Positions 1-64,000 of a DNA stretch of 64,000 nt are shown piece after piece. A program made the position numbers and the translations under genes. A model generated the notes under the pieces. The model saw only the letters and a program-made list of their open reading frames with translations, had not been told where the DNA came from and made no database searches. The DNA is from Formosa sp. Hel3_A1_48 (GTDB lineage: Bacteria; Bacteroidota; Bacteroidia; Flavobacteriales; Flavobacteriaceae). Where the stretch lies: NCBI RefSeq assembly GCF_001735715.1, contig NZ_CP017259.1, forward strand, positions 617,501 to 681,500, in the 5' to 3' direction. How positions within the stretch are numbered: the first letter of the stretch is position 1; each line of letters begins with the position of its first letter.

Positions 1-343
1 TTGGTCTGTCTTTCCAAACAGTTCTAATTCATGATTCATACAATGACGCAGTCCTACAACCCCAGTATTGCCGTAACAACACTGGTTTGGGCTATTCCGC
101 GTTCGCTCGCCACTACTTACGGAATCACTTTTGTTTTCTTCTCCTCCAGGTACTTAGATGTTTCAGTTCCCTGGGTTTGCCTCCTTGCGGATACTATGTC
201 TTCAACATAGTGGGTTGCCCCATTCGGATATTTGCGGATCAATTTGTATGTGCCAATCCCCGCAACTTTTCGCAGCTTATCACGTCCTTCATCGCCTCTG
301 AGAGCCTAGGCATTCCCCATACGCTCTTATTTAGCTTATTGTA
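1..343 (-). rRNA. rrl: 23S ribosomal RNA, 5' part (cut by left edge)
   Basis: Read on the minus strand, this stretch has the conserved 5' domain of 23S rRNA, including the AGAGGCGATGAAGGACGTG block just inside the gene. The 5' boundary near 343 was placed by matching the GGTTAAGCGACTAAGCG-like start of E. coli 23S and is approximate to within several bases. The rest of the gene and any 5S gene lie to the left of the window. It is the last visible part of an operon ordered 16S, tRNA-Ile, tRNA-Ala, 23S. Confidence 0.95.
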
Positions 344-526
344 CTTTTTGTCTTTTTAATGAGTTACTATTAAGCACCACAATAAAATCCTTAAAAGCTA
401 ATAAATTAACCCCTAAATATAATATCATGATACCTTATTATTGCTCGTTACAATAATTATTACTTTTATTAAATATTTCTATCTAATTTCATGTATCTTT
501 TTTCAATATGTCAATGAACGTTTTTG

Positions 527-600
527 TGGAGAATATCGGAGTCGAACCGATGACCTCCTGCGTGCAAGGCAGGCGCTCTAGCCAGCTGAGCTAATTCCCC
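527..600 (-). tRNA. tRNA-Ala (anticodon TGC)
   Basis: A 74-nt tRNA on the minus strand. The acceptor stem GGGGAAT pairs with ATTCTCC, with discriminator A at 527. The anticodon loop carries TGC between CTGCC-type stem arms, and the T arm has GGTTCGACTCC. It lies in the 16S-23S spacer, the usual place for the Ala/Ile pair. The CCA end is not encoded. Confidence 0.97.
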
Positions 601-606
601 ATATAC

Positions 607-638
607 TAGTAGTTAGTACATAGTAGTTAGTAGTTAGT
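607..638. repeat. short direct repeat TAGTAGTTAGT in the tRNA spacer
   Basis: Two exact copies of TAGTAGTTAGT (607-617 and 621-631) are followed by a partial third copy ending at 638, between tRNA-Ala and tRNA-Ile. It looks like a small slippage repeat. No function is apparent, and it is too short for a CRISPR array. Confidence 0.7.
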
Positions 639-690
639 GACTCTTAACTACATCCTCAACTTCTAGAATTTCCAATTCAAAAAAAATTAG

Positions 691-764
691 TAGTCTCAGG
701 CAGACTCGAACTGCCGACCTCTACATTATCAGTGTAGCGCTCTAACCAGCTGAGCTATGAGACT
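691..764 (-). tRNA. tRNA-Ile (anticodon GAT)
   Basis: A 74-nt tRNA on the minus strand. Acceptor arms AGTCTCA and TGAGACT pair fully, with discriminator A at 691. The anticodon loop CTGATAA contains GAT, and the T arm contains GTTCGAGTC. It sits directly downstream of 16S and upstream of tRNA-Ala, the classic rRNA spacer pair. Confidence 0.97.
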
Positions 765-856
765 CTACTTTTTTACTTGGTATCTTTTTTAATTAACAGC
801 TGTGAGAATAAACGCACTCTTTTCCTTACTTAATTTACCTCTAGTCGTCTTTCTCT

Positions 857-2383
<1,527 letters not shown>

Positions 2384-2543
2384 TATTTGTTAAGCTATAT
2401 CTCAAGCTTGTTCTATATAACAACTAAAGGAAATTTAATTTTTCAGTACTCAAAATGGTCTATTCTCTGTCGAGATCAATCGTTTCCAATCAATCCCTAC
2501 GCTGTCAATCAATATGTTTAATGAACGTGTCTTAAAATCAAAA

Positions 2544-2565
2544 CTTTGCGCACTCAGACGCAAAG
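2544..2565 (-). other. hairpin at the extreme 5' end of the rRNA transcript
   Basis: CTTTGCG (transcript sense) and CGCAAAG form a perfect 7-bp stem around an 8-nt loop. The stem begins about 7 nt after the -7 element of the rRNA promoter, so it would be the first structure of the rRNA leader. It may protect the 5' end or serve in processing or antitermination; this is inference only. Confidence 0.5.
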
Positions 2566-2571
2566 CGGGTG

Positions 2572-2602
2572 CAAATATAAAACCCTTTTTCCGTACACAC
2601 AA
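2572..2602 (-). promoter_or_regulatory. rRNA operon promoter
   Basis: On the minus strand TTG (2602-2600) is followed after 20 nt by TATATTTG (2579-2572). This matches the Bacteroidota housekeeping sigma consensus TTG, 19-21 nt, TAnnTTTG. Transcription would start near 2565, giving a 16S leader of about 180 nt. It is separated by about 160 nt from the divergent thrS promoter. Confidence 0.85.
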
Positions 2603-2761
2603 TAGTTTTTAAATTAATTTTGAAAAAAAATTAAAGGAAGTTTTTGTGAAATTACTCTGTTAGAACACAAAGTGTCTATAATATACTAAAAATGAGAACT
2701 TTAGAATACTTAATGATTTCAAAACTAGAAATAATTTACCGCTAAGTTATGATGTAAGTTA

Positions 2762-2792
2762 TTGTTTAAGAAGAGATATAAACTTATATTTG
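2762..2792 (+). promoter_or_regulatory. thrS operon promoter
   Basis: TTG at 2762-2764, a 20-nt spacer and TATATTTG at 2785-2792 fit the Bacteroidota promoter exactly. The start would fall near 2799, about 14 nt before the thrS ATG at 2813. The TTG that could otherwise be read as an upstream start codon of thrS is therefore the -33 element, which settles the start choice. Confidence 0.85.
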
Positions 2793-2812
2793 CCCTCCAT
2801 ATTAATGATTTT

Positions 2813-4753
2813 ATGATACACATTACTTTACCCGATGGAAGTATTCGCTCTTATGAAGAGCAATTAACGGTTATGGATGTTGCCAAGGACATCAGTGAAG
2901 GTTTTGCTAGAAATGTTATTTCAGCTAGCTTTAATAATCATGTAGTAGAAACATCAACGATTTTAAATACTGATGGGAAACTTGTTCTGTATACATGGAG
3001 AGATAGTGAAGGTAAAAAAGCATTTTGGCATTCTAGCTCACATGTTTTAGCACAAGCTTTAGAAGAATTATATCCTGGTGTAAAGTTATCGATTGGACCA
3101 GCTATTGAAAACGGGTTTTACTACGACGTCGATTTGGGTGATGATTCAATTTCTGATAAAGACTTTAAGAGAATCGAGGATAAAATGCTTGAAATTGCTC
3201 GAGATAAACACGATTTCACAATGAAATCAGTATCTAAAATGGAGGCTTTAAAAAAGTATAAAGACGAAGGAAACCAGTACAAAGTAGAACTCATCGAAAA
3301 CCTTACGGATGGAGAAATCACTTTTTGTGATCATTCAACATTCTCGGATTTGTGCCGCGGAGGACATATACCAAACACAGGAATTATCAAAGCGGTTAAG
3401 ATATTAAGCGTTGCTGGTGCGTATTGGCGAGGAGATGAAAACAACAAACAATTAACTAGAGTCTATGGAACTTCCTTCCCTAAACAAAAAGAACTTAAAG
3501 AATATTTAGCCTTGTTGGAAGAAGCTAAAAAGCGTGATCACCGAAAGCTCGGTAAGCAATTGGAGTTATTCACTTTTTCAAAAAAAGTCGGCCAGGGTCT
3601 TCCCTTGTGGCTGCCTAATGGTGCGGCGCTGCGTTCACGCTTAGAGGATTTTTTGAAAAAAGCACAAATAAAAGCTGGTTACGAGATGGTTGTTACTCCA
3701 CACATTGGTCAAAAAGAATTGTATATTACCTCGGGCCATTATGAAAAATATGGCGAAGATAGTTTCCAAGCGATAAATACACCCAAAGAGGATGAAGAGT
3801 TTTTATTAAAACCAATGAATTGCCCACATCATTGTGAAATTTACAATGCAAAACCATACAGCTACAGGGAATTACCAAAACGCTATGCTGAATTTGGTAC
3901 AGTTTACAGGTATGAACAAAGTGGAGAATTACATGGGTTAACACGAGTCAGGGGCTTTACTCAAGATGACGCGCATATTTTTTGCAGACCAAATCAATTA
4001 GATCAGGAGTTTAAAAATGTTATTGATCTTGTACTCTACGTTTTCAGATCACTAGGTTTTGAAAATTTTACAGCTCAAGTTTCAGTTCGAGATTCAAACA
4101 CGCCAGAAAAGTACATAGGCACTATTGAGAACTGGGAAAAAGCGGAGCAAGCCATCATCAATGCTGCAGAATCTAAAGGCTTAGATTTTGTTGTGGAATC
4201 TGGAGAAGCTGCCTTTTATGGGCCAAAATTAGATTTTATGGTTAAAGATGCCTTGGGAAGAAGTTGGCAACTGGGAACCATACAAGTAGATTATAATCTA
4301 CCGGAGCGTTTTGATTTGACCTACAAAGGATCAGACAATGAACTGCACAGACCGATTATGATCCACCGCGCTCCCTTTGGAAGTTTGGAACGATTTGTGG
4401 CAATTTTGCTTGAACATACAGGTGGAAATTTCCCACTTTGGCTAATGCCAGAACAAGCTGTAATACTCACCATCAGTGAAAAATATGAGAAATACGCCGA
4501 AAAAGTTTTAAATTTGTTAGAAAATAACGAAATTCGCGGCCTCATTGACAATAGAAATGAAACCATGGGTAAGAAAATTCGGGATGCCGAAATGAAAAAA
4601 ATACCCTTCATGATCATTGTTGGCGAGCAAGAAGAACAAACCGAAACACTCTCTGTCCGCCAGCACGGTGGTGAAAATTTAGGAGCAATTAAAATTGATG
4701 AATTTTCAACAATCATAGAGCAAGAGATTAAAAAGACATTAAAAGAATTTTAA
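2813..4753 (+). CDS. thrS: threonine--tRNA ligase
   Basis: A cytoplasmic class II aminoacyl-tRNA synthetase that charges tRNA-Thr. The 646-residue product has an N-terminal TGS domain (about 1-62, IHITLPDGS), a second additional domain that edits mischarged Ser-tRNA (about 65-230), the catalytic core and a C-terminal anticodon-binding domain (from about 540). The three zinc ligands known from E. coli ThrRS are all visible: Cys in MNCPHHC, His in DDAHIFC and His in IHRAPFGSLERF. The ATG at 2813 is chosen because the TGS domain begins there and the promoter lies just upstream. It heads the thrS-infC-rpmI-rplT operon, a common order. Confidence 0.98.
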   Translation: MIHITLPDGSIRSYEEQLTVMDVAKDISEGFARNVISASFNNHVVETSTILNTDGKLVLYTWRDSEGKKAFWHSSSHVLAQALEELYPGVKLSIGPAIENGFYYDVDLGDDSISDKDFKRIEDKMLEIARDKHDFTMKSVSKMEALKKYKDEGNQYKVELIENLTDGEITFCDHSTFSDLCRGGHIPNTGIIKAVKILSVAGAYWRGDENNKQLTRVYGTSFPKQKELKEYLALLEEAKKRDHRKLGKQLELFTFSKKVGQGLPLWLPNGAALRSRLEDFLKKAQIKAGYEMVVTPHIGQKELYITSGHYEKYGEDSFQAINTPKEDEEFLLKPMNCPHHCEIYNAKPYSYRELPKRYAEFGTVYRYEQSGELHGLTRVRGFTQDDAHIFCRPNQLDQEFKNVIDLVLYVFRSLGFENFTAQVSVRDSNTPEKYIGTIENWEKAEQAIINAAESKGLDFVVESGEAAFYGPKLDFMVKDALGRSWQLGTIQVDYNLPERFDLTYKGSDNELHRPIMIHRAPFGSLERFVAILLEHTGGNFPLWLMPEQAVILTISEKYEKYAEKVLNLLENNEIRGLIDNRNETMGKKIRDAEMKKIPFMIIVGEQEEQTETLSVRQHGGENLGAIKIDEFSTIIEQEIKKTLKEF

Positions 4754-4774
4754 GTTTAACTAAAAAATAAAGTC

Positions 4775-5329
4775 ATAGCAATACGTAGACGAAGAAGCAG
4801 AGGCCCAATGCGGGTCATAAGAGAAGACAAGCACCGCATCAACAGAAAAATAACTTCTGAAGAATTGCGCTTGGTTGGCGACAATGTTGAAATTGGAGTG
4901 TATAAACTCTCCGCAGCACTAGCTCTTGCCAATGAACAAGGATTGGATCTTGTAGAAATATCTCCGAAAGCTGTACCGCCAGTATGTAAAGTAATGGACT
5001 ATAAAAAGTTTCTTTACGAACAAAAGAAACGCGAAAAAGTATTAAAATCCAAAGCCGCAAAAGTAGTGGTTAAGGAAATCCGTTTTGGACCAAACACTGA
5101 TGACCATGATTACAACTTCAAGAAAAAACACGCTGAAAAGTTTTTGAAAGAAGGTGCTAAATTGAAAGCTTTTGTGTTTTTTAAGGGACGTTCTATTATT
5201 TTTAAAGAACAGGGTCAAATTTTGTTGTTGCGTCTAGCGCAGGACTTAGAAGATCTTGGTAAAGTAGAACAAATGCCAAAACTTGAGGGAAAACGTATGA
5301 TTATGTTTATCGCCCCAATTAAAAAGTAA
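4775..5329 (+). CDS. infC: translation initiation factor IF-3, probable ATA start
   Basis: IF-3 binds the 30S subunit, keeps subunits apart and checks the start codon. Both domains are present: the N-domain (DKHRINRKI...VRLVGDN-like) and the C-domain (VKEIRFGP...[21 protein letters not shown]). The first ATG is at 4808. The reading frame is open back to 4760, and the 11 codons before the ATG encode a basic [11 protein letters not shown] stretch like the N-terminus of flavobacterial IF-3. The only start-like codon giving that N-terminus is ATA at 4775. infC of other bacteria is known to use AUU or similar rare starts for autoregulation by IF-3. From 4775 the product has 184 residues; from 4808 it has 173. 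Confidence 0.93.
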
Positions 5330-5364
5330 AAATAAAAGCGAATAACTAAATAAAAAAGCAGAAC

Positions 5365-5562
5365 ATGCCAAAAATGAAAACAAAATCTAGTGCCAAGAAA
5401 CGCTTTAAGCTTACTGGCTCTGGAAAAATCAAAAGAAAGCATGCGTTTAAAAGTCACATTTTAACAAAGAAGTCCAAAAAACGCAAGCTAGCCCTGACTC
5501 ACAGTACTTTAGTACACGAGAGTGATGAGGCAAACATCAAACAACAATTACGTTTAAAGTAA
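5365..5562 (+). CDS. rpmI: 50S ribosomal protein L35
   Basis: A 65-residue, very basic protein starting [20 protein letters not shown], the L35 signature. It is a small structural protein of the large subunit. It follows infC by 35 nt and precedes rplT by 100 nt, the standard infC-rpmI-rplT order. In other bacteria this group is controlled by L20 binding to its own mRNA; I could not identify that site with certainty here. Confidence 0.98.
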
Positions 5563-5662
5563 TCGTAATTTAGGTAACATTAATTTTTAACCATGGAGTT
5601 TGGCCAAATTTAGAAAGATCCTGAAATATAACTAGGACGCCAACTACAAAAACAGAAACATT

Positions 5663-6007
5663 ATGCCAAGATCAGTAAATTCAGTGGCCAAAAGAGCCCG
5701 CAGAAAAAAAGTCCTAAAACAAGCCAAAGGCTATTTTGGACGACGTAAAAACGTATGGACTGTTGCAAAAAATGCAGTGGATAAAGCCATGCTTTATGCG
5801 TATAGAGACCGTAGAAACAAGAAAAGAACTTTTCGTGCCCTTTGGATCATGCGTATTAACGCCGGTGCAAGACTACACGGAATGTCTTATTCTCAATTTA
5901 TGGGAAAACTTAAAGCTAACAATATCGACCTCAACCGCAAGGTTCTAGCCGATTTAGCTATGAATGACCCTAAGGCTTTTGAAGCCATAGTACAGAAGAT
6001 AAAATAG
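5663..6007 (+). CDS. rplT: 50S ribosomal protein L20
   Basis: A 114-residue basic protein with the L20 start [16 protein letters not shown] and the conserved block around [12 protein letters not shown]20 binds 23S rRNA early in 50S assembly and in several bacteria represses its own operon. The 100-nt gap before it is the most likely place for such a control site, but no structure stood out. It is the last gene of the operon, followed by a strong terminator. Confidence 0.98.
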
Positions 6008-6045
6008 GCTACTGCCTGATTAATAACAAATTATTCGCTAAAAAA

Positions 6046-6076
6046 AACCTGCTTTATGAAAGCAGGTTTTTTTTTG
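6046..6076 (+). terminator. Rho-independent terminator after rplT
   Basis: AACCTGCTTT (6046-6055) pairs with AAAGCAGGTT (6059-6068) across a 3-nt loop, followed by a T run to about 6075. The A run on the left means it could also stop transcription coming from the minus-strand gene at 6201. Confidence 0.9.
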
Positions 6077-6200
6077 ATTTAATTATAACAGCAAATCACT
6101 AAAAATTTTTTGTTTTCAAGGACGAGTGGGCATACCAACGGCTGTATTATCGGAATATAATTCAATTGAACATACGTTAGCGAATTAATATCATTTGAAA

Positions 6201-7469
6201 TTAAGTTTTTTGCTTTTTCTTTTTTGCAGCTGGAAAGAGTACATTATTTAGAATGAGTCGGTATCCAGGAGAAGTCGGGTGTAGTTCCAGCTCTGTTTTT
6301 GGATCCCCTACTCTATGGGTATAGTCTTCAGGGTCGTGACCTCCATAAAAAGTAAAAAAACCTTTTCCTTTTATTCCGTGAATATAGCGGGCTTCATTAT
6401 TGAGTTTATTTTCGCCCAAAACCAAAATATCGGACTTAATTTGACTGCGATTGTAGGCTGTTGTTTGCCCCATGAACCCCTTAACAAGTGCTGTATGATT
6501 TTGATTAAGCATAGTTGGAACAGGGTCCCATTTAGCAGAGTATTCCATAAGTGAAAAGTAATCCGATTCTTTTGGAATTTGGCGCAGAGCTGTTTGATCA
6601 ATAGAGGAAAACTCATAGACATTAGGATCACGTTCAATAACAAATTCTTTAAAGGCAAAAGTCGAATTGAAATCGAGCTGTAATTGGTAGTTAGGGGTAG
6701 TTCCATCCCCATCAAACATTGGTTCACAAATGTCGAGCTGTTGAGCCGCTAAAGCAATATCAAAACTATCCGTAGCACTACACATGGCAAACATAAACCC
6801 TCCACCCAATACATATGCTTTTATCTTTTGAGCTACAGCTAATTTAGCCTCAGATACTTTTTTAAACCCTAGATCATTCGCGAGAGCTTGGGCATTTTTC
6901 TGCTGTTCAATATACCAAGCAGCATTACGGTATGCTCTATAGAACTTACCGTATTGTCCAGTAAAATCTTCGTGATGTAAGTGTAACCAATCATACACAA
7001 GAAGAGCATCATTAAGCACTTCAGTATCGTAAATAACATCATAAGGAATTTCCGCATAAGTAAGTACTAAAGTCACTGCATCATCCCACGGCTGTTTCCC
7101 ACTTGGAGAGTATACAGCGATTTTTGGTGCTTTCTCCAATAGTACAGCATCCATATTTTTACTTGGACTTCCAATGTCTTCTAAGATTTCTGCTGTTCGC
7201 GAGTCACTGATAAGTTCATAAGAAACGCCTCGAATAAGACACTCATTCTGAATCCGTTTTGAATCAGATACCAAAAATGCACCTCCACGGTAATTCAGCA
7301 ACCATTTTACTTTTTGATTTTGCTCAAGCAGCCAGTATGTAATACCATAGGCTTTAAGATGGTTTTTCTGTGTTTTGGCATCCATCGGAATGAGGATGTA
7401 ACTAGCAAATGAATTTGTGAAAAAACAAAGAAAAAAAACCAACAAAAGAGATCTACGCTGCATGGACAA
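6201..7469 (-). CDS. conserved secreted protein of unknown function (often labelled asparagine synthetase B)
   Basis: A 422-residue protein with a signal peptide (hydrophobic LLLVFFLCFF near residues 8-17, probable cut after SFA). Close homologs in flavobacteria carry the inherited name asparagine synthetase B, but I see no N-terminal amidotransferase Cys and no ATP-pyrophosphatase SGGxDS motif, so that name is doubtful. Striking conserved-looking features are GGGFMFAMCSATDS near 225, FYGGHDPEDYTHRVGDP near 375 and a Lys-rich tail. The overall look (GGGFMFAM, glutamine-amidotransferase-like fold) might suggest a DUF4159 or ThuA-like domain, which is speculation. It lies 14 nt after dnaB and is probably co-transcribed with it. 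Confidence 0.8.
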   Translation of the reverse strand: MSMQRRSLLLVFFLCFFTNSFASYILIPMDAKTQKNHLKAYGITYWLLEQNQKVKWLLNYRGGAFLVSDSKRIQNECLIRGVSYELISDSRTAEILEDIGSPSKNMDAVLLEKAPKIAVYSPSGKQPWDDAVTLVLTYAEIPYDVIYDTEVLNDALLVYDWLHLHHEDFTGQYGKFYRAYRNAAWYIEQQKNAQALANDLGFKKVSEAKLAVAQKIKAYVLGGGFMFAMCSATDSFDIALAAQQLDICEPMFDGDGTTPNYQLQLDFNSTFAFKEFVIERDPNVYEFSSIDQTALRQIPKESDYFSLMEYSAKWDPVPTMLNQNHTALVKGFMGQTTAYNRSQIKSDILVLGENKLNNEARYIHGIKGKGFFTFYGGHDPEDYTHRVGDPKTELELHPTSPGYRLILNNVLFPAAKKKKQKT

Positions 7470-7483
7470 TTCCGTATTTAGAA

Positions 7484-9022
7484 TTAGTATGGCGTATCGT
7501 CATCCGGGGGGCCAAATGCATCATTCGGATCCATTTGAATCGAGTTGTCTTCAGCAAAGGTATCGTCATTAGCAGCGGCATTCATTTTGGAATGGAACTC
7601 AGCATCAAAAGGAGAATCAAAATTATCTAAATTATCAAATTTACCAAGATGACCGATAAATTTTAACCTAATGTTATCGAGTCCTCCATTTCGGTGTTTC
7701 GCTATGATGAACTCCGCTTGACCTTCACAAGGCGTGTGTTCTTCGTCATCCCATTCTTCAATTTTATAATATTCTGGCCTGTAAATGAAGGATACAATAT
7801 CGGCATCTTGCTCTATCGCACCAGATTCTCTCAAATCAGAGAGCAAAGGACGCTTACTTCCACCTCTTGTCTCAACAGCTCTAGAAAGCTGAGAAAGGGC
7901 TATAACAGGAACACTAAGTTCCTTAGCCAAAGCTTTTAGATTACGAGAAATCATAGAAATCTCTTGTTCTCGATTACCAGTTTTTTGGCTACCTCCCGCC
8001 GTCATTAGTTGGAGATAATCAACAATAATAAGTTTGATTCCATTTTGTGAGGCCAAACGTCTGGCTTTTGCACGTAAATCAAAAATAGATAATGATGGGG
8101 TATCGTCTATGTAAAGAGGTGCTTTCTCAAGAGATTTTACTTTTACATTGAGTTGTTCCCATTCGTGTTTTTCAAGTTTTCCAGTTCTCAATTTCTCTGA
8201 ACTTAGCCCTGTTTCAGATGAAATCAAACGCGTGATCAACTGAACAGAAGACATCTCCAAAGAAAAGAATGCTACAGGAATATTTTGATTTACGGCAATA
8301 TTACGTGCCATAGAAAGCGTAAGTGCTGTTTTACCCATACCAGGTCGAGCAGCCACAATTATAAGATCACTTTCTTGCCATCCAGACGTGAGTTTGTCTA
8401 CTTTGTCAAATCCAGATGGTATACCGCTTAAACCCTCTTTATTGGATATTTCTTCAATTTTTCGTTTGGCTTGAAACACCAAATCTTGAGCCGTTTCAGT
8501 TGATTTTTTTATGTTGCCTTGCGTGACATCATACAGTTTTGACTCTGCTTTATCAAGCAGGTCAAAAACATCTTTGGTTTCGTCAAATGAATCTTCAATT
8601 ATTTCATTAGAAATCTTAATTAGACTGCGCTGAATAAATTTTTGTAATATTATACGAGCATGAAACTCAATATGAGCAGAAGATGAAACCTTTTGAGTGA
8701 GTCCAATTAAGTAAAAATCACCACCAACAATGTCTAATTTTTGGTTCTTTCGAAGTTGAGAGGAAACCGTTAAAAGGTCAATGGGTTGGCTACTCTCAAA
8801 AAGCAAAAGTATTGCTTCAAAAATATGTTGGTGTGCTTGTTTGTAAAAAGATTCAATACTGAGAATGTCGATAACTTCATCCACTCCTTTTTTATCGATC
8901 ATCATAGCGCCCAAGACAACTTCTTCAAGGTCAATGGCTTGTGGCGGTATTTTACCTTGCTCTAAACTGATAATTTTTGATCGATCAGTAGCAAAGTTTT
9001 TATAAGACTCTGGTTGTTTCAT
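7484..9022 (-). CDS. dnaB: replicative DNA helicase DnaB
   Basis: The hexameric helicase that opens the replication fork and recruits primase. The 512-residue product has the N-terminal primase-binding domain (about 25-130, beginning IPPQAIDLEEVVLGAMMID), a linker, and the RecA-like ATPase domain with Walker A ARPGMGKTAL, Walker B-like LIIVDYLQLM and the SQLSRAVE(T)R segment. The acidic C-terminal tail (DDDTPY) is typical of the family in this group. No intein is present. The next gene (6201-7469) follows within 14 nt. I found no good TAnnTTTG promoter in the 147 nt upstream. Confidence 0.98.
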   Translation of the reverse strand: MKQPESYKNFATDRSKIISLEQGKIPPQAIDLEEVVLGAMMIDKKGVDEVIDILSIESFYKQAHQHIFEAILLLFESSQPIDLLTVSSQLRKNQKLDIVGGDFYLIGLTQKVSSSAHIEFHARIILQKFIQRSLIKISNEIIEDSFDETKDVFDLLDKAESKLYDVTQGNIKKSTETAQDLVFQAKRKIEEISNKEGLSGIPSGFDKVDKLTSGWQESDLIIVAARPGMGKTALTLSMARNIAVNQNIPVAFFSLEMSSVQLITRLISSETGLSSEKLRTGKLEKHEWEQLNVKVKSLEKAPLYIDDTPSLSIFDLRAKARRLASQNGIKLIIVDYLQLMTAGGSQKTGNREQEISMISRNLKALAKELSVPVIALSQLSRAVETRGGSKRPLLSDLRESGAIEQDADIVSFIYRPEYYKIEEWDDEEHTPCEGQAEFIIAKHRNGGLDNIRLKFIGHLGKFDNLDNFDSPFDAEFHSKMNAAANDDTFAEDNSIQMDPNDAFGPPDDDTPY

Positions 9023-9169
9023 GCTTACGAATGTACATAAAAATTAGCAGTGGAGTTCGAATTTTAATCAACGAATACTCAACAAAAAAATTGTTAACAA
9101 GTCATAACTATTGTTAATAGCCAATAAAAACGAACTTTCCAAAAAATTTAATAGGGCAATAGTAGTTTA

Positions 9170-10123
9170 TTAGTCTTTGTAAACCCCCATTTGCGCATAT
9201 TTATCCATGCGTTGTTCTACTAGTTCATTTTGTGAAAGTACTTTGAGTTCATCGAAAGATTTCAAAATAGCATTTTCAATTGCTAAATATGTCTTTTGGG
9301 GATCTTTATGGGCTCCTCCTAGTGGTTCTTTGACAATTTGATCAACTAATTTCATTCGCTTCATGTCTTTGGCAGTTAATTTCAAAGCTTCTGCTGCTTG
9401 TTCTTTATATTCCCAACTTCTCCAAAGAATAGAAGAACATGACTCAGGAGAAATTACAGAGTACCATGTGTTTTCTAGCATAAGAACCTTATCTCCTACT
9501 CCAATACCTAAAGCACCACCACTAGCACCTTCGCCAATGATGGCAACAATGATGGGCACCTTTAGACGAGTCATTTCCAAAATATTTCGAGCAATAGCCT
9601 CGCCTTGACCACGCTCTTCAGCTTCAAGCCCAGGGTATGCCCCTGGCGTATCAATTAGCGAAACAACTGGAATACCAAATTTCTCGGCTGATTTCATCAA
9701 TCGAAGGGCTTTTCTGTAGCCTTCCGGATTGGCCATACCAAAGTTTCGGTATTGACGCGTTTTGGTATTGAATCCTTTTTGTTGTCCAATAAACATAAAA
9801 CTTTGATCTCCAATTTTACCAAGACCGCCTATCATCGCTTTGTCATCCTTAAAATTACGATCGCCGTGCAGTTCTAAAAAAGTCCCTTTTGTTAATGCAT
9901 TAATATAGTCCAGTGTGTAGGGTCTATTCGGATGACGAGACAATTGGACACGCTGCCAAGGACTTAAATTCTTATAAATTTCTTTCTTGGCAAGCTCAAG
10001 TTTAGTTTGGATTTGCTGACATGTTTCAGTAACATCAACGTCGCTTTCTTTGCCGATAATTTCGCATTTCTGAAGTTGATCTTCCAGTTCCTTTATTGGT
10101 AATTCAAATTCTAAATATTCCAT
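9170..10123 (-). CDS. accA: acetyl-CoA carboxylase carboxyltransferase subunit alpha
   Basis: The alpha half of the carboxyltransferase that moves CO2 from biotin to acetyl-CoA, the first committed step of fatty acid synthesis. It is 317 residues, as usual. The family blocks are all visible: the N-terminal [11 protein letters not shown] coiled region, [44 protein letters not shown], the DTPGAYPG oxyanion motif and [15 protein letters not shown]. It stands alone with its own promoter at 10152-10183; the partner accD is not in the window. Confidence 0.98.
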
Positions 10124-10151
10124 AAGAAATTGCTTTTGGTTAGCAAGACAA

Positions 10152-10183
10152 CAAATATATGAACTTTATACTTTAGTCCTCAA
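10152..10183 (-). promoter_or_regulatory. accA promoter
   Basis: Minus strand: TTG (10183-10181), 21 nt, TATATTTG (10159-10152). The start would be near 10145, some 20 nt before the accA ATG. It begins directly after the stop codon of the upstream EamA gene, so accA is likely an independent transcription unit. Confidence 0.8.
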
Positions 10184-11074
10184 TTAAGATTTAATTTTGT
10201 TGCTTTTTTGTTTAAAAATAGCGTTTAAAACAACAGTACTAATGATCAACGATGCACCTAAGTAAAAAGAAGTACTCATGGTCTCAGACTCTGGAAATAG
10301 AAATAGCGCAAGTAGAATTCCATAAATTGGTTCCAAATTATAGGTTAACACTAAGGTGTAAGGTGTGAGGTATTTCATAACGTGGACAGAAGCAATAAAG
10401 GCATAAGCCGTACAAATTGAAGCCAAAATAAATATGAACCCCAAATCTGAGAGCGAAAGATTAAAAAATTCTCTATCGAATCCATCTGACGTGAAAAATA
10501 AGCAAATAGAAATAAACACAACTCCGCTAATAAATTCATAAAAAGAAATGGTACTGGCATTGTGTTCTGCAACAAATTTTCCATTAAGAACAGCAAATAG
10601 CGTAGAGAATAAAGCAGATGATATCCCTAAAAGTATACCTAACAGGAACTTCAACTCGGTTTGCATAATAAGAAAAATTCCAAGCGTTACAATTAAACCA
10701 AAAAAGAGTTCATACTTAATGATTTTCCTTTTGTAAAAGATAGGTTCAATGAGTGAAGCAAAAAAAGCACCAGTAGAAAACATAGCTAAGGCTATGGATA
10801 TATTGGAGGCTTTTATGGATGCAAAAAAAGTAATCCAATGTAAAGCAATAATAATACCTGCTAAAGAAAATTGAACTAGGGCTTTTATTGATACTTTGAG
10901 GCTTATCTTTTTTATTTTGATGAAAAAAAACATCAGTAGACCTGCAATAACCATCCGATACCAAACAAGTGGTGTAGCATCAAGTGAAATTAATTCACCT
11001 AAAATTGCCGTAAATCCAGCAATAAAGACCAAAAAATGCAGGTGGATTTGATTCTTAAATTTATCGCTTAGCAT
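10184..11074 (-). CDS. EamA/DMT family transporter
   Basis: A 296-residue inner-membrane protein with about ten hydrophobic segments arranged as two repeats of five, as in the drug/metabolite transporter superfamily. Typical features are the first-half VWYRMVIAGLLMF segment and the second-half TPYTLVLTYNLEPIYGILLALF segment, where Glu and Pro sit in the re-entrant position. The substrate cannot be predicted. The start overlaps the end of the LptF/LptG gene by 14 nt, so the two are translated from one mRNA. It is the last gene of the tgt operon. Confidence 0.88.
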   Translation of the reverse strand: MLSDKFKNQIHLHFLVFIAGFTAILGELISLDATPLVWYRMVIAGLLMFFFIKIKKISLKVSIKALVQFSLAGIIIALHWITFFASIKASNISIALAMFSTGAFFASLIEPIFYKRKIIKYELFFGLIVTLGIFLIMQTELKFLLGILLGISSALFSTLFAVLNGKFVAEHNASTISFYEFISGVVFISICLFFTSDGFDREFFNLSLSDLGFIFILASICTAYAFIASVHVMKYLTPYTLVLTYNLEPIYGILLALFLFPESETMSTSFYLGASLIISTVVLNAIFKQKSNKIKS

Positions 11075-12134
11075 TGAACAAAAGATAGATTGCTAGTATA
11101 CCAAAAATAATATTTGGGAACCAAACAGCTACCAGAGGAGAAAAGTCTGACTGTTCAGCCATCACGCTGAAAACTTTATCAAAGAATACATAGGTCATAG
11201 CAATTACAATTCCAAAAGCCAAATTAACCCCCATACCACCTCTGCGCTTTATAGAAGATACAGCAACTGCAATAATAGTCAAAATAAAAACTGAAACAGG
11301 TAAACTCAATTTTTTGTATTGAACTACCCTGTACCTATTTATATTGGATGAACCCCGAGCTTCTTCTCGATCAATAAAATCGGACAACTCACTAGCAGTT
11401 AATGTTTCTGCTACATACATTGGCGGAGTTAGATCTTGAAGATCAAACCCCAAAAGAGTGTCTAAACGACGTTTAAATACTAATGAATCATCATCAATTC
11501 CTATTCGGCGTAAATTGTAGTTGGACAAACGGTATGTACTATCCTCTTCAATATAACGAATAGCATTGGCATGAATTTTATACTCTAATCTATTTCCGTC
11601 AAAATGTTCAAGAGTGAAATTGTTTCCACGCATCGATTTTGTGTCAAAATTACTTACATAGATATATTCATTTTCATTGATTTGTTGATAAATGTATTGT
11701 GTTTCTACAACCTTCTTATTCTTTAAGTACTTGTAAGTGAACTCATTAAACCCTTTACTGGCAACTGGAGCCCAATATAACCCCAAAAGAAGAGCCAAAA
11801 CAGCAATAATGGTTGCTCCAATGAAATAAGGTCTAAGAAATCTTGAAAAAGAAATACCAGAACTCAAAAAGGCAACTATTTCAGTATTGTTGGCTAATTT
11901 TGAGGTAAACCAAATTACCGATAAAAATAAAAATAAAGGAAAAAGTAGGTTTGCAAAATATATAGTAAAATCAACATAATAGGCAACTACTTCTTCAAAG
12001 GGGACTTTATTTTCAAGTATTCGATCAATTTTTTCTGCCAAATTAACAGTTATTCCTATAGGGATAAACAGCAACAACATTAAGAAAAATGTAAGCAAGT
12101 ATCGCTTCAGGATGTACCAATCGAAAATCTTCAT
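11061..12134 (-). CDS. LptF/LptG family permease (lipopolysaccharide export)
   Basis: A 357-residue protein of the YjgP/YjgQ family. These form the membrane part of the LptB2FG ABC exporter, which extracts LPS from the inner membrane. Three membrane segments lie before residue 120, a periplasmic beta-jellyroll domain covers about 120-270, and three more segments follow (SVFILTIIAVAVSS, GGMGVNLAFGIVIAMTYVFF and the C-terminus). The start MKIFDWYILKRYLLTFF is family-typical. Whether it is LptF or LptG cannot be settled from sequence alone; LptG is my guess. It lies 3 nt after tgt and overlaps the EamA gene. Confidence 0.9.
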   Translation of the reverse strand: MKIFDWYILKRYLLTFFLMLLLFIPIGITVNLAEKIDRILENKVPFEEVVAYYVDFTIYFANLLFPLFLFLSVIWFTSKLANNTEIVAFLSSGISFSRFLRPYFIGATIIAVLALLLGLYWAPVASKGFNEFTYKYLKNKKVVETQYIYQQINENEYIYVSNFDTKSMRGNNFTLEHFDGNRLEYKIHANAIRYIEEDSTYRLSNYNLRRIGIDDDSLVFKRRLDTLLGFDLQDLTPPMYVAETLTASELSDFIDREEARGSSNINRYRVVQYKKLSLPVSVFILTIIAVAVSSIKRRGGMGVNLAFGIVIAMTYVFFDKVFSVMAEQSDFSPLVAVWFPNIIFGILAIYLLFNAKR

Positions 12135-12137
12135 AAA

Positions 12138-13268
12138 CTACAAACGCTTATCCATTTGGGCTACCATTTTGGTTTTCCAAGTATCAAAATCTCCAGCTAA
12201 AATACGCTTTCTAGCCTCACGAACCAACCACAAATAAAATCCTAGATTATGAATTGTGGCAATTTGTTTGCCTAGCAATTCATTTACACTAAAGAGGTGT
12301 TTTAAATATGCTTTAGAATATTCAGTATCAACCCATGTGATGCCCATTTCATCAATCGGAGAAAAATCGTCAGCCCATTTCCTGTTTTTGATATTTATGG
12401 TACCGTGTGCAGTAAATAACATCCCATTGCGGGCATTCCTAGTCGGCATAACACAATCAAACATATCAATACCCAAAGCAATATTTTCTAGGATGTTTAT
12501 TGGTGTACCCACTCCCATAAGGTAACGGGGCTTGTCTTCTGGTAAAACAGCGCAAACAACATCTGTCATGGCGTACATTTCTTCAGCTGGCTCACCAACC
12601 GATAATCCGCCAATGGCATTACCAACAGCATCTGCATTAGCAATATACTCTGCAGATTGTTTTCGTAGATCTTTATAAGTGCTTCCTTGAACAATCGGAA
12701 AGAACGCTTGACTGTATCCATATTTAAAAGGCAGATTATCAAGATGGTTTATACAACGGTCTAACCATCTGTGGGTCATGTGCATTGATCGTTTGGCATA
12801 GTTATAGTCGCATGGATAAGGAGTACATTCGTCAAAAGCCATAATTATATCAGCACCGATACTGCGCTGAATTTCCATAACATTTTCTGGAGTAAAGACA
12901 TGGTAACTACCATCAATATGACTTCTAAATTTTACACCTTCCTCTTTAATCTTTCTGTTTGCAGACAACGAATAAACCTGATAACCTCCTGAATCAGTAA
13001 GAATGTTACGATCCCAATTCATAAACTTATGTAAACCGCCTGCTTTTTCTAAAATCTCAATTTGAGGCCTCAAGTATAGGTGGTATGTATTACCCAAAAT
13101 AACATCTGGATTAATGTCGTTTTTTAGCTCTCTTTGGTGCACTCCTTTTACTGTGCCTACCGTGCCAACTGGCATAAAAATTGGGGTTTCAATAACCCCG
13201 TGATCCGTTGTAAGTGTAGCAGCTCTTGCCTTTGTGTTTTTATCCTTTTTTAATAAATCAAATTTCAA
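12138..13268 (-). CDS. tgt: queuine tRNA-ribosyltransferase (lacks the usual zinc cysteines)
   Basis: This enzyme swaps guanine 34 of tRNAs for Asp, Asn, His and Tyr for preQ1, a step to queuosine. It is 376 residues. The catalytic aspartates are present in TDSGGYQVYSL and FDCVMPTRNARNG, and the GGLSVGE block is present. In E. coli the C-terminal zinc is held by three Cys in CDCYTC and a His in TIHNL. Here TIHNL is kept, but the aligned Cys positions are Gly, Thr and Asp (around residues 316-322: MGITWVDTEYSKAYL). The fold must be stable without that zinc or use other ligands. First gene of a tgt-lptF/G-EamA operon. Confidence 0.96.
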   Translation of the reverse strand: MKFDLLKKDKNTKARAATLTTDHGVIETPIFMPVGTVGTVKGVHQRELKNDINPDVILGNTYHLYLRPQIEILEKAGGLHKFMNWDRNILTDSGGYQVYSLSANRKIKEEGVKFRSHIDGSYHVFTPENVMEIQRSIGADIIMAFDECTPYPCDYNYAKRSMHMTHRWLDRCINHLDNLPFKYGYSQAFFPIVQGSTYKDLRKQSAEYIANADAVGNAIGGLSVGEPAEEMYAMTDVVCAVLPEDKPRYLMGVGTPINILENIALGIDMFDCVMPTRNARNGMLFTAHGTINIKNRKWADDFSPIDEMGITWVDTEYSKAYLKHLFSVNELLGKQIATIHNLGFYLWLVREARKRILAGDFDTWKTKMVAQMDKRL

Positions 13269-13366
13269 GTTTCAAAAATTGAATGGATTATTATTTATTT
13301 ATTCAGAGTAAGTAATTCATCAATAAATAGGCTTTTGGCCCGTAAAACCAATAGACTTTTAAAGCT

Positions 13367-13395
13367 CAAATATACAAATATATGGCGAAGCCAAA
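13367..13395 (-). promoter_or_regulatory. tgt operon promoter
   Basis: On the minus strand TTTG (13395-13392) precedes TATATTTG at 13374-13367 by 17 nt. A second TATATTTG copy lies at 13382-13375, directly adjoining the first. The spacing is slightly short of the 19-21 nt ideal. The start would be near 13360, about 90 nt before tgt. It lies back to back with the transketolase promoter. Confidence 0.6.
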
Positions 13396-13457
13396 ACAGG
13401 AAATTAGATGTTTAATAAGTTGTTAGTTATTTGTCACAAATAATAAGGAAAAGTGCA

Positions 13458-13486
13458 TTGCCAAATAAAAATTAAATTTAAATTTG
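13458..13486 (+). promoter_or_regulatory. transketolase operon promoter
   Basis: TTG (13458-13460), an 18-nt spacer and TAAATTTG (13479-13486) match the Bacteroidota consensus. The start near 13493 lies 20 nt before the ATG at 13513. The upstream GTG at 13453 lies inside this promoter, so it is not the start codon. Confidence 0.75.
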
Positions 13487-13512
13487 GTCTAACTAATTTT
13501 AAGAAACCAAAT

Positions 13513-14355
13513 ATGTCAATCACACAGCTAAATGAGCTTACAACACAAGTCCGGCGCGACATTTTACGGATGGTCCATAAAGTCAATTCTGGCCACCCTG
13601 GAGGCTCTCTAGGATGTGCAGAATTTCTTGTTGCTCTATACAAGGAAATCATGGATAGAAAAGAAGGCTTTCACATGGACGGTCATGATGAAGATTTATT
13701 CTTTCTATCAAACGGACATATTTCTCCGGTAATTTACAGTGTACTTGCACGCAGTGGTTATTTTCCAATTGAAGAATTAAATACATTCAGACTTCTAGAT
13801 TCAAGACTTCAAGGCCACCCTACAACACACGAGGGATTGCCTGGGATACGAATTGCATCGGGTTCACTGGGGCAAGGAATGTCTGTAGCAATTGGAGCTG
13901 CACAGGCCAAAAAACTAAACAATGATCCTCATTTAGTTTACACTCTTCATGGTGACGGAGAGCTTCAAGAAGGTCAAAATTGGGAAGCGATCATGTACGC
14001 CTCAGCGAAAAAAATTGATAACATTATTGCAACTGTTGACTTGAATGGAAAACAAATTGATGGAGCAACTGACGATGTTTTAAATATGGGGAGTTTAAAG
14101 GCTAAATTTGAAGCTTTTGATTGGACTGTTGTGGAAATTAAAGATGGAAATAATTTAGAAGCTATATTGAAAGGAATGGCTAATGCAAAATCGGAAACTG
14201 GTAAAGGCAAACCCGTATGTGTGCTTTTAGAAACTATGATGGGGAATGGTGTAGACTTTATGATGCACACCCACGCATGGCACGGAAAAGCTCCAAACGA
14301 CGAACAACTGGCTTCTGCCCTTGAGCAAAATCCCGAAACACTAGGCGATTATTAA
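13513..14355 (+). CDS. transketolase, N-terminal subunit
   Basis: The thiamine-diphosphate-binding half of a split transketolase, 280 residues. It starts MSITQLNELTTQVRRDILRM. The HSGHPGGSLG-type motif (NSGHPGGSLG) and the ThDP/magnesium motif GDGELQEGQ...TVDLNG are present. Together with the C-terminal partner 18 nt downstream it would transfer two-carbon units in the pentose phosphate pathway. Split transketolases of this size pair are standard in Bacteroidota and archaea. The ATG at 13513 is favoured over the GTG at 13453 because of the promoter position. Confidence 0.95.
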   Translation: MSITQLNELTTQVRRDILRMVHKVNSGHPGGSLGCAEFLVALYKEIMDRKEGFHMDGHDEDLFFLSNGHISPVIYSVLARSGYFPIEELNTFRLLDSRLQGHPTTHEGLPGIRIASGSLGQGMSVAIGAAQAKKLNNDPHLVYTLHGDGELQEGQNWEAIMYASAKKIDNIIATVDLNGKQIDGATDDVLNMGSLKAKFEAFDWTVVEIKDGNNLEAILKGMANAKSETGKGKPVCVLLETMMGNGVDFMMHTHAWHGKAPNDEQLASALEQNPETLGDY

Positions 14356-14373
14356 TATTCAAAACCAACAACA

Positions 14374-15327
14374 ATGAAAACATACTCATACACAGAAAAA
14401 AAAGATACAAGAAGTGGTTTTGGAGCTGGTCTAGCCGAGCTTGGTAGAACTAACCCAAATGTGGTTGCACTTTGTGCAGACCTGATAGGATCGCTCAAAA
14501 TGGATGCTTTTAAAAATGAAAACCCTGACCGCTTTTTCCAAGTTGGAATAGCAGAAGCAAATATGATAGGTATTGCTGCAGGACTCACAATTGGAGGCAA
14601 AATTCCATTTACAGGAACATTTGCAAATTTTTCGACAGGTCGCGTTTACGATCAAATACGTCAATCAATCGCGTACTCTGGTAAAAATGTTAAAATTTGT
14701 GCTTCACACGCAGGCTTAACTTTAGGAGAAGATGGTGCAACACACCAAATTCTAGAAGATATAGGATTAATGAAAATGCTTCCAGGAATGGTGGTCATAA
14801 ATCCATGTGATTACAACCAAACTAAGGCAGCAACTATAGCAATAGCCGAATACAATGGTCCAGTGTACCTAAGGTTTGGTCGCCCCTCTGTGCCAATTTT
14901 TACAGCTGAAGATCAAGTTTTTGAAATAGGAAAAGCCGTGCATTTACAAGAAGGTACAGATGTGACTATAGTCGCCACTGGACATCTTGTTTGGGAAGCA
15001 CTTGAAGCTGCCAAAGAATTAAATGAAAAAGGGATTTCTGCTGATGTTCTCAACTACCACACCATCAAACCACTAGATGAGAAAGCACTTTTAGCATCTG
15101 TAGCTAAAACGGGATGCATTGTGACTGCCGAAGAACACAATCACTTGGGCGGGTTAGGTGAAAGTATTGCGCGTGTACTTGCACTCAACGCACCTACTCC
15201 TCAAGAATTTGTAGCTACCAACGACACCTTTGGTGAATCGGGAACACCTGCACAATTGATGAAAAAGTATGGTTTAGATTCATCTACAATTGTAGAAAAA
15301 GCAAAAAAAGTAATGGCAAGAAAGTAA
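14374..15327 (+). CDS. transketolase, C-terminal subunit
   Basis: The 317-residue pyrimidine-binding and C-terminal half of the split transketolase. It has the [18 protein letters not shown] motif with the conserved Glu that activates thiamine diphosphate, the [20 protein letters not shown] block, [14 protein letters not shown], and a C-terminal transketolase_C domain from about residue 185. The architecture also resembles the C-terminal part of DXP synthase. It is coupled to the N-subunit gene and followed by a terminator. Confidence 0.95.
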
Positions 15328-15341
15328 AAAAATAGTGGCAC

Positions 15342-15369
15342 AAAAAAACCCGCTGTTGCGGGTTTTTTT
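15342..15369 (+). terminator. Rho-independent terminator, probably bidirectional
   Basis: AAAACCCGC and GCGGGTTTT flank a short TGTT loop, with A and T runs on both sides (15342-15369). It ends the transketolase operon and, read from the other strand, the FKBP lipoprotein gene at 15390. Confidence 0.92.
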
Positions 15370-15389
15370 GTGTTTTATGTTTAAAGATA

Positions 15390-16409
15390 CTAATTTAAAG
15401 TTGCTGCATCGTTTGGATCTAAATAATTTGGAATACCATTACCATTTGTATCTTCTAATGTAATTAGTTTTACAGAAAAGCTACCGTTATCGTCCTGATC
15501 AATAGCAGAAAAAATTTGATTAGAAGCTAGAGGTTCTTCTGCTAGCATTTGAGCTAGTAAACCTGCGCGAGAAGCTCCTGTTAGGGTAATATATGTGATC
15601 TCTCTGTATGTTTTATATCCATCACCGTCATCATCATTATCAGCGAAGTTACTGAATGAATCACTGTCCGTGTTATCATTAAAAATATCCCTATCCTCAT
15701 CATCATCCTCCAAATAGCTTGGAATAAAATCATTGTCGTGATCCATAACTTTGTGCTGATATAATTCAAATTTAAAGATAAGACATGAATAGGAAGGAAT
15801 TCCTGAGACTGCATTATTAAAGTATGCAAGACCTGAAGGCAAAAACATAAGTCCAATCCCGTAATTCTCAAAAGTTACAGTTCCATCATTGTTAGTTGCA
15901 AATGCACTAGCAGTATTAAACTGTGGCAACACTTTATTCCAACCAGTTATGGTATAAACTAGATCTAAGTCTGTAGGGCTTACTGAACGATCAAATTCAT
16001 TACCATCAATTGTTGTCCCAATATAGTTCACACGAACTTGATCTGTAAAATGGGGTGATTCACCAAGTCCTTGTTCGATATTTAAAATGTAATATTCATA
16101 AGAAACATCGTTGTAAATTGTTGTTTTTTGCACAACAGCATTGGACAACATTGTTGTGTTTGGTGGTTGTAAGTCACCTTCTTCTAATTTGGAAATAACA
16201 ATATTTTCTAAAGTAGGATAAGTAGTCAATGCATTCAATTCCCCTGAGTTGTAATAATGAGTGTTAAAATAATTTTGAAGTGTATCCAAATCACTCGCTT
16301 GCTGTTCAGCTCTATCCCTTGGAGGGATTGATGTTGTTTCATTTTCGTCTTCATTACAGTTGAAAACAAAAAGAGAAAAAATAAATAGGAAAAGAAAATT
16401 GTTTCTCAT
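15390..16409 (-). CDS. FKBP-type peptidyl-prolyl isomerase-like lipoprotein with Asp-rich tail
   Basis: A 339-residue exported lipoprotein. A signal peptide ends in the lipobox FVFNC, giving lipidated Cys18. The middle (about 100-230) looks like a divergent FKBP domain: VRVNYIGTTIDGNEFDRS and later FLPSGLAYFN are the usual FKBP core phrases. After residue 230 a chain of acidic repeats (DHDNDFIPSYLEDDDEDRD, NDNTDSDSFSNF, NDDDGDGYKTY, DTNGNGIPNYLDPND) resembles thrombospondin type 3 or EF-like calcium loops. It is probably anchored to the outer membrane. FKBP lipoproteins such as GldI help type IX/gliding machinery in this phylum, but this one has no gliding gene beside it. Role unknown. Confidence 0.85.
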   Translation of the reverse strand: MRNNFLFLFIFSLFVFNCNEDENETTSIPPRDRAEQQASDLDTLQNYFNTHYYNSGELNALTTYPTLENIVISKLEEGDLQPPNTTMLSNAVVQKTTIYNDVSYEYYILNIEQGLGESPHFTDQVRVNYIGTTIDGNEFDRSVSPTDLDLVYTITGWNKVLPQFNTASAFATNNDGTVTFENYGIGLMFLPSGLAYFNNAVSGIPSYSCLIFKFELYQHKVMDHDNDFIPSYLEDDDEDRDIFNDNTDSDSFSNFADNDDDGDGYKTYREITYITLTGASRAGLLAQMLAEEPLASNQIFSAIDQDDNGSFSVKLITLEDTNGNGIPNYLDPNDAATLN

Positions 16410-16484
16410 AATAACATTTTAGGAGCTGCAAGATACAATATTATGCTATTTTTGTGTAAAAGAAAATAGAGTTTTAAAAAAAAT

Positions 16485-16859
16485 ATGAGAATTGATAAGT
16501 TTTTGTGGTGTTTGCGTTATTTCAAAACAAGAACAATAGCTTCTAACGCAACAAAAAAAGGACAGGTTCGAGTTAATGAATCTATAGTCAAACCAAGTAG
16601 AGAAGTTTACCCTACTGATGAAATTAACGTTCGTATTAATCAGGTGAATTATCGAATGACTGTTCTTGACTTGCCAAAAAGTCGTGTTGGCGCAAAATTA
16701 GTAGACCAGTACAGGCAAGACACTACGCCAAAGTCTGAATTTGAAGCAAAAGAGCTTTTAAAACTCGCTAAAGAGCACTACCGTAAAAAAGGAGAAGGAC
16801 GACCAACAAAAAAAGACCGTAGAGACATTGAAGGCTACTTAGATTTTGACAAAAATTAA
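16485..16859 (+). CDS. S4-domain RNA-binding protein (Hsp15-like)
   Basis: A 124-residue basic protein with an N-terminal S4 RNA-binding domain (MRIDKFLWCLRYFKTRTIA...GQVRVNESIVKPSREV) and a Lys/Arg-rich tail. In E. coli Hsp15 recycles stalled 50S subunits that carry nascent chains; that role is presumed, not shown. A TATTTTTG -7-like element at 16447-16454 lies about 31 nt upstream of the ATG, without a clear -33 element. Confidence 0.92.
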   Translation: MRIDKFLWCLRYFKTRTIASNATKKGQVRVNESIVKPSREVYPTDEINVRINQVNYRMTVLDLPKSRVGAKLVDQYRQDTTPKSEFEAKELLKLAKEHYRKKGEGRPTKKDRRDIEGYLDFDKN

Positions 16860-16906
16860 GCAGTTAAGTTTAAATGTCTTTTTTATATTTGAAAAAAAAG
16901 AATTGT

Positions 16907-17410
16907 ATGGCATTGACACAAAATTGCATTCTAAACAATAGAGAAATAAATCATAAAATTAGACGTATTGCGTATCAAATATATGAGACTAATGTTAATC
17001 AAAAAGAAGTAATTCTGGCAGGAATTCAGTCCAATGGTTATGTTTTAGCTGAAAAAATAAAAAAACAGCTTGAGGATATCTCTGAAATTAAAGTCCTATT
17101 GTGTGCCGTTAAAATCAACAAAAAAAAACCAACAGAGCAAATCAGTACTTCGATAGCAGCTGAAGACTATGCTGGTAAATCTTTGATTCTCATCGATGAT
17201 GTTTTACATTCTGGCACTACGCTTATCTATGGCGTTAAACATTTTTTAGATAGCCCACTTGCACAATTTAAAACTGCAGTTCTTGTAAACAGAAACCATA
17301 AAAAATACCCTGTCAAGGCCGACTTCAAAGGAATCTCACTATCCACTTCCCTCAATGAGCATATTGATGTTATTTTTGAAAAAGACAACTCAAAAGTTGT
17401 ACTCATCTAA
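16907..17410 (+). CDS. phosphoribosyltransferase
   Basis: A 167-residue type I phosphoribosyltransferase with the PRPP-binding motif LILIDDVLHSGTT near residue 98. Size and motif resemble PyrR or hypoxanthine/uracil PRTs, but the substrate cannot be fixed. The ATG at 16907 is chosen because a TATATTTG -7 element at 16884-16891 ends only 15 nt upstream, which excludes the ATG at 16874. Its last 21 nt overlap the end of aroK on the opposite strand. Confidence 0.85.
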   Translation: MALTQNCILNNREINHKIRRIAYQIYETNVNQKEVILAGIQSNGYVLAEKIKKQLEDISEIKVLLCAVKINKKKPTEQISTSIAAEDYAGKSLILIDDVLHSGTTLIYGVKHFLDSPLAQFKTAVLVNRNHKKYPVKADFKGISLSTSLNEHIDVIFEKDNSKVVLI

Positions 17411-17920
17411 ATCATTAGCAATCTCTGCTACAATTTGATCAACGCTTTGATCGTCGGCTGAAATACTTAGCTTTGCTTGGTTGTAAAAGTTTGAACGCTC
17501 AAACAAATGTTTAGCTATAAACTCAGATAAGTCAGCGTCATTAACATTTGCAATGAGAGGACGCTTAGATTTTTCTAAGATTAAACGATTGGTTAAATTT
17601 TTTACTGACAGTTTTAGATATACAGTATTCACATTCGGATGTTGGTTTAGAAACTGCATGGTATTACCATAGCAAGGGGTACCACCCCCTAGACTAAGCA
17701 CTAAATCAACGTAAATCCTACAAATATTTTGTACAGCTTTGGCTTCAATTTTTCTAAATTCAACATGACCCTTAGTTTGAAATAAATCGGTTACAGATTG
17801 TTTTTCTTGTTTTTCAATAAAATCATCCAAATCCAAAAAAGTACAAGCAAGTGTTGTTGCAAGCTCCTTACCCACAGTCGATTTACCTGAACCCATATAA
17901 CCTAACAACGCAACTATCAT
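17390..17920 (-). CDS. aroK: shikimate kinase
   Basis: Phosphorylates shikimate with ATP in the aromatic amino acid pathway. The 176-residue protein has Walker A GYMGSGKST, the shikimate-binding residues in DLDDFIE and FRKIEAKAV, the GGGTPCY Walker B region and the RPLI lid. It supplies chorismate precursors for the trp operon encoded further along the window. It overlaps the convergent phosphoribosyltransferase gene by 21 nt. Confidence 0.97.
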   Translation of the reverse strand: MIVALLGYMGSGKSTVGKELATTLACTFLDLDDFIEKQEKQSVTDLFQTKGHVEFRKIEAKAVQNICRIYVDLVLSLGGGTPCYGNTMQFLNQHPNVNTVYLKLSVKNLTNRLILEKSKRPLIANVNDADLSEFIAKHLFERSNFYNQAKLSISADDQSVDQIVAEIANDLDEYNF

Positions 17921-17994
17921 AGTAATGACTTTTTAAAACGAAACACACAAAAGGTGATAACACAAAAAAACGAAAAAATATTGAGAAAAAAAGA

Positions 17995-18024
17995 TTGTAT
18001 TATTAATTAAACCCATTATCTTTG
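17995..18024 (+). promoter_or_regulatory. tRNA-Lys promoter
   Basis: TTG (17995-17997), a 19-nt spacer and TATCTTTG (18017-18024) form an ideal Bacteroidota promoter. The start near 18031 leaves an 18-nt 5' leader before the tRNA-Lys at 18049. Confidence 0.85.
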
Positions 18025-18048
18025 CAGCCGCATAAAGCAAGTCCAACC

Positions 18049-18121
18049 GACTTGGTAGCTCAGTTGGTAGAGCATCTCCCTTTTAAGGAGAGGGTCCTGG
18101 GTTCGAGCCCCAGCCAAGTCA
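18049..18121 (+). tRNA. tRNA-Lys (anticodon TTT)
   Basis: A 73-nt tRNA: acceptor arms GACTTGG and CCAAGTC with discriminator A, anticodon loop CTTTTAA carrying TTT, and T arm GGTTCGAGCC. A CCA tail is not encoded. It is followed by its own hairpin terminator. Confidence 0.98.
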
Positions 18122-18122
18122 C

Positions 18123-18153
18123 AAAAAGTTAAGCAATGTCTTAACTTTTTTTT
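18123..18153 (+). terminator. terminator between tRNA-Lys and tRNA-Leu
   Basis: AAAAAGTTAAG (18123-18131 region) pairs with CTTAACTTTTT after a 6-nt loop, followed by more Ts. It sits directly after tRNA-Lys, so tRNA-Leu, only 14 nt further on, would depend on readthrough or on a promoter of its own that I cannot see. Confidence 0.75.
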
Positions 18154-18166
18154 CTACAAAGTTTTT

Positions 18167-18251
18167 GCGCACGTGGCGGAATTGGTAGACGCGCTAGCTT
18201 GAGGGGCTAGTGGGAATTATTCCCGTGGAAGTTCGAGTCTTCTCGTGCGCA
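18167..18251 (+). tRNA. tRNA-Leu (anticodon GAG)
   Basis: An 85-nt class II tRNA with long variable arm. Acceptor arms GCGCACG and CGTGCGC pair fully. The anticodon loop TTGAGGG sits between CTAGC and GCTAG, giving GAG. The variable arm GGGAATTATTCCC folds on itself, and the T arm is GTTCGAGTC. Confidence 0.98.
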
Positions 18252-18319
18252 CTTATTTTTCAAACATTTCTTTTATCATTTTTTTTTATTAGTTTAGTAG
18301 ACCCTAAATCTAAATAATA

Positions 18320-19219
18320 ATGAACTCTACTGAACACGTCTTTAGTATTAAAGACCTTGAAAACCTTTCTGGTGTAAAGGCGCATACCATCCGCATATGG
18401 GAAAAGCGTTACAACTTGCTTAAACCCAAGCGCAGCAAAACAAATATTAGGCATTACGACCTAAACAATCTTCAGAAGCTTCTCAATATTAGTTTTTTGA
18501 ACAGCAATGGTTTTAAAATTTCTAAAATTGCCGCATTAGACGAGACGGAACTTGCACCAAAAACAAGAGAATTAGCATTCATGGGTAAAAACGATAGCCA
18601 AGCCATAGTTGCTTTTAAATTGGCAATGCTCAACTTTGATCAAATTCTATTTTACAACACATACAACAGCTTACTTGAAGAAAAAAGCTTCAGGACCATA
18701 TTCTATGAGGTTTTCATTCCCTTACTTTTTGATTTGGGCATGCTTTGGCAAACAAATACTATCTCTCCATCACATGAACATTTTTTAACTGTTCATATTA
18801 AACAAAAGATTTTGGTACACATCGAGCGCCTGCAGAGTACAGACCCTCGGCCTAGCACCAAAACAGTTGTACTTTTCTTGCCTGAAAACGAAACGCATGA
18901 TTTGGGTTTATTATTTATTAATTATGAGATTTTGAGTTTAGGATATCACACAATTTTTCTAGGCGAAAACATACCTTTGAATAACTTGAAATACATCAAT
19001 AAACTTTATGATGATATAATATACATATCTTATTTTACAATTAAACCAAGTGACAATGAAATACACAATTACTTGAAAATATTTTCTGAAGAATACTTGA
19101 GTGTGAATAAAAATAGTGCGAAACTCATTGGACATAGAATTCGAAATTTAAATCCGGAAAACGTCCCGAAAAATATAATGTTGTATGATAAAATAGAGGA
19201 TTTAGTTAAAGATTTGTAA
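18320..19219 (+). CDS. MerR-family regulator with B12-binding domain (CarH/LitR-like)
   Basis: A 299-residue regulator placed directly before the carotenoid genes. The N-terminus is a MerR winged helix (FSIKDLENLSGVKAHTIRIWEKRY). The rest resembles the four-helix cap plus Rossmann B12-binding module of CarH. Two signature motifs are visible: W-x9-EH in the cap (W at about 153, EH at about 163-164, in MLWQTNTISPSHEHF) and ExHxxG (ETHDLG at about 194), whose His is the cobalt ligand in CarH. CarH/LitR proteins bind DNA in the dark with adenosylcobalamin and release it when light breaks the Co-C bond. By inference this one represses crtI-crtB-crtZ-crtY in the dark. The gene runs the same way as the crt genes, with a 54-nt gap. 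Confidence 0.88.
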   Translation: MNSTEHVFSIKDLENLSGVKAHTIRIWEKRYNLLKPKRSKTNIRHYDLNNLQKLLNISFLNSNGFKISKIAALDETELAPKTRELAFMGKNDSQAIVAFKLAMLNFDQILFYNTYNSLLEEKSFRTIFYEVFIPLLFDLGMLWQTNTISPSHEHFLTVHIKQKILVHIERLQSTDPRPSTKTVVLFLPENETHDLGLLFINYEILSLGYHTIFLGENIPLNNLKYINKLYDDIIYISYFTIKPSDNEIHNYLKIFSEEYLSVNKNSAKLIGHRIRNLNPENVPKNIMLYDKIEDLVKDL

Positions 19220-19227
19220 AAAACACT

Positions 19228-19248
19228 TTTACAGTATGAGTCTGTATA
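19228..19248. promoter_or_regulatory. 21-bp palindrome before crtI, candidate CarH-type operator
   Basis: TTTACAG (19228-19234), a 7-nt middle and CTGTATA (19242-19248) form an inverted repeat of TnTACAG and CTGTAnA. TnTACA is the half-site I recall for CarH operators. It ends 25 nt before the crtI ATG. A further TnTACA lies at 19265-19270. No standard TAnnTTTG element is seen here, which would fit an alternative sigma factor or regulated promoter. Function is inferred. Confidence 0.5.
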
Positions 19249-19273
19249 GTCTTTTTACTACATTTATACACAA

Positions 19274-20734
19274 ATGAAGAAGACAATACATATAATAGGC
19301 TCAGGCTTTTCGTCACTTGCTGCAGCATGCTACCTTGCCCAGGCAGGATACCAAGTGACCGTTTTTGAAAAAAACAAAACTATAGGTGGGCGTGCACGTC
19401 AGCTTAAAAAAGAAGGCTTCACTTTCGATATTGGACCCACATGGTACTGGATGCCTGATGTTTTTGAACGTTTTTTTGGTGATTTCCAAAAGCATCCCTC
19501 GGAGTATTACTCCCTAGAAAAGCTAAATCCTGCTTATAGTGTCTATTTTGGTAAAAATGATTTTATAAGCATAGAGGATAGTTTAGAAAAAATCTACGCT
19601 GCTTTTGAAAATGAGGAACCCGGTAGTTCAAAAAAACTTAAAGAATTTATCGATGTAGCAAAAAGCAATTACGACATTGCAATAAAAGACTTGGTATACA
19701 ATCCTGGAGTTTCTCCTTTAGAATTGGTTACCCCAAAGACTGTAATGAAACTAAACCAATTTTTGAGTACTATTAAGCGGGATGTTAGAAAGCGGTTCAA
19801 AAACAATAGACTTGCACAAATTTTGGAATTTCCAGTATTGTTTTTAGGAGCAAAACCCAGTGATACTCCATCGTTTTACAGCTTCATGAATTACGCCGAT
19901 TTTGGACTAGGTACCTTCCATCCAAAGCAAGGGATGTATCAGGTTATTTTAGCGATGGAACAGCTCGCAAAAGAATTGGGTGTTTGCATAGAAACTGATG
20001 CTAATGTAACTTCAATACTGGTGGATAACGGTAAAGCAAACGGAATCGAAATAGACGGGGAAAAAAACTACTGCGACCTAGTGCTAAGCGGTGCGGATTA
20101 TCACCACACTGAAACCCTTTTAAAAAAGAAATACCGCCAATATTCTGAAAAATATTGGTCTAAAAAAACCTTTGCTCCATCGTCTTTGTTGTTTTATGTA
20201 GGGTTTGATAAAAAACTAAAAAATGTGAATCATCATACACTTTTCTTTGATGTTGACTTTGATGTTCATGCCGAAGCTATTTACGATAATCCTGCTTGGC
20301 CAGAAAAACCACTTTTTTACGCCAGTTTCCCTAGTATTACTGATGATTCCTGTGCTCCGAAAGGCAAAGAAGCAGGTATTTTCTTGATTCCCCTAGCACC
20401 AGGACTGGAAGATACAGAAGAGTTACGTTCTATCTACTTTGACAAGATTATCCAAAGATTTGAAACGGTTACTGAGCAAAATGTTAAAAATAATATTATC
20501 TTTAAAGAGTCGTTTTGTGTGAATGACTTTATAAAAGACTATAACTCATACAAAGGAAATGCTTATGGAATGGCTAACACGCTACTACAAACCGCATTTC
20601 TCCGACCAAAATTGAAAAGTAAAAAAGTTGAGAACTTATATTTTACGGGGCAATTAACTGTGCCTGGACCTGGTGTCCCCCCGTCCCTAATCTCCGGAAA
20701 GTTGACCGCAGAACTGATTCAAAAAGTTTTGTGA
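19274..20734 (+). CDS. crtI: phytoene desaturase
   Basis: An FAD-dependent desaturase that turns colourless phytoene into lycopene through four steps at the membrane. The 486-residue protein has the N-terminal dinucleotide-binding motif GSGFSSLAAACYLAQAGYQVTV(FE) and the GGRARQ(L)KKEGFTFDIGPTWY continuation. The C-terminal CrtI signature GNAYGMANTLLQTAF...NLYFTGQLTVPGPGVPPSLISG is also present. It is the first structural gene of the crt operon, 34 nt before crtB. Confidence 0.97.
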   Translation: MKKTIHIIGSGFSSLAAACYLAQAGYQVTVFEKNKTIGGRARQLKKEGFTFDIGPTWYWMPDVFERFFGDFQKHPSEYYSLEKLNPAYSVYFGKNDFISIEDSLEKIYAAFENEEPGSSKKLKEFIDVAKSNYDIAIKDLVYNPGVSPLELVTPKTVMKLNQFLSTIKRDVRKRFKNNRLAQILEFPVLFLGAKPSDTPSFYSFMNYADFGLGTFHPKQGMYQVILAMEQLAKELGVCIETDANVTSILVDNGKANGIEIDGEKNYCDLVLSGADYHHTETLLKKKYRQYSEKYWSKKTFAPSSLLFYVGFDKKLKNVNHHTLFFDVDFDVHAEAIYDNPAWPEKPLFYASFPSITDDSCAPKGKEAGIFLIPLAPGLEDTEELRSIYFDKIIQRFETVTEQNVKNNIIFKESFCVNDFIKDYNSYKGNAYGMANTLLQTAFLRPKLKSKKVENLYFTGQLTVPGPGVPPSLISGKLTAELIQKVL

Positions 20735-20768
20735 TTAATTTTTGTATTGGTATTAAAAGTAAGAGTTT

Positions 20769-21608
20769 ATGAAATCTATTTTCGACACTGTATCCAAAGA
20801 CTGCAGTAAAATTGTCACCAAAACCTACAGCACATCTTTTTCGATGGCAACCAAAATGCTGGCCAACTCTATTCGTCAAGACATTTACAATATCTATGGA
20901 TTTGTTCGATTGGCCGACGAAATTGTCGACTCATTTCACGAATACCCAAAGAAAGATCTCTTTATTAAGTTTGAAGCAGATTTAGAAGTTGCACTTAAAA
21001 ACAAAATCAGCTTAAACCCTATCTTAAATGCATTTCAACACACCTACTACAAATGTAATATTGACAGAGAACTGGTTGAAGCGTTCATGAATTCCATGCG
21101 CTTAGATTTGCATAAATCTATTTACAAAACAGAAGAAGAATTCAAGAATTACATCTATGGCTCTGCTGATGTTGTAGGTTTGATGTGCCTAAAAGTGTTT
21201 GTAAACGGTGATCAGGAAAAGTACGACGCATTAAAAAAACCTGCAATGGCTTTAGGCTCTGCATTTCAAAAAGTTAATTTTTTGAGAGATTTAAAGGCAG
21301 ATCACGACGAACTCAACAGAACGTATTTCCCCAACACAGACCTAAATAACCTTGATGAAATTGCCAAACAACATATTATCGATAATATTGAAAATGATTT
21401 TGCTGAAGGATTGAACGGAATAAAACTTTTACCAATAGAAGCAAAGTTTGGTGTGTTTATGGCTTATCGTTATTACAGTCAATTACTGAAAAAACTAAAG
21501 AAAACACCGGCCTTAGAAATCAAAAATACACGAATTCGCGTCCCTAATTATAAAAAAGTAGAACTGTTGACGCGCAGTTATGTTAAATATCAACTGAATC
21601 TATTATAA
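20769..21608 (+). CDS. crtB: phytoene synthase
   Basis: Joins two geranylgeranyl diphosphates head to head into phytoene, the entry to carotenoids. It is 279 residues. The first Asp-rich motif is in RLADEIVDSFH (DEIVD), and the second is in NFLRDLKADHDELNRTYFP, where the aspartates bind the diphosphate-magnesium. SYSTSFS-type start (TYSTSFSMATKML) is also typical. It lies 34 nt after crtI and 10 nt before crtZ. Confidence 0.97.
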   Translation: MKSIFDTVSKDCSKIVTKTYSTSFSMATKMLANSIRQDIYNIYGFVRLADEIVDSFHEYPKKDLFIKFEADLEVALKNKISLNPILNAFQHTYYKCNIDRELVEAFMNSMRLDLHKSIYKTEEEFKNYIYGSADVVGLMCLKVFVNGDQEKYDALKKPAMALGSAFQKVNFLRDLKADHDELNRTYFPNTDLNNLDEIAKQHIIDNIENDFAEGLNGIKLLPIEAKFGVFMAYRYYSQLLKKLKKTPALEIKNTRIRVPNYKKVELLTRSYVKYQLNLL

Positions 21609-21618
21609 GCTTAAGATT

Positions 21619-22068
21619 ATGAACGTACTCTTATGGATTGCTGTATTTCTAGCCACTTTTGGCATAATGGAATTCATGGCATGGTTTACACACAAATACA
21701 TAATGCATGGCTTTTTATGGCACCTACATAGAGACCATCACCACAAGGACCATGACAGTTGGTTCGAACGCAATGATGCCTTTTTTATCTTCTATGCAGT
21801 GGTAAGCATGACTTGCTTTTACTTCTGGAGTTATGAAGGCTTTTGGGCTGGACTTCCTATTGGACTAGGGATAATGGCATACGGCGCTACTTATTTTATA
21901 GTGCATGACATTTTCATCCATCAACGATTCAAAATGTTTCGAAAAGCCAATAATTGGTATGCCAAGGGGGTGCGCCGGGCGCACAAAATCCACCATAAAC
22001 ATTTAGGAAAAGGCGATGGTGAATGCTTTGGTATGTTGGTGGTGCCCTTCAAATATTTTAAAAAATAA
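21619..22068 (+). CDS. crtZ: beta-carotene hydroxylase
   Basis: A 149-residue membrane di-iron hydroxylase that adds 3-hydroxyls to beta-carotene to give zeaxanthin. The histidine clusters of the fatty-acid-hydroxylase superfamily are complete: HKYIMH, HLHRDHHH, HDIFIHQR and HKIHHKH. Several hydrophobic segments fit a membrane enzyme. It is 10 nt after crtB and 3 nt before crtY. Confidence 0.96.
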   Translation: MNVLLWIAVFLATFGIMEFMAWFTHKYIMHGFLWHLHRDHHHKDHDSWFERNDAFFIFYAVVSMTCFYFWSYEGFWAGLPIGLGIMAYGATYFIVHDIFIHQRFKMFRKANNWYAKGVRRAHKIHHKHLGKGDGECFGMLVVPFKYFKK

Positions 22069-22071
22069 ATT

Positions 22072-22770
22072 GTGAACACTTTATACTTGTGGCTAAATAT
22101 TGGATCTATTTCGATTCCGTTTATCTACAGTTTTCATCCAAGACTTCAACTGTATAAAAAGTTTCATTGGTTATTCATTTCCCTGATGATAACTATGGCC
22201 GTTTTTATTCCGTGGGATGTGATTTTTACAATAAATGGAATTTGGGGTTTCAACCCTGATTACTTTCTAAATACCAAAATTCTAAGTCTCCCACTAGAAG
22301 AATGGCTTTTCTTTATATGCATTCCTTTTGCCTGTGTATTTACACACTATGCCCTCCTTTTGTATTTTCCTAAAATGAAACTTGGAGAGAACAGTTCAAA
22401 ATCAATTGCTGTTGGTTTGATACTTACACTAGTATTCGTATTAATCTTCAACTATGACAAATGGTATACACTCGTTAATTTTAGTTTAGCAATCCCACTA
22501 ACACTCATTGTTTTAAAATATAATCCAAAACTACTGCAACACTTCTTTCTGACTTTTTTGGTGATGTTAATTCCATTTTTTATTGTGAATGGTGTTCTTA
22601 CAGGAAGTTGGATCGAAAATCAAGTCGTATGGTATAATAATGCTGAAAATTTAGGCATTCGAATGGGCACTATTCCTATAGAGGACAGTATATATGCTTA
22701 CTCAATGATTTTGATGAGCTTATTCTTTTTCGAATTATTGTCTTCAAGGCATATAAGTGATCAAAACTGA
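22072..22770 (+). CDS. lycopene cyclase, fused CrtYcd type
   Basis: A 232-residue polytopic membrane protein with two copies of the small cyclase domain, as in the fused heterodimeric (CrtYc/CrtYd-like) cyclases of Bacteroidota. Each half has its motif: LPLEEWLFFI near 72-81 and IPIEDSIYAY near 202-211. It would close both ends of lycopene to give beta-carotene, the substrate of CrtZ. The start is GTG at 22072, 3 nt after the crtZ stop, suggesting translational coupling. It ends the crt operon. Confidence 0.93.
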   Translation: MNTLYLWLNIGSISIPFIYSFHPRLQLYKKFHWLFISLMITMAVFIPWDVIFTINGIWGFNPDYFLNTKILSLPLEEWLFFICIPFACVFTHYALLLYFPKMKLGENSSKSIAVGLILTLVFVLIFNYDKWYTLVNFSLAIPLTLIVLKYNPKLLQHFFLTFLVMLIPFFIVNGVLTGSWIENQVVWYNNAENLGIRMGTIPIEDSIYAYSMILMSLFFFELLSSRHISDQN

Positions 22771-22797
22771 TTAAGGCTTAAAACGAAAAATTAAAAT

Positions 22798-25062
22798 TTA
22801 AGCGTTTTGTTTCTTAATCAAGTTTAAAGCAGAGCCTTCGTTAAACCATTCAATCTGTGAATTATTGTAGGTGTGATTTACAGAAATTGTATCGCTTGTA
22901 CCGTCTGTATGAACAACTTCAATGTTCAAGGGTTTACCAGGTGCAAACTTATCTAAGTCTAAGAAATTGAACGTATCGTCTTCTTGAATCAAATCATAGT
23001 CGGCTTCATTTGCAAAGGTAAGTCCTAACATCCCTTGTTTTTTCAGATTAGTTTCGTGGATACGCGCAAAAGATTTTACAATCACAGCAGCAACACCTAG
23101 ATGACGTGGCTCCATAGCAGCATGTTCTCTTGAGGATCCTTCACCATAGTTGTGGTCACCAACAACAACTGTATAAATTCCAGCATCTTTGTAGGCACGT
23201 TGGGTTTTAGGAACGGCATCATACTCACCATTCAATTGACTTTTTACAAAATTTGTCTTCATATTGAACGCATTTACAGCGCCAATCAAACAATTATTCG
23301 AAATATTATCTAAATGACCTCTATAGCGTAACCAAGGCCCAGCCATAGAAATATGATCTGTAGTACACTTACCGTGAGCTTTGATCAGTAATTTAGCGCC
23401 AATAATACTGTTCCCAATCGGATCAAATGGGGTTAGTAATTCCAATCGCTCTGAATCCCCAGCAACAACTACCTCTACTCCACTACCGTCTTCGACTGGG
23501 GCAAGGTACCCTGCGTCTTCAACATCAAAACCATTTTCAGGCAATTCAAAACCAGTAGGTTCATCAAGTTTTACAACATCGCCATGATCATTAACTAAAG
23601 TATCGGTCAGCGGATTAAAATCTAATCGCCCAGAAATAGCGATAGCCGCTACAAGCTCTGGGGAAGCCACAAAAGCATGGGTATTTGGATTTCCATCAGC
23701 ACGTTTTGCAAAGTTTCTATTGAACGAGTGCACAATACTATTTTTTGGAGCGTTTTTTGGGTCTTCGTAACGTGCCCATTGTCCGATACAAGGTCCACAT
23801 GCATTGGTAAATATCTTTGCATCGAGTTGTTCAAAGACATTTAAAATACCATCACGGTCGGCTGTATAACGTACTTGTTCTGAACCAGGATTAATACCAA
23901 ACTCTGCCTTAGTACTTAGACCTTTATCTAATGCTTGTTGCGCAATAGAGGCTGCACGAGATAAATCTTCATATGAAGAATTGGTACAAGAGCCAATTAA
24001 ACCCCACTCTACCTTAAGAGGCCAGTCATTCTCTTTAGCTTTTGCAGTCATTGTACCAACAGGTGTTGCTAAATCTGGTGTGAAAGGACCGTTAAGATGA
24101 GGCATGAGTTCAGATAAATTGATTTCTATTAGCTCATCAAAATATTTTTCGGGATTTGCATAGACCTCGGGGTCAGCAGTCAAATAGTCTTTTACTTGGT
24201 TAGCGGCATCAGCTACATCACTACGATCAGTCGCGCGCAGATAACGTTCCATTGAAGCATCATATCCAAATGTAGATGTAGTTGCTCCAATTTCAGCACC
24301 CATGTTACAAATGGTTCCTTTTCCAGTACAAGACATTGATTCTGCTCCAGGGCCAAAATACTCAACTATAGCACCAGTTCCACCTTTGGCAGTTAAAATA
24401 CCTGCAACTTTAAGAATTACATCCTTAGGAGCAGTCCAACCAGAAAGTTTCCCTGTAAGTTTAACTCCAATTAGTTTAGGAAATTTTAACTCCCATGGCA
24501 TTCCTGCCATCACATCAACAGCATCTGCACCACCAACACCAATAGCAACCATTCCAAGACCACCCGCATTTACAGTATGGGAGTCTGTCCCTATCATCAT
24601 CCCACCAGGAAACGCATAGTTTTCCAATACAACTTGATGAATTATTCCTGCACCTGGCTTCCAAAATCCAATACCATATTTGTTGGATACTGATTCTAAA
24701 AAATTAAAAACCTCATTACTGTTATTGAGTGCTGATTGTAAATCTTTTGTTGCGCCTACTTTGGCCTGGATTAGGTGATCGCAATGAACCGTTGTTGGTA
24801 CAGCTACCTTTTTCTTTCCAGCCTGCATGAATTGTAACAATGCCATTTGTGCTGTAGCATCTTGACATGCGATACGGTCTGGTGCAAAATCTACATAATC
24901 TTTACCACGCTCAAATGCTTTTTTGAGATCTGAGTCCCAAAGGTGATTATAAAGTATTTTTTCTGAAAGGGTAAGAGGATGTCCAACTACCTCTCGTGCA
25001 TTGTCAACTTTTGATGACATTTGCTGGTAAACTTTTTTTATGATATCTATGTCGAAAGCCAT
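22798..25062 (-). CDS. acn: aconitate hydratase
   Basis: The iron-sulfur enzyme that isomerises citrate to isocitrate in the TCA cycle. At 754 residues it is of the mitochondrial-like type. The three Cys ligands of the 4Fe-4S cluster are visible in [15 protein letters not shown] and [10 protein letters not shown]. Catalytic-domain phrases [13 protein letters not shown] and [11 protein letters not shown] are also present. A TAAATTTG -7-like element on the minus strand at 25104-25097 precedes the ATG by 35 nt, but no well-spaced -33 element is seen. Confidence 0.98.
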
Positions 25063-25148
25063 AACGGGATGAAATTTAAAATCGGGGATAAATGTACAAA
25101 TTTATGTGTAATCTTAAGGCAATAAAAAATCAAAATATATCGAAAAAT

Positions 25149-26102
25149 TTAGAACAAGCTTTCAATAATTTGCTCAATACTGACTCCCTCAGCTGCAGCC
25201 TTGTAGTTCTTGATGATTCTGTGGCGTAGTACACTTATGGCTACAGCCTGAACATCTTCAATATCTGGCGTGTATTTGCCTTTTAATACAGCGTGAGTTT
25301 TAGCGGCTAAAATTAAATTTTGGGATGCTCTTGGTCCTGCACCCCATTCCACAAATTGACCAACAAGTTCAGCAGTATATTTAGTGCCTGGTCTTGACCT
25401 GGATATTAGTTTAACGGCATATTCCACAACATTATCCGCCACAGGCGTTTTTCGAATAAGCTGTTGAAATTCAATGAGCTGGCTACTGTCAAATATAACA
25501 TCTAAATTTGCTTGTTTTTCCGAAGTTGTTTGCTTTACAACTTCTACTTCTTCATCAAATGATGGGTACTCAAGGTTTATGGCAAACATAAAACGATCCA
25601 ATTGAGCTTCAGGAAGTGGGTATGTTCCTTCCTGTTCAATGGGGTTTTGTGTAGCCAAAACAAAGTAGGGCTGGTCTAATTTATAATGTTGACCAGCAAC
25701 AGTAACAGAACGTTCCTGCATAGCCTCTAAAAGTGCGGCTTGTGTTTTTGGAGGTGTTCTGTTTATTTCATCGGCCAAAACAATATTTGAAAATATAGGC
25801 CCTTTAATGAACTGAAATTTTCGCTCATTATTTAATATTTCACTCCCCAAAATATCACTGGGCATCAAGTCTGGTGTGAATTGAATCCGTTTAAAATCAA
25901 GACCAAGAGTTTTGGCAATAGTATCTACCATTAGCGTTTTGGCTAATCCAGGGACACCAATAAGCAGTACATGCCCTCCAGAAAATATTGATATTAAAAT
26001 ATGCTCAATTACTACATCTTGACCGACTATAACTTTGCCGATTTCTTTTTTGAGTTGCTCAAATTTTTTAAGGAAGTTATTTAATGTATTGACGTCCGAC
26101 AT
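25149..26102 (-). CDS. MoxR-family AAA+ ATPase
   Basis: A 317-residue AAA+ protein of the MoxR branch. These act as chaperones that help metal insertion or complex assembly, usually with von Willebrand A-domain partners. Walker A is GVPGLAKT, Walker B NIVLADEINRTPPK, and the sensor region DRFMFAI. A DUF58 or VWA partner normally follows; none is in this window, since aconitase comes next. It follows the surA-like gene by 9 nt and is likely in the same operon. Confidence 0.93.
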   Translation of the reverse strand: MSDVNTLNNFLKKFEQLKKEIGKVIVGQDVVIEHILISIFSGGHVLLIGVPGLAKTLMVDTIAKTLGLDFKRIQFTPDLMPSDILGSEILNNERKFQFIKGPIFSNIVLADEINRTPPKTQAALLEAMQERSVTVAGQHYKLDQPYFVLATQNPIEQEGTYPLPEAQLDRFMFAINLEYPSFDEEVEVVKQTTSEKQANLDVIFDSSQLIEFQQLIRKTPVADNVVEYAVKLISRSRPGTKYTAELVGQFVEWGAGPRASQNLILAAKTHAVLKGKYTPDIEDVQAVAISVLRHRIIKNYKAAAEGVSIEQIIESLF

Positions 26103-26111
26103 GAAATGTAC

Positions 26112-27521
26112 TTAATTTTTAAACCAGTTGCTCTTAAAATCACAAGCTCTCAATTCACCATTTATTTTTATGTAAGTATCCATAATTTTTTCTTCTTGCC
26201 AATCGGCGATTGCATTGAGCTGCTTTTCTTGTAATGCCAGTGCTTTGATTTTCAAATAATCTTTAGCAAAATCTGCCTCATGCTCATCTGTGCGTTGGGT
26301 GACTGTCAAAATTTTAAATTTTATAGGATTAATTCGGTCACCATCTTTATAAACAGGACTCACTTCATTATCTCCGATATTTTGAATTTGGGCGTATAAT
26401 TCAGGATCCATTTTAGTCAGTTCAAAATTATAATCTTGAGTTTCAGGATTACGCAATTGACCACCGTCAAATTTGGTTTCTTTTTCATCACTTACTTCTT
26501 TGGCAGCGTCGGCAAAGGAAAGGTCTCCATCCACAATAGATTGACGAACATTTTCTAGCTTTTCTTTTGCAGCTAAGATTGCCTTATCGTTTAGTTTTGG
26601 ACGGAGTAAAATATGCCTTACGTCGTATTCTTGTCCTCTAACTTTTTCCAGAAATATTATATGATATCCAAAATCTGTTTTAAAGGGTTCCGAAACATCG
26701 CCTTCTTGTAAAGAAAATGCAACCTCTCTAAACTCTTTCACCATCATAGGGCGTTTTTTGTTAAGGGTCATCTTTCCTCCAGAACGTTTCGATCCCGGAT
26801 CTTCAGAATACAGAACGGCTTTGGTTGTAAAACTTGCACCATTATCAATAACATCGGCTCTAAACTCTCTTAGCCTTTTTACAACTTTATCTATTTCATC
26901 TTGAGTAGTCTGTGGAATGATAACAATCTGAGCAACACGCAACTCTGTTCCAAAAAGTGGTCGCTCTTCTACTGGAATTTTATTGAAAAATTGTCGAACT
27001 TCTTCTGGAGTCACTTCAATTTCATCTATAATTTGTTGCTGCATCATTGATGCCATTTTCCCATTCTTGTTTAACTCATACATCTCGTCTCTTAGTTCCT
27101 GTTCGGACGACTTGTTATAATAAGCTATGAGTTTATCCATAGAACCAATTTGCTGCGCAAAGCCTTCAAGCTGTTGATCAACATAAGAACGAATTTCTGC
27201 ATCATTAACCTCTATACTATCAATTACTGCATGGTGCATGTATAATTTATCTTCAAGAAGTTTACCAAAAAGTTGGCATCTTGTAATCTCTTTAGTTGAA
27301 ACACCACTGGCCTCAAGTTGAGCAAATTGTTTGTCAATATCTGAATCCAAGACGACAAAATCCCCAATAACCGCAGCAACGCCATCAATTTTTATGAGTT
27401 GCGTAGAATCAAGCTGAACTTCTCGAACTTCTTCTATTTTATCTTCAATTATTTCTTGTGCAGATAACTGACTGAAGACCATTAAACTGAGAATTGCTAA
27501 AATGGATAGGGACTTAGTCAT
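26112..27521 (-). CDS. SurA-like periplasmic peptidyl-prolyl isomerase
   Basis: A 469-residue exported chaperone. It has a signal peptide (KSLSILAILSLMVFSQLSAQ), a SurA N-terminal helical domain with IDGVAAVIGDFVVLDSDI, and two parvulin domains (from about 190, AQIVIIPQ; and from about 300, VRHILLRP). SurA escorts outer-membrane proteins to the BAM complex. The ATG at 27521 is preferred to the longer start at 27554. It overlaps the previous gene by 8 nt (ATGACTAA), and only from there does the signal peptide look normal. Middle-to-last gene of the PPIase operon. Confidence 0.93.
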   Translation of the reverse strand: MTKSLSILAILSLMVFSQLSAQEIIEDKIEEVREVQLDSTQLIKIDGVAAVIGDFVVLDSDIDKQFAQLEASGVSTKEITRCQLFGKLLEDKLYMHHAVIDSIEVNDAEIRSYVDQQLEGFAQQIGSMDKLIAYYNKSSEQELRDEMYELNKNGKMASMMQQQIIDEIEVTPEEVRQFFNKIPVEERPLFGTELRVAQIVIIPQTTQDEIDKVVKRLREFRADVIDNGASFTTKAVLYSEDPGSKRSGGKMTLNKKRPMMVKEFREVAFSLQEGDVSEPFKTDFGYHIIFLEKVRGQEYDVRHILLRPKLNDKAILAAKEKLENVRQSIVDGDLSFADAAKEVSDEKETKFDGGQLRNPETQDYNFELTKMDPELYAQIQNIGDNEVSPVYKDGDRINPIKFKILTVTQRTDEHEADFAKDYLKIKALALQEKQLNAIADWQEEKIMDTYIKINGELRACDFKSNWFKN

Positions 27522-28368
27522 AAATTTCAAATTTTTTATTATTGATGGCATCATTTACAATTTCTTTTTTCAACTGATTAATTAGTATCAGCTTACGTTT
27601 ATTGATGATAATTTGACGTAATGTAGGTAATACATATTCCATTGGGGCTTGCATTCCTGGCGCAAGTACTTCATTTATTTTAATCAAATATAACTCTAAA
27701 GAGTCGTTGAGCTGAATAAAATTTGGTTTTTTTAGCAACAGCTTATTAAATCCTTTTTGTAGCGGTTTAATTTTCGAAATCACTTGATCAGCTTTAATCC
27801 AAATTGAGTCATTTAAAAAGAATGAATTAAATTGTATGGAAATAGTATCTAAAAGCGCTTTGTCTTCTGAACTGTAACGCTTGAAACGACGTTTAATTTC
27901 CTGACTATTGGACATATTTAATTCTATGTTGATGTAGCGAAGTTTAATTAAATCTTCCTTCAAAACAAACAGCTCTTTATTTTGATTATAAGTTGTCGTT
28001 AATTCTTCTTGGGTTAGGGTAGTATCTAAATTGCGTTTTACTAAGGCTTCTGTATACGCAGATGTATACAAATCAGTTTCGTACTGTTTTACAAGACTTC
28101 TGAAGTCTGTTTGCTGTTCTTCTCCAAGGTTTATTCTTGCTCCATCGATGAGCAATTGTTGTGTCGCCCAATTTCTAATGACCGTCTGAATATGGAGTAA
28201 GCTGTCTTCAGTTTTAATCCCTTGCATTTCAGAAAAATCAACATCGTCAAGCATCAAATACTCATCATTAACTCTTGCTAAAGGAAAGCCATTTTTAGAT
28301 GAAGTGGATAATTCACAGGACAAAAAAAGAAAAATTAAAGAAAAAAAAGGAAGTGCATTTCTAAACAT
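27514..28368 (-). CDS. SurA/PpiC-related lipoprotein without a recognisable isomerase domain
   Basis: A 284-residue lipoprotein: signal peptide ending at FLFLSC with Cys near 18. The N-terminal part (FPLARVNDEYLMLDDVDF...) has the look of a SurA N-domain. The region after 130 (LIKLRYINIELNMSN) matches only the first strand of a parvulin domain, and the rest is not recognisable. It is best seen as a degenerate relative that binds substrate without isomerase activity. It sits between two full PPIases, with TAATG overlap upstream and ATGACTAA overlap downstream, so all three are tightly coupled. Confidence 0.8.
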   Translation of the reverse strand: MFRNALPFFSLIFLFLSCELSTSSKNGFPLARVNDEYLMLDDVDFSEMQGIKTEDSLLHIQTVIRNWATQQLLIDGARINLGEEQQTDFRSLVKQYETDLYTSAYTEALVKRNLDTTLTQEELTTTYNQNKELFVLKEDLIKLRYINIELNMSNSQEIKRRFKRYSSEDKALLDTISIQFNSFFLNDSIWIKADQVISKIKPLQKGFNKLLLKKPNFIQLNDSLELYLIKINEVLAPGMQAPMEYVLPTLRQIIINKRKLILINQLKKEIVNDAINNKKFEIYD

Positions 28369-30296
28369 TATTGCGAAACTTTTGAAGATAATGCTTCTAG
28401 CATTTCATTGTTTACTGAAAAATTATATTTTTTTCTTAAGTTTTGAATCCATTGTTTTTCAAGCGTCTCTTGATAACTTGAGATAACAGCCCCCTTCGAG
28501 GCTTCAAAGGATAAGTTTTTTTCGGGAGCTAAAGCTGTAATATTTAAAAGGACATAACCGTCCTCAAGCGAATAAATAGAAGAAATACCAGTTGTAAATT
28601 GAGTTTGTTTTGGTAAAAGAGGATCGTCAATATTAAAAGATCCACTAGATAGAATAACTTTTTGCTCTTTAGCATTTAAAGCTGATGTGATGGCTTCGTT
28701 CGAACTACCATTTTCCCACAATTTTTTTGTTTTTTTCAGCGTGGCTTTTTTTGAGGATCGAGCAATACTAGCTGTCAATTGGGCTGGAGAACTAAACTTG
28801 TTTATATGCTCTTGGTAGTGGGCTAAAAGACCTGTAGAATCGTTTTTAGCACCATCCCATATTTTTTCTTGCATGATGTCAAAAAGAAGTAACCCCTCTT
28901 CATATTCTTTAAGAATTTGTGCATACTCTAAATTTTCAAAAGGAAGTTGTTCTTTTTTATATTCCAACAATTGATCTTCTAAGAAAATGCCATATTGTTC
29001 AGCTATAAAATTTGATTTCTGTATCCCGTTTAATTTTTTAGGAGATTTTTTATTTAAAAAAACTAAAAAATCGTCATAAGTAAAAATAAGATCTTCTATT
29101 TTAATAAACTGAGCTTGTTTCTTACTAGTATCTTTCAAAATCCATTCTTTCGATTCGTTGTCATAAACAAACAAATTAGAAATAGTGGGGAGATCTGCGG
29201 CATCAATTTGATATTGCTTTTTAAGAGATTCAATCATTTTTTTCTTAATAATTGAGGATCTACTGTCGCGTTTTACTTTTTGTTCCAAATCGTATTTTAT
29301 ATTTTCAAAATCTTCAACTGGGATTTGAGCATACAACTTTATGATGTGCCATCCAAACTGAGATTGGATCGGAGTTGAAATCTCACCCTCATTCAGATTG
29401 AATGCTGTATCGACAAAAATCTCAGAATTAATTTCACCAGAAGCAAAGGGTTTTAATTTTCCGCCATTTGCTGCTGAACTTTTATCATCTGAATACTGTT
29501 TAGCCAGGCTCTCAAAAGACTCTCCTTGCAACAATAAACGATGAAGTTCATTGATTCGTTGTTCAGGTGTTTGAGTAGTGTCTTTTGAATTGTTTGCAAT
29601 CATGATGTGTGCAACCTCAGCCTTTCCTCTCGAGCGCCTTTTGTCAAGGACTTTAACCACATGATAACCAAACTGTGTTTTAAAAGGTTGAGAAATTTCT
29701 CCAACAGCTGTATTGTATGCTGCATTTTCAAAATCGTAAACCATTTTGAAGGCCGAAAAATACCCTAAATCTTCAACAAAAATAGATTGGCCGTCGTGTA
29801 TCTCTTTTCGAAGTGTTTCAAAATCTTCATTTAAGAAACGGTTCCGTAAGGCTTGTATTTGGTTGAGCTTTGAGCGTGTGTCTTGTTGAGAATTAAAACG
29901 AACCAAAATATGCTGAGCCTTTACTTCTTCTAATTTTCGACTATACGCTTCTTGAAGTAATTCTTCTGTAATCTTTTTATCCGTAAGATAGTTTTTAATA
30001 AGTTGTTCTTTATAGCCTTTGTATTCACTCAAGTAGCTCTCTTTTTTATCGTAGCCCAGAGACCTTGCTTCAGCAAGCTTCAATTTATAGTTAATGTAAA
30101 GATCTAAATAATCTTTAATACTTTTTTGTTGTTTATCCTGAACTAGGTTGATGTTTTTCTCATAAACATTCATGAATTCATCAACTGTAATTTCCTCGCT
30201 GTCTATCGTCATTAAAACTTCTGAGTTAATTGGTAGATCTTGGCCAAAAATTGGGAATAATAACAGAAAATTTATGAGCAAAAAAAATGCACGCAT
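28368..30296 (-). CDS. periplasmic peptidyl-prolyl isomerase with two parvulin domains
   Basis: A 642-residue exported foldase. After a signal peptide (LLINFLLLFPIFGQ) comes a SurA_N-type region (VLMTIDSEEITVDEFMNVYEKN). Two parvulin domains follow, at about 130-230 (AQHILVRF...GYFSAFKMVYDFENAAY) and 235-340 (VAHIMIANN...FGWHIIKLY), then a long C-terminal part of unknown fold. It is the first gene of the PPIase operon, 55 nt downstream of guaB. Its likely job is folding outer-membrane and type IX cargo proteins. Confidence 0.92.
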   Translation of the reverse strand: MRAFFLLINFLLLFPIFGQDLPINSEVLMTIDSEEITVDEFMNVYEKNINLVQDKQQKSIKDYLDLYINYKLKLAEARSLGYDKKESYLSEYKGYKEQLIKNYLTDKKITEELLQEAYSRKLEEVKAQHILVRFNSQQDTRSKLNQIQALRNRFLNEDFETLRKEIHDGQSIFVEDLGYFSAFKMVYDFENAAYNTAVGEISQPFKTQFGYHVVKVLDKRRSRGKAEVAHIMIANNSKDTTQTPEQRINELHRLLLQGESFESLAKQYSDDKSSAANGGKLKPFASGEINSEIFVDTAFNLNEGEISTPIQSQFGWHIIKLYAQIPVEDFENIKYDLEQKVKRDSRSSIIKKKMIESLKKQYQIDAADLPTISNLFVYDNESKEWILKDTSKKQAQFIKIEDLIFTYDDFLVFLNKKSPKKLNGIQKSNFIAEQYGIFLEDQLLEYKKEQLPFENLEYAQILKEYEEGLLLFDIMQEKIWDGAKNDSTGLLAHYQEHINKFSSPAQLTASIARSSKKATLKKTKKLWENGSSNEAITSALNAKEQKVILSSGSFNIDDPLLPKQTQFTTGISSIYSLEDGYVLLNITALAPEKNLSFEASKGAVISSYQETLEKQWIQNLRKKYNFSVNNEMLEALSSKVSQ

Positions 30297-30351
30297 AGTG
30301 AAATATTTTAAAAGAATTTAAAAGTAAAAAAATTGATTAATGTACGCAAGC

Positions 30352-31824
30352 TTATCGCGAATAGTTGGGTGCTTCTTTGGTAATCATAACATTATGAGGG
30401 TGACTTTCACTAATTCCAGAAGATGTAATTTTTACAAACTTACCGTTTTCTTTTAGCGTTTCTATGTCTTTTGCGCCGCAATATCCCATACCCGCGCGAA
30501 TACCACCAACAAATTGATGAATACTTTCATAAAGGTCTCCTTTATAAGGGACGCGGCCTACAATACCTTCTGGAACTAACTTCTTAATATCATCTTCGAC
30601 GTCTTGGAAATAACGATCCTTACTTCCTTCTTTCATGGCTTCTACAGAACCCATCCCTCTGTATGATTTAAACTTACGCCCTTCGTAAATAATGGTTTCT
30701 CCTGGGGATTCTTTGGTACCCGCCAGTAGTGAACCTAACATCACACAATCGGCTCCTGCGGCTAAGGCTTTTGGAATATCTCCTGTATAACGAATTCCAC
30801 CATCGGCAATAACAGGAACGCCCGAGCCTTTTAGTGCAGCTGCAACTTCAAGCACAGCAGAGAATTGAGGAAAACCAACCCCTGCAACAACTCTTGTTGT
30901 ACATATAGAACCGGGACCAATTCCAACTTTAACAGCATCGGCACCAGCGTTAACCAAATACTTGGCTGCCTCAGCTGTAGCGATATTCCCAACAACTACA
31001 TCTAATTCCGGAAACTCCTTTTTAATGCTTTTAAGTACAGACACCACACCTTTGGTGTGTCCATGCGCAGTATCTATAACAATAGCATCCACACCAGATT
31101 GAACAAGTGCGGAAGTACGCTCTACTGCATCATGGGTAACGCCAATAGCCGCAGCTACGCGCAAACGACCATAATGATCTTTATTAGAAATAGGCTTCTG
31201 AGTAAGTTTGGTAATATCACGAAAAGTTATTAAGCCAATGAGCTTAAAATCTTTATCAACAACTGGAAGTTTTTCTATTTTGTTTTCCTGAAGAATAACT
31301 TCAGCTTGTTGAAGAGAAGTCCCTTCAGAAGTCGTAACTAAATCTTGAGCGGTCATCACCTCAGTGATGGGACGATTATTGTTTTTTTCAAATCTTAAAT
31401 CTCTGTTGGTTACAATTCCTTTCAATAATCCATTTGAATCGACAATTGGAATCCCGCCAATACTGTGTTCTTGCATACTTTTCTTAGCATCACTCACAAT
31501 AGCATCTAAATCTAGTGTAACTGGGTCAATGATCATTCCGCTTTCCGCACGTTTAACTTTTCGGACTTCAATAGCTTGTTGACTTATAGACATATTTTTA
31601 TGCAATACACCAATACCTCCTTCACGCGCTATGGCAATAGCCATTGCACTTTCAGTAACGGTATCCATAGCTGCAGAAACTATAGGAACGTTTAGGCTTA
31701 TGTTTCGTGTAAAGCTAGTCTTTATACTAACTTCTCGTGGTAATACCTCAGAATAAGCAGGAATTAGGAGTACGTCGTCGTAGGTAAGACCTTCGCCAAC
31801 AATTTTTGAAAGGTGTGCTTGCAT
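30352..31824 (-). CDS. guaB: inosine-5'-monophosphate dehydrogenase
   Basis: Oxidises IMP to XMP with NAD, the committed step to GMP. It is 490 residues. Two CBS domains lie at about 95-215, inside the TIM barrel. The catalytic Cys loop is [18 protein letters not shown], with DGGIRYTGD and [17 protein letters not shown] further on. The ATG at 31824 ([20 protein letters not shown]) fits the family. A start at 31845 would place the codon about at the predicted transcription start, because a TAAATTTG -7 element lies at 31854-31847 on the minus strand. Confidence 0.98.
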
Positions 31825-31921
31825 TGCAATTAGGTTTAATTGCATGCAAATTTAGGGCTTTTTTTGGTATTTATAACTACAACAAGAGATAATATCGAAG
31901 CTACCAACAGAGATTATTTAT

Positions 31922-31946
31922 TTTATTTATAATTAATCTAAATAAA
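31922..31946. promoter_or_regulatory. 25-bp palindrome upstream of the TonB receptor promoter
   Basis: Arms TTTATTTA (31922-31929) and TAAATAAA (31939-31946) are perfect inverted copies, and two of the four paired positions further in also match. It ends 3 nt before the -33 element of the fecA-like gene. The look is that of an iron-regulator site (Fur- or DtxR-like), which suits the gene, but the regulator is not identified. Confidence 0.6.
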
Positions 31947-31948
31947 TT

Positions 31949-31978
31949 TTGTTTAACTAAAAATGGTTTGTATATTTG
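31949..31978 (+). promoter_or_regulatory. promoter of the FecA-like TonB receptor
   Basis: TTG (31949-31951, part of TTTTG), 19 nt, TATATTTG (31971-31978): a full Bacteroidota consensus. The start near 31985 gives a leader of about 40 nt, which contains the second palindrome. Confidence 0.85.
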
Positions 31979-31994
31979 TCGCAGAAAACTAATA

Positions 31995-32017
31995 TTATTT
32001 TTAATAAGTCTAAATAA
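31995..32017. promoter_or_regulatory. second palindrome, in the 5' leader of the TonB receptor gene
   Basis: A 23-bp imperfect inverted repeat with arms TTATTT (31995-32000) and AAATAA (32012-32017), plus matching inner A and T positions. It shares the outer TTATTT/AAATAA pattern with the palindrome at 31922-31946; centres are about 72 bp apart. Being just after the start site, binding here would block transcription. The overall AT-richness makes this copy less certain. Confidence 0.45.
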
Positions 32018-32024
32018 GAATTAA

Positions 32025-34247
32025 ATGAAATACCGCATATTACTACTAGCTATAATGAGTATAGGAATTATAAATGCTCAACAAACCAAAACAGAATCAA
32101 ATGATTCAATTCAGGAATTAGATCAAGTCTTTATTAGCACCAAAGTGATTTTTGGGAGTAAATATGAGGCTGAAAACAGATCCGGTTCTTCATACTACCT
32201 TTCTCCAAAAGAATTAGAAAAATTTGGATATACTGATATTAACCGTGTTTTGAGAACTGTTCCGGGTGTTTCAATTTACGAGGAAGATGGTTTTGGACTA
32301 CGTCCAAATATTAGTTTACGAGGAACTTCTCCAGAAAGAAGTGCAAAAATTTCGGTTATGGAAGACGGTGTTTTGATAGCTCCTGCTCCTTACAGTGCAC
32401 CTGCAGCATATTATTTTCCATCAATTGCGCGCATGCAAGCAGTAGAAATATTAAAAGGAAGTAGTCAAATTCAGTATGGTCCATTCACAACTGGAGGAGC
32501 TATTAATTTGGTGAGTAATCAAATTCCGAATGCATTTAAAGGAAGTCTTAAATCAAGTTACGGAAGTTTCAATACACACCAAACACATGTCAGGATTGGC
32601 GATTCCAAGTCACAATTTGGATATTCTTTAGAATACCTAAAAAACAACTCTAAAGGATTTAAAGACCTTTTAAATAATCGAAATACAGGATTTGACAAAA
32701 ATGATGTAGTTGCTAAATTTAAAATCAAAAGTAAAGAGACAGCTAAATACAATCAAGCACTGACCTTTAAGTTTCAATATTCAGATGAAGTTTCAAACGA
32801 AACTTACTTAGGCCTTACCGAGTCTGATTTTAATGAATCTCCTTTTGCCCGTTATGCAGCCTCTCAAAAGGATAAAATGACAAATAAACACCAGCAATTT
32901 TTATTAACGCACGAGATAAACGTTTCTAACTTTTTAAAAATTACAACCAGTGGATATTACAACGGTTTTTCAAGAAATTGGTATAAATTAAATGATGTGG
33001 TTGTTGATGGAGATAAAGTAAAAATTGCATCAATAGTGAACAACCCAACTGCATACACCCCTTATATGGATATCATTAGAGGCACATCAAATTCTGCAGC
33101 GGATGCTTTATTAGTAAAAGCTAACAATAGAGCGTATATATCCAAGGGAATTCAAACGAAATTAGATTTTCACTGGAATGGCGAACAAGTATTTCACGAT
33201 TTAGAGATTGGCCTCCGCTATCATTATGATGAAGAAGATCGTTTTCAATGGAAAGATGGATACAACATAATCAACCAACAGATGAATTTGACCACTGCCG
33301 CAGCACGTGGCTCGGATGCAAACCGAATTAGCAGCGCTAAAGCATTTGCAGCTTCGATTTTATATAAATTAAAATATAAAAATTTAACGGTCACTCCCGG
33401 TATCAGATACGAAGACATTAAGCTTCAAAGAGAAAACTTTGGTAGTGATGACCCAAATAGAAGCGGTAATGATCTTTCGACTAGAGATAATAATGTAGCG
33501 ATTTTCATTCCTGGTATTGGAATAAACTATAAGTTAAATAATTTAACCTCAATTTTTGCTGGCATCCACAAAGGATTTTCACCACCAGGAAATCAATCGG
33601 GACAAAAGGCAGAAGAAAGTATTAATTACGAATTAGGAACACGATTTAACTATAGAGGAATTAGAGGTGAAGCCGTTGCATTTTACAACGATTACAGCAA
33701 TCTTTTGGGCAGCGATTTAGCGGCTAGCGGCGGAACAGGCTCATTAGATCAATTTAATGCAGGTGAGGTAAGTGTCAAAGGACTTGAACTTCTATTGAAT
33801 TATGATTTGATGGAAAAAAACTCAAACTTTTCGATGCCGCTCACATTTGGCTATACACTAACTGATGCAACATTTCAAAATAATTTCGGAAGTGATGAAG
33901 ACTTGTGGGGGGAAGTGGAATCTGGGGATGAATTGCCTTACATTGCAAAACATCAATTCAACACTTCAATCTCGTTAGAGCACAACAAATTCGAACTCCA
34001 TCTCAATGGGCGACAAAACGGGGCTTTTAGAACATCTGCTGGAACAGAGTCAATTAACAGAAATAATGGTATCACTTCTAATTTTATAGTTGATTTCTCT
34101 GGTAAATACCACATTAAAAACAACTTGAGCATAACCGGAATGGTGATTAATGTTTTTGACAACACATATGCTGTTTCAAAAGTTCCTGCTGGATTTAGAC
34201 CCGGTCATCCTTTCGGAATTTATGCAGGCATTGAATTTCAATTTTAG
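32025..34247 (+). CDS. TonB-dependent outer-membrane receptor, FecA-like
   Basis: A 740-residue receptor that imports iron complexes through the outer membrane with energy from TonB. It has a signal peptide (LLLAIMSIGIINAQ), a plug domain at about 50-170 (YTDINRVLRTVPGVSIYEEDGFGLRPN... SLRGTSPERS) and a 22-strand barrel ending in a C-terminal Phe (GIEFQF). The plug text is close to the ferric dicitrate receptor FecA. There is no N-terminal signalling extension for an anti-sigma factor and no adjoining fecIR. Substrate is inferred as a ferric complex. Two palindromes around its promoter support iron control. Its stop overlaps the convergent mvaB stop by 4 nt. Confidence 0.92.
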   Translation: MKYRILLLAIMSIGIINAQQTKTESNDSIQELDQVFISTKVIFGSKYEAENRSGSSYYLSPKELEKFGYTDINRVLRTVPGVSIYEEDGFGLRPNISLRGTSPERSAKISVMEDGVLIAPAPYSAPAAYYFPSIARMQAVEILKGSSQIQYGPFTTGGAINLVSNQIPNAFKGSLKSSYGSFNTHQTHVRIGDSKSQFGYSLEYLKNNSKGFKDLLNNRNTGFDKNDVVAKFKIKSKETAKYNQALTFKFQYSDEVSNETYLGLTESDFNESPFARYAASQKDKMTNKHQQFLLTHEINVSNFLKITTSGYYNGFSRNWYKLNDVVVDGDKVKIASIVNNPTAYTPYMDIIRGTSNSAADALLVKANNRAYISKGIQTKLDFHWNGEQVFHDLEIGLRYHYDEEDRFQWKDGYNIINQQMNLTTAAARGSDANRISSAKAFAASILYKLKYKNLTVTPGIRYEDIKLQRENFGSDDPNRSGNDLSTRDNNVAIFIPGIGINYKLNNLTSIFAGIHKGFSPPGNQSGQKAEESINYELGTRFNYRGIRGEAVAFYNDYSNLLGSDLAASGGTGSLDQFNAGEVSVKGLELLLNYDLMEKNSNFSMPLTFGYTLTDATFQNNFGSDEDLWGEVESGDELPYIAKHQFNTSISLEHNKFELHLNGRQNGAFRTSAGTESINRNNGITSNFIVDFSGKYHIKNNLSITGMVINVFDNTYAVSKVPAGFRPGHPFGIYAGIEFQF

Positions 34248-35110
34248 GAGTATTTAGAAAACAATTTAGATGCCTCATTGTGCGCGCTTTCATAGGCGAG
34301 TACATCGAGGCTGTTTTCTGCTTTTTGAGCTGTGCAATACGAAATAAGTTTTTCTGTAGGCATATTTCCTGTCAATTCGTCCTTAGCCATAGGACAACCT
34401 CCAAAACCTTGAATTGCACCATCAAAACGCAAACAACCAGCTGTGTAAGCAGCATCTACCTTGTCATACCATGTTGATGTGTGGGTGTGTAAATGAGCTC
34501 CAAATTCCACCGATGGATAAGCAGGGATAAGTTGAGAAAATAAATATGATATTGTTGATCTAGAGGATGAGCCAATTGTGTCACTTAAAGACAATATTTT
34601 AACCCCCATTTTCTGTAATTTATAAGTCCACTCCCCTACTATATCAACATTCCATGGGTCACCATAAGGATTTCCAAAGGCCATTGACAAATAAACTACA
34701 AGTTCTTTATCATTTTGATGGGCGGTGTCTAAAATCTCTTTTAAGACTTCTACCGACTGAGCAATAGTTTTATGTGTATTCCGCATTTGAAAATTTTCAG
34801 AAATCGAAAATGGAAAGCCTAAATAGTCTATCTCTTTAAACGCTACTGCCGACTTAGCCCCACGAACATTTGCGACAATAGCAAGGAGTTTACTCGTTGT
34901 TAAACTTAAATCTAATTGAGCAAGAACAGCTGAGGTATCTTGCATCTGCGGTATTGCTTTAGGCGAAACAAAACTACCAAAATCAATAGTATCAAAGCCA
35001 ACACGTAAAAGGGATTGAATGTACTGAACTTTATGCGCAGTAGGAATAAAGGTTTTTATACCTTGCATGGCATCTCTAGGACATTCAATAATTTTTACAC
35101 GACTAGGCAT
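34244..35110 (-). CDS. mvaB: hydroxymethylglutaryl-CoA lyase
   Basis: Splits HMG-CoA into acetyl-CoA and acetoacetate in leucine and ketone breakdown. It is a 288-residue TIM-barrel enzyme of the HMGL-like family. Visible residues include the N-terminal ECPRDAMQG (catalytic Arg and Asp), HLHTHT metal-binding histidines, and the lyase Cys loop GFGGCPMAKDELTGNMPTE. It follows the PorP/SprF gene by 37 nt with no clear promoter between, so co-transcription is possible though functionally unexplained. Confidence 0.94.
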   Translation of the reverse strand: MPSRVKIIECPRDAMQGIKTFIPTAHKVQYIQSLLRVGFDTIDFGSFVSPKAIPQMQDTSAVLAQLDLSLTTSKLLAIVANVRGAKSAVAFKEIDYLGFPFSISENFQMRNTHKTIAQSVEVLKEILDTAHQNDKELVVYLSMAFGNPYGDPWNVDIVGEWTYKLQKMGVKILSLSDTIGSSSRSTISYLFSQLIPAYPSVEFGAHLHTHTSTWYDKVDAAYTAGCLRFDGAIQGFGGCPMAKDELTGNMPTEKLISYCTAQKAENSLDVLAYESAHNEASKLFSKYS

Positions 35111-35147
35111 GGGTAGGCTTTAGAGTATAAAAATAATATTTATTTAA

Positions 35148-36116
35148 TTAATAGTCAGGACAACCGAAACAATTGTCATTATTTAAGAAATCATAGCTTA
35201 CTGATAGCTCGTATACCCCACCTGTTCGTCCAATTTCTGTGACATTAAAATCATAGGAATACCCAAAACGGAACCCCTCCCAATCCATACCAACAAAGGC
35301 ATTGATGGAAGTCAGAAAATGACTGTTTGAATCTGTTTTTACTGGATTTGTAGCAGCTAAAAGTCCAAATGCAAAACGATCCATTTCATATTTTGCCCCC
35401 AAATCGAACCGGTTGTAAGCACCTTGCATCATACCATTGGCCAAAACAAATAATTTATTATCACTTCTGTAGTCTCCAAAAGGGATATAAAGAGAACCGT
35501 GTAAGGACATAAACATTTCTAAATTATCCTGACCTTCCATCTCCATTGAAATATTAGGCTGATTCAAATGCTTCAAAGTAAAGCCTACCCATGAGTTATC
35601 TGAATTAAATAAAACAGAAGCGCTAAAATCTAAAAATCTAATTGTTTCGTTAAGATTTATTGGATCGATACTATTGACATTTATTATACCACTAAAAATA
35701 TTGATTTGATCTTCCAAAACTAGATTTTGAAAACCGAAGTCTTTAGCTCCATATCCAACAGAAATACTTGGACGTACATTCCACTCTTCAGATATTGGGA
35801 ATTGATATGCATAATTTAAGTTTACTTGAGTAAAATTATAGCGAGTAGTTGTTTCTTTATGATTTAAAACACTAATCCCAACACCACTGTTTATTTCCTC
35901 GAACCAGTTATCTACAAAGGCAAATTGAGTATTTATGCTAAAGTTTAATCCTGGCCACTGAGTACGATGAATTATACCCGCTCGTGTAGATTGTTTAGCT
36001 CCAGTAAAACTCGAACTTAAGGTTTCAGGAACCATAAAAAATTGGGTGTGGATCGGGTCTTGAGAAAAGGCCTTAGAAAATGTTAGTATTAAAAATATAT
36101 AAAGTGCTTTTTTCAT
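35148..36116 (-). CDS. PorP/SprF family outer-membrane protein
   Basis: A 322-residue beta-barrel-type protein with signal peptide (FLILTFSKAFSQ) and the family start DPIHTQFFMVPETLSSSFTGA. Near the end NAFVGMDWEGFRFGYSYDFN is also family-typical. In Flavobacterium johnsoniae SprF sits next to SprB and is needed for its export or anchoring by the type IX system. Here the gene follows the giant adhesin by only 5 nt, so the two form a SprB/SprF-like pair. Confidence 0.93.
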   Translation of the reverse strand: MKKALYIFLILTFSKAFSQDPIHTQFFMVPETLSSSFTGAKQSTRAGIIHRTQWPGLNFSINTQFAFVDNWFEEINSGVGISVLNHKETTTRYNFTQVNLNYAYQFPISEEWNVRPSISVGYGAKDFGFQNLVLEDQINIFSGIINVNSIDPINLNETIRFLDFSASVLFNSDNSWVGFTLKHLNQPNISMEMEGQDNLEMFMSLHGSLYIPFGDYRSDNKLFVLANGMMQGAYNRFDLGAKYEMDRFAFGLLAATNPVKTDSNSHFLTSINAFVGMDWEGFRFGYSYDFNVTEIGRTGGVYELSVSYDFLNNDNCFGCPDY

Positions 36117-36121
36117 ACTGA

Positions 36122-39100
36122 TTATTTGATAAGGGTTACAGGTCCATTAAGATCAATCACAGCTCCGTTGAATGTTGTTGCCTCGACGACCATTATGTAA
36201 TTTCCGTTTTCAGCAGGATTACCATCAATAGTTCCGTCCCAACCATAAATATCTTGATTTTCAGCTACCTCAACATAAATTAAGGAGCCCCAGGTGTCAT
36301 AAATACTCATTTTAATTTTTGTCATACAATTTGAAACTGGCCTTATGGTTTCGTTTATTCCATCTCCATTTGGCGTAAACGCATTTGGTAAAATAATTTC
36401 ATAACCTTTTGTGATATCAATAGTCTGAAAATAGGTGTCAAAGCATCCGTACAAATCCTCGACCGTCAAGCTAATGGTGTAAGTCCCAAGAGCGTCGTAT
36501 ACATGTACAGGAGTATCAACTCCAGTAAGTGTAGGTGAACCATCGCCAAAATTCCATGAAAAACTAGTGATATCTCCCGTTGAAATATTTGTAAAGTATA
36601 TTGGATCTGATACAACAAAAACATCACAAAAATCACTATTCGCAGAACTCATTGTAAAGTCAGCAAGTCCAAATTCAAAAAATGCAATAGGATCTAAAGG
36701 AAATTCAATTGGCGGGCAACCATTTATGATTCCATATTGATCATTTACAAAAGCTGAATAATTTCCAGGAACAGAGGTTTGCATAACAAAAGGGTTAGCG
36801 GCATCAACAATACCACCAGACCATGTTACTTGGTATGGAGGCACACCTCCATTGACAATAATAGTATTGATTTGCGTTGCTGTATCTGTATCACAATCAA
36901 TATCAATTGTATTGGTTATGACTGCTGTAATCTCAGGAGGTCTGACTAGTGTAATATCAGGAAATGGATTTTGTAATGAACAATTATTAATATCTGTGAC
37001 ATCAATAGGATAGGTGCCAGCACTCAAATTATTCAAACACCACTGTCCACCACCATTGTCTACCCAAGCCGTTCCTACAGGAAATGGGTTTGTTCCACCT
37101 GTGATTGTAATACAAATAGACCCATTGTCAAATTCCCACGCTGGCGTTGTATTACAGTCGGGTTGAATAACTTCAAAGTCTATAATATTAATGGGGTCAG
37201 GTTCGTCAATTGTGATTGCTTGTGGACCAAAGCGACACGTATTTTCGTCAATAACCTCATAAAAATATGTATTTGCCAGTTGATTAAAAGTAACGGGCAC
37301 TCCAGTGGTGGTATTTAAATTTGTGATGAAAATATTATTTTCATCATAGAGGTTTACTGTTAGAATTCCTGTTCCACCTGTTGGTAATACATTGACTTGT
37401 CCAAAATCGCCAAAACAAGGCGCATCGTCAATGGTGTAGGTAGCTAGAAGTTCTGCTGGCTCGGCGACAACAGTCGAAAAATCATCCTCACATCCATTAG
37501 CATCCGAAACAACAAATGTAAAAGGACCACTCAAAACGTCTTGAAGACCAGTACCAGTATACGGAGGTACTCCACCCGTTGCTGTTATATCGTAAGTAGC
37601 AAGGCCACCGAAACAATCAATTGGGTCAACCAAAGTGGCTGTAATGACCAATTCGTCTGGTTGTGTGAGCGTATAATTTCTTGTGATTAGACTCGAACAA
37701 TTCGGATCTTCTATTGTGAGAGTGTAATCACCTGCAATCAAAAAGTCAAATTCTAATGTTGTAGACACTGAATTGACCGTATCTGTCTCTAAAACATCTC
37801 CAGTTGCATCCTCTACAAAACTGTATTCAAAAACTCCAGACCCACCGGATAAATCTATTGTTATTGTACCACTATTTGCAGCATTACAGTCAATATTAAA
37901 TCCATTGTAATTTGAAATTATTTCTGTTAAAATTATAGGATCAACGATTTGGTTTATGGTATAGACGGGCGATATGAATTCACACCCACTATCATCTAAA
38001 ACTTTTAAAATATAATTTCCTTCACAAGCATTGACAAGTTGATTTGGATCATTAACATTAATTAGAGGACCAAAATCAAAAACACCTGAATCAGGTATAG
38101 TTTCAGTATACCATTCTACCAAATTGTAAGGGGTTATACCACCTACGGTCTCTACCTCTATACTTCCATCGCAGGGTTGAACACCCACATTGTTACAAGA
38201 AATATCGGTGAGTGTTATTAGTGTAAATTCTACAGGATCTGGTGGTGGAACTTCATATTGATATACATAAGTACAATTGGAAGAATCTGTGATCGCTAAT
38301 TCATATACACCAGGACATAAATCAAATTGATCCCTATCAGTTGGATTAACTATAGGATTACCATCCAAAGAGACCCAATTGTATGTAAACGGTGCTAAAC
38401 CTACAGGGCTAATCTCTATACTTGAAGTACATAAATCATCTGTGTAACTACAGCCAATTGTTGTGATAACTTCGTTGATTTCTGGTGATGGAAAAAGATT
38501 TATCGTAACAGTAAACACATCTCCAGTACAAAGCAATGTTGTAGGATCGGATGAGGCATAATAATTTGGCGTAACCGAAAACACTGCCGTCTGAGTATTG
38601 ACTGTTGGATTTTCTAAAATACCTGAATCAAAAAATGCTTCCTCAACACCAATTGAAGCACCTGTAATACCACCAGTAATAGTGGGTAAACCCCAAGAAT
38701 AGGTAGTCAAATCTGGAACAATTGTATTGGCATCTGGCAAAGTACCATGCAAAGGAGTCAATATATAGGAACTTGCATCACATAGGTCTTCAACCACGTC
38801 AGGGATAAAAGGTTTAGGCTCAATTGTTATTACAGCATCAAAAGTTGGCCCAATACAACCATCAACTTCAGGTGTAATGGAGTAAGTAATTTGTTGTATT
38901 TCATTTGTGGTATTCACAAGGGTTTGTGAGATTAAATCTACAGCAGAAGTTTGATCTGACGAACCTGTTAAATTAGCGTTAGGTACAGAAACAACCCATG
39001 TATATTGTGTTCCAACAGGCACAATCGTTGTGGCCGAAGGTACACCATCTTGAGGTGAAATTGTAAAAGGACTTCCACTACACTGTGTGTCTTGTGTTTC

Positions 39101-42100
39101 TGGACCTGACAAAATAAAAGGCCCTGGTTTTACATCCACGGAGACAGTAAAAGGTAAGCCATCACAACTTGTCAAACTAGGTACCACAGTGTACACAACG
39201 GTTTGAACAACAGAGCTCGTATTGATTAATGTTTGACTGATTTCATTTTGTGCAATGGGTTGATCAATATCCCCAGTCACATCTGGGTTATCAACAACAG
39301 TCCAAGTATAAGTTGTACCCAATGGAACAATATTGTTTGGATTAGGAATTCCTGTTTCTGGCGCTACTGTAAGAGTATCATTGCTACAAATAGGGGCAAC
39401 AATAATATCCTCGACAAATGGACTAGGACTAACGACAACTTCTACCTCGAATGGTAAACCATCACAAGTGCCATTAACAGGGTTAACTTGATATATGATG
39501 GTTTTGGATTCATCTGAAAGATTGGTTAGGTTTTGATTTATTGTCGGAACTCCTGTGGTTTGATCACTATAACCAGTAAGGTCTGCCAAATCTGCACCAG
39601 GAAGCACGGTCCAAGTATAAAGTGTATTCAATGGAACAATCTCCGTCGGAGCGTTATCAAAAGGGGTCAATTCGTATGGTACACCACTACAAGCTCCTAA
39701 ATTTTTATTTCCGATTGATGGGCGAGCAGATACAGTTACGGTCAGTTCAAAAGGCACACCATCACATCCATCTTGAGATGAAGGGGTAACAACGTAGACA
39801 AGGTCTTGATCGGTATTAGAAAGATTTTCTAAGGTTTGACTAATTTCATTTTGGGGTGAAGATTCGTCACTTTGTCCAATAACATCTAGATTAGGCAGTA
39901 CAGTCCAAGTATAAGTAGTGTTTACAGGGACAATAGTTGTAGATGTTGATCCATTTGATGGAATAACATTAAAAGTATCTTCGCTACAAATGACTTCATC
40001 CATTGCAAAAATTTCAGGGGTCGGCAATACTGTTATAGTGAAAGTCTGTGTAGTTCCAGCGCAACCATCGAAATACGGAGTTAAAGTATAAACCAAATCC
40101 TCTGCAAGATTCGATGCATTTGTAATTGTTTCACCAAAAATTGGATCTGAAACCCCAATTGGACCAGCATTAGTTGTGTATCCACTCAAATTTGAACCTG
40201 CAGAAGTTACCGTCCATTCATATGTAATTGAAGTTGAGGGAAGTGTGGGTGAGTTGACAAAAACATCATTAAAATTCGATTGACTACATATTGTTTGGTT
40301 GGGAATCGCATCAAGACGCGCTGTTGGATTGATAGTCAAAACATACAAAGATGTACCGCCAGAACATGCTGTAGTGTCATTGGTAGTTGCAGTAGCCGTG
40401 AAAATTACATCAATAGGTTCATCTGTTGTGTTCTCTAAGTTATACGAAGGAATAATCGTTGTTCCTTGATCATCACCAGCAACAAAACCTATCAAGCCAA
40501 CAGGGCTGTTTCGTGTCCATGAAACATCAGTATCTGGGCTTGGTGAAGACAGCGCCACAGGAACACTAACCGTTTCATTGCATAAATTTTGGTCTAATTG
40601 ATCAAAATTAACTTGCGGACTAGGATTAATCGTAATAGTAAATTGTACTGGATTACCTGCACAACCATTAGCAGTAGGAGCTACCTCATAAATAAGCTCA
40701 TATGCCGTTGTAAGTCCGTTGGTAAGCGTAAGTGCTGGCAAAGTACCCACACCATTGAGATGTGCTTCGTAACCAGTAACCTCGGCAGGGATACTGGTAT
40801 TTGTAAGGGTGTATTCAAAAGTCGAACCTGTTACCGTAGCATCAAATGTCACTTCAACAGAATCCTCACCGCTACACAATACCTGAGCTATTGGTGTAAT
40901 AGAAGAAATTTCCGGCACGGGTAAGACATTCACGACGACTTCAAAAGTAGCACCTGAACAGGATCCACTTTGTGGTGTCACCACATAAGTAATTGATTCA
41001 GCAATATTGGTTGTGTTAGTTAGTGCCTGCGTGATTGTCGTTTGACCCACGCTTTCATCAGACCATCCTGTTAGGTTTGGATTGCCAATAGTTGTCCAAG
41101 TGTATGTTGTGCCAGATGGTACAATTTCTGTTGGCAGGTTGTCTAATGGATCAATTTCAAAGGAAGTCCCACTGCATATTTCATCAGTTTTGTTTAAAAC
41201 AAATGGGACAGGATCAACAATTATAGTGACTATAAAAGGTTGGCCAATACAACCCAAATCTGAAATTGGAGTAACTTGGTAATCAACGGCTTGAGGTGAA
41301 CTGTCATTATTTACTAAAGTTTGTGAAAAGAAAGCTTCACCAGAAGAAGTACTTGTACTTTCACCACTAACACTTAAATTATCTACAAAAGTCCATGTAT
41401 ACGTCGTATTTACGGGAACAATATCGGTCCCACCTAAACCATCTCCAGAAGGAATAAAAGTTACCGTATTTGATGAACATGTGGTTAAAGTTTCATCTGC
41501 AATTGTAGGCGTTGGGTTTACTGTCACAGTAATATCAAAAGTGTCGCCGACACAATTTCCTACGCCGTCTGAAATTGGTGTTACCGTATAAATTATTTGT
41601 TTGGGAACATTTGTTGTATTTTCCAAAGTTTGAGCAATTGACCCTTGTGGAATTGAATTATTTGAAGCTCCTAAAATAAATGGATCTGAATTTACTGTCC
41701 ATGTATAAAGCGTGGGGTTTGGCACCACATCACTGCTGTTGATACCCCCTCCATTTGTGGGAGTTACAGAAAATGATGATGATGAACAAACGGTTTGAGT
41801 AACATCATCTATTGAGGGGATTTCGCCTACATTAACGAGTGCACAATCCGATACAATTGAACTACATCCCCCTTCAGTAAACGCCAAAACAACGAAATAA
41901 TACACAGAACCTACAACATCTGTTGGTGGAGTGAAACTCGCTGAATTAGCGCTAACAATAGGAGTAGCCAAATCTGTATTATCACATACAGTACTTTGAT
42001 ACCATTGATAACTAGAAACACCCACACCGTCGATGTAGTTTACAGAGAGAGTACTTGGGGCGCTATCCCTACAAACAGATTGTTCTATCAATGGTTGCTG

Positions 42101-45100
42101 AATAATTGTTGGCTCTGGGTTAATAATTATTTCTGAAACATTACTCACTGTTTCACAACCTGATGTTAGGGTTGTCACCAAGCAATAGTAAAAAAACTGT
42201 CCAGAAATACTCGTGTCTGGGGTATATGAAGGGTTATTTGCTCCAGTTAAAGCGGTTCCTCCTGTATTCGTATTTGTAGTATTGCTGTACCATTGGTATT
42301 GGTATAACCCATCGCCACCAGAAGCAGTAACTTCTAAGTCTATGGGAGTAGTGTTTTCACAAAGAGTTTGAGATGGTTCAGGGATGGTGAGCATTGGATC
42401 ACCTACAACTTTAACCTCAATAGGATCAGAAAATGTACCGCCACAACCATCTCCAGAAAAAGAAATAGACACCCAGTAATAATAGTTTCCGGGAGTATCC
42501 AAAATTCCTAAATCAAGAACAGGAGTGTTCGAATCTGGAATAGGGTTTCCTCCTGTCATGTTGACTGTATTGACAAACCATTGATATGTTGGGGTACCAC
42601 TTCCTCCATCATAAGATACCGTTAAAAAATCCGGTGATAAGCTACCTCCAACACAAACTGTTTGAGGAGTGTTTGGAAAACTGGAAATGCTTGGGGTGTC
42701 TTGTACTATAACTTCAACCGTAGCCGAGGGCACAGCATTACAGCCATCGTCTAAGTCCACAACACAGAAATAATAGCGAGCTCCTTCAATATTGTTAGGA
42801 GGTGTAAACTGAGGATCATTTGTACCCACAAGCGTAGCTCCTACAATATCATTACTATCAGATGTATTGTAATACCATTGATAAGTTGGTGTAGCTGAGG
42901 CTAACCCACCTGTGTACGAAACTGTCAGAGGGTCAACTGCACCTCCAACACATAATAACTGAGGAGTAGATGGACTTATTGAAACTTCATGCGTTGGAAT
43001 CACAGATATTTGAAAAGTTTGAATTGCTCCTTCACAAACCACAGAAGCATCAATGGGGTTGACATATGAAGGCGTCACTGAAACTGTAGCTATTTGTAAA
43101 TTGTTCGTAATATTAGTTGCGTTAAATGGCACTATATCGCCTGTTCCCGTAAGAGGTGCGCCAATATTGGTATCAATCTCCCATGCGTAGTTGATTACTC
43201 CAGTCGTTTGAGGTGAAGTAAATTCTATAGGTAAAGTTAACTCACCATTACAATAAGTCAAATTTCCAACAGGATTCATTTCAGCTTCAGGGTTTACGGT
43301 TATAGTATATTGCACGTTTATCCCCTCACATCCTGCCGATGAAGAGGTACTTGCTTGAGCTGTAAAAATCAAGTCTATAGGTACGGAAGCAGTACTAGTC
43401 AAATTCAACTGAGGAATTGTAGTTGTTCCTAAATTTTGTGTGATGCCGGTAATATCTGGATATAAACTTGCATCTATGGACCATGAGATGTTGACTGCTG
43501 GAGTTAGTGAACTTAAATTGACTATTTCTGATACTTGGCCGCTGCAAATCACTTGATTTGGGCGATCAAACTCTACAGACGGAGCGGGATCAACAGTGAT
43601 AGAAAATGAAACCGTATTTCCAGGACATCCTTCAAATTCAACACTTAAATCATAATTCAAAGTAAATGAACTCGTCCCTGTGTTTTGGATTACTGTTCCC
43701 GTCAGTTGGCCACTACCATTAGGTTGTGGATACCCTGAAATGGTTGCTGGTATTGAAGTCGAAGTTAATACCCACGAGTAATCTACGCCAACAACATCAG
43801 AATTATAGATGGGCGTAGTAAATGCCGTTCCGCCACATATGACTTGGTCTACAACTGAATCCATTGTAGGCGCTGGCTTTATGTTTACAGTAATCAAAAA
43901 ATCATCGCCAACACAGTCACCACTATCTCCAGACGTAGGGGTTACCGTGTACACCACTGTTTGTGTACTATTTGAATTGTTTGTGAGCAATTGACCAATT
44001 GTACTTTGTCCTGTACTTTGATCTGAATCACCAGCTATTTGCGCATTTTCGTCAATTACAGTCCAAGTGTATGTTGTATTTGTAGGTACAGTATTTCCCG
44101 CTATAGTAGTTGGGTCAATATTGAAACTTTCTCCGGAACAAATTTCAACTGTTTCATCTTGAATTTGAGGTTTAGAGGCCACAGTATAAACAAAATCTAC
44201 GGGTGTTCCAGAACAGCTATCTACAATCGGTGTCACAGTATAGACTACACTTGCCGCAGCATCAGTGTTGTTGATTAACGTCATGGCAGGAATAGTGGAT
44301 TCATTTGTAAGATTTAAATAATCCTGAACAGCAGAATCTGCGGTAGTAACAATTGAATATGTAGTCCCTAGCATGTCTGAATTAAATACCACTTCATCAG
44401 AAGTTTGACCTGAACAAATCACTTGCAAAACGTCTGTATTTGTGAGTACTGGTGTTTGGTCATAAACAAAAGAAAATACATCTGAATTAGCGCCTCCACA
44501 TACTCCATTGACTTCGACAGTTATAAGATACTCTCCAAAAGTTAAAAAATTAAGGACAGGATTTGCACTAGAAGGACCTGTTCCGCTAATAAAAGCATAA
44601 TCTGAAGAAGTAACGCCTACACCTGAGACAGTCCAGTTGTATGAATCTGGAGCGTATGGTGAAACACTGTACGTTGGCGCAATAGAAGGATCGCTAAAGT
44701 CAAGAGTGTAACCATCTGAAACTAGTGCATCATTTGTTTCACAGATTGCCAGTGAAGCGTCGCTAAAATTGACGGTTGGATCGCCAAGAACGGTAATGGG
44801 TTTGGTTACTGAGTTTACTCCACATAAATTAGAAATCGTCTGTGTAACTTGATAAACTCCCGGTGTATCGAAAACGACCTCAGGGCTTTGTGAGTTGCTA
44901 GAAGAGGGAGCTTGAAATGTATATCCAGAACTTGGTGAAATAGTCCAATTATAATTGATTGATTGACAATCGAATTGATCTATATTTGACAGGTCATTCA
45001 GAGTAACTGATTGATCAAAACAAATCTCTGTTATTGCTTGACCAGAGTCATCTAAAAATTGGAAATCAGGATCTGTTATTGCTTGTATTTCAATAGTTTG

Positions 45101-46642
45101 TGTAGGTGTGGTCGATTCTAATTGACAAAGGTCTTGATTATAAGCGACTAAATAAATTTCCCAACACCCAGGTATGACTTGATTTGCAGGAATAATCAAA
45201 TCATCCCCAACCAACCATGACTGAAGAACTTCAATTCCATTTACGTAAACAAAGCTAGTGTTTTCTGGTCCTTTTACATACCAATCAAAATTTGCTCCAT
45301 CCAAACATGTCCCTTCTAGCCCCCATTGACCAAGAATAGATGTATTAGTTGCTGTGATAGGCTGCGCCTCACACTGTTGTTCAATTAGAGTAAAACTAGC
45401 TTCGGGTGCTTCACTGACATTGACCGCTTTTTCTGTTCCAAGACCATTCACTGAGTATGTATTACAGGTCTCAGTATCACTAGTTCTAAATTTATTGTAT
45501 AAACTTTTCTGAATAATGAAATTTGATCCCGATTCGCCCTGACCACTTTCACAAGAAACTGTATTGTAGATATGCTTGATCTCAGTTCCATCAAACATAA
45601 TTTCTGCATGTGTATAATACTCTACAGCAGATCCATCACCATAATCAAAACTGTAGTATGAACCAGTGTAGTTACGAGCTATCCCTGAAGTACTATTGTC
45701 TATTGCAAAAATAACCTCCTCGTTCAAGCAAATAGTTTCAGATGTAGTATTTCCTAAATTTGTATTGTTGCTATGCCATAAAAAAACAACAGAGTAAATA
45801 GATGATACTCCCTGTGAGTTTATTTCATGAATTTCTATGTTGTAAGTTCCAATTGGTAGCCCTGTAGGATTAGTTGGATCAGTATCATCAATAGGTAAAT
45901 TGATAGAGGCTACCCCAAAAACATCGTCAATTATTAAATTTTGCGAATATGCGCCAGCATTGAAAACATCATGCAGATATGCGGTATAACTACTTCCTGA
46001 ATTTTTGGAAAAATTAAAATTGACAACACCAGAGTTAACTCCGCTATCGTTAGTTTGTGCACCAAGACCACGATTCAAACTTCCTGCAACGGGGAATGCA
46101 GTTACGTCTAAAGCAGAATATCCATTATCAGGGTCATCATAACAATAGAAAAAATTATTATTTATTGAAGGAATTCCAGAACTAATACTTAAATAATTTG
46201 AAACAGAATCTGAAGAAACATCAAAAAAATCGGTTTCTGTCAAAATCTCTGAATATGTACCGCCAGTTGCAGTCAATCCCTGGGTCGCTCGAACTCTCAA
46301 CTTATAAGTTCCAGAAATCAAAGAGCTTGGTAAAACACCATTTATCAAAGATGTATAAAAATCAAAAACTTCATTCAACTCCGTAGGGGCTGAAAAATCT
46401 CCTAATTCGTCGCTTAACTCTAAAACAAACTTATTATTGTCTGGGTTGTCAGTCCCAAGAGCAGAGGGATTATCCATTCTAAAAATACCTTTGGGATTGA
46501 TATGGACTGACACACTAGATCCACTGCCGTAGGTCGCGGAAGTATTAAAATCGATTAATTCTATTTCTGCAAATTCTTGCTGTGCGAAGCTGAAAAAACA
46601 TGTCAGGGTAAGGACTAATATTTTTAAGAATTTAATAATCAT
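36122..46642 (-). CDS. giant SprB-like surface adhesin with type IX (type B) sorting domain
   Basis: A 3506-residue secreted protein. A signal peptide (LKILVLTLTCFFSFAQ) leads a non-repeated N-terminal part with a PKD-like FDYGDGSAVEYY segment near 334. From about 730 to 2717 there are some 20 tandem beta-domains of about 99 residues. Most have Cys near their start (ICSG) and the phrases TYTWTV, QTLxNxT and YTVTP. About six SprB-type repeats follow (e.g. VDPIDCFGGLATYDITATGG), then a PKD domain (FSWNFGDGSP), and the gliding-associated C-terminal domain (LPNAFTPNGDGINE to the end). It should be moved out by the type IX system and serve in adhesion or gliding. Partner: the adjacent SprF-like gene. 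Confidence 0.95.
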   Translation of the reverse strand: MIIKFLKILVLTLTCFFSFAQQEFAEIELIDFNTSATYGSGSSVSVHINPKGIFRMDNPSALGTDNPDNNKFVLELSDELGDFSAPTELNEVFDFYTSLINGVLPSSLISGTYKLRVRATQGLTATGGTYSEILTETDFFDVSSDSVSNYLSISSGIPSINNNFFYCYDDPDNGYSALDVTAFPVAGSLNRGLGAQTNDSGVNSGVVNFNFSKNSGSSYTAYLHDVFNAGAYSQNLIIDDVFGVASINLPIDDTDPTNPTGLPIGTYNIEIHEINSQGVSSIYSVVFLWHSNNTNLGNTTSETICLNEEVIFAIDNSTSGIARNYTGSYYSFDYGDGSAVEYYTHAEIMFDGTEIKHIYNTVSCESGQGESGSNFIIQKSLYNKFRTSDTETCNTYSVNGLGTEKAVNVSEAPEASFTLIEQQCEAQPITATNTSILGQWGLEGTCLDGANFDWYVKGPENTSFVYVNGIEVLQSWLVGDDLIIPANQVIPGCWEIYLVAYNQDLCQLESTTPTQTIEIQAITDPDFQFLDDSGQAITEICFDQSVTLNDLSNIDQFDCQSINYNWTISPSSGYTFQAPSSSNSQSPEVVFDTPGVYQVTQTISNLCGVNSVTKPITVLGDPTVNFSDASLAICETNDALVSDGYTLDFSDPSIAPTYSVSPYAPDSYNWTVSGVGVTSSDYAFISGTGPSSANPVLNFLTFGEYLITVEVNGVCGGANSDVFSFVYDQTPVLTNTDVLQVICSGQTSDEVVFNSDMLGTTYSIVTTADSAVQDYLNLTNESTIPAMTLINNTDAAASVVYTVTPIVDSCSGTPVDFVYTVASKPQIQDETVEICSGESFNIDPTTIAGNTVPTNTTYTWTVIDENAQIAGDSDQSTGQSTIGQLLTNNSNSTQTVVYTVTPTSGDSGDCVGDDFLITVNIKPAPTMDSVVDQVICGGTAFTTPIYNSDVVGVDYSWVLTSTSIPATISGYPQPNGSGQLTGTVIQNTGTSSFTLNYDLSVEFEGCPGNTVSFSITVDPAPSVEFDRPNQVICSGQVSEIVNLSSLTPAVNISWSIDASLYPDITGITQNLGTTTIPQLNLTSTASVPIDLIFTAQASTSSSAGCEGINVQYTITVNPEAEMNPVGNLTYCNGELTLPIEFTSPQTTGVINYAWEIDTNIGAPLTGTGDIVPFNATNITNNLQIATVSVTPSYVNPIDASVVCEGAIQTFQISVIPTHEVSISPSTPQLLCVGGAVDPLTVSYTGGLASATPTYQWYYNTSDSNDIVGATLVGTNDPQFTPPNNIEGARYYFCVVDLDDGCNAVPSATVEVIVQDTPSISSFPNTPQTVCVGGSLSPDFLTVSYDGGSGTPTYQWFVNTVNMTGGNPIPDSNTPVLDLGILDTPGNYYYWVSISFSGDGCGGTFSDPIEVKVVGDPMLTIPEPSQTLCENTTPIDLEVTASGGDGLYQYQWYSNTTNTNTGGTALTGANNPSYTPDTSISGQFFYYCLVTTLTSGCETVSNVSEIIINPEPTIIQQPLIEQSVCRDSAPSTLSVNYIDGVGVSSYQWYQSTVCDNTDLATPIVSANSASFTPPTDVVGSVYYFVVLAFTEGGCSSIVSDCALVNVGEIPSIDDVTQTVCSSSSFSVTPTNGGGINSSDVVPNPTLYTWTVNSDPFILGASNNSIPQGSIAQTLENTTNVPKQIIYTVTPISDGVGNCVGDTFDITVTVNPTPTIADETLTTCSSNTVTFIPSGDGLGGTDIVPVNTTYTWTFVDNLSVSGESTSTSSGEAFFSQTLVNNDSSPQAVDYQVTPISDLGCIGQPFIVTIIVDPVPFVLNKTDEICSGTSFEIDPLDNLPTEIVPSGTTYTWTTIGNPNLTGWSDESVGQTTITQALTNTTNIAESITYVVTPQSGSCSGATFEVVVNVLPVPEISSITPIAQVLCSGEDSVEVTFDATVTGSTFEYTLTNTSIPAEVTGYEAHLNGVGTLPALTLTNGLTTAYELIYEVAPTANGCAGNPVQFTITINPSPQVNFDQLDQNLCNETVSVPVALSSPSPDTDVSWTRNSPVGLIGFVAGDDQGTTIIPSYNLENTTDEPIDVIFTATATTNDTTACSGGTSLYVLTINPTARLDAIPNQTICSQSNFNDVFVNSPTLPSTSITYEWTVTSAGSNLSGYTTNAGPIGVSDPIFGETITNASNLAEDLVYTLTPYFDGCAGTTQTFTITVLPTPEIFAMDEVICSEDTFNVIPSNGSTSTTIVPVNTTYTWTVLPNLDVIGQSDESSPQNEISQTLENLSNTDQDLVYVVTPSSQDGCDGVPFELTVTVSARPSIGNKNLGACSGVPYELTPFDNAPTEIVPLNTLYTWTVLPGADLADLTGYSDQTTGVPTINQNLTNLSDESKTIIYQVNPVNGTCDGLPFEVEVVVSPSPFVEDIIVAPICSNDTLTVAPETGIPNPNNIVPLGTTYTWTVVDNPDVTGDIDQPIAQNEISQTLINTSSVVQTVVYTVVPSLTSCDGLPFTVSVDVKPGPFILSGPETQDTQCSGSPFTISPQDGVPSATTIVPVGTQYTWVVSVPNANLTGSSDQTSAVDLISQTLVNTTNEIQQITYSITPEVDGCIGPTFDAVITIEPKPFIPDVVEDLCDASSYILTPLHGTLPDANTIVPDLTTYSWGLPTITGGITGASIGVEEAFFDSGILENPTVNTQTAVFSVTPNYYASSDPTTLLCTGDVFTVTINLFPSPEINEVITTIGCSYTDDLCTSSIEISPVGLAPFTYNWVSLDGNPIVNPTDRDQFDLCPGVYELAITDSSNCTYVYQYEVPPPDPVEFTLITLTDISCNNVGVQPCDGSIEVETVGGITPYNLVEWYTETIPDSGVFDFGPLINVNDPNQLVNACEGNYILKVLDDSGCEFISPVYTINQIVDPIILTEIISNYNGFNIDCNAANSGTITIDLSGGSGVFEYSFVEDATGDVLETDTVNSVSTTLEFDFLIAGDYTLTIEDPNCSSLITRNYTLTQPDELVITATLVDPIDCFGGLATYDITATGGVPPYTGTGLQDVLSGPFTFVVSDANGCEDDFSTVVAEPAELLATYTIDDAPCFGDFGQVNVLPTGGTGILTVNLYDENNIFITNLNTTTGVPVTFNQLANTYFYEVIDENTCRFGPQAITIDEPDPINIIDFEVIQPDCNTTPAWEFDNGSICITITGGTNPFPVGTAWVDNGGGQWCLNNLSAGTYPIDVTDINNCSLQNPFPDITLVRPPEITAVITNTIDIDCDTDTATQINTIIVNGGVPPYQVTWSGGIVDAANPFVMQTSVPGNYSAFVNDQYGIINGCPPIEFPLDPIAFFEFGLADFTMSSANSDFCDVFVVSDPIYFTNISTGDITSFSWNFGDGSPTLTGVDTPVHVYDALGTYTISLTVEDLYGCFDTYFQTIDITKGYEIILPNAFTPNGDGINETIRPVSNCMTKIKMSIYDTWGSLIYVEVAENQDIYGWDGTIDGNPAENGNYIMVVEATTFNGAVIDLNGPVTLIK
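38490..44455 (-). repeat. about 20 tandem protein-domain repeats of ~300 nt in the adhesin gene
   Basis: The units are about 99 codons each. They are of three kinds: ICSG...TYTWTV...VYTVTP units, four central Ig-like units with YQWY (repeats 6-9 by my count), and shorter divergent ones. Copies differ widely in DNA, so the array is old and not a recent slippage product. Boundaries are approximate. Confidence 0.8.
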
Positions 46643-46723
46643 AGAGGTTAATTTATTTAATACAATCTAAGAAAAAATTAAACAAAACACACAATCAAAA
46701 AAAGAAAAATTTTCAACGTCTAG

Positions 46724-47065
46724 TTAGTAAAAAAGATACCTTTTTGGATTCTTACGCCATCCAGCTTGACTTTCATACTCCACAAAATAAACAAGAACAT
46801 CTGCTTGACTTTGATAGTCTACAAAATAAATTGTTTTATCTGACTGGCTTTTGTAGTCAACAAAATACCATAATCCATCATTTCCTTTTGCTTGACTCTT
46901 ATAGTTAACTTTGTAGACATTTAAATCAGCTTGACTCTCATAGTCAACCACAAAGACTTTGATATCAGCCTGACTCGCATAATCAACACTAAATACTTTT
47001 TGAGCAAAAAGTAGAGATGAACTAAAAATTAAAATTGCACTAAACTGAATTTTCAACACACTCAT
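46724..47065 (-). CDS. small exported protein made of 13-residue VDYxSQAD repeats (DUF6150-like)
   Basis: A 113-residue protein with a signal peptide ending about SLLFAQ, and then almost only repeats. Six units of the form V-Y/F-x-VDY-x-SQAD occur (VDYASQAD, VDYESQAD, VNYKSQAK, VDYKSQSD, VDYQSQAD, VEYESQAG), with a period of 13 and a 4-5 residue insert (GNDGLW) after the third. The end GWRKNPKRYLFY is basic and aromatic. I recall this repeat as DUF6150, a family linked with a predicted 7-1 knotted beta fold; that link is from memory. It has no type IX sorting domain. It lies between the giant adhesin and the endonuclease, with 70-80 nt gaps, and could be separately transcribed. Confidence 0.85.
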   Translation of the reverse strand: MSVLKIQFSAILIFSSSLLFAQKVFSVDYASQADIKVFVVDYESQADLNVYKVNYKSQAKGNDGLWYFVDYKSQSDKTIYFVDYQSQADVLVYFVEYESQAGWRKNPKRYLFY

Positions 47066-47135
47066 TTTTATGGTTGTTATTTAAATAATACACCTTCCTT
47101 CGTTTCAAATGATGAACTTTTTTAGTTTTAAGAAT

Positions 47136-48215
47136 TTATCGAACCATAAATTTCACTTGTGACGTCCCTTTTGGATGCACCACATGAACTATATATAAGC
47201 CTGACGAAAAACTTGACACATCTATAGTTTTGGAACGGCGAAAACTTGCTAATTCGTGACCTAAGTGACTGTATATTGTGACATTAAAATCACTTTCTCC
47301 AAGTCCACTAATTTCTATATGGCGGTTTGTAATTGTAGGAGATATCGAAACTAAAACCTCATCAAATACTGCTAATGATAGTGTTCCCCATGAATCATTT
47401 GCTGCAGGTCCATTCCAAATTAAAGTGGCTAAATAGGGATTATCAATAAATGGGTTTCGGTTGCCCTGATAAGACGAAATTACATCATTTCTTGTAAGCT
47501 CTAAAGCTGAAACAGGATCTTCCTCATTCCATTCCAAAAAGACATCCGGCATGTCACCATTAGGAGAATAATTGGCACTTCCTGTTGCAGAGTTCATGGC
47601 TTCGCATTGCGAAGGGTAACGCAAATACATATACATAATAATACGTGCTACATCCCCTTTCCATTCATCACCAGGATAAAAATAACCGTCATTTGTAACT
47701 TTGGATTCAACCCCCGAATCGTCAATAAACAAGCGATTGCTGCGCTGTGTGTTTTTCTGAGAATCTGCAGCACGGAGGTTGTGCACATCGGTGCCAGGAC
47801 TAGGATAATCCGTCACTAAACTTGGGTTTGCAAGTGACTTTGCAAATACATGCTCCCTATTCCATAAGCCTGCGGTGCCTGTACAGCCTGAAAAATTACA
47901 TTTTTCAAAGACGCCTCTCAAACGATCTGAAATAAACATACCATCGTTGTTATCATATCCATACACAAGAAGTACATTGTCTGAGGTCGAAAACTCTAAA
48001 TCACTTGTACTCAAAATATCCCAAGTGTCTGTACTCTGTGCGGTGTAAGGAATAAATGCAGTATGCGTATTAATAATAAGTTCCGATAGCTGAGCTTTCA
48101 AATCATCACCTGTTTGAGAAAAATCAATTGATGAGTAATATGTAGGTTGACCGTGTAATAAAGTTGAACAAAATACAAACAGAAAATAAATAGTGGTAAA
48201 TAGGGTTTTGATCAT
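47136..48215 (-). CDS. secreted endonuclease I family nuclease with type IX sorting domain
   Basis: A 359-residue secreted nuclease. A signal peptide (IYFLFVFCSTLLHGQ) precedes an EndA/NucM-type domain (about 30-265) with the motifs WNREHVFAKSL, DVHNLRAADSQKN-TQRSN and EWKGDVARIIMYMYLRY, where His, Asn and acidic residues would bind metal and cut DNA. The last 75 residues (VLVSISPTITNRHIEISGL... to VKFMVR) form a type A C-terminal sorting domain, so it is exported by the type IX system and likely degrades external DNA for nutrients. A TAAATTTG element lies at 48247-48240 on the minus strand, without a clear -33 element. Confidence 0.93.
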   Translation of the reverse strand: MIKTLFTTIYFLFVFCSTLLHGQPTYYSSIDFSQTGDDLKAQLSELIINTHTAFIPYTAQSTDTWDILSTSDLEFSTSDNVLLVYGYDNNDGMFISDRLRGVFEKCNFSGCTGTAGLWNREHVFAKSLANPSLVTDYPSPGTDVHNLRAADSQKNTQRSNRLFIDDSGVESKVTNDGYFYPGDEWKGDVARIIMYMYLRYPSQCEAMNSATGSANYSPNGDMPDVFLEWNEEDPVSALELTRNDVISSYQGNRNPFIDNPYLATLIWNGPAANDSWGTLSLAVFDEVLVSISPTITNRHIEISGLGESDFNVTIYSHLGHELASFRRSKTIDVSSFSSGLYIVHVVHPKGTSQVKFMVR

Positions 48216-48302
48216 TTCAAGCTAAAAGGGTTAACAAAACAAATTTACAAAATAAATAAAGGAGTTGATTAAAAAAGCTATTTTTGCTGCAAAAAACAAA
48301 CA

Positions 48303-49193
48303 ATGACTTTACTTCTTATGGCAGCAGGTAGCGGCAGTCGCTACGGAAAACTAAAACAATTTGATGATCTCGGACCTGCTGGGGAATTTTTGATGGAATT
48401 CAGTATTTTCGACGCACTTAAAAACGGATTTGACCACATTGTTGTCATTACAAAAGAAGAAAATCAAACATTCTTAAAAGAACACCTAGCAAAGCGAATT
48501 GGAACGGCGGTAAAACTTGATGTTTTAGTTCAAAAAATTGAAGATATCCCAAGTGGAATAACAATCGGTGAGGAACGCAAAAAACCATGGGGAACAGCAC
48601 ATGCTGTATGGACTGCAAGAGATGTCATAAAAACTCCTTTTGTCATTATCAACGCAGATGATTATTACGGAGAAAAAGCTTTTGAAAGCGCCGCTAATTT
48701 CATTAAAAACCAAAAAGACTTTGCTGCTTTTGCACTAGTCGCCTACCGCTTGAAAGACACTCTTTCTGATTATGGATCAGTATCCAGAGGAGTTTGTTCC
48801 GTAAAAAATAAAACACTTAAATCGATTAAAGAACGTACAAAAATCGTAAAGAATGATGGGAAAATAATCGACGAAGAGTCCGGATTAGAGTTAAGTGAAG
48901 ATGCTTCAGTATCTATGAATTTCTGGATTTGTACACCTCTTATTTTTGATTATACAAAAGACTATTTTTCTCAATTTTTAGCAGATAAAAATAACCACGA
49001 AAAAAAAGAGATTTACTTGCCTTTTGTAGCACAAGAAATGATGGAAAATGGACATATCTCAGTCGAAGTTTTAACCACCAACAGTCATTGGTTTGGCGTC
49101 ACTTATTACGATGACAAAAAAACAGCAGTAAACACCTTGCTGAATCTCACTGAAGAAGGCACATACCCCGCGCCATTGTGGCCAAAAGTCTAG
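48303..49193 (+). CDS. sugar nucleotidyltransferase-like protein
   Basis: A 296-residue protein with the N-terminal nucleotidyltransferase signature LLLMAAGSGSRYGKLKQF and the metal-binding NADDYYG, as in glucose-1-phosphate uridylyl- or thymidylyltransferases. The GTAHAVWTAR segment contacts the base in relatives. The actual sugar is unknown. It stands alone, and its stop overlaps the convergent rhodanese stop (CTAG shared). A TATTTTTG element is at 48279-48286, close upstream of the ATG. Confidence 0.88.
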   Translation: MTLLLMAAGSGSRYGKLKQFDDLGPAGEFLMEFSIFDALKNGFDHIVVITKEENQTFLKEHLAKRIGTAVKLDVLVQKIEDIPSGITIGEERKKPWGTAHAVWTARDVIKTPFVIINADDYYGEKAFESAANFIKNQKDFAAFALVAYRLKDTLSDYGSVSRGVCSVKNKTLKSIKERTKIVKNDGKIIDEESGLELSEDASVSMNFWICTPLIFDYTKDYFSQFLADKNNHEKKEIYLPFVAQEMMENGHISVEVLTTNSHWFGVTYYDDKKTAVNTLLNLTEEGTYPAPLWPKV

Positions 49194-49585
49194 TCTTCAA
49201 TGCTTAGGGCTTTGAATTTCCACTGAGAAAAACCACCCTCCAAATCATATATTTTTTCAAAGCCTTTTTCAACCAATTTTGAGGCACACTTGGCACTTCT
49301 GCCTCCAGATTTACAATACACAATGATTGGTTTGGATTTGTCCAGAGTTTCAATTTGCTGGTCAAAATTTTCATCATAAAAATTTATATTTTGTGCATCA
49401 GGCACATGGCCCTCATTGTACTCTGAAGGTGTACGAACATCGACCAACTGAATCTCTTCTGTATCCATTAACTCAATCATTTCGTCTGTTGATATCAGTT
49501 TCAAGCTCTGGGCTTTTGGGGTTTGTTTGCAACTGTGAAATACACAAGTAAGCAGTAGAGAAATAAGTAAATAATAGCGTTTCAT
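49190..49585 (-). CDS. rhodanese-like lipoprotein
   Basis: A 131-residue single rhodanese domain behind a lipoprotein signal (LLTCVFHSC). It has the DVRTPSEYNEGHVPDAQNI motif and the active-site loop VYCKSGGRSAKCA with the catalytic Cys. Such proteins carry sulfane sulfur or act in periplasmic redox control. It is the second of two neighbouring rhodaneses, with 12 nt between them. Confidence 0.92.
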   Translation of the reverse strand: MKRYYLLISLLLTCVFHSCKQTPKAQSLKLISTDEMIELMDTEEIQLVDVRTPSEYNEGHVPDAQNINFYDENFDQQIETLDKSKPIIVYCKSGGRSAKCASKLVEKGFEKIYDLEGGFSQWKFKALSIED

Positions 49586-49597
49586 AAATCGCTGATT

Positions 49598-49909
49598 TTA
49601 AAGTTCAACATCGCCTGACCATTTACTAAATCCGCCCTCTAGGTTATAGGTGTATTCAAAACCCATTTGATGCATCACAGCACAAGCTTGGGCACTACGT
49701 GATCCCGCTTTACAGTAGACAAAATAAGGTAAGTTTTTATCAAGTTTTTCGAGAGCATCTATAAACTCCTGAGCTTTGAAAATATCGATATTTGTGGCTC
49801 CAGGAATCTTACCGTCTTCAACTTCTATTGCAGTACGGACATCCAATATTACTCCATTGGTGGATTTTGACAATTCGTCTGACCATTCTTGTTGTACTAG
49901 GTTCTTCAT
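49598..49909 (-). CDS. rhodanese-like protein
   Basis: A 103-residue cytoplasmic single-domain rhodanese. It has DVRTAIEVEDGKIPGATNID and the active-site loop VYCKAGSRSAQACA. No signal peptide is present, unlike its neighbour. The two may handle sulfane sulfur on the two sides of the membrane; that is inference from their localization signals. Confidence 0.93.
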   Translation of the reverse strand: MKNLVQQEWSDELSKSTNGVILDVRTAIEVEDGKIPGATNIDIFKAQEFIDALEKLDKNLPYFVYCKAGSRSAQACAVMHQMGFEYTYNLEGGFSKWSGDVEL

Positions 49910-49965
49910 ATTTTAGATAAAATTATTTATGTAAATAAGACGATTGTGAAAGCAATTTGTTACAC

Positions 49966-50562
49966 TTAAATTTTAATTGAACATCCTATGGCACGAGTTT
50001 TTGACACAGGTACTTGCCTATTCATCAATAAAGCATCAACGGCATCTTCAACATATTTAAGTACAACCTTATCGGCGTCTTTATAGTTGTCGTCTATTGC
50101 GCCTATGTAGCGTACAATAAGCATTTCATTATTCTTTTGGAGCACATAAACATGTGGTGTTTTAGTAGCGCCATATTGTGGAAAGACCGCTTGTTCTCTA
50201 TCGATTAAATAAGGAAAGGTAAAACCTTTTTTATTAGCGCGTTTCTTCATGGCATCCAAAGAATCACCAGGCTTAATTTCGGTATTATTAGGCATAATAG
50301 CAATCACCGGATATCCTTTCTTTGCATACTTTTTATTGAGTGCTTCTATGCGGTCTTCATAAGCAACAGCATAAGGACATGTGTTACAAGTAAAAACGAC
50401 AATAAAGCCTTTAGATTCATTAAAATCGGAAAGTGAAACAAATGAACCATCAATGTTCTCAAGATTGAAATCGGCAGCTAAAGCACCAATATCATAACCA
50501 TTTTGAGCTGAAATTGCTGTAGCTAACAACACAGTAAATAAAAGTAGTTTTAATTTGTTCAT
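49966..50562 (-). CDS. exported thioredoxin-family protein (redoxin domain)
   Basis: A 198-residue protein with signal peptide (LLLFTVLLATAISAQ) and an AhpC/TSA-type redoxin domain with CxxC motif TCNTCPYAV near 75 and the TKTPHVYVLQ cis-Pro loop. It probably works in periplasmic thiol redox. It precedes the TlpA-like gene by 12 nt in the same direction, so the two likely form a unit. Confidence 0.9.
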   Translation of the reverse strand: MNKLKLLLFTVLLATAISAQNGYDIGALAADFNLENIDGSFVSLSDFNESKGFIVVFTCNTCPYAVAYEDRIEALNKKYAKKGYPVIAIMPNNTEIKPGDSLDAMKKRANKKGFTFPYLIDREQAVFPQYGATKTPHVYVLQKNNEMLIVRYIGAIDDNYKDADKVVLKYVEDAVDALLMNRQVPVSKTRAIGCSIKI

Positions 50563-50573
50563 GATTAAGCGTT

Positions 50574-51050
50574 TTAGTTCATAAATTTTCGAACTTCAGA
50601 GCTCAACTCATCATAGGTAAATGATTGAGGATAAAATTGTCGTTGATCTTTATTATAAATTAGGGTGACTGGAATTGCGCCATCCCATTCGGAATCAATT
50701 TTTGGAATCCAAGAATTCATATCGGTGTCATCCAAAACGATAACTTTAGATGTTAATTGTTTTTTCTCTAAAAAAGGGATTAATTTTGATTCGTATTGAC
50801 TTGGAAAATCCAAACTTATGAGCACAACCTCTACATTTTCTTTAAAATCTTGCTGTATTTGATCAAAATAAGGTAATTCTTTGACGCAAGGTGCACACCA
50901 TGTGGCCCAAAAATTGACAACATAAACTTTATCATCGTTTTGTTTTAAATAATGCTCAATACCATCAAAATCATAAACTTCTAATTTCTCCACATTTGAC
51001 GTACAGCAAATTGAAAACGACACTAAAAAAAAGACTTTAATAAAATTCAT
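50574..51050 (-). CDS. TlpA-like thioredoxin-fold lipoprotein
   Basis: A 158-residue protein with the motif FWATWCAPCVKELP and a lipoprotein-type signal (FFLVSFSICC). TlpA/ResA-type proteins reduce disulfides outside the cytoplasm, for example in cytochrome c assembly. The start ATG at 51050 gives a normal signal; the longer start at 51077 would add nine residues and disturb it. The gene runs divergently from yceI. Confidence 0.9.
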   Translation of the reverse strand: MNFIKVFFLVSFSICCTSNVEKLEVYDFDGIEHYLKQNDDKVYVVNFWATWCAPCVKELPYFDQIQQDFKENVEVVLISLDFPSQYESKLIPFLEKKQLTSKVIVLDDTDMNSWIPKIDSEWDGAIPVTLIYNKDQRQFYPQSFTYDELSSEVRKFMN

Positions 51051-51137
51051 ATCAAAATTTAACAAAAATTTATTCACTAAACTACAGTTTTTGAAATTAA
51101 ATTTAGAACTTTGTTGTACAATTTAAACACAAAAATT

Positions 51138-51701
51138 ATGAAATCTTTTAAAATAACTCTATTAGCATTTGTTACACTAACCCTATTGGCGTTCACCTCT
51201 GATACAGTAAAAAATGTTAACATTGAAGACAGCGTCGTGAAATGGACGGGGTATAAAGTTACCGGGCAACATGAAGGAACGATCTCCTTGAAAAAAGGAA
51301 CGCTAATGTTTGATGGTAAAACCCTCACCGGAGGTAAGTTTGTAATGGATATGACAACAATAAACACTACAGACATTGAAGGAGATTACAAAGCAAAATT
51401 AGATGGTCATCTTAAAAGCAATGATTTTTTTGGAGTTAAAAAGCACAATACTGCCTCTCTAGAATTCATTTCCGTAAAGGGCAATGGAACTAACTACAAC
51501 GTAAAGGGAGTACTGATCATCAAAGGTATAAAAGATCAAATTGAGTTCAAGATGCAAGTTTCTGAAGATTCTGCAACTGCAAAATTGAAAATTGATCGTA
51601 CCAAATTTGACATAAAATACGGCTCAGCTAGCTTTTTTGATGGACTTAAAGACCGAGCTATCTACGATGAATTTGACTTAAATGTAAATTTAAAGTTTTA
51701 A
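51138..51701 (+). CDS. YceI family periplasmic protein
   Basis: A 187-residue exported protein with signal peptide (KITLLAFVTLTLLAFT) and the YceI lipocalin-like beta-barrel: VVKWTGYKVTGQHEGTI at the start, GGKFVMDMTTI, and the final GSASFFDGLKDRAI-YDEF. YceI proteins bind polyisoprenoid-type lipids. The start at 51138 fits the signal; the upstream alternative at 51111 does not. The next gene on this strand is the trp leader. Confidence 0.92.
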   Translation: MKSFKITLLAFVTLTLLAFTSDTVKNVNIEDSVVKWTGYKVTGQHEGTISLKKGTLMFDGKTLTGGKFVMDMTTINTTDIEGDYKAKLDGHLKSNDFFGVKKHNTASLEFISVKGNGTNYNVKGVLIIKGIKDQIEFKMQVSEDSATAKLKIDRTKFDIKYGSASFFDGLKDRAIYDEFDLNVNLKF

Positions 51702-51716
51702 ATCTTAAAAAAATAT

Positions 51717-51746
51717 TTGCCTAATTAAAAAAGCTGCTTATATTTG
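51717..51746 (+). promoter_or_regulatory. trp operon promoter
   Basis: TTG (51717-51719, in TTTG), 19 nt, TATATTTG (51739-51746). With the start expected 5-8 nt later (51752-51754), the leader peptide ATG at 51755 lies almost at the mRNA's 5' end. Confidence 0.88.
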
Positions 51747-51754
51747 AAAACATT

Positions 51755-51805
51755 ATGAATAACAAAAAACAAATTACTTGGTGGTGGGCATCTCGATTTA
51801 ATTAG
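51755..51805 (+). CDS. trpL: trp operon leader peptide
   Basis: A 16-codon reading frame encoding MNNKKQITWWWASRFN, ending in TAG at 51803-51805. Three consecutive Trp codons (51779-51787) make it a sensor of charged tRNA-Trp. It lies between the trp promoter and the attenuator terminator before trpE. The stop codon's last base begins the antiterminator segment, so a ribosome that finishes the peptide would mask it. Too short for normal gene calling. Confidence 0.9.
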   Translation: MNNKKQITWWWASRFN

Positions 51806-51853
51806 TCGTGAACACCCCTAGTATGTAAAAATATCAAGGCTTGTCATCACGAC
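51805..51853 (+). promoter_or_regulatory. antiterminator segments of the trp attenuator
   Basis: GTCGTGA (51805-51811) is the exact complement of TCACGAC (51847-51853). The second segment includes the terminator loop and the start of its 3' arm, so pairing would break the terminator. A ribosome stalled on the Trp codons (51779-51787) leaves the first segment free. GGTG at 51780-51783 can also pair with CACC at 51813-51816, giving a possible protector hairpin. Confidence 0.75.
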
Positions 51854-51866
51854 AAGCCTTTTTTTT
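51836..51866 (+). terminator. trp attenuator terminator
   Basis: AAGGCTTGTC (51836-51845) and GACAAGCCTT (51851-51860) form a 10-bp stem with a 5-nt loop, followed by Ts to 51866. The trpE ATG begins at the next base, 51867. Confidence 0.93.
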
Positions 51867-53270
51867 ATGAAAAAAACGTACAAACTACAAACACATTATA
51901 AGAAAATATTGGCAGACACACTTTCGCCAGTAAGCATCTATCTCAAAATTAGGGACAAATTTCCCAATAGTATGCTGCTGGAAAGCAGTGACTATCATGG
52001 AAACGACAATAGCTTCTCATACATCTGCTGTAATCCGATTGCCACAATAAAAATTGAAGGTAATACGCTAACAAAAACATATCCTGACCAATCCAAAGAA
52101 ACCTCAATTATTGAAAATAATGAGGTAACTAATGAAATCCATCAGTTTACAAAACAATTTAAAACGCAAACGAAAGAGAAGTTTAAATTTATAAACAATG
52201 GTCTTTTTGGCTATACTTCATACGATGCTGTAAAATATTTCGAAACTATTGAACTTTCGGAAAAAGAAGATTCAATCACTATACCAGAACTACAGTATGC
52301 TGTTTATCAAAACATCATTGCAATTAATCACTTTAAAAATGAAGCGTATATTTTTGCGCATTGTTATGAAAGTCTAAGCAATATTGATGAGCTGCACCAC
52401 ATCATCTGCATGGACCGGTTTGCCGTTTATGGATTCGAAACCACAAATGCTATTGCATCAAATTTAACAGATGGTGAGTTCAAAGAACATGTAAATATTG
52501 CCAAAAAACATTGTCAACGTGGTGACGTCTTTCAACTGGTCCTTTCACGAAAGTTTCAACAAGATTTTAAAGGGGATGAATTTAATGTTTATCGAGCCTT
52601 GCGCAGCATCAACCCATCGCCCTATCTTTTTTATTTTGATTATGGGGCATTTAAAATCTTTGGAAGTTCTCCTGAAGCTCAACTCGTAGTTAAAAACAAA
52701 AGTGCAGAAATTCACCCAATAGCTGGAACTTTTGCACGATCTGGTGACGACATGAAAGATACTGCACTAGCACAAAAATTGGTCGATGACGAAAAAGAAA
52801 ATAGCGAACATGTTATGTTAGTCGATTTGGCAAGAAATGACCTCAGCCGCCATTGCTCTAAAGTCACTGTAGAAAACTACAGAGAAATACAATTCTTTTC
52901 GCATGTAATTCATCTAGTAAGCAAGGTTATTGGAACAATTCGAGACCACACCTCTACTATGCAAATCGTTGCAGACACCTTTCCTGCAGGGACGCTTTCT
53001 GGTGCGCCAAAATATAAAGCAATGGAATTGATAGAAACCTATGAAAAAACAAGCCGAGGGTTCTATGGAGGAGCCATAGGCTTTATGGATTTTGAAGGGA
53101 ATTATAACCACGCCATTATGATCAGAACTTTCCTGAGTAAAAATCAACAGTTGCATTGGCAAGCAGGTGCAGGGATTGTTTCAAAATCAAATCCTGAAAA
53201 TGAATTGCAAGAGGTCTTTAACAAACTTGGAGCCCTAACCAATGCCATTAAACGCGCTGAAAAAATTTAA
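51867..53270 (+). CDS. trpE: anthranilate synthase component I
   Basis: With TrpG it makes anthranilate from chorismate, the first step to tryptophan. The 467-residue product has the N-terminal LLESSDYHGN region; LLES is part of the tryptophan feedback site in known enzymes. The chorismate domain carries ERFLQxVLS-type text (GDVFQLVLSRKF), PSPYLFYFDYG, IHPIAGTFARSGDD and LVDLARNDLSRHC. PAGTLSGAPKYKAMELI lies near the end. It begins right after the attenuator terminator and overlaps trpG by no more than a base. Confidence 0.98.
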   Translation: MKKTYKLQTHYKKILADTLSPVSIYLKIRDKFPNSMLLESSDYHGNDNSFSYICCNPIATIKIEGNTLTKTYPDQSKETSIIENNEVTNEIHQFTKQFKTQTKEKFKFINNGLFGYTSYDAVKYFETIELSEKEDSITIPELQYAVYQNIIAINHFKNEAYIFAHCYESLSNIDELHHIICMDRFAVYGFETTNAIASNLTDGEFKEHVNIAKKHCQRGDVFQLVLSRKFQQDFKGDEFNVYRALRSINPSPYLFYFDYGAFKIFGSSPEAQLVVKNKSAEIHPIAGTFARSGDDMKDTALAQKLVDDEKENSEHVMLVDLARNDLSRHCSKVTVENYREIQFFSHVIHLVSKVIGTIRDHTSTMQIVADTFPAGTLSGAPKYKAMELIETYEKTSRGFYGGAIGFMDFEGNYNHAIMIRTFLSKNQQLHWQAGAGIVSKSNPENELQEVFNKLGALTNAIKRAEKI

Positions 53271-53271
53271 C

Positions 53272-53838
53272 ATGAAAGATATTTTAGTAATAGATAATTA
53301 CGATAGTTTTACTTACAACTTGGTGCACTATTTAGAAGATTTAGAATGCAGTGTCACAGTCAAAAGAAATGATCAACTTGAACTAAAAGAAGTAGATAAT
53401 TTCGACAAAATAGTACTCTCTCCTGGTCCAGGTATTCCTGACGAAGCTGGGCTATTAAAACCCATCATAAAAACCTTCGCAGCAACGAAAAGTATTTTAG
53501 GTGTTTGTTTGGGAATGCAAGCAATCGGCGAAGTATTTGGTGCCGAACTTCATAATCTTGATACTGTGTATCATGGTATTCAAACAAAAGTGAAGATTAC
53601 CTCAAAAAATGAAAAACTTTTCAAAGGTTTAGGCCAAACAATTGATGTTGGCCGCTACCACTCATGGGTTGTCAAAGGGCAAATACCGGATTGCCTTGAA
53701 ATAACTTCTGTTGACGAAAACGATCAGATAATGGCACTACGACACAAAGATTATGATGTCAAAGGCGTTCAGTTTCATCCTGAATCAGTATTGACTCCGG
53801 ACGGAAAAATCATATTAAAAAACTGGATTAATTCATAA
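53272..53838 (+). CDS. trpG: anthranilate synthase component II (glutamine amidotransferase)
   Basis: Supplies ammonia from glutamine to TrpE. The 188-residue protein starts MKDILVIDNYDSFTYNLVHYL at 53272, just after the trpE stop. The catalytic triad is visible: Cys in LGVCLGMQAIGE and His/Glu in VQFHPESVLTP. The longer start at 53242 would overlap trpE and add a non-family N-terminus, so it was not used. Confidence 0.97.
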   Translation: MKDILVIDNYDSFTYNLVHYLEDLECSVTVKRNDQLELKEVDNFDKIVLSPGPGIPDEAGLLKPIIKTFAATKSILGVCLGMQAIGEVFGAELHNLDTVYHGIQTKVKITSKNEKLFKGLGQTIDVGRYHSWVVKGQIPDCLEITSVDENDQIMALRHKDYDVKGVQFHPESVLTPDGKIILKNWINS

Positions 53839-53840
53839 AA

Positions 53841-54827
53841 ATGAAAGCACTTTTAAATCGACTTATAAACCACGAAAGCATCAGTGCTGAGGAAGCCAAG
53901 CAAATTCTAATCAGTATCTCTAAAGGAGATTATAATCAGGCTCAAATCGCATCATTCCTTACTGTTTATATGATGCGCAGTATAACTGTAAATGAACTTC
54001 AAGGCTTTAGAGACGCCTTGCTCGAACTGTGCTTAGCAGTTGATTTACAAACTTACGACCCAATTGATTTATGTGGAACTGGTGGGGATGGTAAAGATAC
54101 ATTCAATATTTCTACACTGTCGTCATTTATTACTGCCGGAGCGGGGGTTGCCGTTGCCAAACATGGAAATTACGGAGTGTCATCGGCCTGCGGGTCATCA
54201 AATGTTTTGGAGGCATTAGGAGTCAAATTCTCTAATGATAAAGACCATTTGAAGCGCGCCATGGAAACTGCCAATATATGCGTATTACATGCGCCTTTGT
54301 TCCACCCTGCAATGAAAAATGTAGCACCAATAAGAAAAGCCCTAGGAATTAAGACTTTTTTTAATATGTTAGGTCCAATGGTTAACCCCTCGTTTCCTAA
54401 ACATCAAATGGTTGGTGTATTTAATTTAGAATTACTTAGGTTATACAACTATCTATACCAAAAAACCGATAAAAACTATAGTATTGTTCATGATTTAGGG
54501 GGGTATGATGAACTTTCATTGACGAACAACGCTAAAATTGCTACCAACCAATCAGAGTTGCTATTTTCGCCTGATGATTTAGACCTAAAATCCATAACAG
54601 CCGAGTCGATTTTTGGCGGAAATACAGTCAAAGAGGCTACAGAAATTTTCGAGTCCATCATTTCAGGCAAAGGAAGTAAAGCACAAAATGCGGTGGTATG
54701 CGCAAATGCTGGTTTAGCCATAGCTACAGCTAAAGAAATTACACACAAAGAAGGTTTTGAGTATGCAAAAGAAAGTCTGCTAAGTGGCAAAGCCAAAACC
54801 TGTCTTACAAAATTAACCGCTCTCTAA
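53841..54827 (+). CDS. trpD: anthranilate phosphoribosyltransferase
   Basis: Adds phosphoribose from PRPP to anthranilate. It is 328 residues. The PRPP-binding Gly-rich motif is DLCGTGGDGKDTFNIST, followed by KHGNYGVSSACGSSNVLEALG; HPAMKNVAPIRKALG and the FFNMLGPMVNPS anthranilate-site text are also present. It lies 2 nt after trpG and 1 nt before trpC. Confidence 0.98.
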   Translation: MKALLNRLINHESISAEEAKQILISISKGDYNQAQIASFLTVYMMRSITVNELQGFRDALLELCLAVDLQTYDPIDLCGTGGDGKDTFNISTLSSFITAGAGVAVAKHGNYGVSSACGSSNVLEALGVKFSNDKDHLKRAMETANICVLHAPLFHPAMKNVAPIRKALGIKTFFNMLGPMVNPSFPKHQMVGVFNLELLRLYNYLYQKTDKNYSIVHDLGGYDELSLTNNAKIATNQSELLFSPDDLDLKSITAESIFGGNTVKEATEIFESIISGKGSKAQNAVVCANAGLAIATAKEITHKEGFEYAKESLLSGKAKTCLTKLTAL

Positions 54828-54828
54828 C

Positions 54829-55614
54829 ATGACTATTTTAGATAAAATCATAAAAGACAAATACAAAGAGGTAGAACTTCGAAAGGCTCTAATTCCTGTG
54901 AAGCAACTGGAACAATCTGTTCTTTGTGATCGTCCAATAAACTCCCTCAAAGCAAAATTGGAGCAAAGTGCGTCAGGTATTATTGCCGAACACAAGCGAC
55001 GTTCTCCATCCAAAGCCACTATCAATCAAAATTTGAATGTTGATGATGTAGCTAAAGGATATCAAAAAGCAGGAGTATGCGGCATGTCTGTCCTTACGGA
55101 TATGAAGTATTTTGGAGGAGGATTAGAGGATTTACTCACGGCACGGGCCAGTTGCGAATTACCTCTTTTGCGAAAAGAATTTATAATAGATCCCTATCAA
55201 ATATTGGAAGCTAAAGCCTATGGAGCCGATGTAATTCTGCTTATTGCAGCAGTTCTTAGCAGAGATGAAATCAAATCTTTGTCAAGATTTGCGCAACAAC
55301 TAAATATTGAAGTACTGCTTGAAATACACAACGAAAACGAATTGAACAAATCAATGATGCCTAGTTTGGATATGATAGGGGTTAACAACAGAAATTTAAA
55401 AACATTTGAGGTCGATTTAAACCACAGTATAAATTTAAGTTCCATTATTCCAAAAGAATTTTTAAAAGTGTCTGAAAGCGGAATCAGTTCAGTTGAAGCT
55501 ATAAAAATGTTGCAACCCTTTGGCTATAAAGGCTTTTTGATTGGAGAAAATTTTATGAAAACAAACCAACCGGGGACTAGTGCTGCAAACTTCATAAAAC
55601 AACTTGAGTCATGA
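54829..55614 (+). CDS. trpC: indole-3-glycerol phosphate synthase
   Basis: Closes the indole ring with loss of CO2. The 261-residue TIM barrel has the catalytic Lys in IIAEHKRRSPSKATI, KEFIIDPYQILEAKAYGAD, GVNNRNLKTF and the phosphate-site VSESGISS. It stands as a single-function protein, not fused to TrpF as in E. coli. It overlaps trpF by 4 nt. Confidence 0.98.
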   Translation: MTILDKIIKDKYKEVELRKALIPVKQLEQSVLCDRPINSLKAKLEQSASGIIAEHKRRSPSKATINQNLNVDDVAKGYQKAGVCGMSVLTDMKYFGGGLEDLLTARASCELPLLRKEFIIDPYQILEAKAYGADVILLIAAVLSRDEIKSLSRFAQQLNIEVLLEIHNENELNKSMMPSLDMIGVNNRNLKTFEVDLNHSINLSSIIPKEFLKVSESGISSVEAIKMLQPFGYKGFLIGENFMKTNQPGTSAANFIKQLES

Positions 55615-56225
55615 AGCTGAAAATTTGTGGGATGAAATATCAAGAAAATATTTTGGATGTAGCAGCGCTCAGCCCAGACTACATGGGCTTTATTTTTTAT
55701 GAAAACTCACCACGCTCCATTGACACTTACATTCCAGTCATACCAAAATCAATAAAAAAAGTAGGGGTTTTTGTCAATGAATCCCTAGAAAACGTAAAGA
55801 AAAAGGCCGCTCAATACAATTTGAATACAGTTCAACTACACGGCCATGAAGCCCCTGAATTCTGTAGGAAATTAAAAAGTGAGGGACTGGAAATTATCAA
55901 AGTTTTTTCGATAAGAAATGAATTTGATTTTTCGCGACTGAGTGCTTACGAGCCTTTCATCGATTTTTTTCTTTTCGACACTAAAGGCAAAAATCCTGGT
56001 GGTAATGGATTTTGCTTTGATTGGAACGTGTTGCAAGATTACGATGCAAACAAACCTTATTTTTTAAGTGGTGGAATTGGAGTAGAACAACTTGAATCCC
56101 TAAAAAAATTCAAGAATAGTACAGCTGCAAAACAGTGTTATGCAATAGACATCAACAGTAAATTTGAACTAAAACCAGGACTTAAAGACGATATTAAACT
56201 TAAAAACTTTATTAAACAATTATGA
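55611..56225 (+). CDS. trpF: phosphoribosylanthranilate isomerase
   Basis: Carries out the Amadori rearrangement before TrpC. It is 204 residues with the catalytic Cys in LKICGMKYQENI and the Asp in FLFDTKGKNPGGNG; HGHEAPEFC and SGGIGVEQ are also typical. It is coupled by 4-nt overlaps to both trpC and trpB. Confidence 0.96.
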   Translation: MKLKICGMKYQENILDVAALSPDYMGFIFYENSPRSIDTYIPVIPKSIKKVGVFVNESLENVKKKAAQYNLNTVQLHGHEAPEFCRKLKSEGLEIIKVFSIRNEFDFSRLSAYEPFIDFFLFDTKGKNPGGNGFCFDWNVLQDYDANKPYFLSGGIGVEQLESLKKFKNSTAAKQCYAIDINSKFELKPGLKDDIKLKNFIKQL

Positions 56226-57403
56226 GTTATCACGTAAATGAAAAAGGGTATTACGGTCAATTTGGTGGTGCATTTATTCCAGAAATGCTTTACCCAAATA
56301 TTGAAGAATTACGTCAAAAATATTTAAGTATTATGGCAGAGCCTGATTTTAAGGCCGAGTTTGACCAATTATTAAAAAACTATGTTGGGCGCCCGACCCC
56401 TTTGTATTATGCAAAGCGCTTTTCGGAAAAATACAACACTAAAATTTACTTCAAAAGAGAAGATTTGTGCCACACAGGAGCGCATAAAGTTAATAATACC
56501 ATAGGCCAAATTTTAATGGCCAAACGTTTGGGTAAATCGCGCATTATTGCAGAGACTGGAGCTGGACAACACGGTGTAGCAACGGCTACGGTTTGTGCAT
56601 TAGCAGGCATACAATGCATCGTTTATATGGGTGAAATTGATATTGCTCGTCAAGCACCAAACGTTGCGCGTATGAAAATGTTAGGCGCCGAAGTTCGTCC
56701 AGCTAAATCTGGAAGCCGAACATTAAAAGATGCTACAAATGAAGCCATCCGCGATTGGATCAACAATCCAGAAGATACACACTATATTATTGGAAGCGCA
56801 GTCGGCCCACACCCTTATCCAGATATGGTATCCCGATTTCAATCTGTTGTTTCAGAAGAAATCAAATGGCAACTCAATGCAGCGGAGGGTAATGAAAACC
56901 CCAATTATGTAGTAGCTTGCGTCGGAGGTGGAAGTAATGCAGCTGGAGCATATTATCATTTTTTGGATGATGAACGGGTAGGTCTTATTGCTGTAGAGGC
57001 TGCCGGAAAAGGGGTTGACACCGGTGAAAGTGCTGCCACTTCAATTCTCGGAAAAGAGGGAATTATCCATGGGAGTAAAACACTACTAATGCAAACTCAG
57101 GACGGTCAAATTACAGAACCTTACTCCATCTCTGCAGGCTTAGATTACCCCGGAGTTGGCCCCATGCATGCACATTTGCATACCACCAAACGAGCAGAAT
57201 TTATTCCGGTAACAGATGATGAGGCAATGACAGCTGGGCTAATGCTTTCGCAATTAGAAGGTATTATTCCTGCTATAGAAACAGCACATGCTTTTGCCAT
57301 TTTTGAAACTAAAAAATTTAAACCGAATGATATTGTCGTAGTCTGTCTGTCTGGTCGGGGCGATAAAGACCTCAACACATACATTGATTATTTTAAATTA
57401 TAA
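56222..57403 (+). CDS. trpB: tryptophan synthase beta subunit
   Basis: Condenses indole with serine using pyridoxal phosphate. At 393 residues it has the PLP Lys in REDLCHTGAHKVNNTIGQ, AETGAGQHGVATATV, the phosphate-binding VGGGSNAAG and the DYPGVGPMHAHL substrate loop. It is the short, trpA-dependent TrpB1 type. The trpF stop overlaps its start by 4 nt. Confidence 0.99.
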   Translation: MSYHVNEKGYYGQFGGAFIPEMLYPNIEELRQKYLSIMAEPDFKAEFDQLLKNYVGRPTPLYYAKRFSEKYNTKIYFKREDLCHTGAHKVNNTIGQILMAKRLGKSRIIAETGAGQHGVATATVCALAGIQCIVYMGEIDIARQAPNVARMKMLGAEVRPAKSGSRTLKDATNEAIRDWINNPEDTHYIIGSAVGPHPYPDMVSRFQSVVSEEIKWQLNAAEGNENPNYVVACVGGGSNAAGAYYHFLDDERVGLIAVEAAGKGVDTGESAATSILGKEGIIHGSKTLLMQTQDGQITEPYSISAGLDYPGVGPMHAHLHTTKRAEFIPVTDDEAMTAGLMLSQLEGIIPAIETAHAFAIFETKKFKPNDIVVVCLSGRGDKDLNTYIDYFKL

Positions 57404-57408
57404 TTCTA

Positions 57409-58173
57409 ATGAACAGAATTCAAGCAAAACTAAAAGAAGATAAAAAGCTGCTCTCAATTTATTTTTCATCAGGTTTCCCTGAGGTTAATGATACTGTTGA
57501 AATTATAAAACGTCTTGAAAAAAGCGGAGTGGACATGATTGAAATCGGATTGCCTTTCAGTGACCCGCTAGCCGATGGACCAACTATACAAGCAAGTTCA
57601 ACAAAAGCCCTACAAAATGGCATGAATACGGCCTTGCTTTTTAAGCAACTCAAAGACATCAGAAAAGAGGTCTCTATTCCATTGATCCTTATGGGTTATT
57701 TTAATCCAATGCTACAATATGGTGTCGAAGCTTTTTGTAAAAAATGCCATGAAGTTGGAATCGATGGCTTTATTATTCCAGACTTACCAGCACAAGTGTA
57801 CCATGAGGAGTACAAAGCGATTTTTGATCGCTATGGATTACTCAATATTTTCTTAATTACACCACAAACCTCTGATGAACGTATTCGTTATATGGACTCG
57901 ATTTCAGAAGGATTTATTTATATGGTGAGTAGTGCCAGCACAACTGGAACTCAAAGCGGTTTTGGACAAACACAACAAGATTATTTCAAGCGCATTGAAA
58001 ATTTGAACCTAAAGAATCCACAAATTGTTGGGTTTGGAATTTCGAATAAAGAAACATTTGTACAAGCTACAACACATGCCAAAGGAGCCATCATCGGCAG
58101 TGCCTTTATCAAATATATTGATACTCAAGGGGTCGATAAAATTCACGAATTTGTTGGGAATATTTTAAATTAA
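57409..58173 (+). CDS. trpA: tryptophan synthase alpha subunit
   Basis: Releases indole from indole-glycerol phosphate and passes it to TrpB. The 254-residue TIM barrel has the catalytic Glu in MIEIGLPFSDPLADGP and Asp in DGFIIPDLP, and the phosphate loop GFGISNKETF. It ends the trpEGDCFBA operon, with 5 nt between trpB and trpA. Confidence 0.98.
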   Translation: MNRIQAKLKEDKKLLSIYFSSGFPEVNDTVEIIKRLEKSGVDMIEIGLPFSDPLADGPTIQASSTKALQNGMNTALLFKQLKDIRKEVSIPLILMGYFNPMLQYGVEAFCKKCHEVGIDGFIIPDLPAQVYHEEYKAIFDRYGLLNIFLITPQTSDERIRYMDSISEGFIYMVSSASTTGTQSGFGQTQQDYFKRIENLNLKNPQIVGFGISNKETFVQATTHAKGAIIGSAFIKYIDTQGVDKIHEFVGNILN

Positions 58174-58210
58174 TTTGATTAATTTCGAGCACACCCAAAT
58201 TTAATAAACA

Positions 58211-58609
58211 ATGAATCTTAATGCATTAAAACTACTAACACTCTGTGTGTTTTTATCTTGTAAAACCACAAATCCACTACGTCCAACAGTGAGTATCAAC
58301 CCTCATGAAGTTGTAAAATCGCCTTTACACCTCAGCGTAAATTCTATGGGGGTTTGGCATGCTCATGAAGGAGAGTTGGACCATGTACAACTGATAGATC
58401 AACAGGGGAATGAATTGGCAATAGGAATTTTGAGTACCTCCGAGGATTGGATGAAATCGGGTTCAATTCTATTTCAAACGGTATTGGAGTTTAATTCAAA
58501 AGAAAACAAAAGGGGATATCTAACCATTCACAACTATTCAGGAGTTGGGGATGGTAGTGAAGCAGGAGAAAAACTATCTTTTAAAATCCCTGTTCGCTTT
58601 GAACCTTAA
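58211..58609 (+). CDS. lipoprotein with a Gmad2-like immunoglobulin-fold domain
   Basis: A 132-residue lipoprotein: hydrophobic start and lipobox FLSC with Cys17. The remainder matches the layout of the Gmad2 domain first seen in spore-germination proteins: SPLHLSVNSMGVWHAHEG, then VQLIDQQGNELAIG, then EDWMKSG...FQTVLEF, then GYLTIHNYSG and a closing IPVRFEP. The function is unknown. It lies 37 nt after trpA and may be read through from the trp operon. Its stop overlaps the convergent yaaA stop (TTAA shared). Confidence 0.82.
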   Translation: MNLNALKLLTLCVFLSCKTTNPLRPTVSINPHEVVKSPLHLSVNSMGVWHAHEGELDHVQLIDQQGNELAIGILSTSEDWMKSGSILFQTVLEFNSKENKRGYLTIHNYSGVGDGSEAGEKLSFKIPVRFEP

Positions 58610-59364
58610 CGTGTAAAGACCAATTTATGATCTGAGGAAAGGTTAGCGTCATAAGCATAGCGGTCAATATTAAAGCTTTTTAGCTCTTCAGCAGTTTGTG
58701 CATTCGAGTCGATAATGTAACGCGTCATTAGTCCACGAGCGCGTTTAGAAAAAATGGCAATGGTTTTGAATTGACCATTTTTAAACTCCTTAAAATCAAC
58801 ATGAATTAAAGGCGTTTTAAGAGCTTTCGCATCAATGGCTTTAAAATATTCTTGACTGGCTAAATTGACTAAAAGCTCATCCTCATACAGCTCATCATTC
58901 AGGGCTGTTGTGATTTTCTTTCGCCAAAACTCATAAAGGTTTTTATTTTTTCCAAAAGGAAATTTTGTGCCCATTTCCAAACGGTAAGGTTGAATCAAAT
59001 CCAAAGGTTTAAGCAGTCCATAGAGCCCAGAAATTATCCGAACCGTATCTTGTAAAATATCTAATTTTTCTTCAGAAATGGAATACGCATCCAAACCGCG
59101 ATAAACATCGCCATCAAACGCATAAATGGCCTGACGTGCATTTTCAGAACTAAAAGGCAGTGACCAATTTTGGTTGCGTTCATAGTTAAGCGCTCCAAGT
59201 TTAGGTGAAATATGCATAAGTTCTGATAGAGCTTTTGGAGATTTTTTTTTGAGGAGTGTGTTCAGCTCTTTAGCTTCATTCAAAAAACAACTCTCCGAAC
59301 TAAAGCCCGTAGGCAATTTACTATCGTAATTGAGTGACTTGGCGGGTGAGATGACGAGTTTCAT
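58606..59364 (-). CDS. yaaA: peroxide stress protein YaaA
   Basis: A 252-residue cytoplasmic protein of the DUF328 family, which in E. coli lowers free iron under hydrogen peroxide stress. It starts with the family phrase MKLVISPAKSLNYDSKLPT and has YAFDGDVYRGLDA, ISGLYGLLKPLD, YRLEMGTKF and SKRARGLMTRYI. A TATTTTTG -7-like element lies at 59391-59384 on the minus strand, 20 nt before the ATG. Confidence 0.97.
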   Translation of the reverse strand: MKLVISPAKSLNYDSKLPTGFSSESCFLNEAKELNTLLKKKSPKALSELMHISPKLGALNYERNQNWSLPFSSENARQAIYAFDGDVYRGLDAYSISEEKLDILQDTVRIISGLYGLLKPLDLIQPYRLEMGTKFPFGKNKNLYEFWRKKITTALNDELYEDELLVNLASQEYFKAIDAKALKTPLIHVDFKEFKNGQFKTIAIFSKRARGLMTRYIIDSNAQTAEELKSFNIDRYAYDANLSSDHKLVFTR

Positions 59365-59465
59365 AACATTTGATATTTACACTCAAAAATACTTACAAAA
59401 ACTTAAAGATAAAAAAGTTTAACTTTAATCTTTTTGATATTGCAATCAATAAAATCAATGAAAAA

Positions 59466-60497
59466 CTACTGTGCGTGTTTGGCATAAGCACGCCATTTTT
59501 CTATACAGTCTCCTATATCTGATGGGAGATTGCAAGAGAAAGACATCTGTTCATTGGTCTTTGGATGAATAAAACCAAGTGTTTCGGCATGTAGCGCTTG
59601 ACGGGGAAGCACTTTAAAACAATTATCTACAAATTGCTTGTATTTGGTAAAGGTCGTGCCTTTCAATATTTTTTCGCCCCCATAGCGCTCATCATTAAAA
59701 AGGGTGTGACCAATATGCTTCATATGAACACGAATTTGATGGGTACGTCCTGTTTCGAGTGTACAGCGTACAAGGGTCACATACCCCAAACGCTCAATAA
59801 CTTCAAAATGTGTAATGGCGGGCTTTCCTTTATCGGCCTCATCGCCCAAAAAAACAGTATTTTGAAGTCTGTTTTTAGGATGACGCCCTATATGGCCTTC
59901 TATAGTTCCCTTGTCTTCTTCCATATTTCCCCAGACCAAGGCCGTATATGATCGTTTACTCGTTTTGGCTTTGAATTGAGCAGAAAGGTGGGTCATGGCC
60001 TGTTCTGTTTTGGCCACCACAAGTAGTCCACTTGTGTCTTTATCGATACGGTGAACTAATCCTGGACGGTTGCTGCTATTGTTGGGTAAATGCTCAAAAT
60101 GAAAAAGCAAAGCATTGATGAGTGTGCCTGAATAATTACCATGGCCAGGATGAACGACCATCCCCGCAGGTTTGTTGACAACCAAGAGTTCATTATCTTC
60201 ATAAACAATATCCAAAGGAATATCTTCTGGAACCAATAAATGTTCGTGTGGAGGATGTTCAAATAATACCCGTATGAGGTCATGAGGCTTGACCTTGTAG
60301 TTAGATTTCACAACCGCATCATTGACAAATATATGTCCCGATTTTGCAGCAGCCTGAATTTTATTTCTTGTCGCATTTTCGACAAAATTCATCAAATATT
60401 TATCTATGCGCAACGGTTGTTGCCCTTTGTCGACGGTAAAAGCATAATGCTCGTGCAATTCTTCATTTTGCTCTGATTGATCTAGCGGGTAGTCCAT
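59466..60497 (-). CDS. RluA-family pseudouridine synthase (RluD-like)
   Basis: Isomerises uridines in rRNA to pseudouridine. The 343-residue protein has an N-terminal S4 domain (RIDKYLMNFVENATRNKI), the catalytic Asp in HRIDKDTSGLLVVAKT, and the C-terminal LETGRTHQIRVHMKHIGH block. The size and S4 domain suggest RluD, which modifies helix 69 of 23S rRNA. It overlaps the PASTA gene stop by 1 nt (TAATG), so the two are coupled. Confidence 0.94.
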   Translation of the reverse strand: MDYPLDQSEQNEELHEHYAFTVDKGQQPLRIDKYLMNFVENATRNKIQAAAKSGHIFVNDAVVKSNYKVKPHDLIRVLFEHPPHEHLLVPEDIPLDIVYEDNELLVVNKPAGMVVHPGHGNYSGTLINALLFHFEHLPNNSSNRPGLVHRIDKDTSGLLVVAKTEQAMTHLSAQFKAKTSKRSYTALVWGNMEEDKGTIEGHIGRHPKNRLQNTVFLGDEADKGKPAITHFEVIERLGYVTLVRCTLETGRTHQIRVHMKHIGHTLFNDERYGGEKILKGTTFTKYKQFVDNCFKVLPRQALHAETLGFIHPKTNEQMSFSCNLPSDIGDCIEKWRAYAKHAQ

Positions 60498-61057
60498 TAA
60501 TTTAACTTTCGATTTCCATTTCCTAATACAAGGTCAATAGCTGAAGTTTTCTTAATCAAGTCCCCAGCATTAATTTTTTGACCTCTAAAACGCAGTTCAA
60601 GGACTTCATCTCTACCGAGATCATCAACATAAATCAATTTTCCAATTCTAAAACCAAGTGCTTCTAAAGTAGGGCGTGTTTGACGTAATGTACTGCGAAT
60701 AACGTCAGGAATAATAACTTTTCTATAATCTGATGGGTTTAAAATCAAATATATTTTTCTATTTTCTTTGACTTTTTCGCCGGCCAATGGCTCTTGTTCT
60801 ATTACAGCTCCCGAAGGGTATTTTGGATTGTAATTTGAAGAATCTTGAACTTGTGTTCTAAGGTCAAAATTTTGTAGAGTTGTTTCGGCATCATCCAATG
60901 ATAAGCCAACCAAATTTGGGACTTCTACAAATGTGCCATGGTTGGTGTAGGATTTTAACCATTTGAGGGTCAAAAATGAAAAAATAATACAGGCCACAAT
61001 AGCCAAACAAAGTTGTTTGATTATCGATGTACTGAATAAAAATCTGAAAAAATTCAT
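60497..61057 (-). CDS. PASTA-domain membrane protein
   Basis: A 186-residue protein with one N-terminal membrane segment (IIKQLCLAIVACIIFSFLTL) and about two PASTA repeats outside (VEVPNLVGLSLDDAETTLQNF; IIPDVIRSTLRQTRPTLEALGF). PASTA domains bind peptidoglycan or muropeptides in kinases and PBPs; here no kinase domain is attached. The ATG at 61057 is preferred to 61108, because only from there does the N-terminus resemble its family. A TAGCTTTG element at 61079-61072 on the minus strand also fits. It is coupled to the pseudouridine synthase. Confidence 0.87.
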   Translation of the reverse strand: MNFFRFLFSTSIIKQLCLAIVACIIFSFLTLKWLKSYTNHGTFVEVPNLVGLSLDDAETTLQNFDLRTQVQDSSNYNPKYPSGAVIEQEPLAGEKVKENRKIYLILNPSDYRKVIIPDVIRSTLRQTRPTLEALGFRIGKLIYVDDLGRDEVLELRFRGQKINAGDLIKKTSAIDLVLGNGNRKLN

Positions 61058-61191
61058 GGGTCTAATTTTAGCAAAGCTAAACATTTTTTTGAGAGAAATT
61101 GGAACCATCGTTAGTGATCCTAATGGTTTATTTTAAAAAATAAAAATTCATATCCACAAAAAATGATATTTTTACACTACAAATTAAAAGG

Positions 61192-62175
61192 ATGAAACAC
61201 AACATTGCCATCATCATGGGTGGATTTTCCAGCGAAGCCGCCATTTCACTTAAAAGTGGACAGGTAGTTTTTCAGCATCTTCCAAAAGAAATCTATGCCG
61301 CATATTGCATTCATATTTCTAAAGAAAAATGGGTATATATGGCTCCCAACGGAGAAGAATTCCCCATAAATATGAGTGATTTTTCTGTTGCCATTAATGG
61401 CGAAATTATTCATTTCGATTGTGTGTTTAATGCCATTCATGGTGCGCCGGGTGAAGATGGATTTATGCAAGCGTATTTTGAATTGTTGGACATTCCACAC
61501 AGCAGTTGTGGGATGTATCAAGCCGCACTTACGTTCAATAAACGTGATTGCCTCAATGTTTTGAAAGCATATGATGTTCCTACAGCGATTTCCTATGCCC
61601 TGAACAAGGGTGATAGCGTTAATGCTAAAGAAATTATTGATCGTGTTGGACTCCCCTGTTTTGTAAAAGCTAATCGTGCTGGAAGTAGTTTTGGGGTCAC
61701 TAAAGTGCATCAAATAGAAGATCTTCAATCGGCAATAGATATTGCTTTTGAACATGACGATGAATTGATTATTGAGTCGTTTTTGGACGGAACGGAAGTT
61801 TCTGTGGGTGTGCTTCGTTATAAGGGCGAATTGATAGTTTTGCCCATCACCGAAATTGTTTCAGAAAATGATTTTTTTGATTACGAAGCCAAATATTTAG
61901 GAAAATCAGAAGAAATCACACCAGCACGTATTTCCAAAAAACAAGAGGAGAATGTACGAACGATGGCCAAATCCATTTATGAAATTCTAAAAATGGATGG
62001 TTTTACTAGAAGTGAATTTATTTTTAAAGACGATACGCCCTATTTTTTAGAAATGAATACCGTCCCGGGATTGACTGAAGAAAGTATTCTACCTCAGCAA
62101 GCGGCTTGTGCCGGAATTAGCTTATCAGAATTGTTTACAAATGCTATTGAAGAAGCACTAGCTAAAAATGTTTAA
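61192..62175 (+). CDS. ddl: D-alanine--D-alanine ligase
   Basis: Joins two D-alanines for the peptidoglycan pentapeptide, using ATP. The 327-residue ATP-grasp enzyme begins with IAIIMGGFSSEAAISLKSG and has HGAPGEDGFMQAYFELLDIP, KANRAGSSFGVTKV and the final ATP-grasp FLEMNTVPGLTEESILP. It precedes coaD by 9 nt, probably one unit. The PASTA gene diverges from it, which puts two cell-wall-related genes back to back. Confidence 0.97.
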   Translation: MKHNIAIIMGGFSSEAAISLKSGQVVFQHLPKEIYAAYCIHISKEKWVYMAPNGEEFPINMSDFSVAINGEIIHFDCVFNAIHGAPGEDGFMQAYFELLDIPHSSCGMYQAALTFNKRDCLNVLKAYDVPTAISYALNKGDSVNAKEIIDRVGLPCFVKANRAGSSFGVTKVHQIEDLQSAIDIAFEHDDELIIESFLDGTEVSVGVLRYKGELIVLPITEIVSENDFFDYEAKYLGKSEEITPARISKKQEENVRTMAKSIYEILKMDGFTRSEFIFKDDTPYFLEMNTVPGLTEESILPQQAACAGISLSELFTNAIEEALAKNV

Positions 62176-62184
62176 CTTTGCCGT

Positions 62185-62640
62185 ATGAAACGTGCAATTT
62201 TTCCAGGATCATTTGACCCTATTACGCTAGGGCATTGTGATATTATCCATCGTGGGGTAACGCTTTTTGATGAAGTGATTGTTGCTATTGGCGAAAATTC
62301 TGCAAAAGATTATATGTTTTCATTAGAAGAACGCAAATCCTTTATTGAAAATACATTTGAAGGGAATTCAAAAATAAGAGTCATGACCTATTCGGGTTTG
62401 ACTACTGATTTTTGTAAAAAAATTAACGCCGATTTTATTCTAAGAGGCCTTCGAAATCCTGCCGATTTTGAATTTGAAAAAGCCATCGCCCATACCAATA
62501 GAAACATTGGTGATATTGAAACTGTTTTCCTGCTGACTTCTGTAGAAACCTCCTTTATATCCTCTTCAATTGTACGTGAAATCATTCACTACCAGGGCGA
62601 TTATAAAAAAATGGTGCCTGCTGCGGTTTACTCTAAATAA
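62185..62640 (+). CDS. coaD: phosphopantetheine adenylyltransferase
   Basis: Fourth step of coenzyme A synthesis. The 151-residue protein has the nucleotidyltransferase HxGH motif in FPGSFDPITLGHCDII and the closing ISSSIVRE block, with RGLRNPADFEFE between. It follows ddl by 9 nt. The next gene, a SulP transporter, is convergent with only one base between stops. Confidence 0.98.
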   Translation: MKRAIFPGSFDPITLGHCDIIHRGVTLFDEVIVAIGENSAKDYMFSLEERKSFIENTFEGNSKIRVMTYSGLTTDFCKKINADFILRGLRNPADFEFEKAIAHTNRNIGDIETVFLLTSVETSFISSSIVREIIHYQGDYKKMVPAAVYSK

Positions 62641-62641
62641 T

Positions 62642-64000
62642 TTACAGCGAATACTCTGAAAGTCCTTTGGTAAATGCTTCTGGATTTTCGACCAAATGAT
62701 AACGTGGATCATCAATCGCCTCAATAATAACGTCTTTGAACAGAGGACTGGATTTGTACAAAAGTACTTTGCAATCTTGACTTAAATGCTTCAATTTGAT
62801 TGTTTTCCCAGCACTATTGTACTTATTCACCAAATTGAAAATTGCTTCAATGGCAGAATGATCACTGACTCTAGATTCGACAAAATCAATCTCTATAGCA
62901 TCGGGGTCGTTTTTGACATCAAATTTTTGATTAAAAGCTGAAATACTTCCAAAAAATAATGGCCCCCATATTTCATAAGTTTTGGTGCCGTCAGGTTTGA
63001 TCCGCTTTCGCGCTCGAATACGTTTTGCATTTTCCCAAGAAAAAACCAACGCACTAACGATAACACCAGAAACTACAGCAATAGCTAAATCGAAAAATAC
63101 AGTTACCGTTGAAACCAAAATAAGTACGACAACATCAGCGAATGGAATCTTATTCATAATTCTAAAACTAGACCAGGCAAATGTTCCAATAACAACCATG
63201 AACATAACGCCAACTAGCGCTGCTATTGGTACTTGCTCTATCAGATTGGACGCAAATAAAATAAACGCCAAAAGTGCTAATGCAGCAACAATTCCTGAGA
63301 GTCGACCTCTTCCACCCCCTTTAATGTTGATAATCGATTGTCCAATCATGGCGCAACCTCCCATACCGCCAAAAAGTCCAGTAATTACGTTGGCACTGCC
63401 CTGAGCTATACACTCTTTATTGGAGTTTCCTCGGCTTTCTGTAAGTTCATCAATAAGATTTAGCGTCATCAAAGATTCGATAAGGCCAATGGCTGCTAAA
63501 ATTACAGCATAAGGACCAATGAAGCGTAGAGTTTCAAAATTAAACGGAATAACTTCAAAAATAGCCCATTGCAATTCAGGAAGGCCACCTTTCAACCCTT
63601 CACCTCCTCCATCTCTAATGAAACTTCCGACTGTAGCAACATCTAAATTTCCAAAAATAACAAGACTAGAAACTACGAGAATAGCAACTAGGGCTTCAGG
63701 AAGTTTTTTGGTGAGTTTTGGCAATCCAAACATGATACCCATTGTAAGAATAACTAGCCCTATCATGGTCCAAAGTTCTTGTCCTTGCATCCAAACAAGT
63801 CCATCATTACCAGATGTTTTGAACATTCCTAATTGAGAAAGGAAAATCACAATGGCCAATCCATTAACAAAACCCATCATAACAGGATGAGGAATTAATC
63901 GAACAAACTTCCCCAGTTTCAATACACCAGCAAAAATTTGAATAAAACCCATCAATATGACGGTGATAAATAAATAATATAAGCCTAAATTTTCCGCAGG
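62642..64000 (-). CDS. SulP family anion transporter with STAS domain, N-terminus cut by right edge
   Basis: A SLC26/SulP permease whose reading frame is open to the window edge. Upstream of the ATG-like codons near 63955 the frame continues (LGLYYLFITVILMGF) without a stop, so the true start is beyond 64000. Visible are many membrane segments, the family phrases FVRLIPHPVMMGFVNGLA and GGMGGCAMIGQSIINIKGGGRGR, and a C-terminal STAS domain (from about 62900, with VSDHSAIEA). Substrate may be sulfate or bicarbonate and cannot be told from sequence. Confidence 0.95.
   Translation of the reverse strand, partial: PAENLGLYYLFITVILMGFIQIFAGVLKLGKFVRLIPHPVMMGFVNGLAIVIFLSQLGMFKTSGNDGLVWMQGQELWTMIGLVILTMGIMFGLPKLTKKLPEALVAILVVSSLVIFGNLDVATVGSFIRDGGGEGLKGGLPELQWAIFEVIPFNFETLRFIGPYAVILAAIGLIESLMTLNLIDELTESRGNSNKECIAQGSANVITGLFGGMGGCAMIGQSIINIKGGGRGRLSGIVAALALLAFILFASNLIEQVPIAALVGVMFMVVIGTFAWSSFRIMNKIPFADVVVLILVSTVTVFFDLAIAVVSGVIVSALVFSWENAKRIRARKRIKPDGTKTYEIWGPLFFGSISAFNQKFDVKNDPDAIEIDFVESRVSDHSAIEAIFNLVNKYNSAGKTIKLKHLSQDCKVLLYKSSPLFKDVIIEAIDDPRYHLVENPEAFTKGLSEYSL

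Follow-up and report, generated by a model that had tools for sequence, protein, structure and literature searches.

A predicted ribosome-mediated tryptophan attenuator ahead of trpEGDCFBA in Formosa sp. Hel3_A1_48 and its relatives in the Bacteroidia

What controls entry of RNA polymerase into a trp operon that is preceded by a short Trp-rich ORF and a strong terminator, in a member of the Bacteroidetes? The question is raised by a 64,000-nt stretch of the genome of Formosa sp. Hel3_A1_48 (Flavobacteriaceae; single contig, 2.02 Mb), referred to here as the window, in which an intact trpEGDCFBA operon begins with trpE (the genes after trpE occupy 53242..58173 of the + strand). The arrangement very probably constitutes a ribosome-mediated transcription attenuator of the trpL type, to judge from comparison of relatives and from modelled folding. 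The elements are the following (all on the + strand).

51717 to 51746, +: sigma-A promoter of the Bacteroidetes type, TTG at 51717-51719 (-33), 19 nt, then TATATTTG at 51739-51746 (-7 box); read from the sequence
51751 to 51754, +: predicted 5' UTR of about 4 nt, inferred from the spacing of the -7 box
51755 to 51805, +: leader peptide ORF of 16 codons, MNNKKQITWWWASRFN, ATG at 51755 and stop codon TAG at 51803-51805; from sequence and relatives
51779 to 51787, +: three Trp sensor codons, TGG TGG TGG (WWW in 184 of 199 relatives, WW in 15)
51775 to 51823, +: protector hairpin (1:2), the Trp-codon region and CGATT at 51794-51798 (segment A) pairing with 51804-51823; from the minimum free energy (MFE) fold
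51805 to 51811, +: antiterminator 5' strand, segment B, GTCGTGA, exact complement of 51847-51853; covariation
51847 to 51853, +: antiterminator 3' strand, segment C, TCACGAC, comprising the terminator loop and the first 3 nt of the 3' arm
51836 to 51866, +: intrinsic terminator, AAGGCTTGTC-ATCAC-GACAAGCCTT plus T-run (stem-loop 51836-51860, T-run 51859-51866); fold and covariation
51867 to 53270, +: trpE, anthranilate synthase component I, best match NCBIfam TIGR00564
53242 to 53838, +: trpG (this and the genes below by NCBIfam match and ORF)
53841 to 54827, +: trpD
54829 to 55614, +: trpC
55611 to 56225, +: trpF
56222 to 57403, +: trpB
57409 to 58173, +: trpA

The DNA thus demonstrates an order of leader ORF with Trp run, predicted protector (A:B), predicted antiterminator (B:C), terminator and trpEGDCFBA. 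The promoter, the 16-codon WWW leader, the 7-bp antiterminator and the 10-bp terminator had been located by an initial annotation of this DNA, with coordinates that are exact to the base. Four of the traits by which a trpL-type attenuator is recognized are found: a run of cognate codons in a short ORF directly 5' of the trp operon; an intrinsic terminator between that ORF and the first structural gene; an antiterminator that covaries and is incompatible with the terminator (the overlap being 3 stem pairs plus the loop); and, in silico only, a stall at Trp that frees the antiterminator strand and an arrival at the stop codon that hides it.

Attenuators of the E. coli trpL type have two Trp codons and an antiterminator formed mainly with the 5' arm of the terminator. 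The locus in the window shares with them the short leader ORF with consecutive Trp codons, the intrinsic terminator before trpE and the mutually exclusive 1:2, 2:3 and 3:4 pairings. It differs in having three Trp codons instead of two, an antiterminator built on the loop and 3' arm of the terminator and not chiefly on its 5' arm, a Bacteroidetes sigma-A promoter, almost no predicted 5' UTR, no Shine-Dalgarno sequence, and no TrpR that could be found. The unusual features are the loop-directed antiterminator and the very short 5' UTR, both as predicted from sequence.

The proposed switch would operate as follows. Transcription would begin about 4 nt upstream of the leader ATG, and a ribosome would load there immediately. 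When Trp-tRNA is ample, the ribosome would reach the stop codon and mask segment B (51805-51811), which would allow the terminator to fold and end transcription ahead of trpE. When Trp-tRNA is scarce, a ribosome stalled on the TGG codons would mask segment A, leaving segment B free to capture the emerging terminator loop and the first bases of the 3' arm (51847-51853); this capture would hold back the terminator long enough for polymerase to clear the T-run, permitting readthrough. In the absence of a ribosome, segment B would be held within the leader hairpin, making termination the default state. The first base of the antiterminator is, as had been pointed out, also the last base of the leader stop codon, but the accompanying suggestion that ribosome release hides the segment calls for refinement: it is the ribosome sitting at the stop codon that would hide 51805-51811, and after release segment B can re-pair with the leader ORF.

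The terminator lies very close to the gene that it is proposed to control. Its T-run ends (51866) at the trpE ATG (51867), and the hairpin ends 6 nt 5' of that ATG. This proximity had been read as leaving trpE with no ordinary ribosome-binding region. The lack of a Shine-Dalgarno sequence is in itself normal, because Bacteroidetes are naturally without such sites (PMC6847099); the close hairpin is real and confined to the window's clade, in which 12 of 12 loci place its end 5-10 nt ahead of the trpE start codon (median 22, minimum 9, at the other loci). The trpE start region is also predicted to be less open in this clade (mean unpaired probability 0.34, against 0.55 elsewhere). Since the hairpin ends only 6 nt from the ATG, a second level of control can be proposed, additional to attenuation, in which the terminator hairpin re-forms after readthrough and also blocks translation of trpE. 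The uniform spacing in the clade and its less open start region speak for such a block; on the other hand, a close hairpin could reflect mere shrinkage of intergenic DNA in small genomes, and equilibrium folding leaves out ribosomes and polymerase. On balance, we consider this additional control unlikely.

Folding calculations bear on transcription attenuation itself. The 116-nt leader RNA folds at -34 kcal/mol (z = -5.0; as stable in 0 of 200 shuffles), and only 0.1 terminator-like sites are expected per shuffled region; together with the leader and motif counts in relatives given below, these values place the locus well outside anything that chance would produce. The protector hairpin covers the antiterminator 5' strand, and relatives fold similarly; since segment B thus finds a further partner in the leader ORF, immediately past the Trp codons, the usual three-way exclusion results. 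When the window's sequence is folded stepwise with a ribosome masking a Trp codon (the footprint being taken as 15 nt past the first base of the P site, a general bacterial value), the B:C pairing is the MFE structure from about 51852 to 51857-51859; it never forms when the RNA is unmasked or the ribosome is placed at the stop codon. The stall/stop geometry of the initial annotation therefore works in simulation. In the same test on 123 genera, 5 or more antiterminator pairs form in 100% of cases when the ribosome is stalled at Trp, in 32% when the RNA is free and in 7% when a ribosome sits on the stop codon, the corresponding values for shuffled-spacer controls being 34-38%, 14% and 21%; about a third of genera show B:C pairing to some extent without a mask. 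Even with the ribosome stalled, the complete terminator is favored by ~1-3 kcal/mol (the antiterminator displaces only the top 3 of its 10 pairs), implying that antitermination must, as predicted, be kinetic.

Relatives of the locus were found by TrpE searches, and the stretches upstream of trpE were then compared. Of the 201 non-redundant regions from Flavobacteriaceae, 199 have a WW or WWW leader 5' of trpE, and contig ends truncate the remaining two; other orders of the Bacteroidia show such a leader at 13 of 15 loci (the exceptions, L272 and L275, have no such leader within 450 nt upstream of trpE). That the predicted tryptophan switch is common to the family and to most other Bacteroidia examined argues that it is real and of a well-known class. 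Attenuation ahead of trpE appears, from these comparisons, not to be confined to Proteobacteria and to be general in the Bacteroidia sampled. The leader ORF of the nearest relative (L042) differs from that of the window by synonymous AAT/AAC swaps only, and in many relatives the ORF extends through segment B (TTC GTG AAC TAA, that is, FVN and stop).

The pairing partners are conserved along with the peptide. A motif combining segment B with the terminator loop (TCGTGA-N26..56-TGTC-N0..4-TCACGACA) has a single occurrence in the host genome and is present in 102 of the 148 genomes from the family; the reversed-pattern control has 0 matches. Automatic helix calling ranks segment B with the terminator loop and 3' arm first in 192 of 195 regions; a few of its B:C calls are weak or wrong (L045, L190, L199 and L202), and in some lineages (L190, L199, L202) the pairing is itself weak or unclear. 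In an alignment of 52 sequences, 98.3% of terminator cells are paired and compensatory double changes occur at 9 of the 10 pairs; the antiterminator shows double changes at 5 of its 7 pairs. It has 15 doubly changed cells where shuffles average 2.5, a level of covariation that 0 of 500 shuffles reach, and slid registers score clearly lower. Divergent lineages keep B:C complementarity with other letters: TCGCAAT/ATTGCGA, GGATTCAG/CTGAATCC, TGAATCGG/CCGATTCA and CTTGCCGGGT/ACCCGGCAAG. Alignment of the leader in relatives had been put forward as a check, and in it the Trp codons prove conserved and the 7-bp pairing both conserved and covarying. Antiterminators of other Bacteroidia orders sometimes engage the 5' arm of the terminator (L273, L278, L282, L283, L286), so that the loop/3'-arm form can be thought of as the flavobacterial version.

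Over 119 genera, the Trp run and the start of segment B are separated by a median of 18 nt (sd 1.9); the spacing between segment B and the stop codon is far more variable (sd 5.8). The near-constancy of the one distance and the variability of the other imply that the Trp run sets the geometry of the switch; the leader stop codon, entertained in that role, was dropped, the distance from Trp run to segment B being the constrained one.

Several observations concern individual loci or the terminator by itself. The terminator stem (GGCTTGTC...GACAAGCC) is near-constant over ~120 genera, and antiterminator pairing accounts for only part of this. Two loci, L241 (G149:C26:1-1200) and L242 (G164:C169:3700-5300), have tandem WWW-leader units 5' of trpE, and when folded show a terminator-like hairpin after each. 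At L254 (G181:C152), a Trp leader (MKNTVNTYWWRYLLLKKS, then stop) and terminator precede a trpB-like gene, not trpE. The trpE match of L270 (G185:C23:16187-17566) holds one in-frame TAA, either an assembly error or a pseudogene. L035 (CALSPC010000010.1), labelled Rhodobacteraceae, has a trpE 78% identical to that of the window and a flavobacterial leader; by its sequence it is probably a mislabelled or contaminated metagenome-assembled genome (MAG). Two R1 matches in the host genome (C1:1473379 and C1:1854022, E ~2e-4) look like ordinary intergenic terminators and have no Trp leaders. A search of the host genome for histidine leaders (ATG-N-(CAY)4) gave 5 matches, with a convincing leader ORF and terminator in 0 of 3 (L289 and L292 stand outside this count).

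A terminator this strong, being the MFE structure in every full-length state, might simply act constitutively or in a growth phase-dependent manner downstream of an unregulated short ORF, but this would leave the conserved Trp runs, the triple complementarity of A, B and C and its covariation unexplained, and is very improbable. Searched at the gathering threshold, Rfam gives no match at the leader and only rRNA and tRNA within the window, so that the element acts like a trp leader yet lies outside the Rfam families as modelled. A search for TrpR yielded no match in the host genome and 1 match above the cut-off among 100 family genomes. Sensing of a protein or of tRNA (TRAP-like, T-box or repressor) with an incidental Trp-rich ORF is a form of trp control that exists in other bacteria and that a terminator ahead of the trp operon would suit, but it is barely credible here, given no T-box or other riboswitch by Rfam in the window, no TrpR match in the host genome, and a conserved Trp run with 18-nt spacing to segment B that only a ribosome-based mechanism explains.

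The 5' end of the leader is predicted from the promoter (a sigma-70 scan is uninformative for this phylum). The sequence places the leader ATG (51755) 8 nt downstream of the -7 box, TATATTTG. Nearly all relatives have TAnnTTTG 5' of the leader, and 174 of 199 have TTG 17-21 nt further upstream. A passage of PMC9723704 assigns the -7 box of Flavobacterium psychrophilum to -12 to -5; by that rule the start would be at about 51751 and the UTR about 4 nt long, which backs, by inference only, the initial annotation's suggestion of a near-leaderless mRNA. For the 119 genera with a clear box, the predicted leader UTR is at most 1 nt in 28, 2-5 nt in 18, 6-9 nt in 17 and at least 10 nt in 56, so that promoter spacing predicts 5 nt or less in 46 of the 119. 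Because short predicted UTRs are found across many of these genera, the nearly leaderless leader is, as a prediction, a feature that recurs among genera. Leaderless mRNAs make up 5.5% of the mapped mRNAs of F. psychrophilum, according to a passage of the same paper (PMC9723704).

Leader-peptide attenuation is not unheard of in the Flavobacteriaceae: the 2021 F. psychrophilum study reports 'strong clues' of it before amino-acid biosynthesis operons in a host of the same family as that of the window (PMC9723704). The main-text passages on it contain no trp anatomy, antiterminator or comparative test, and the comparative anatomy given here is additional to it. Actinobacterial trp attenuators (PMC1262725, and work on C. 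glutamicum and S. venezuelae cited in PMC4833913) are likewise cases of trp leader-peptide attenuation outside the Proteobacteria; they belong to a different phylum with a different promoter type, a distinction drawn from their description. No description of a trp attenuator in Bacteroidetes was found in the open-access literature; the comparative study of Lopatovskaya et al. 2010, as cited in PMC4833913, may have predicted some.

The B/terminator platform also occurs with other sensor codons. Lys-rich leaders accompany it 5' of aspartokinase in four genomes of a Weeksellaceae-like family of Flavobacteriales (f5; L247-L250), and at L301 and L302, which belong to the Flavobacteriaceae genomes G022 and G089, neither of which has a close match to trpE. 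The leader sequences before aspartokinase are MILSNLKKGKKQYLRPMS, ...NKKDKKVHLRRTS and ...KQKDKKIYLRRMS, each ending at a stop codon. A survey upstream of lysC at 27 Flavobacteriaceae loci found the platform only at L303 (G022). Its occurrence with Lys leaders suggests that one attenuator may have been redeployed with swapped sensor codons, convergence being the alternative. The widest reading of these data, which we offer tentatively and with some doubt, is of a portable A-B-C-plus-terminator platform, of almost unchanging sequence, with swappable codons (Trp or Lys), capture of the terminator loop, a near-leaderless ORF and, in the window's clade, a hairpin that gates trpE translation.

Control of trp by ribosome stalling has hardly been described in the Bacteroidia, and no Rfam model matched it. 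It would be a general and probably old trait of this class, which does without Shine-Dalgarno initiation. The loop-directed antiterminator may serve as a test case for kinetic antitermination, and a near-leaderless stall-sensing ORF as a natural system for testing ribosome loading on nascent RNA in flavobacteria. If the platform has indeed been reused upstream of aspartokinase with Lys codons, it would be a clear case of modular attenuator evolution.
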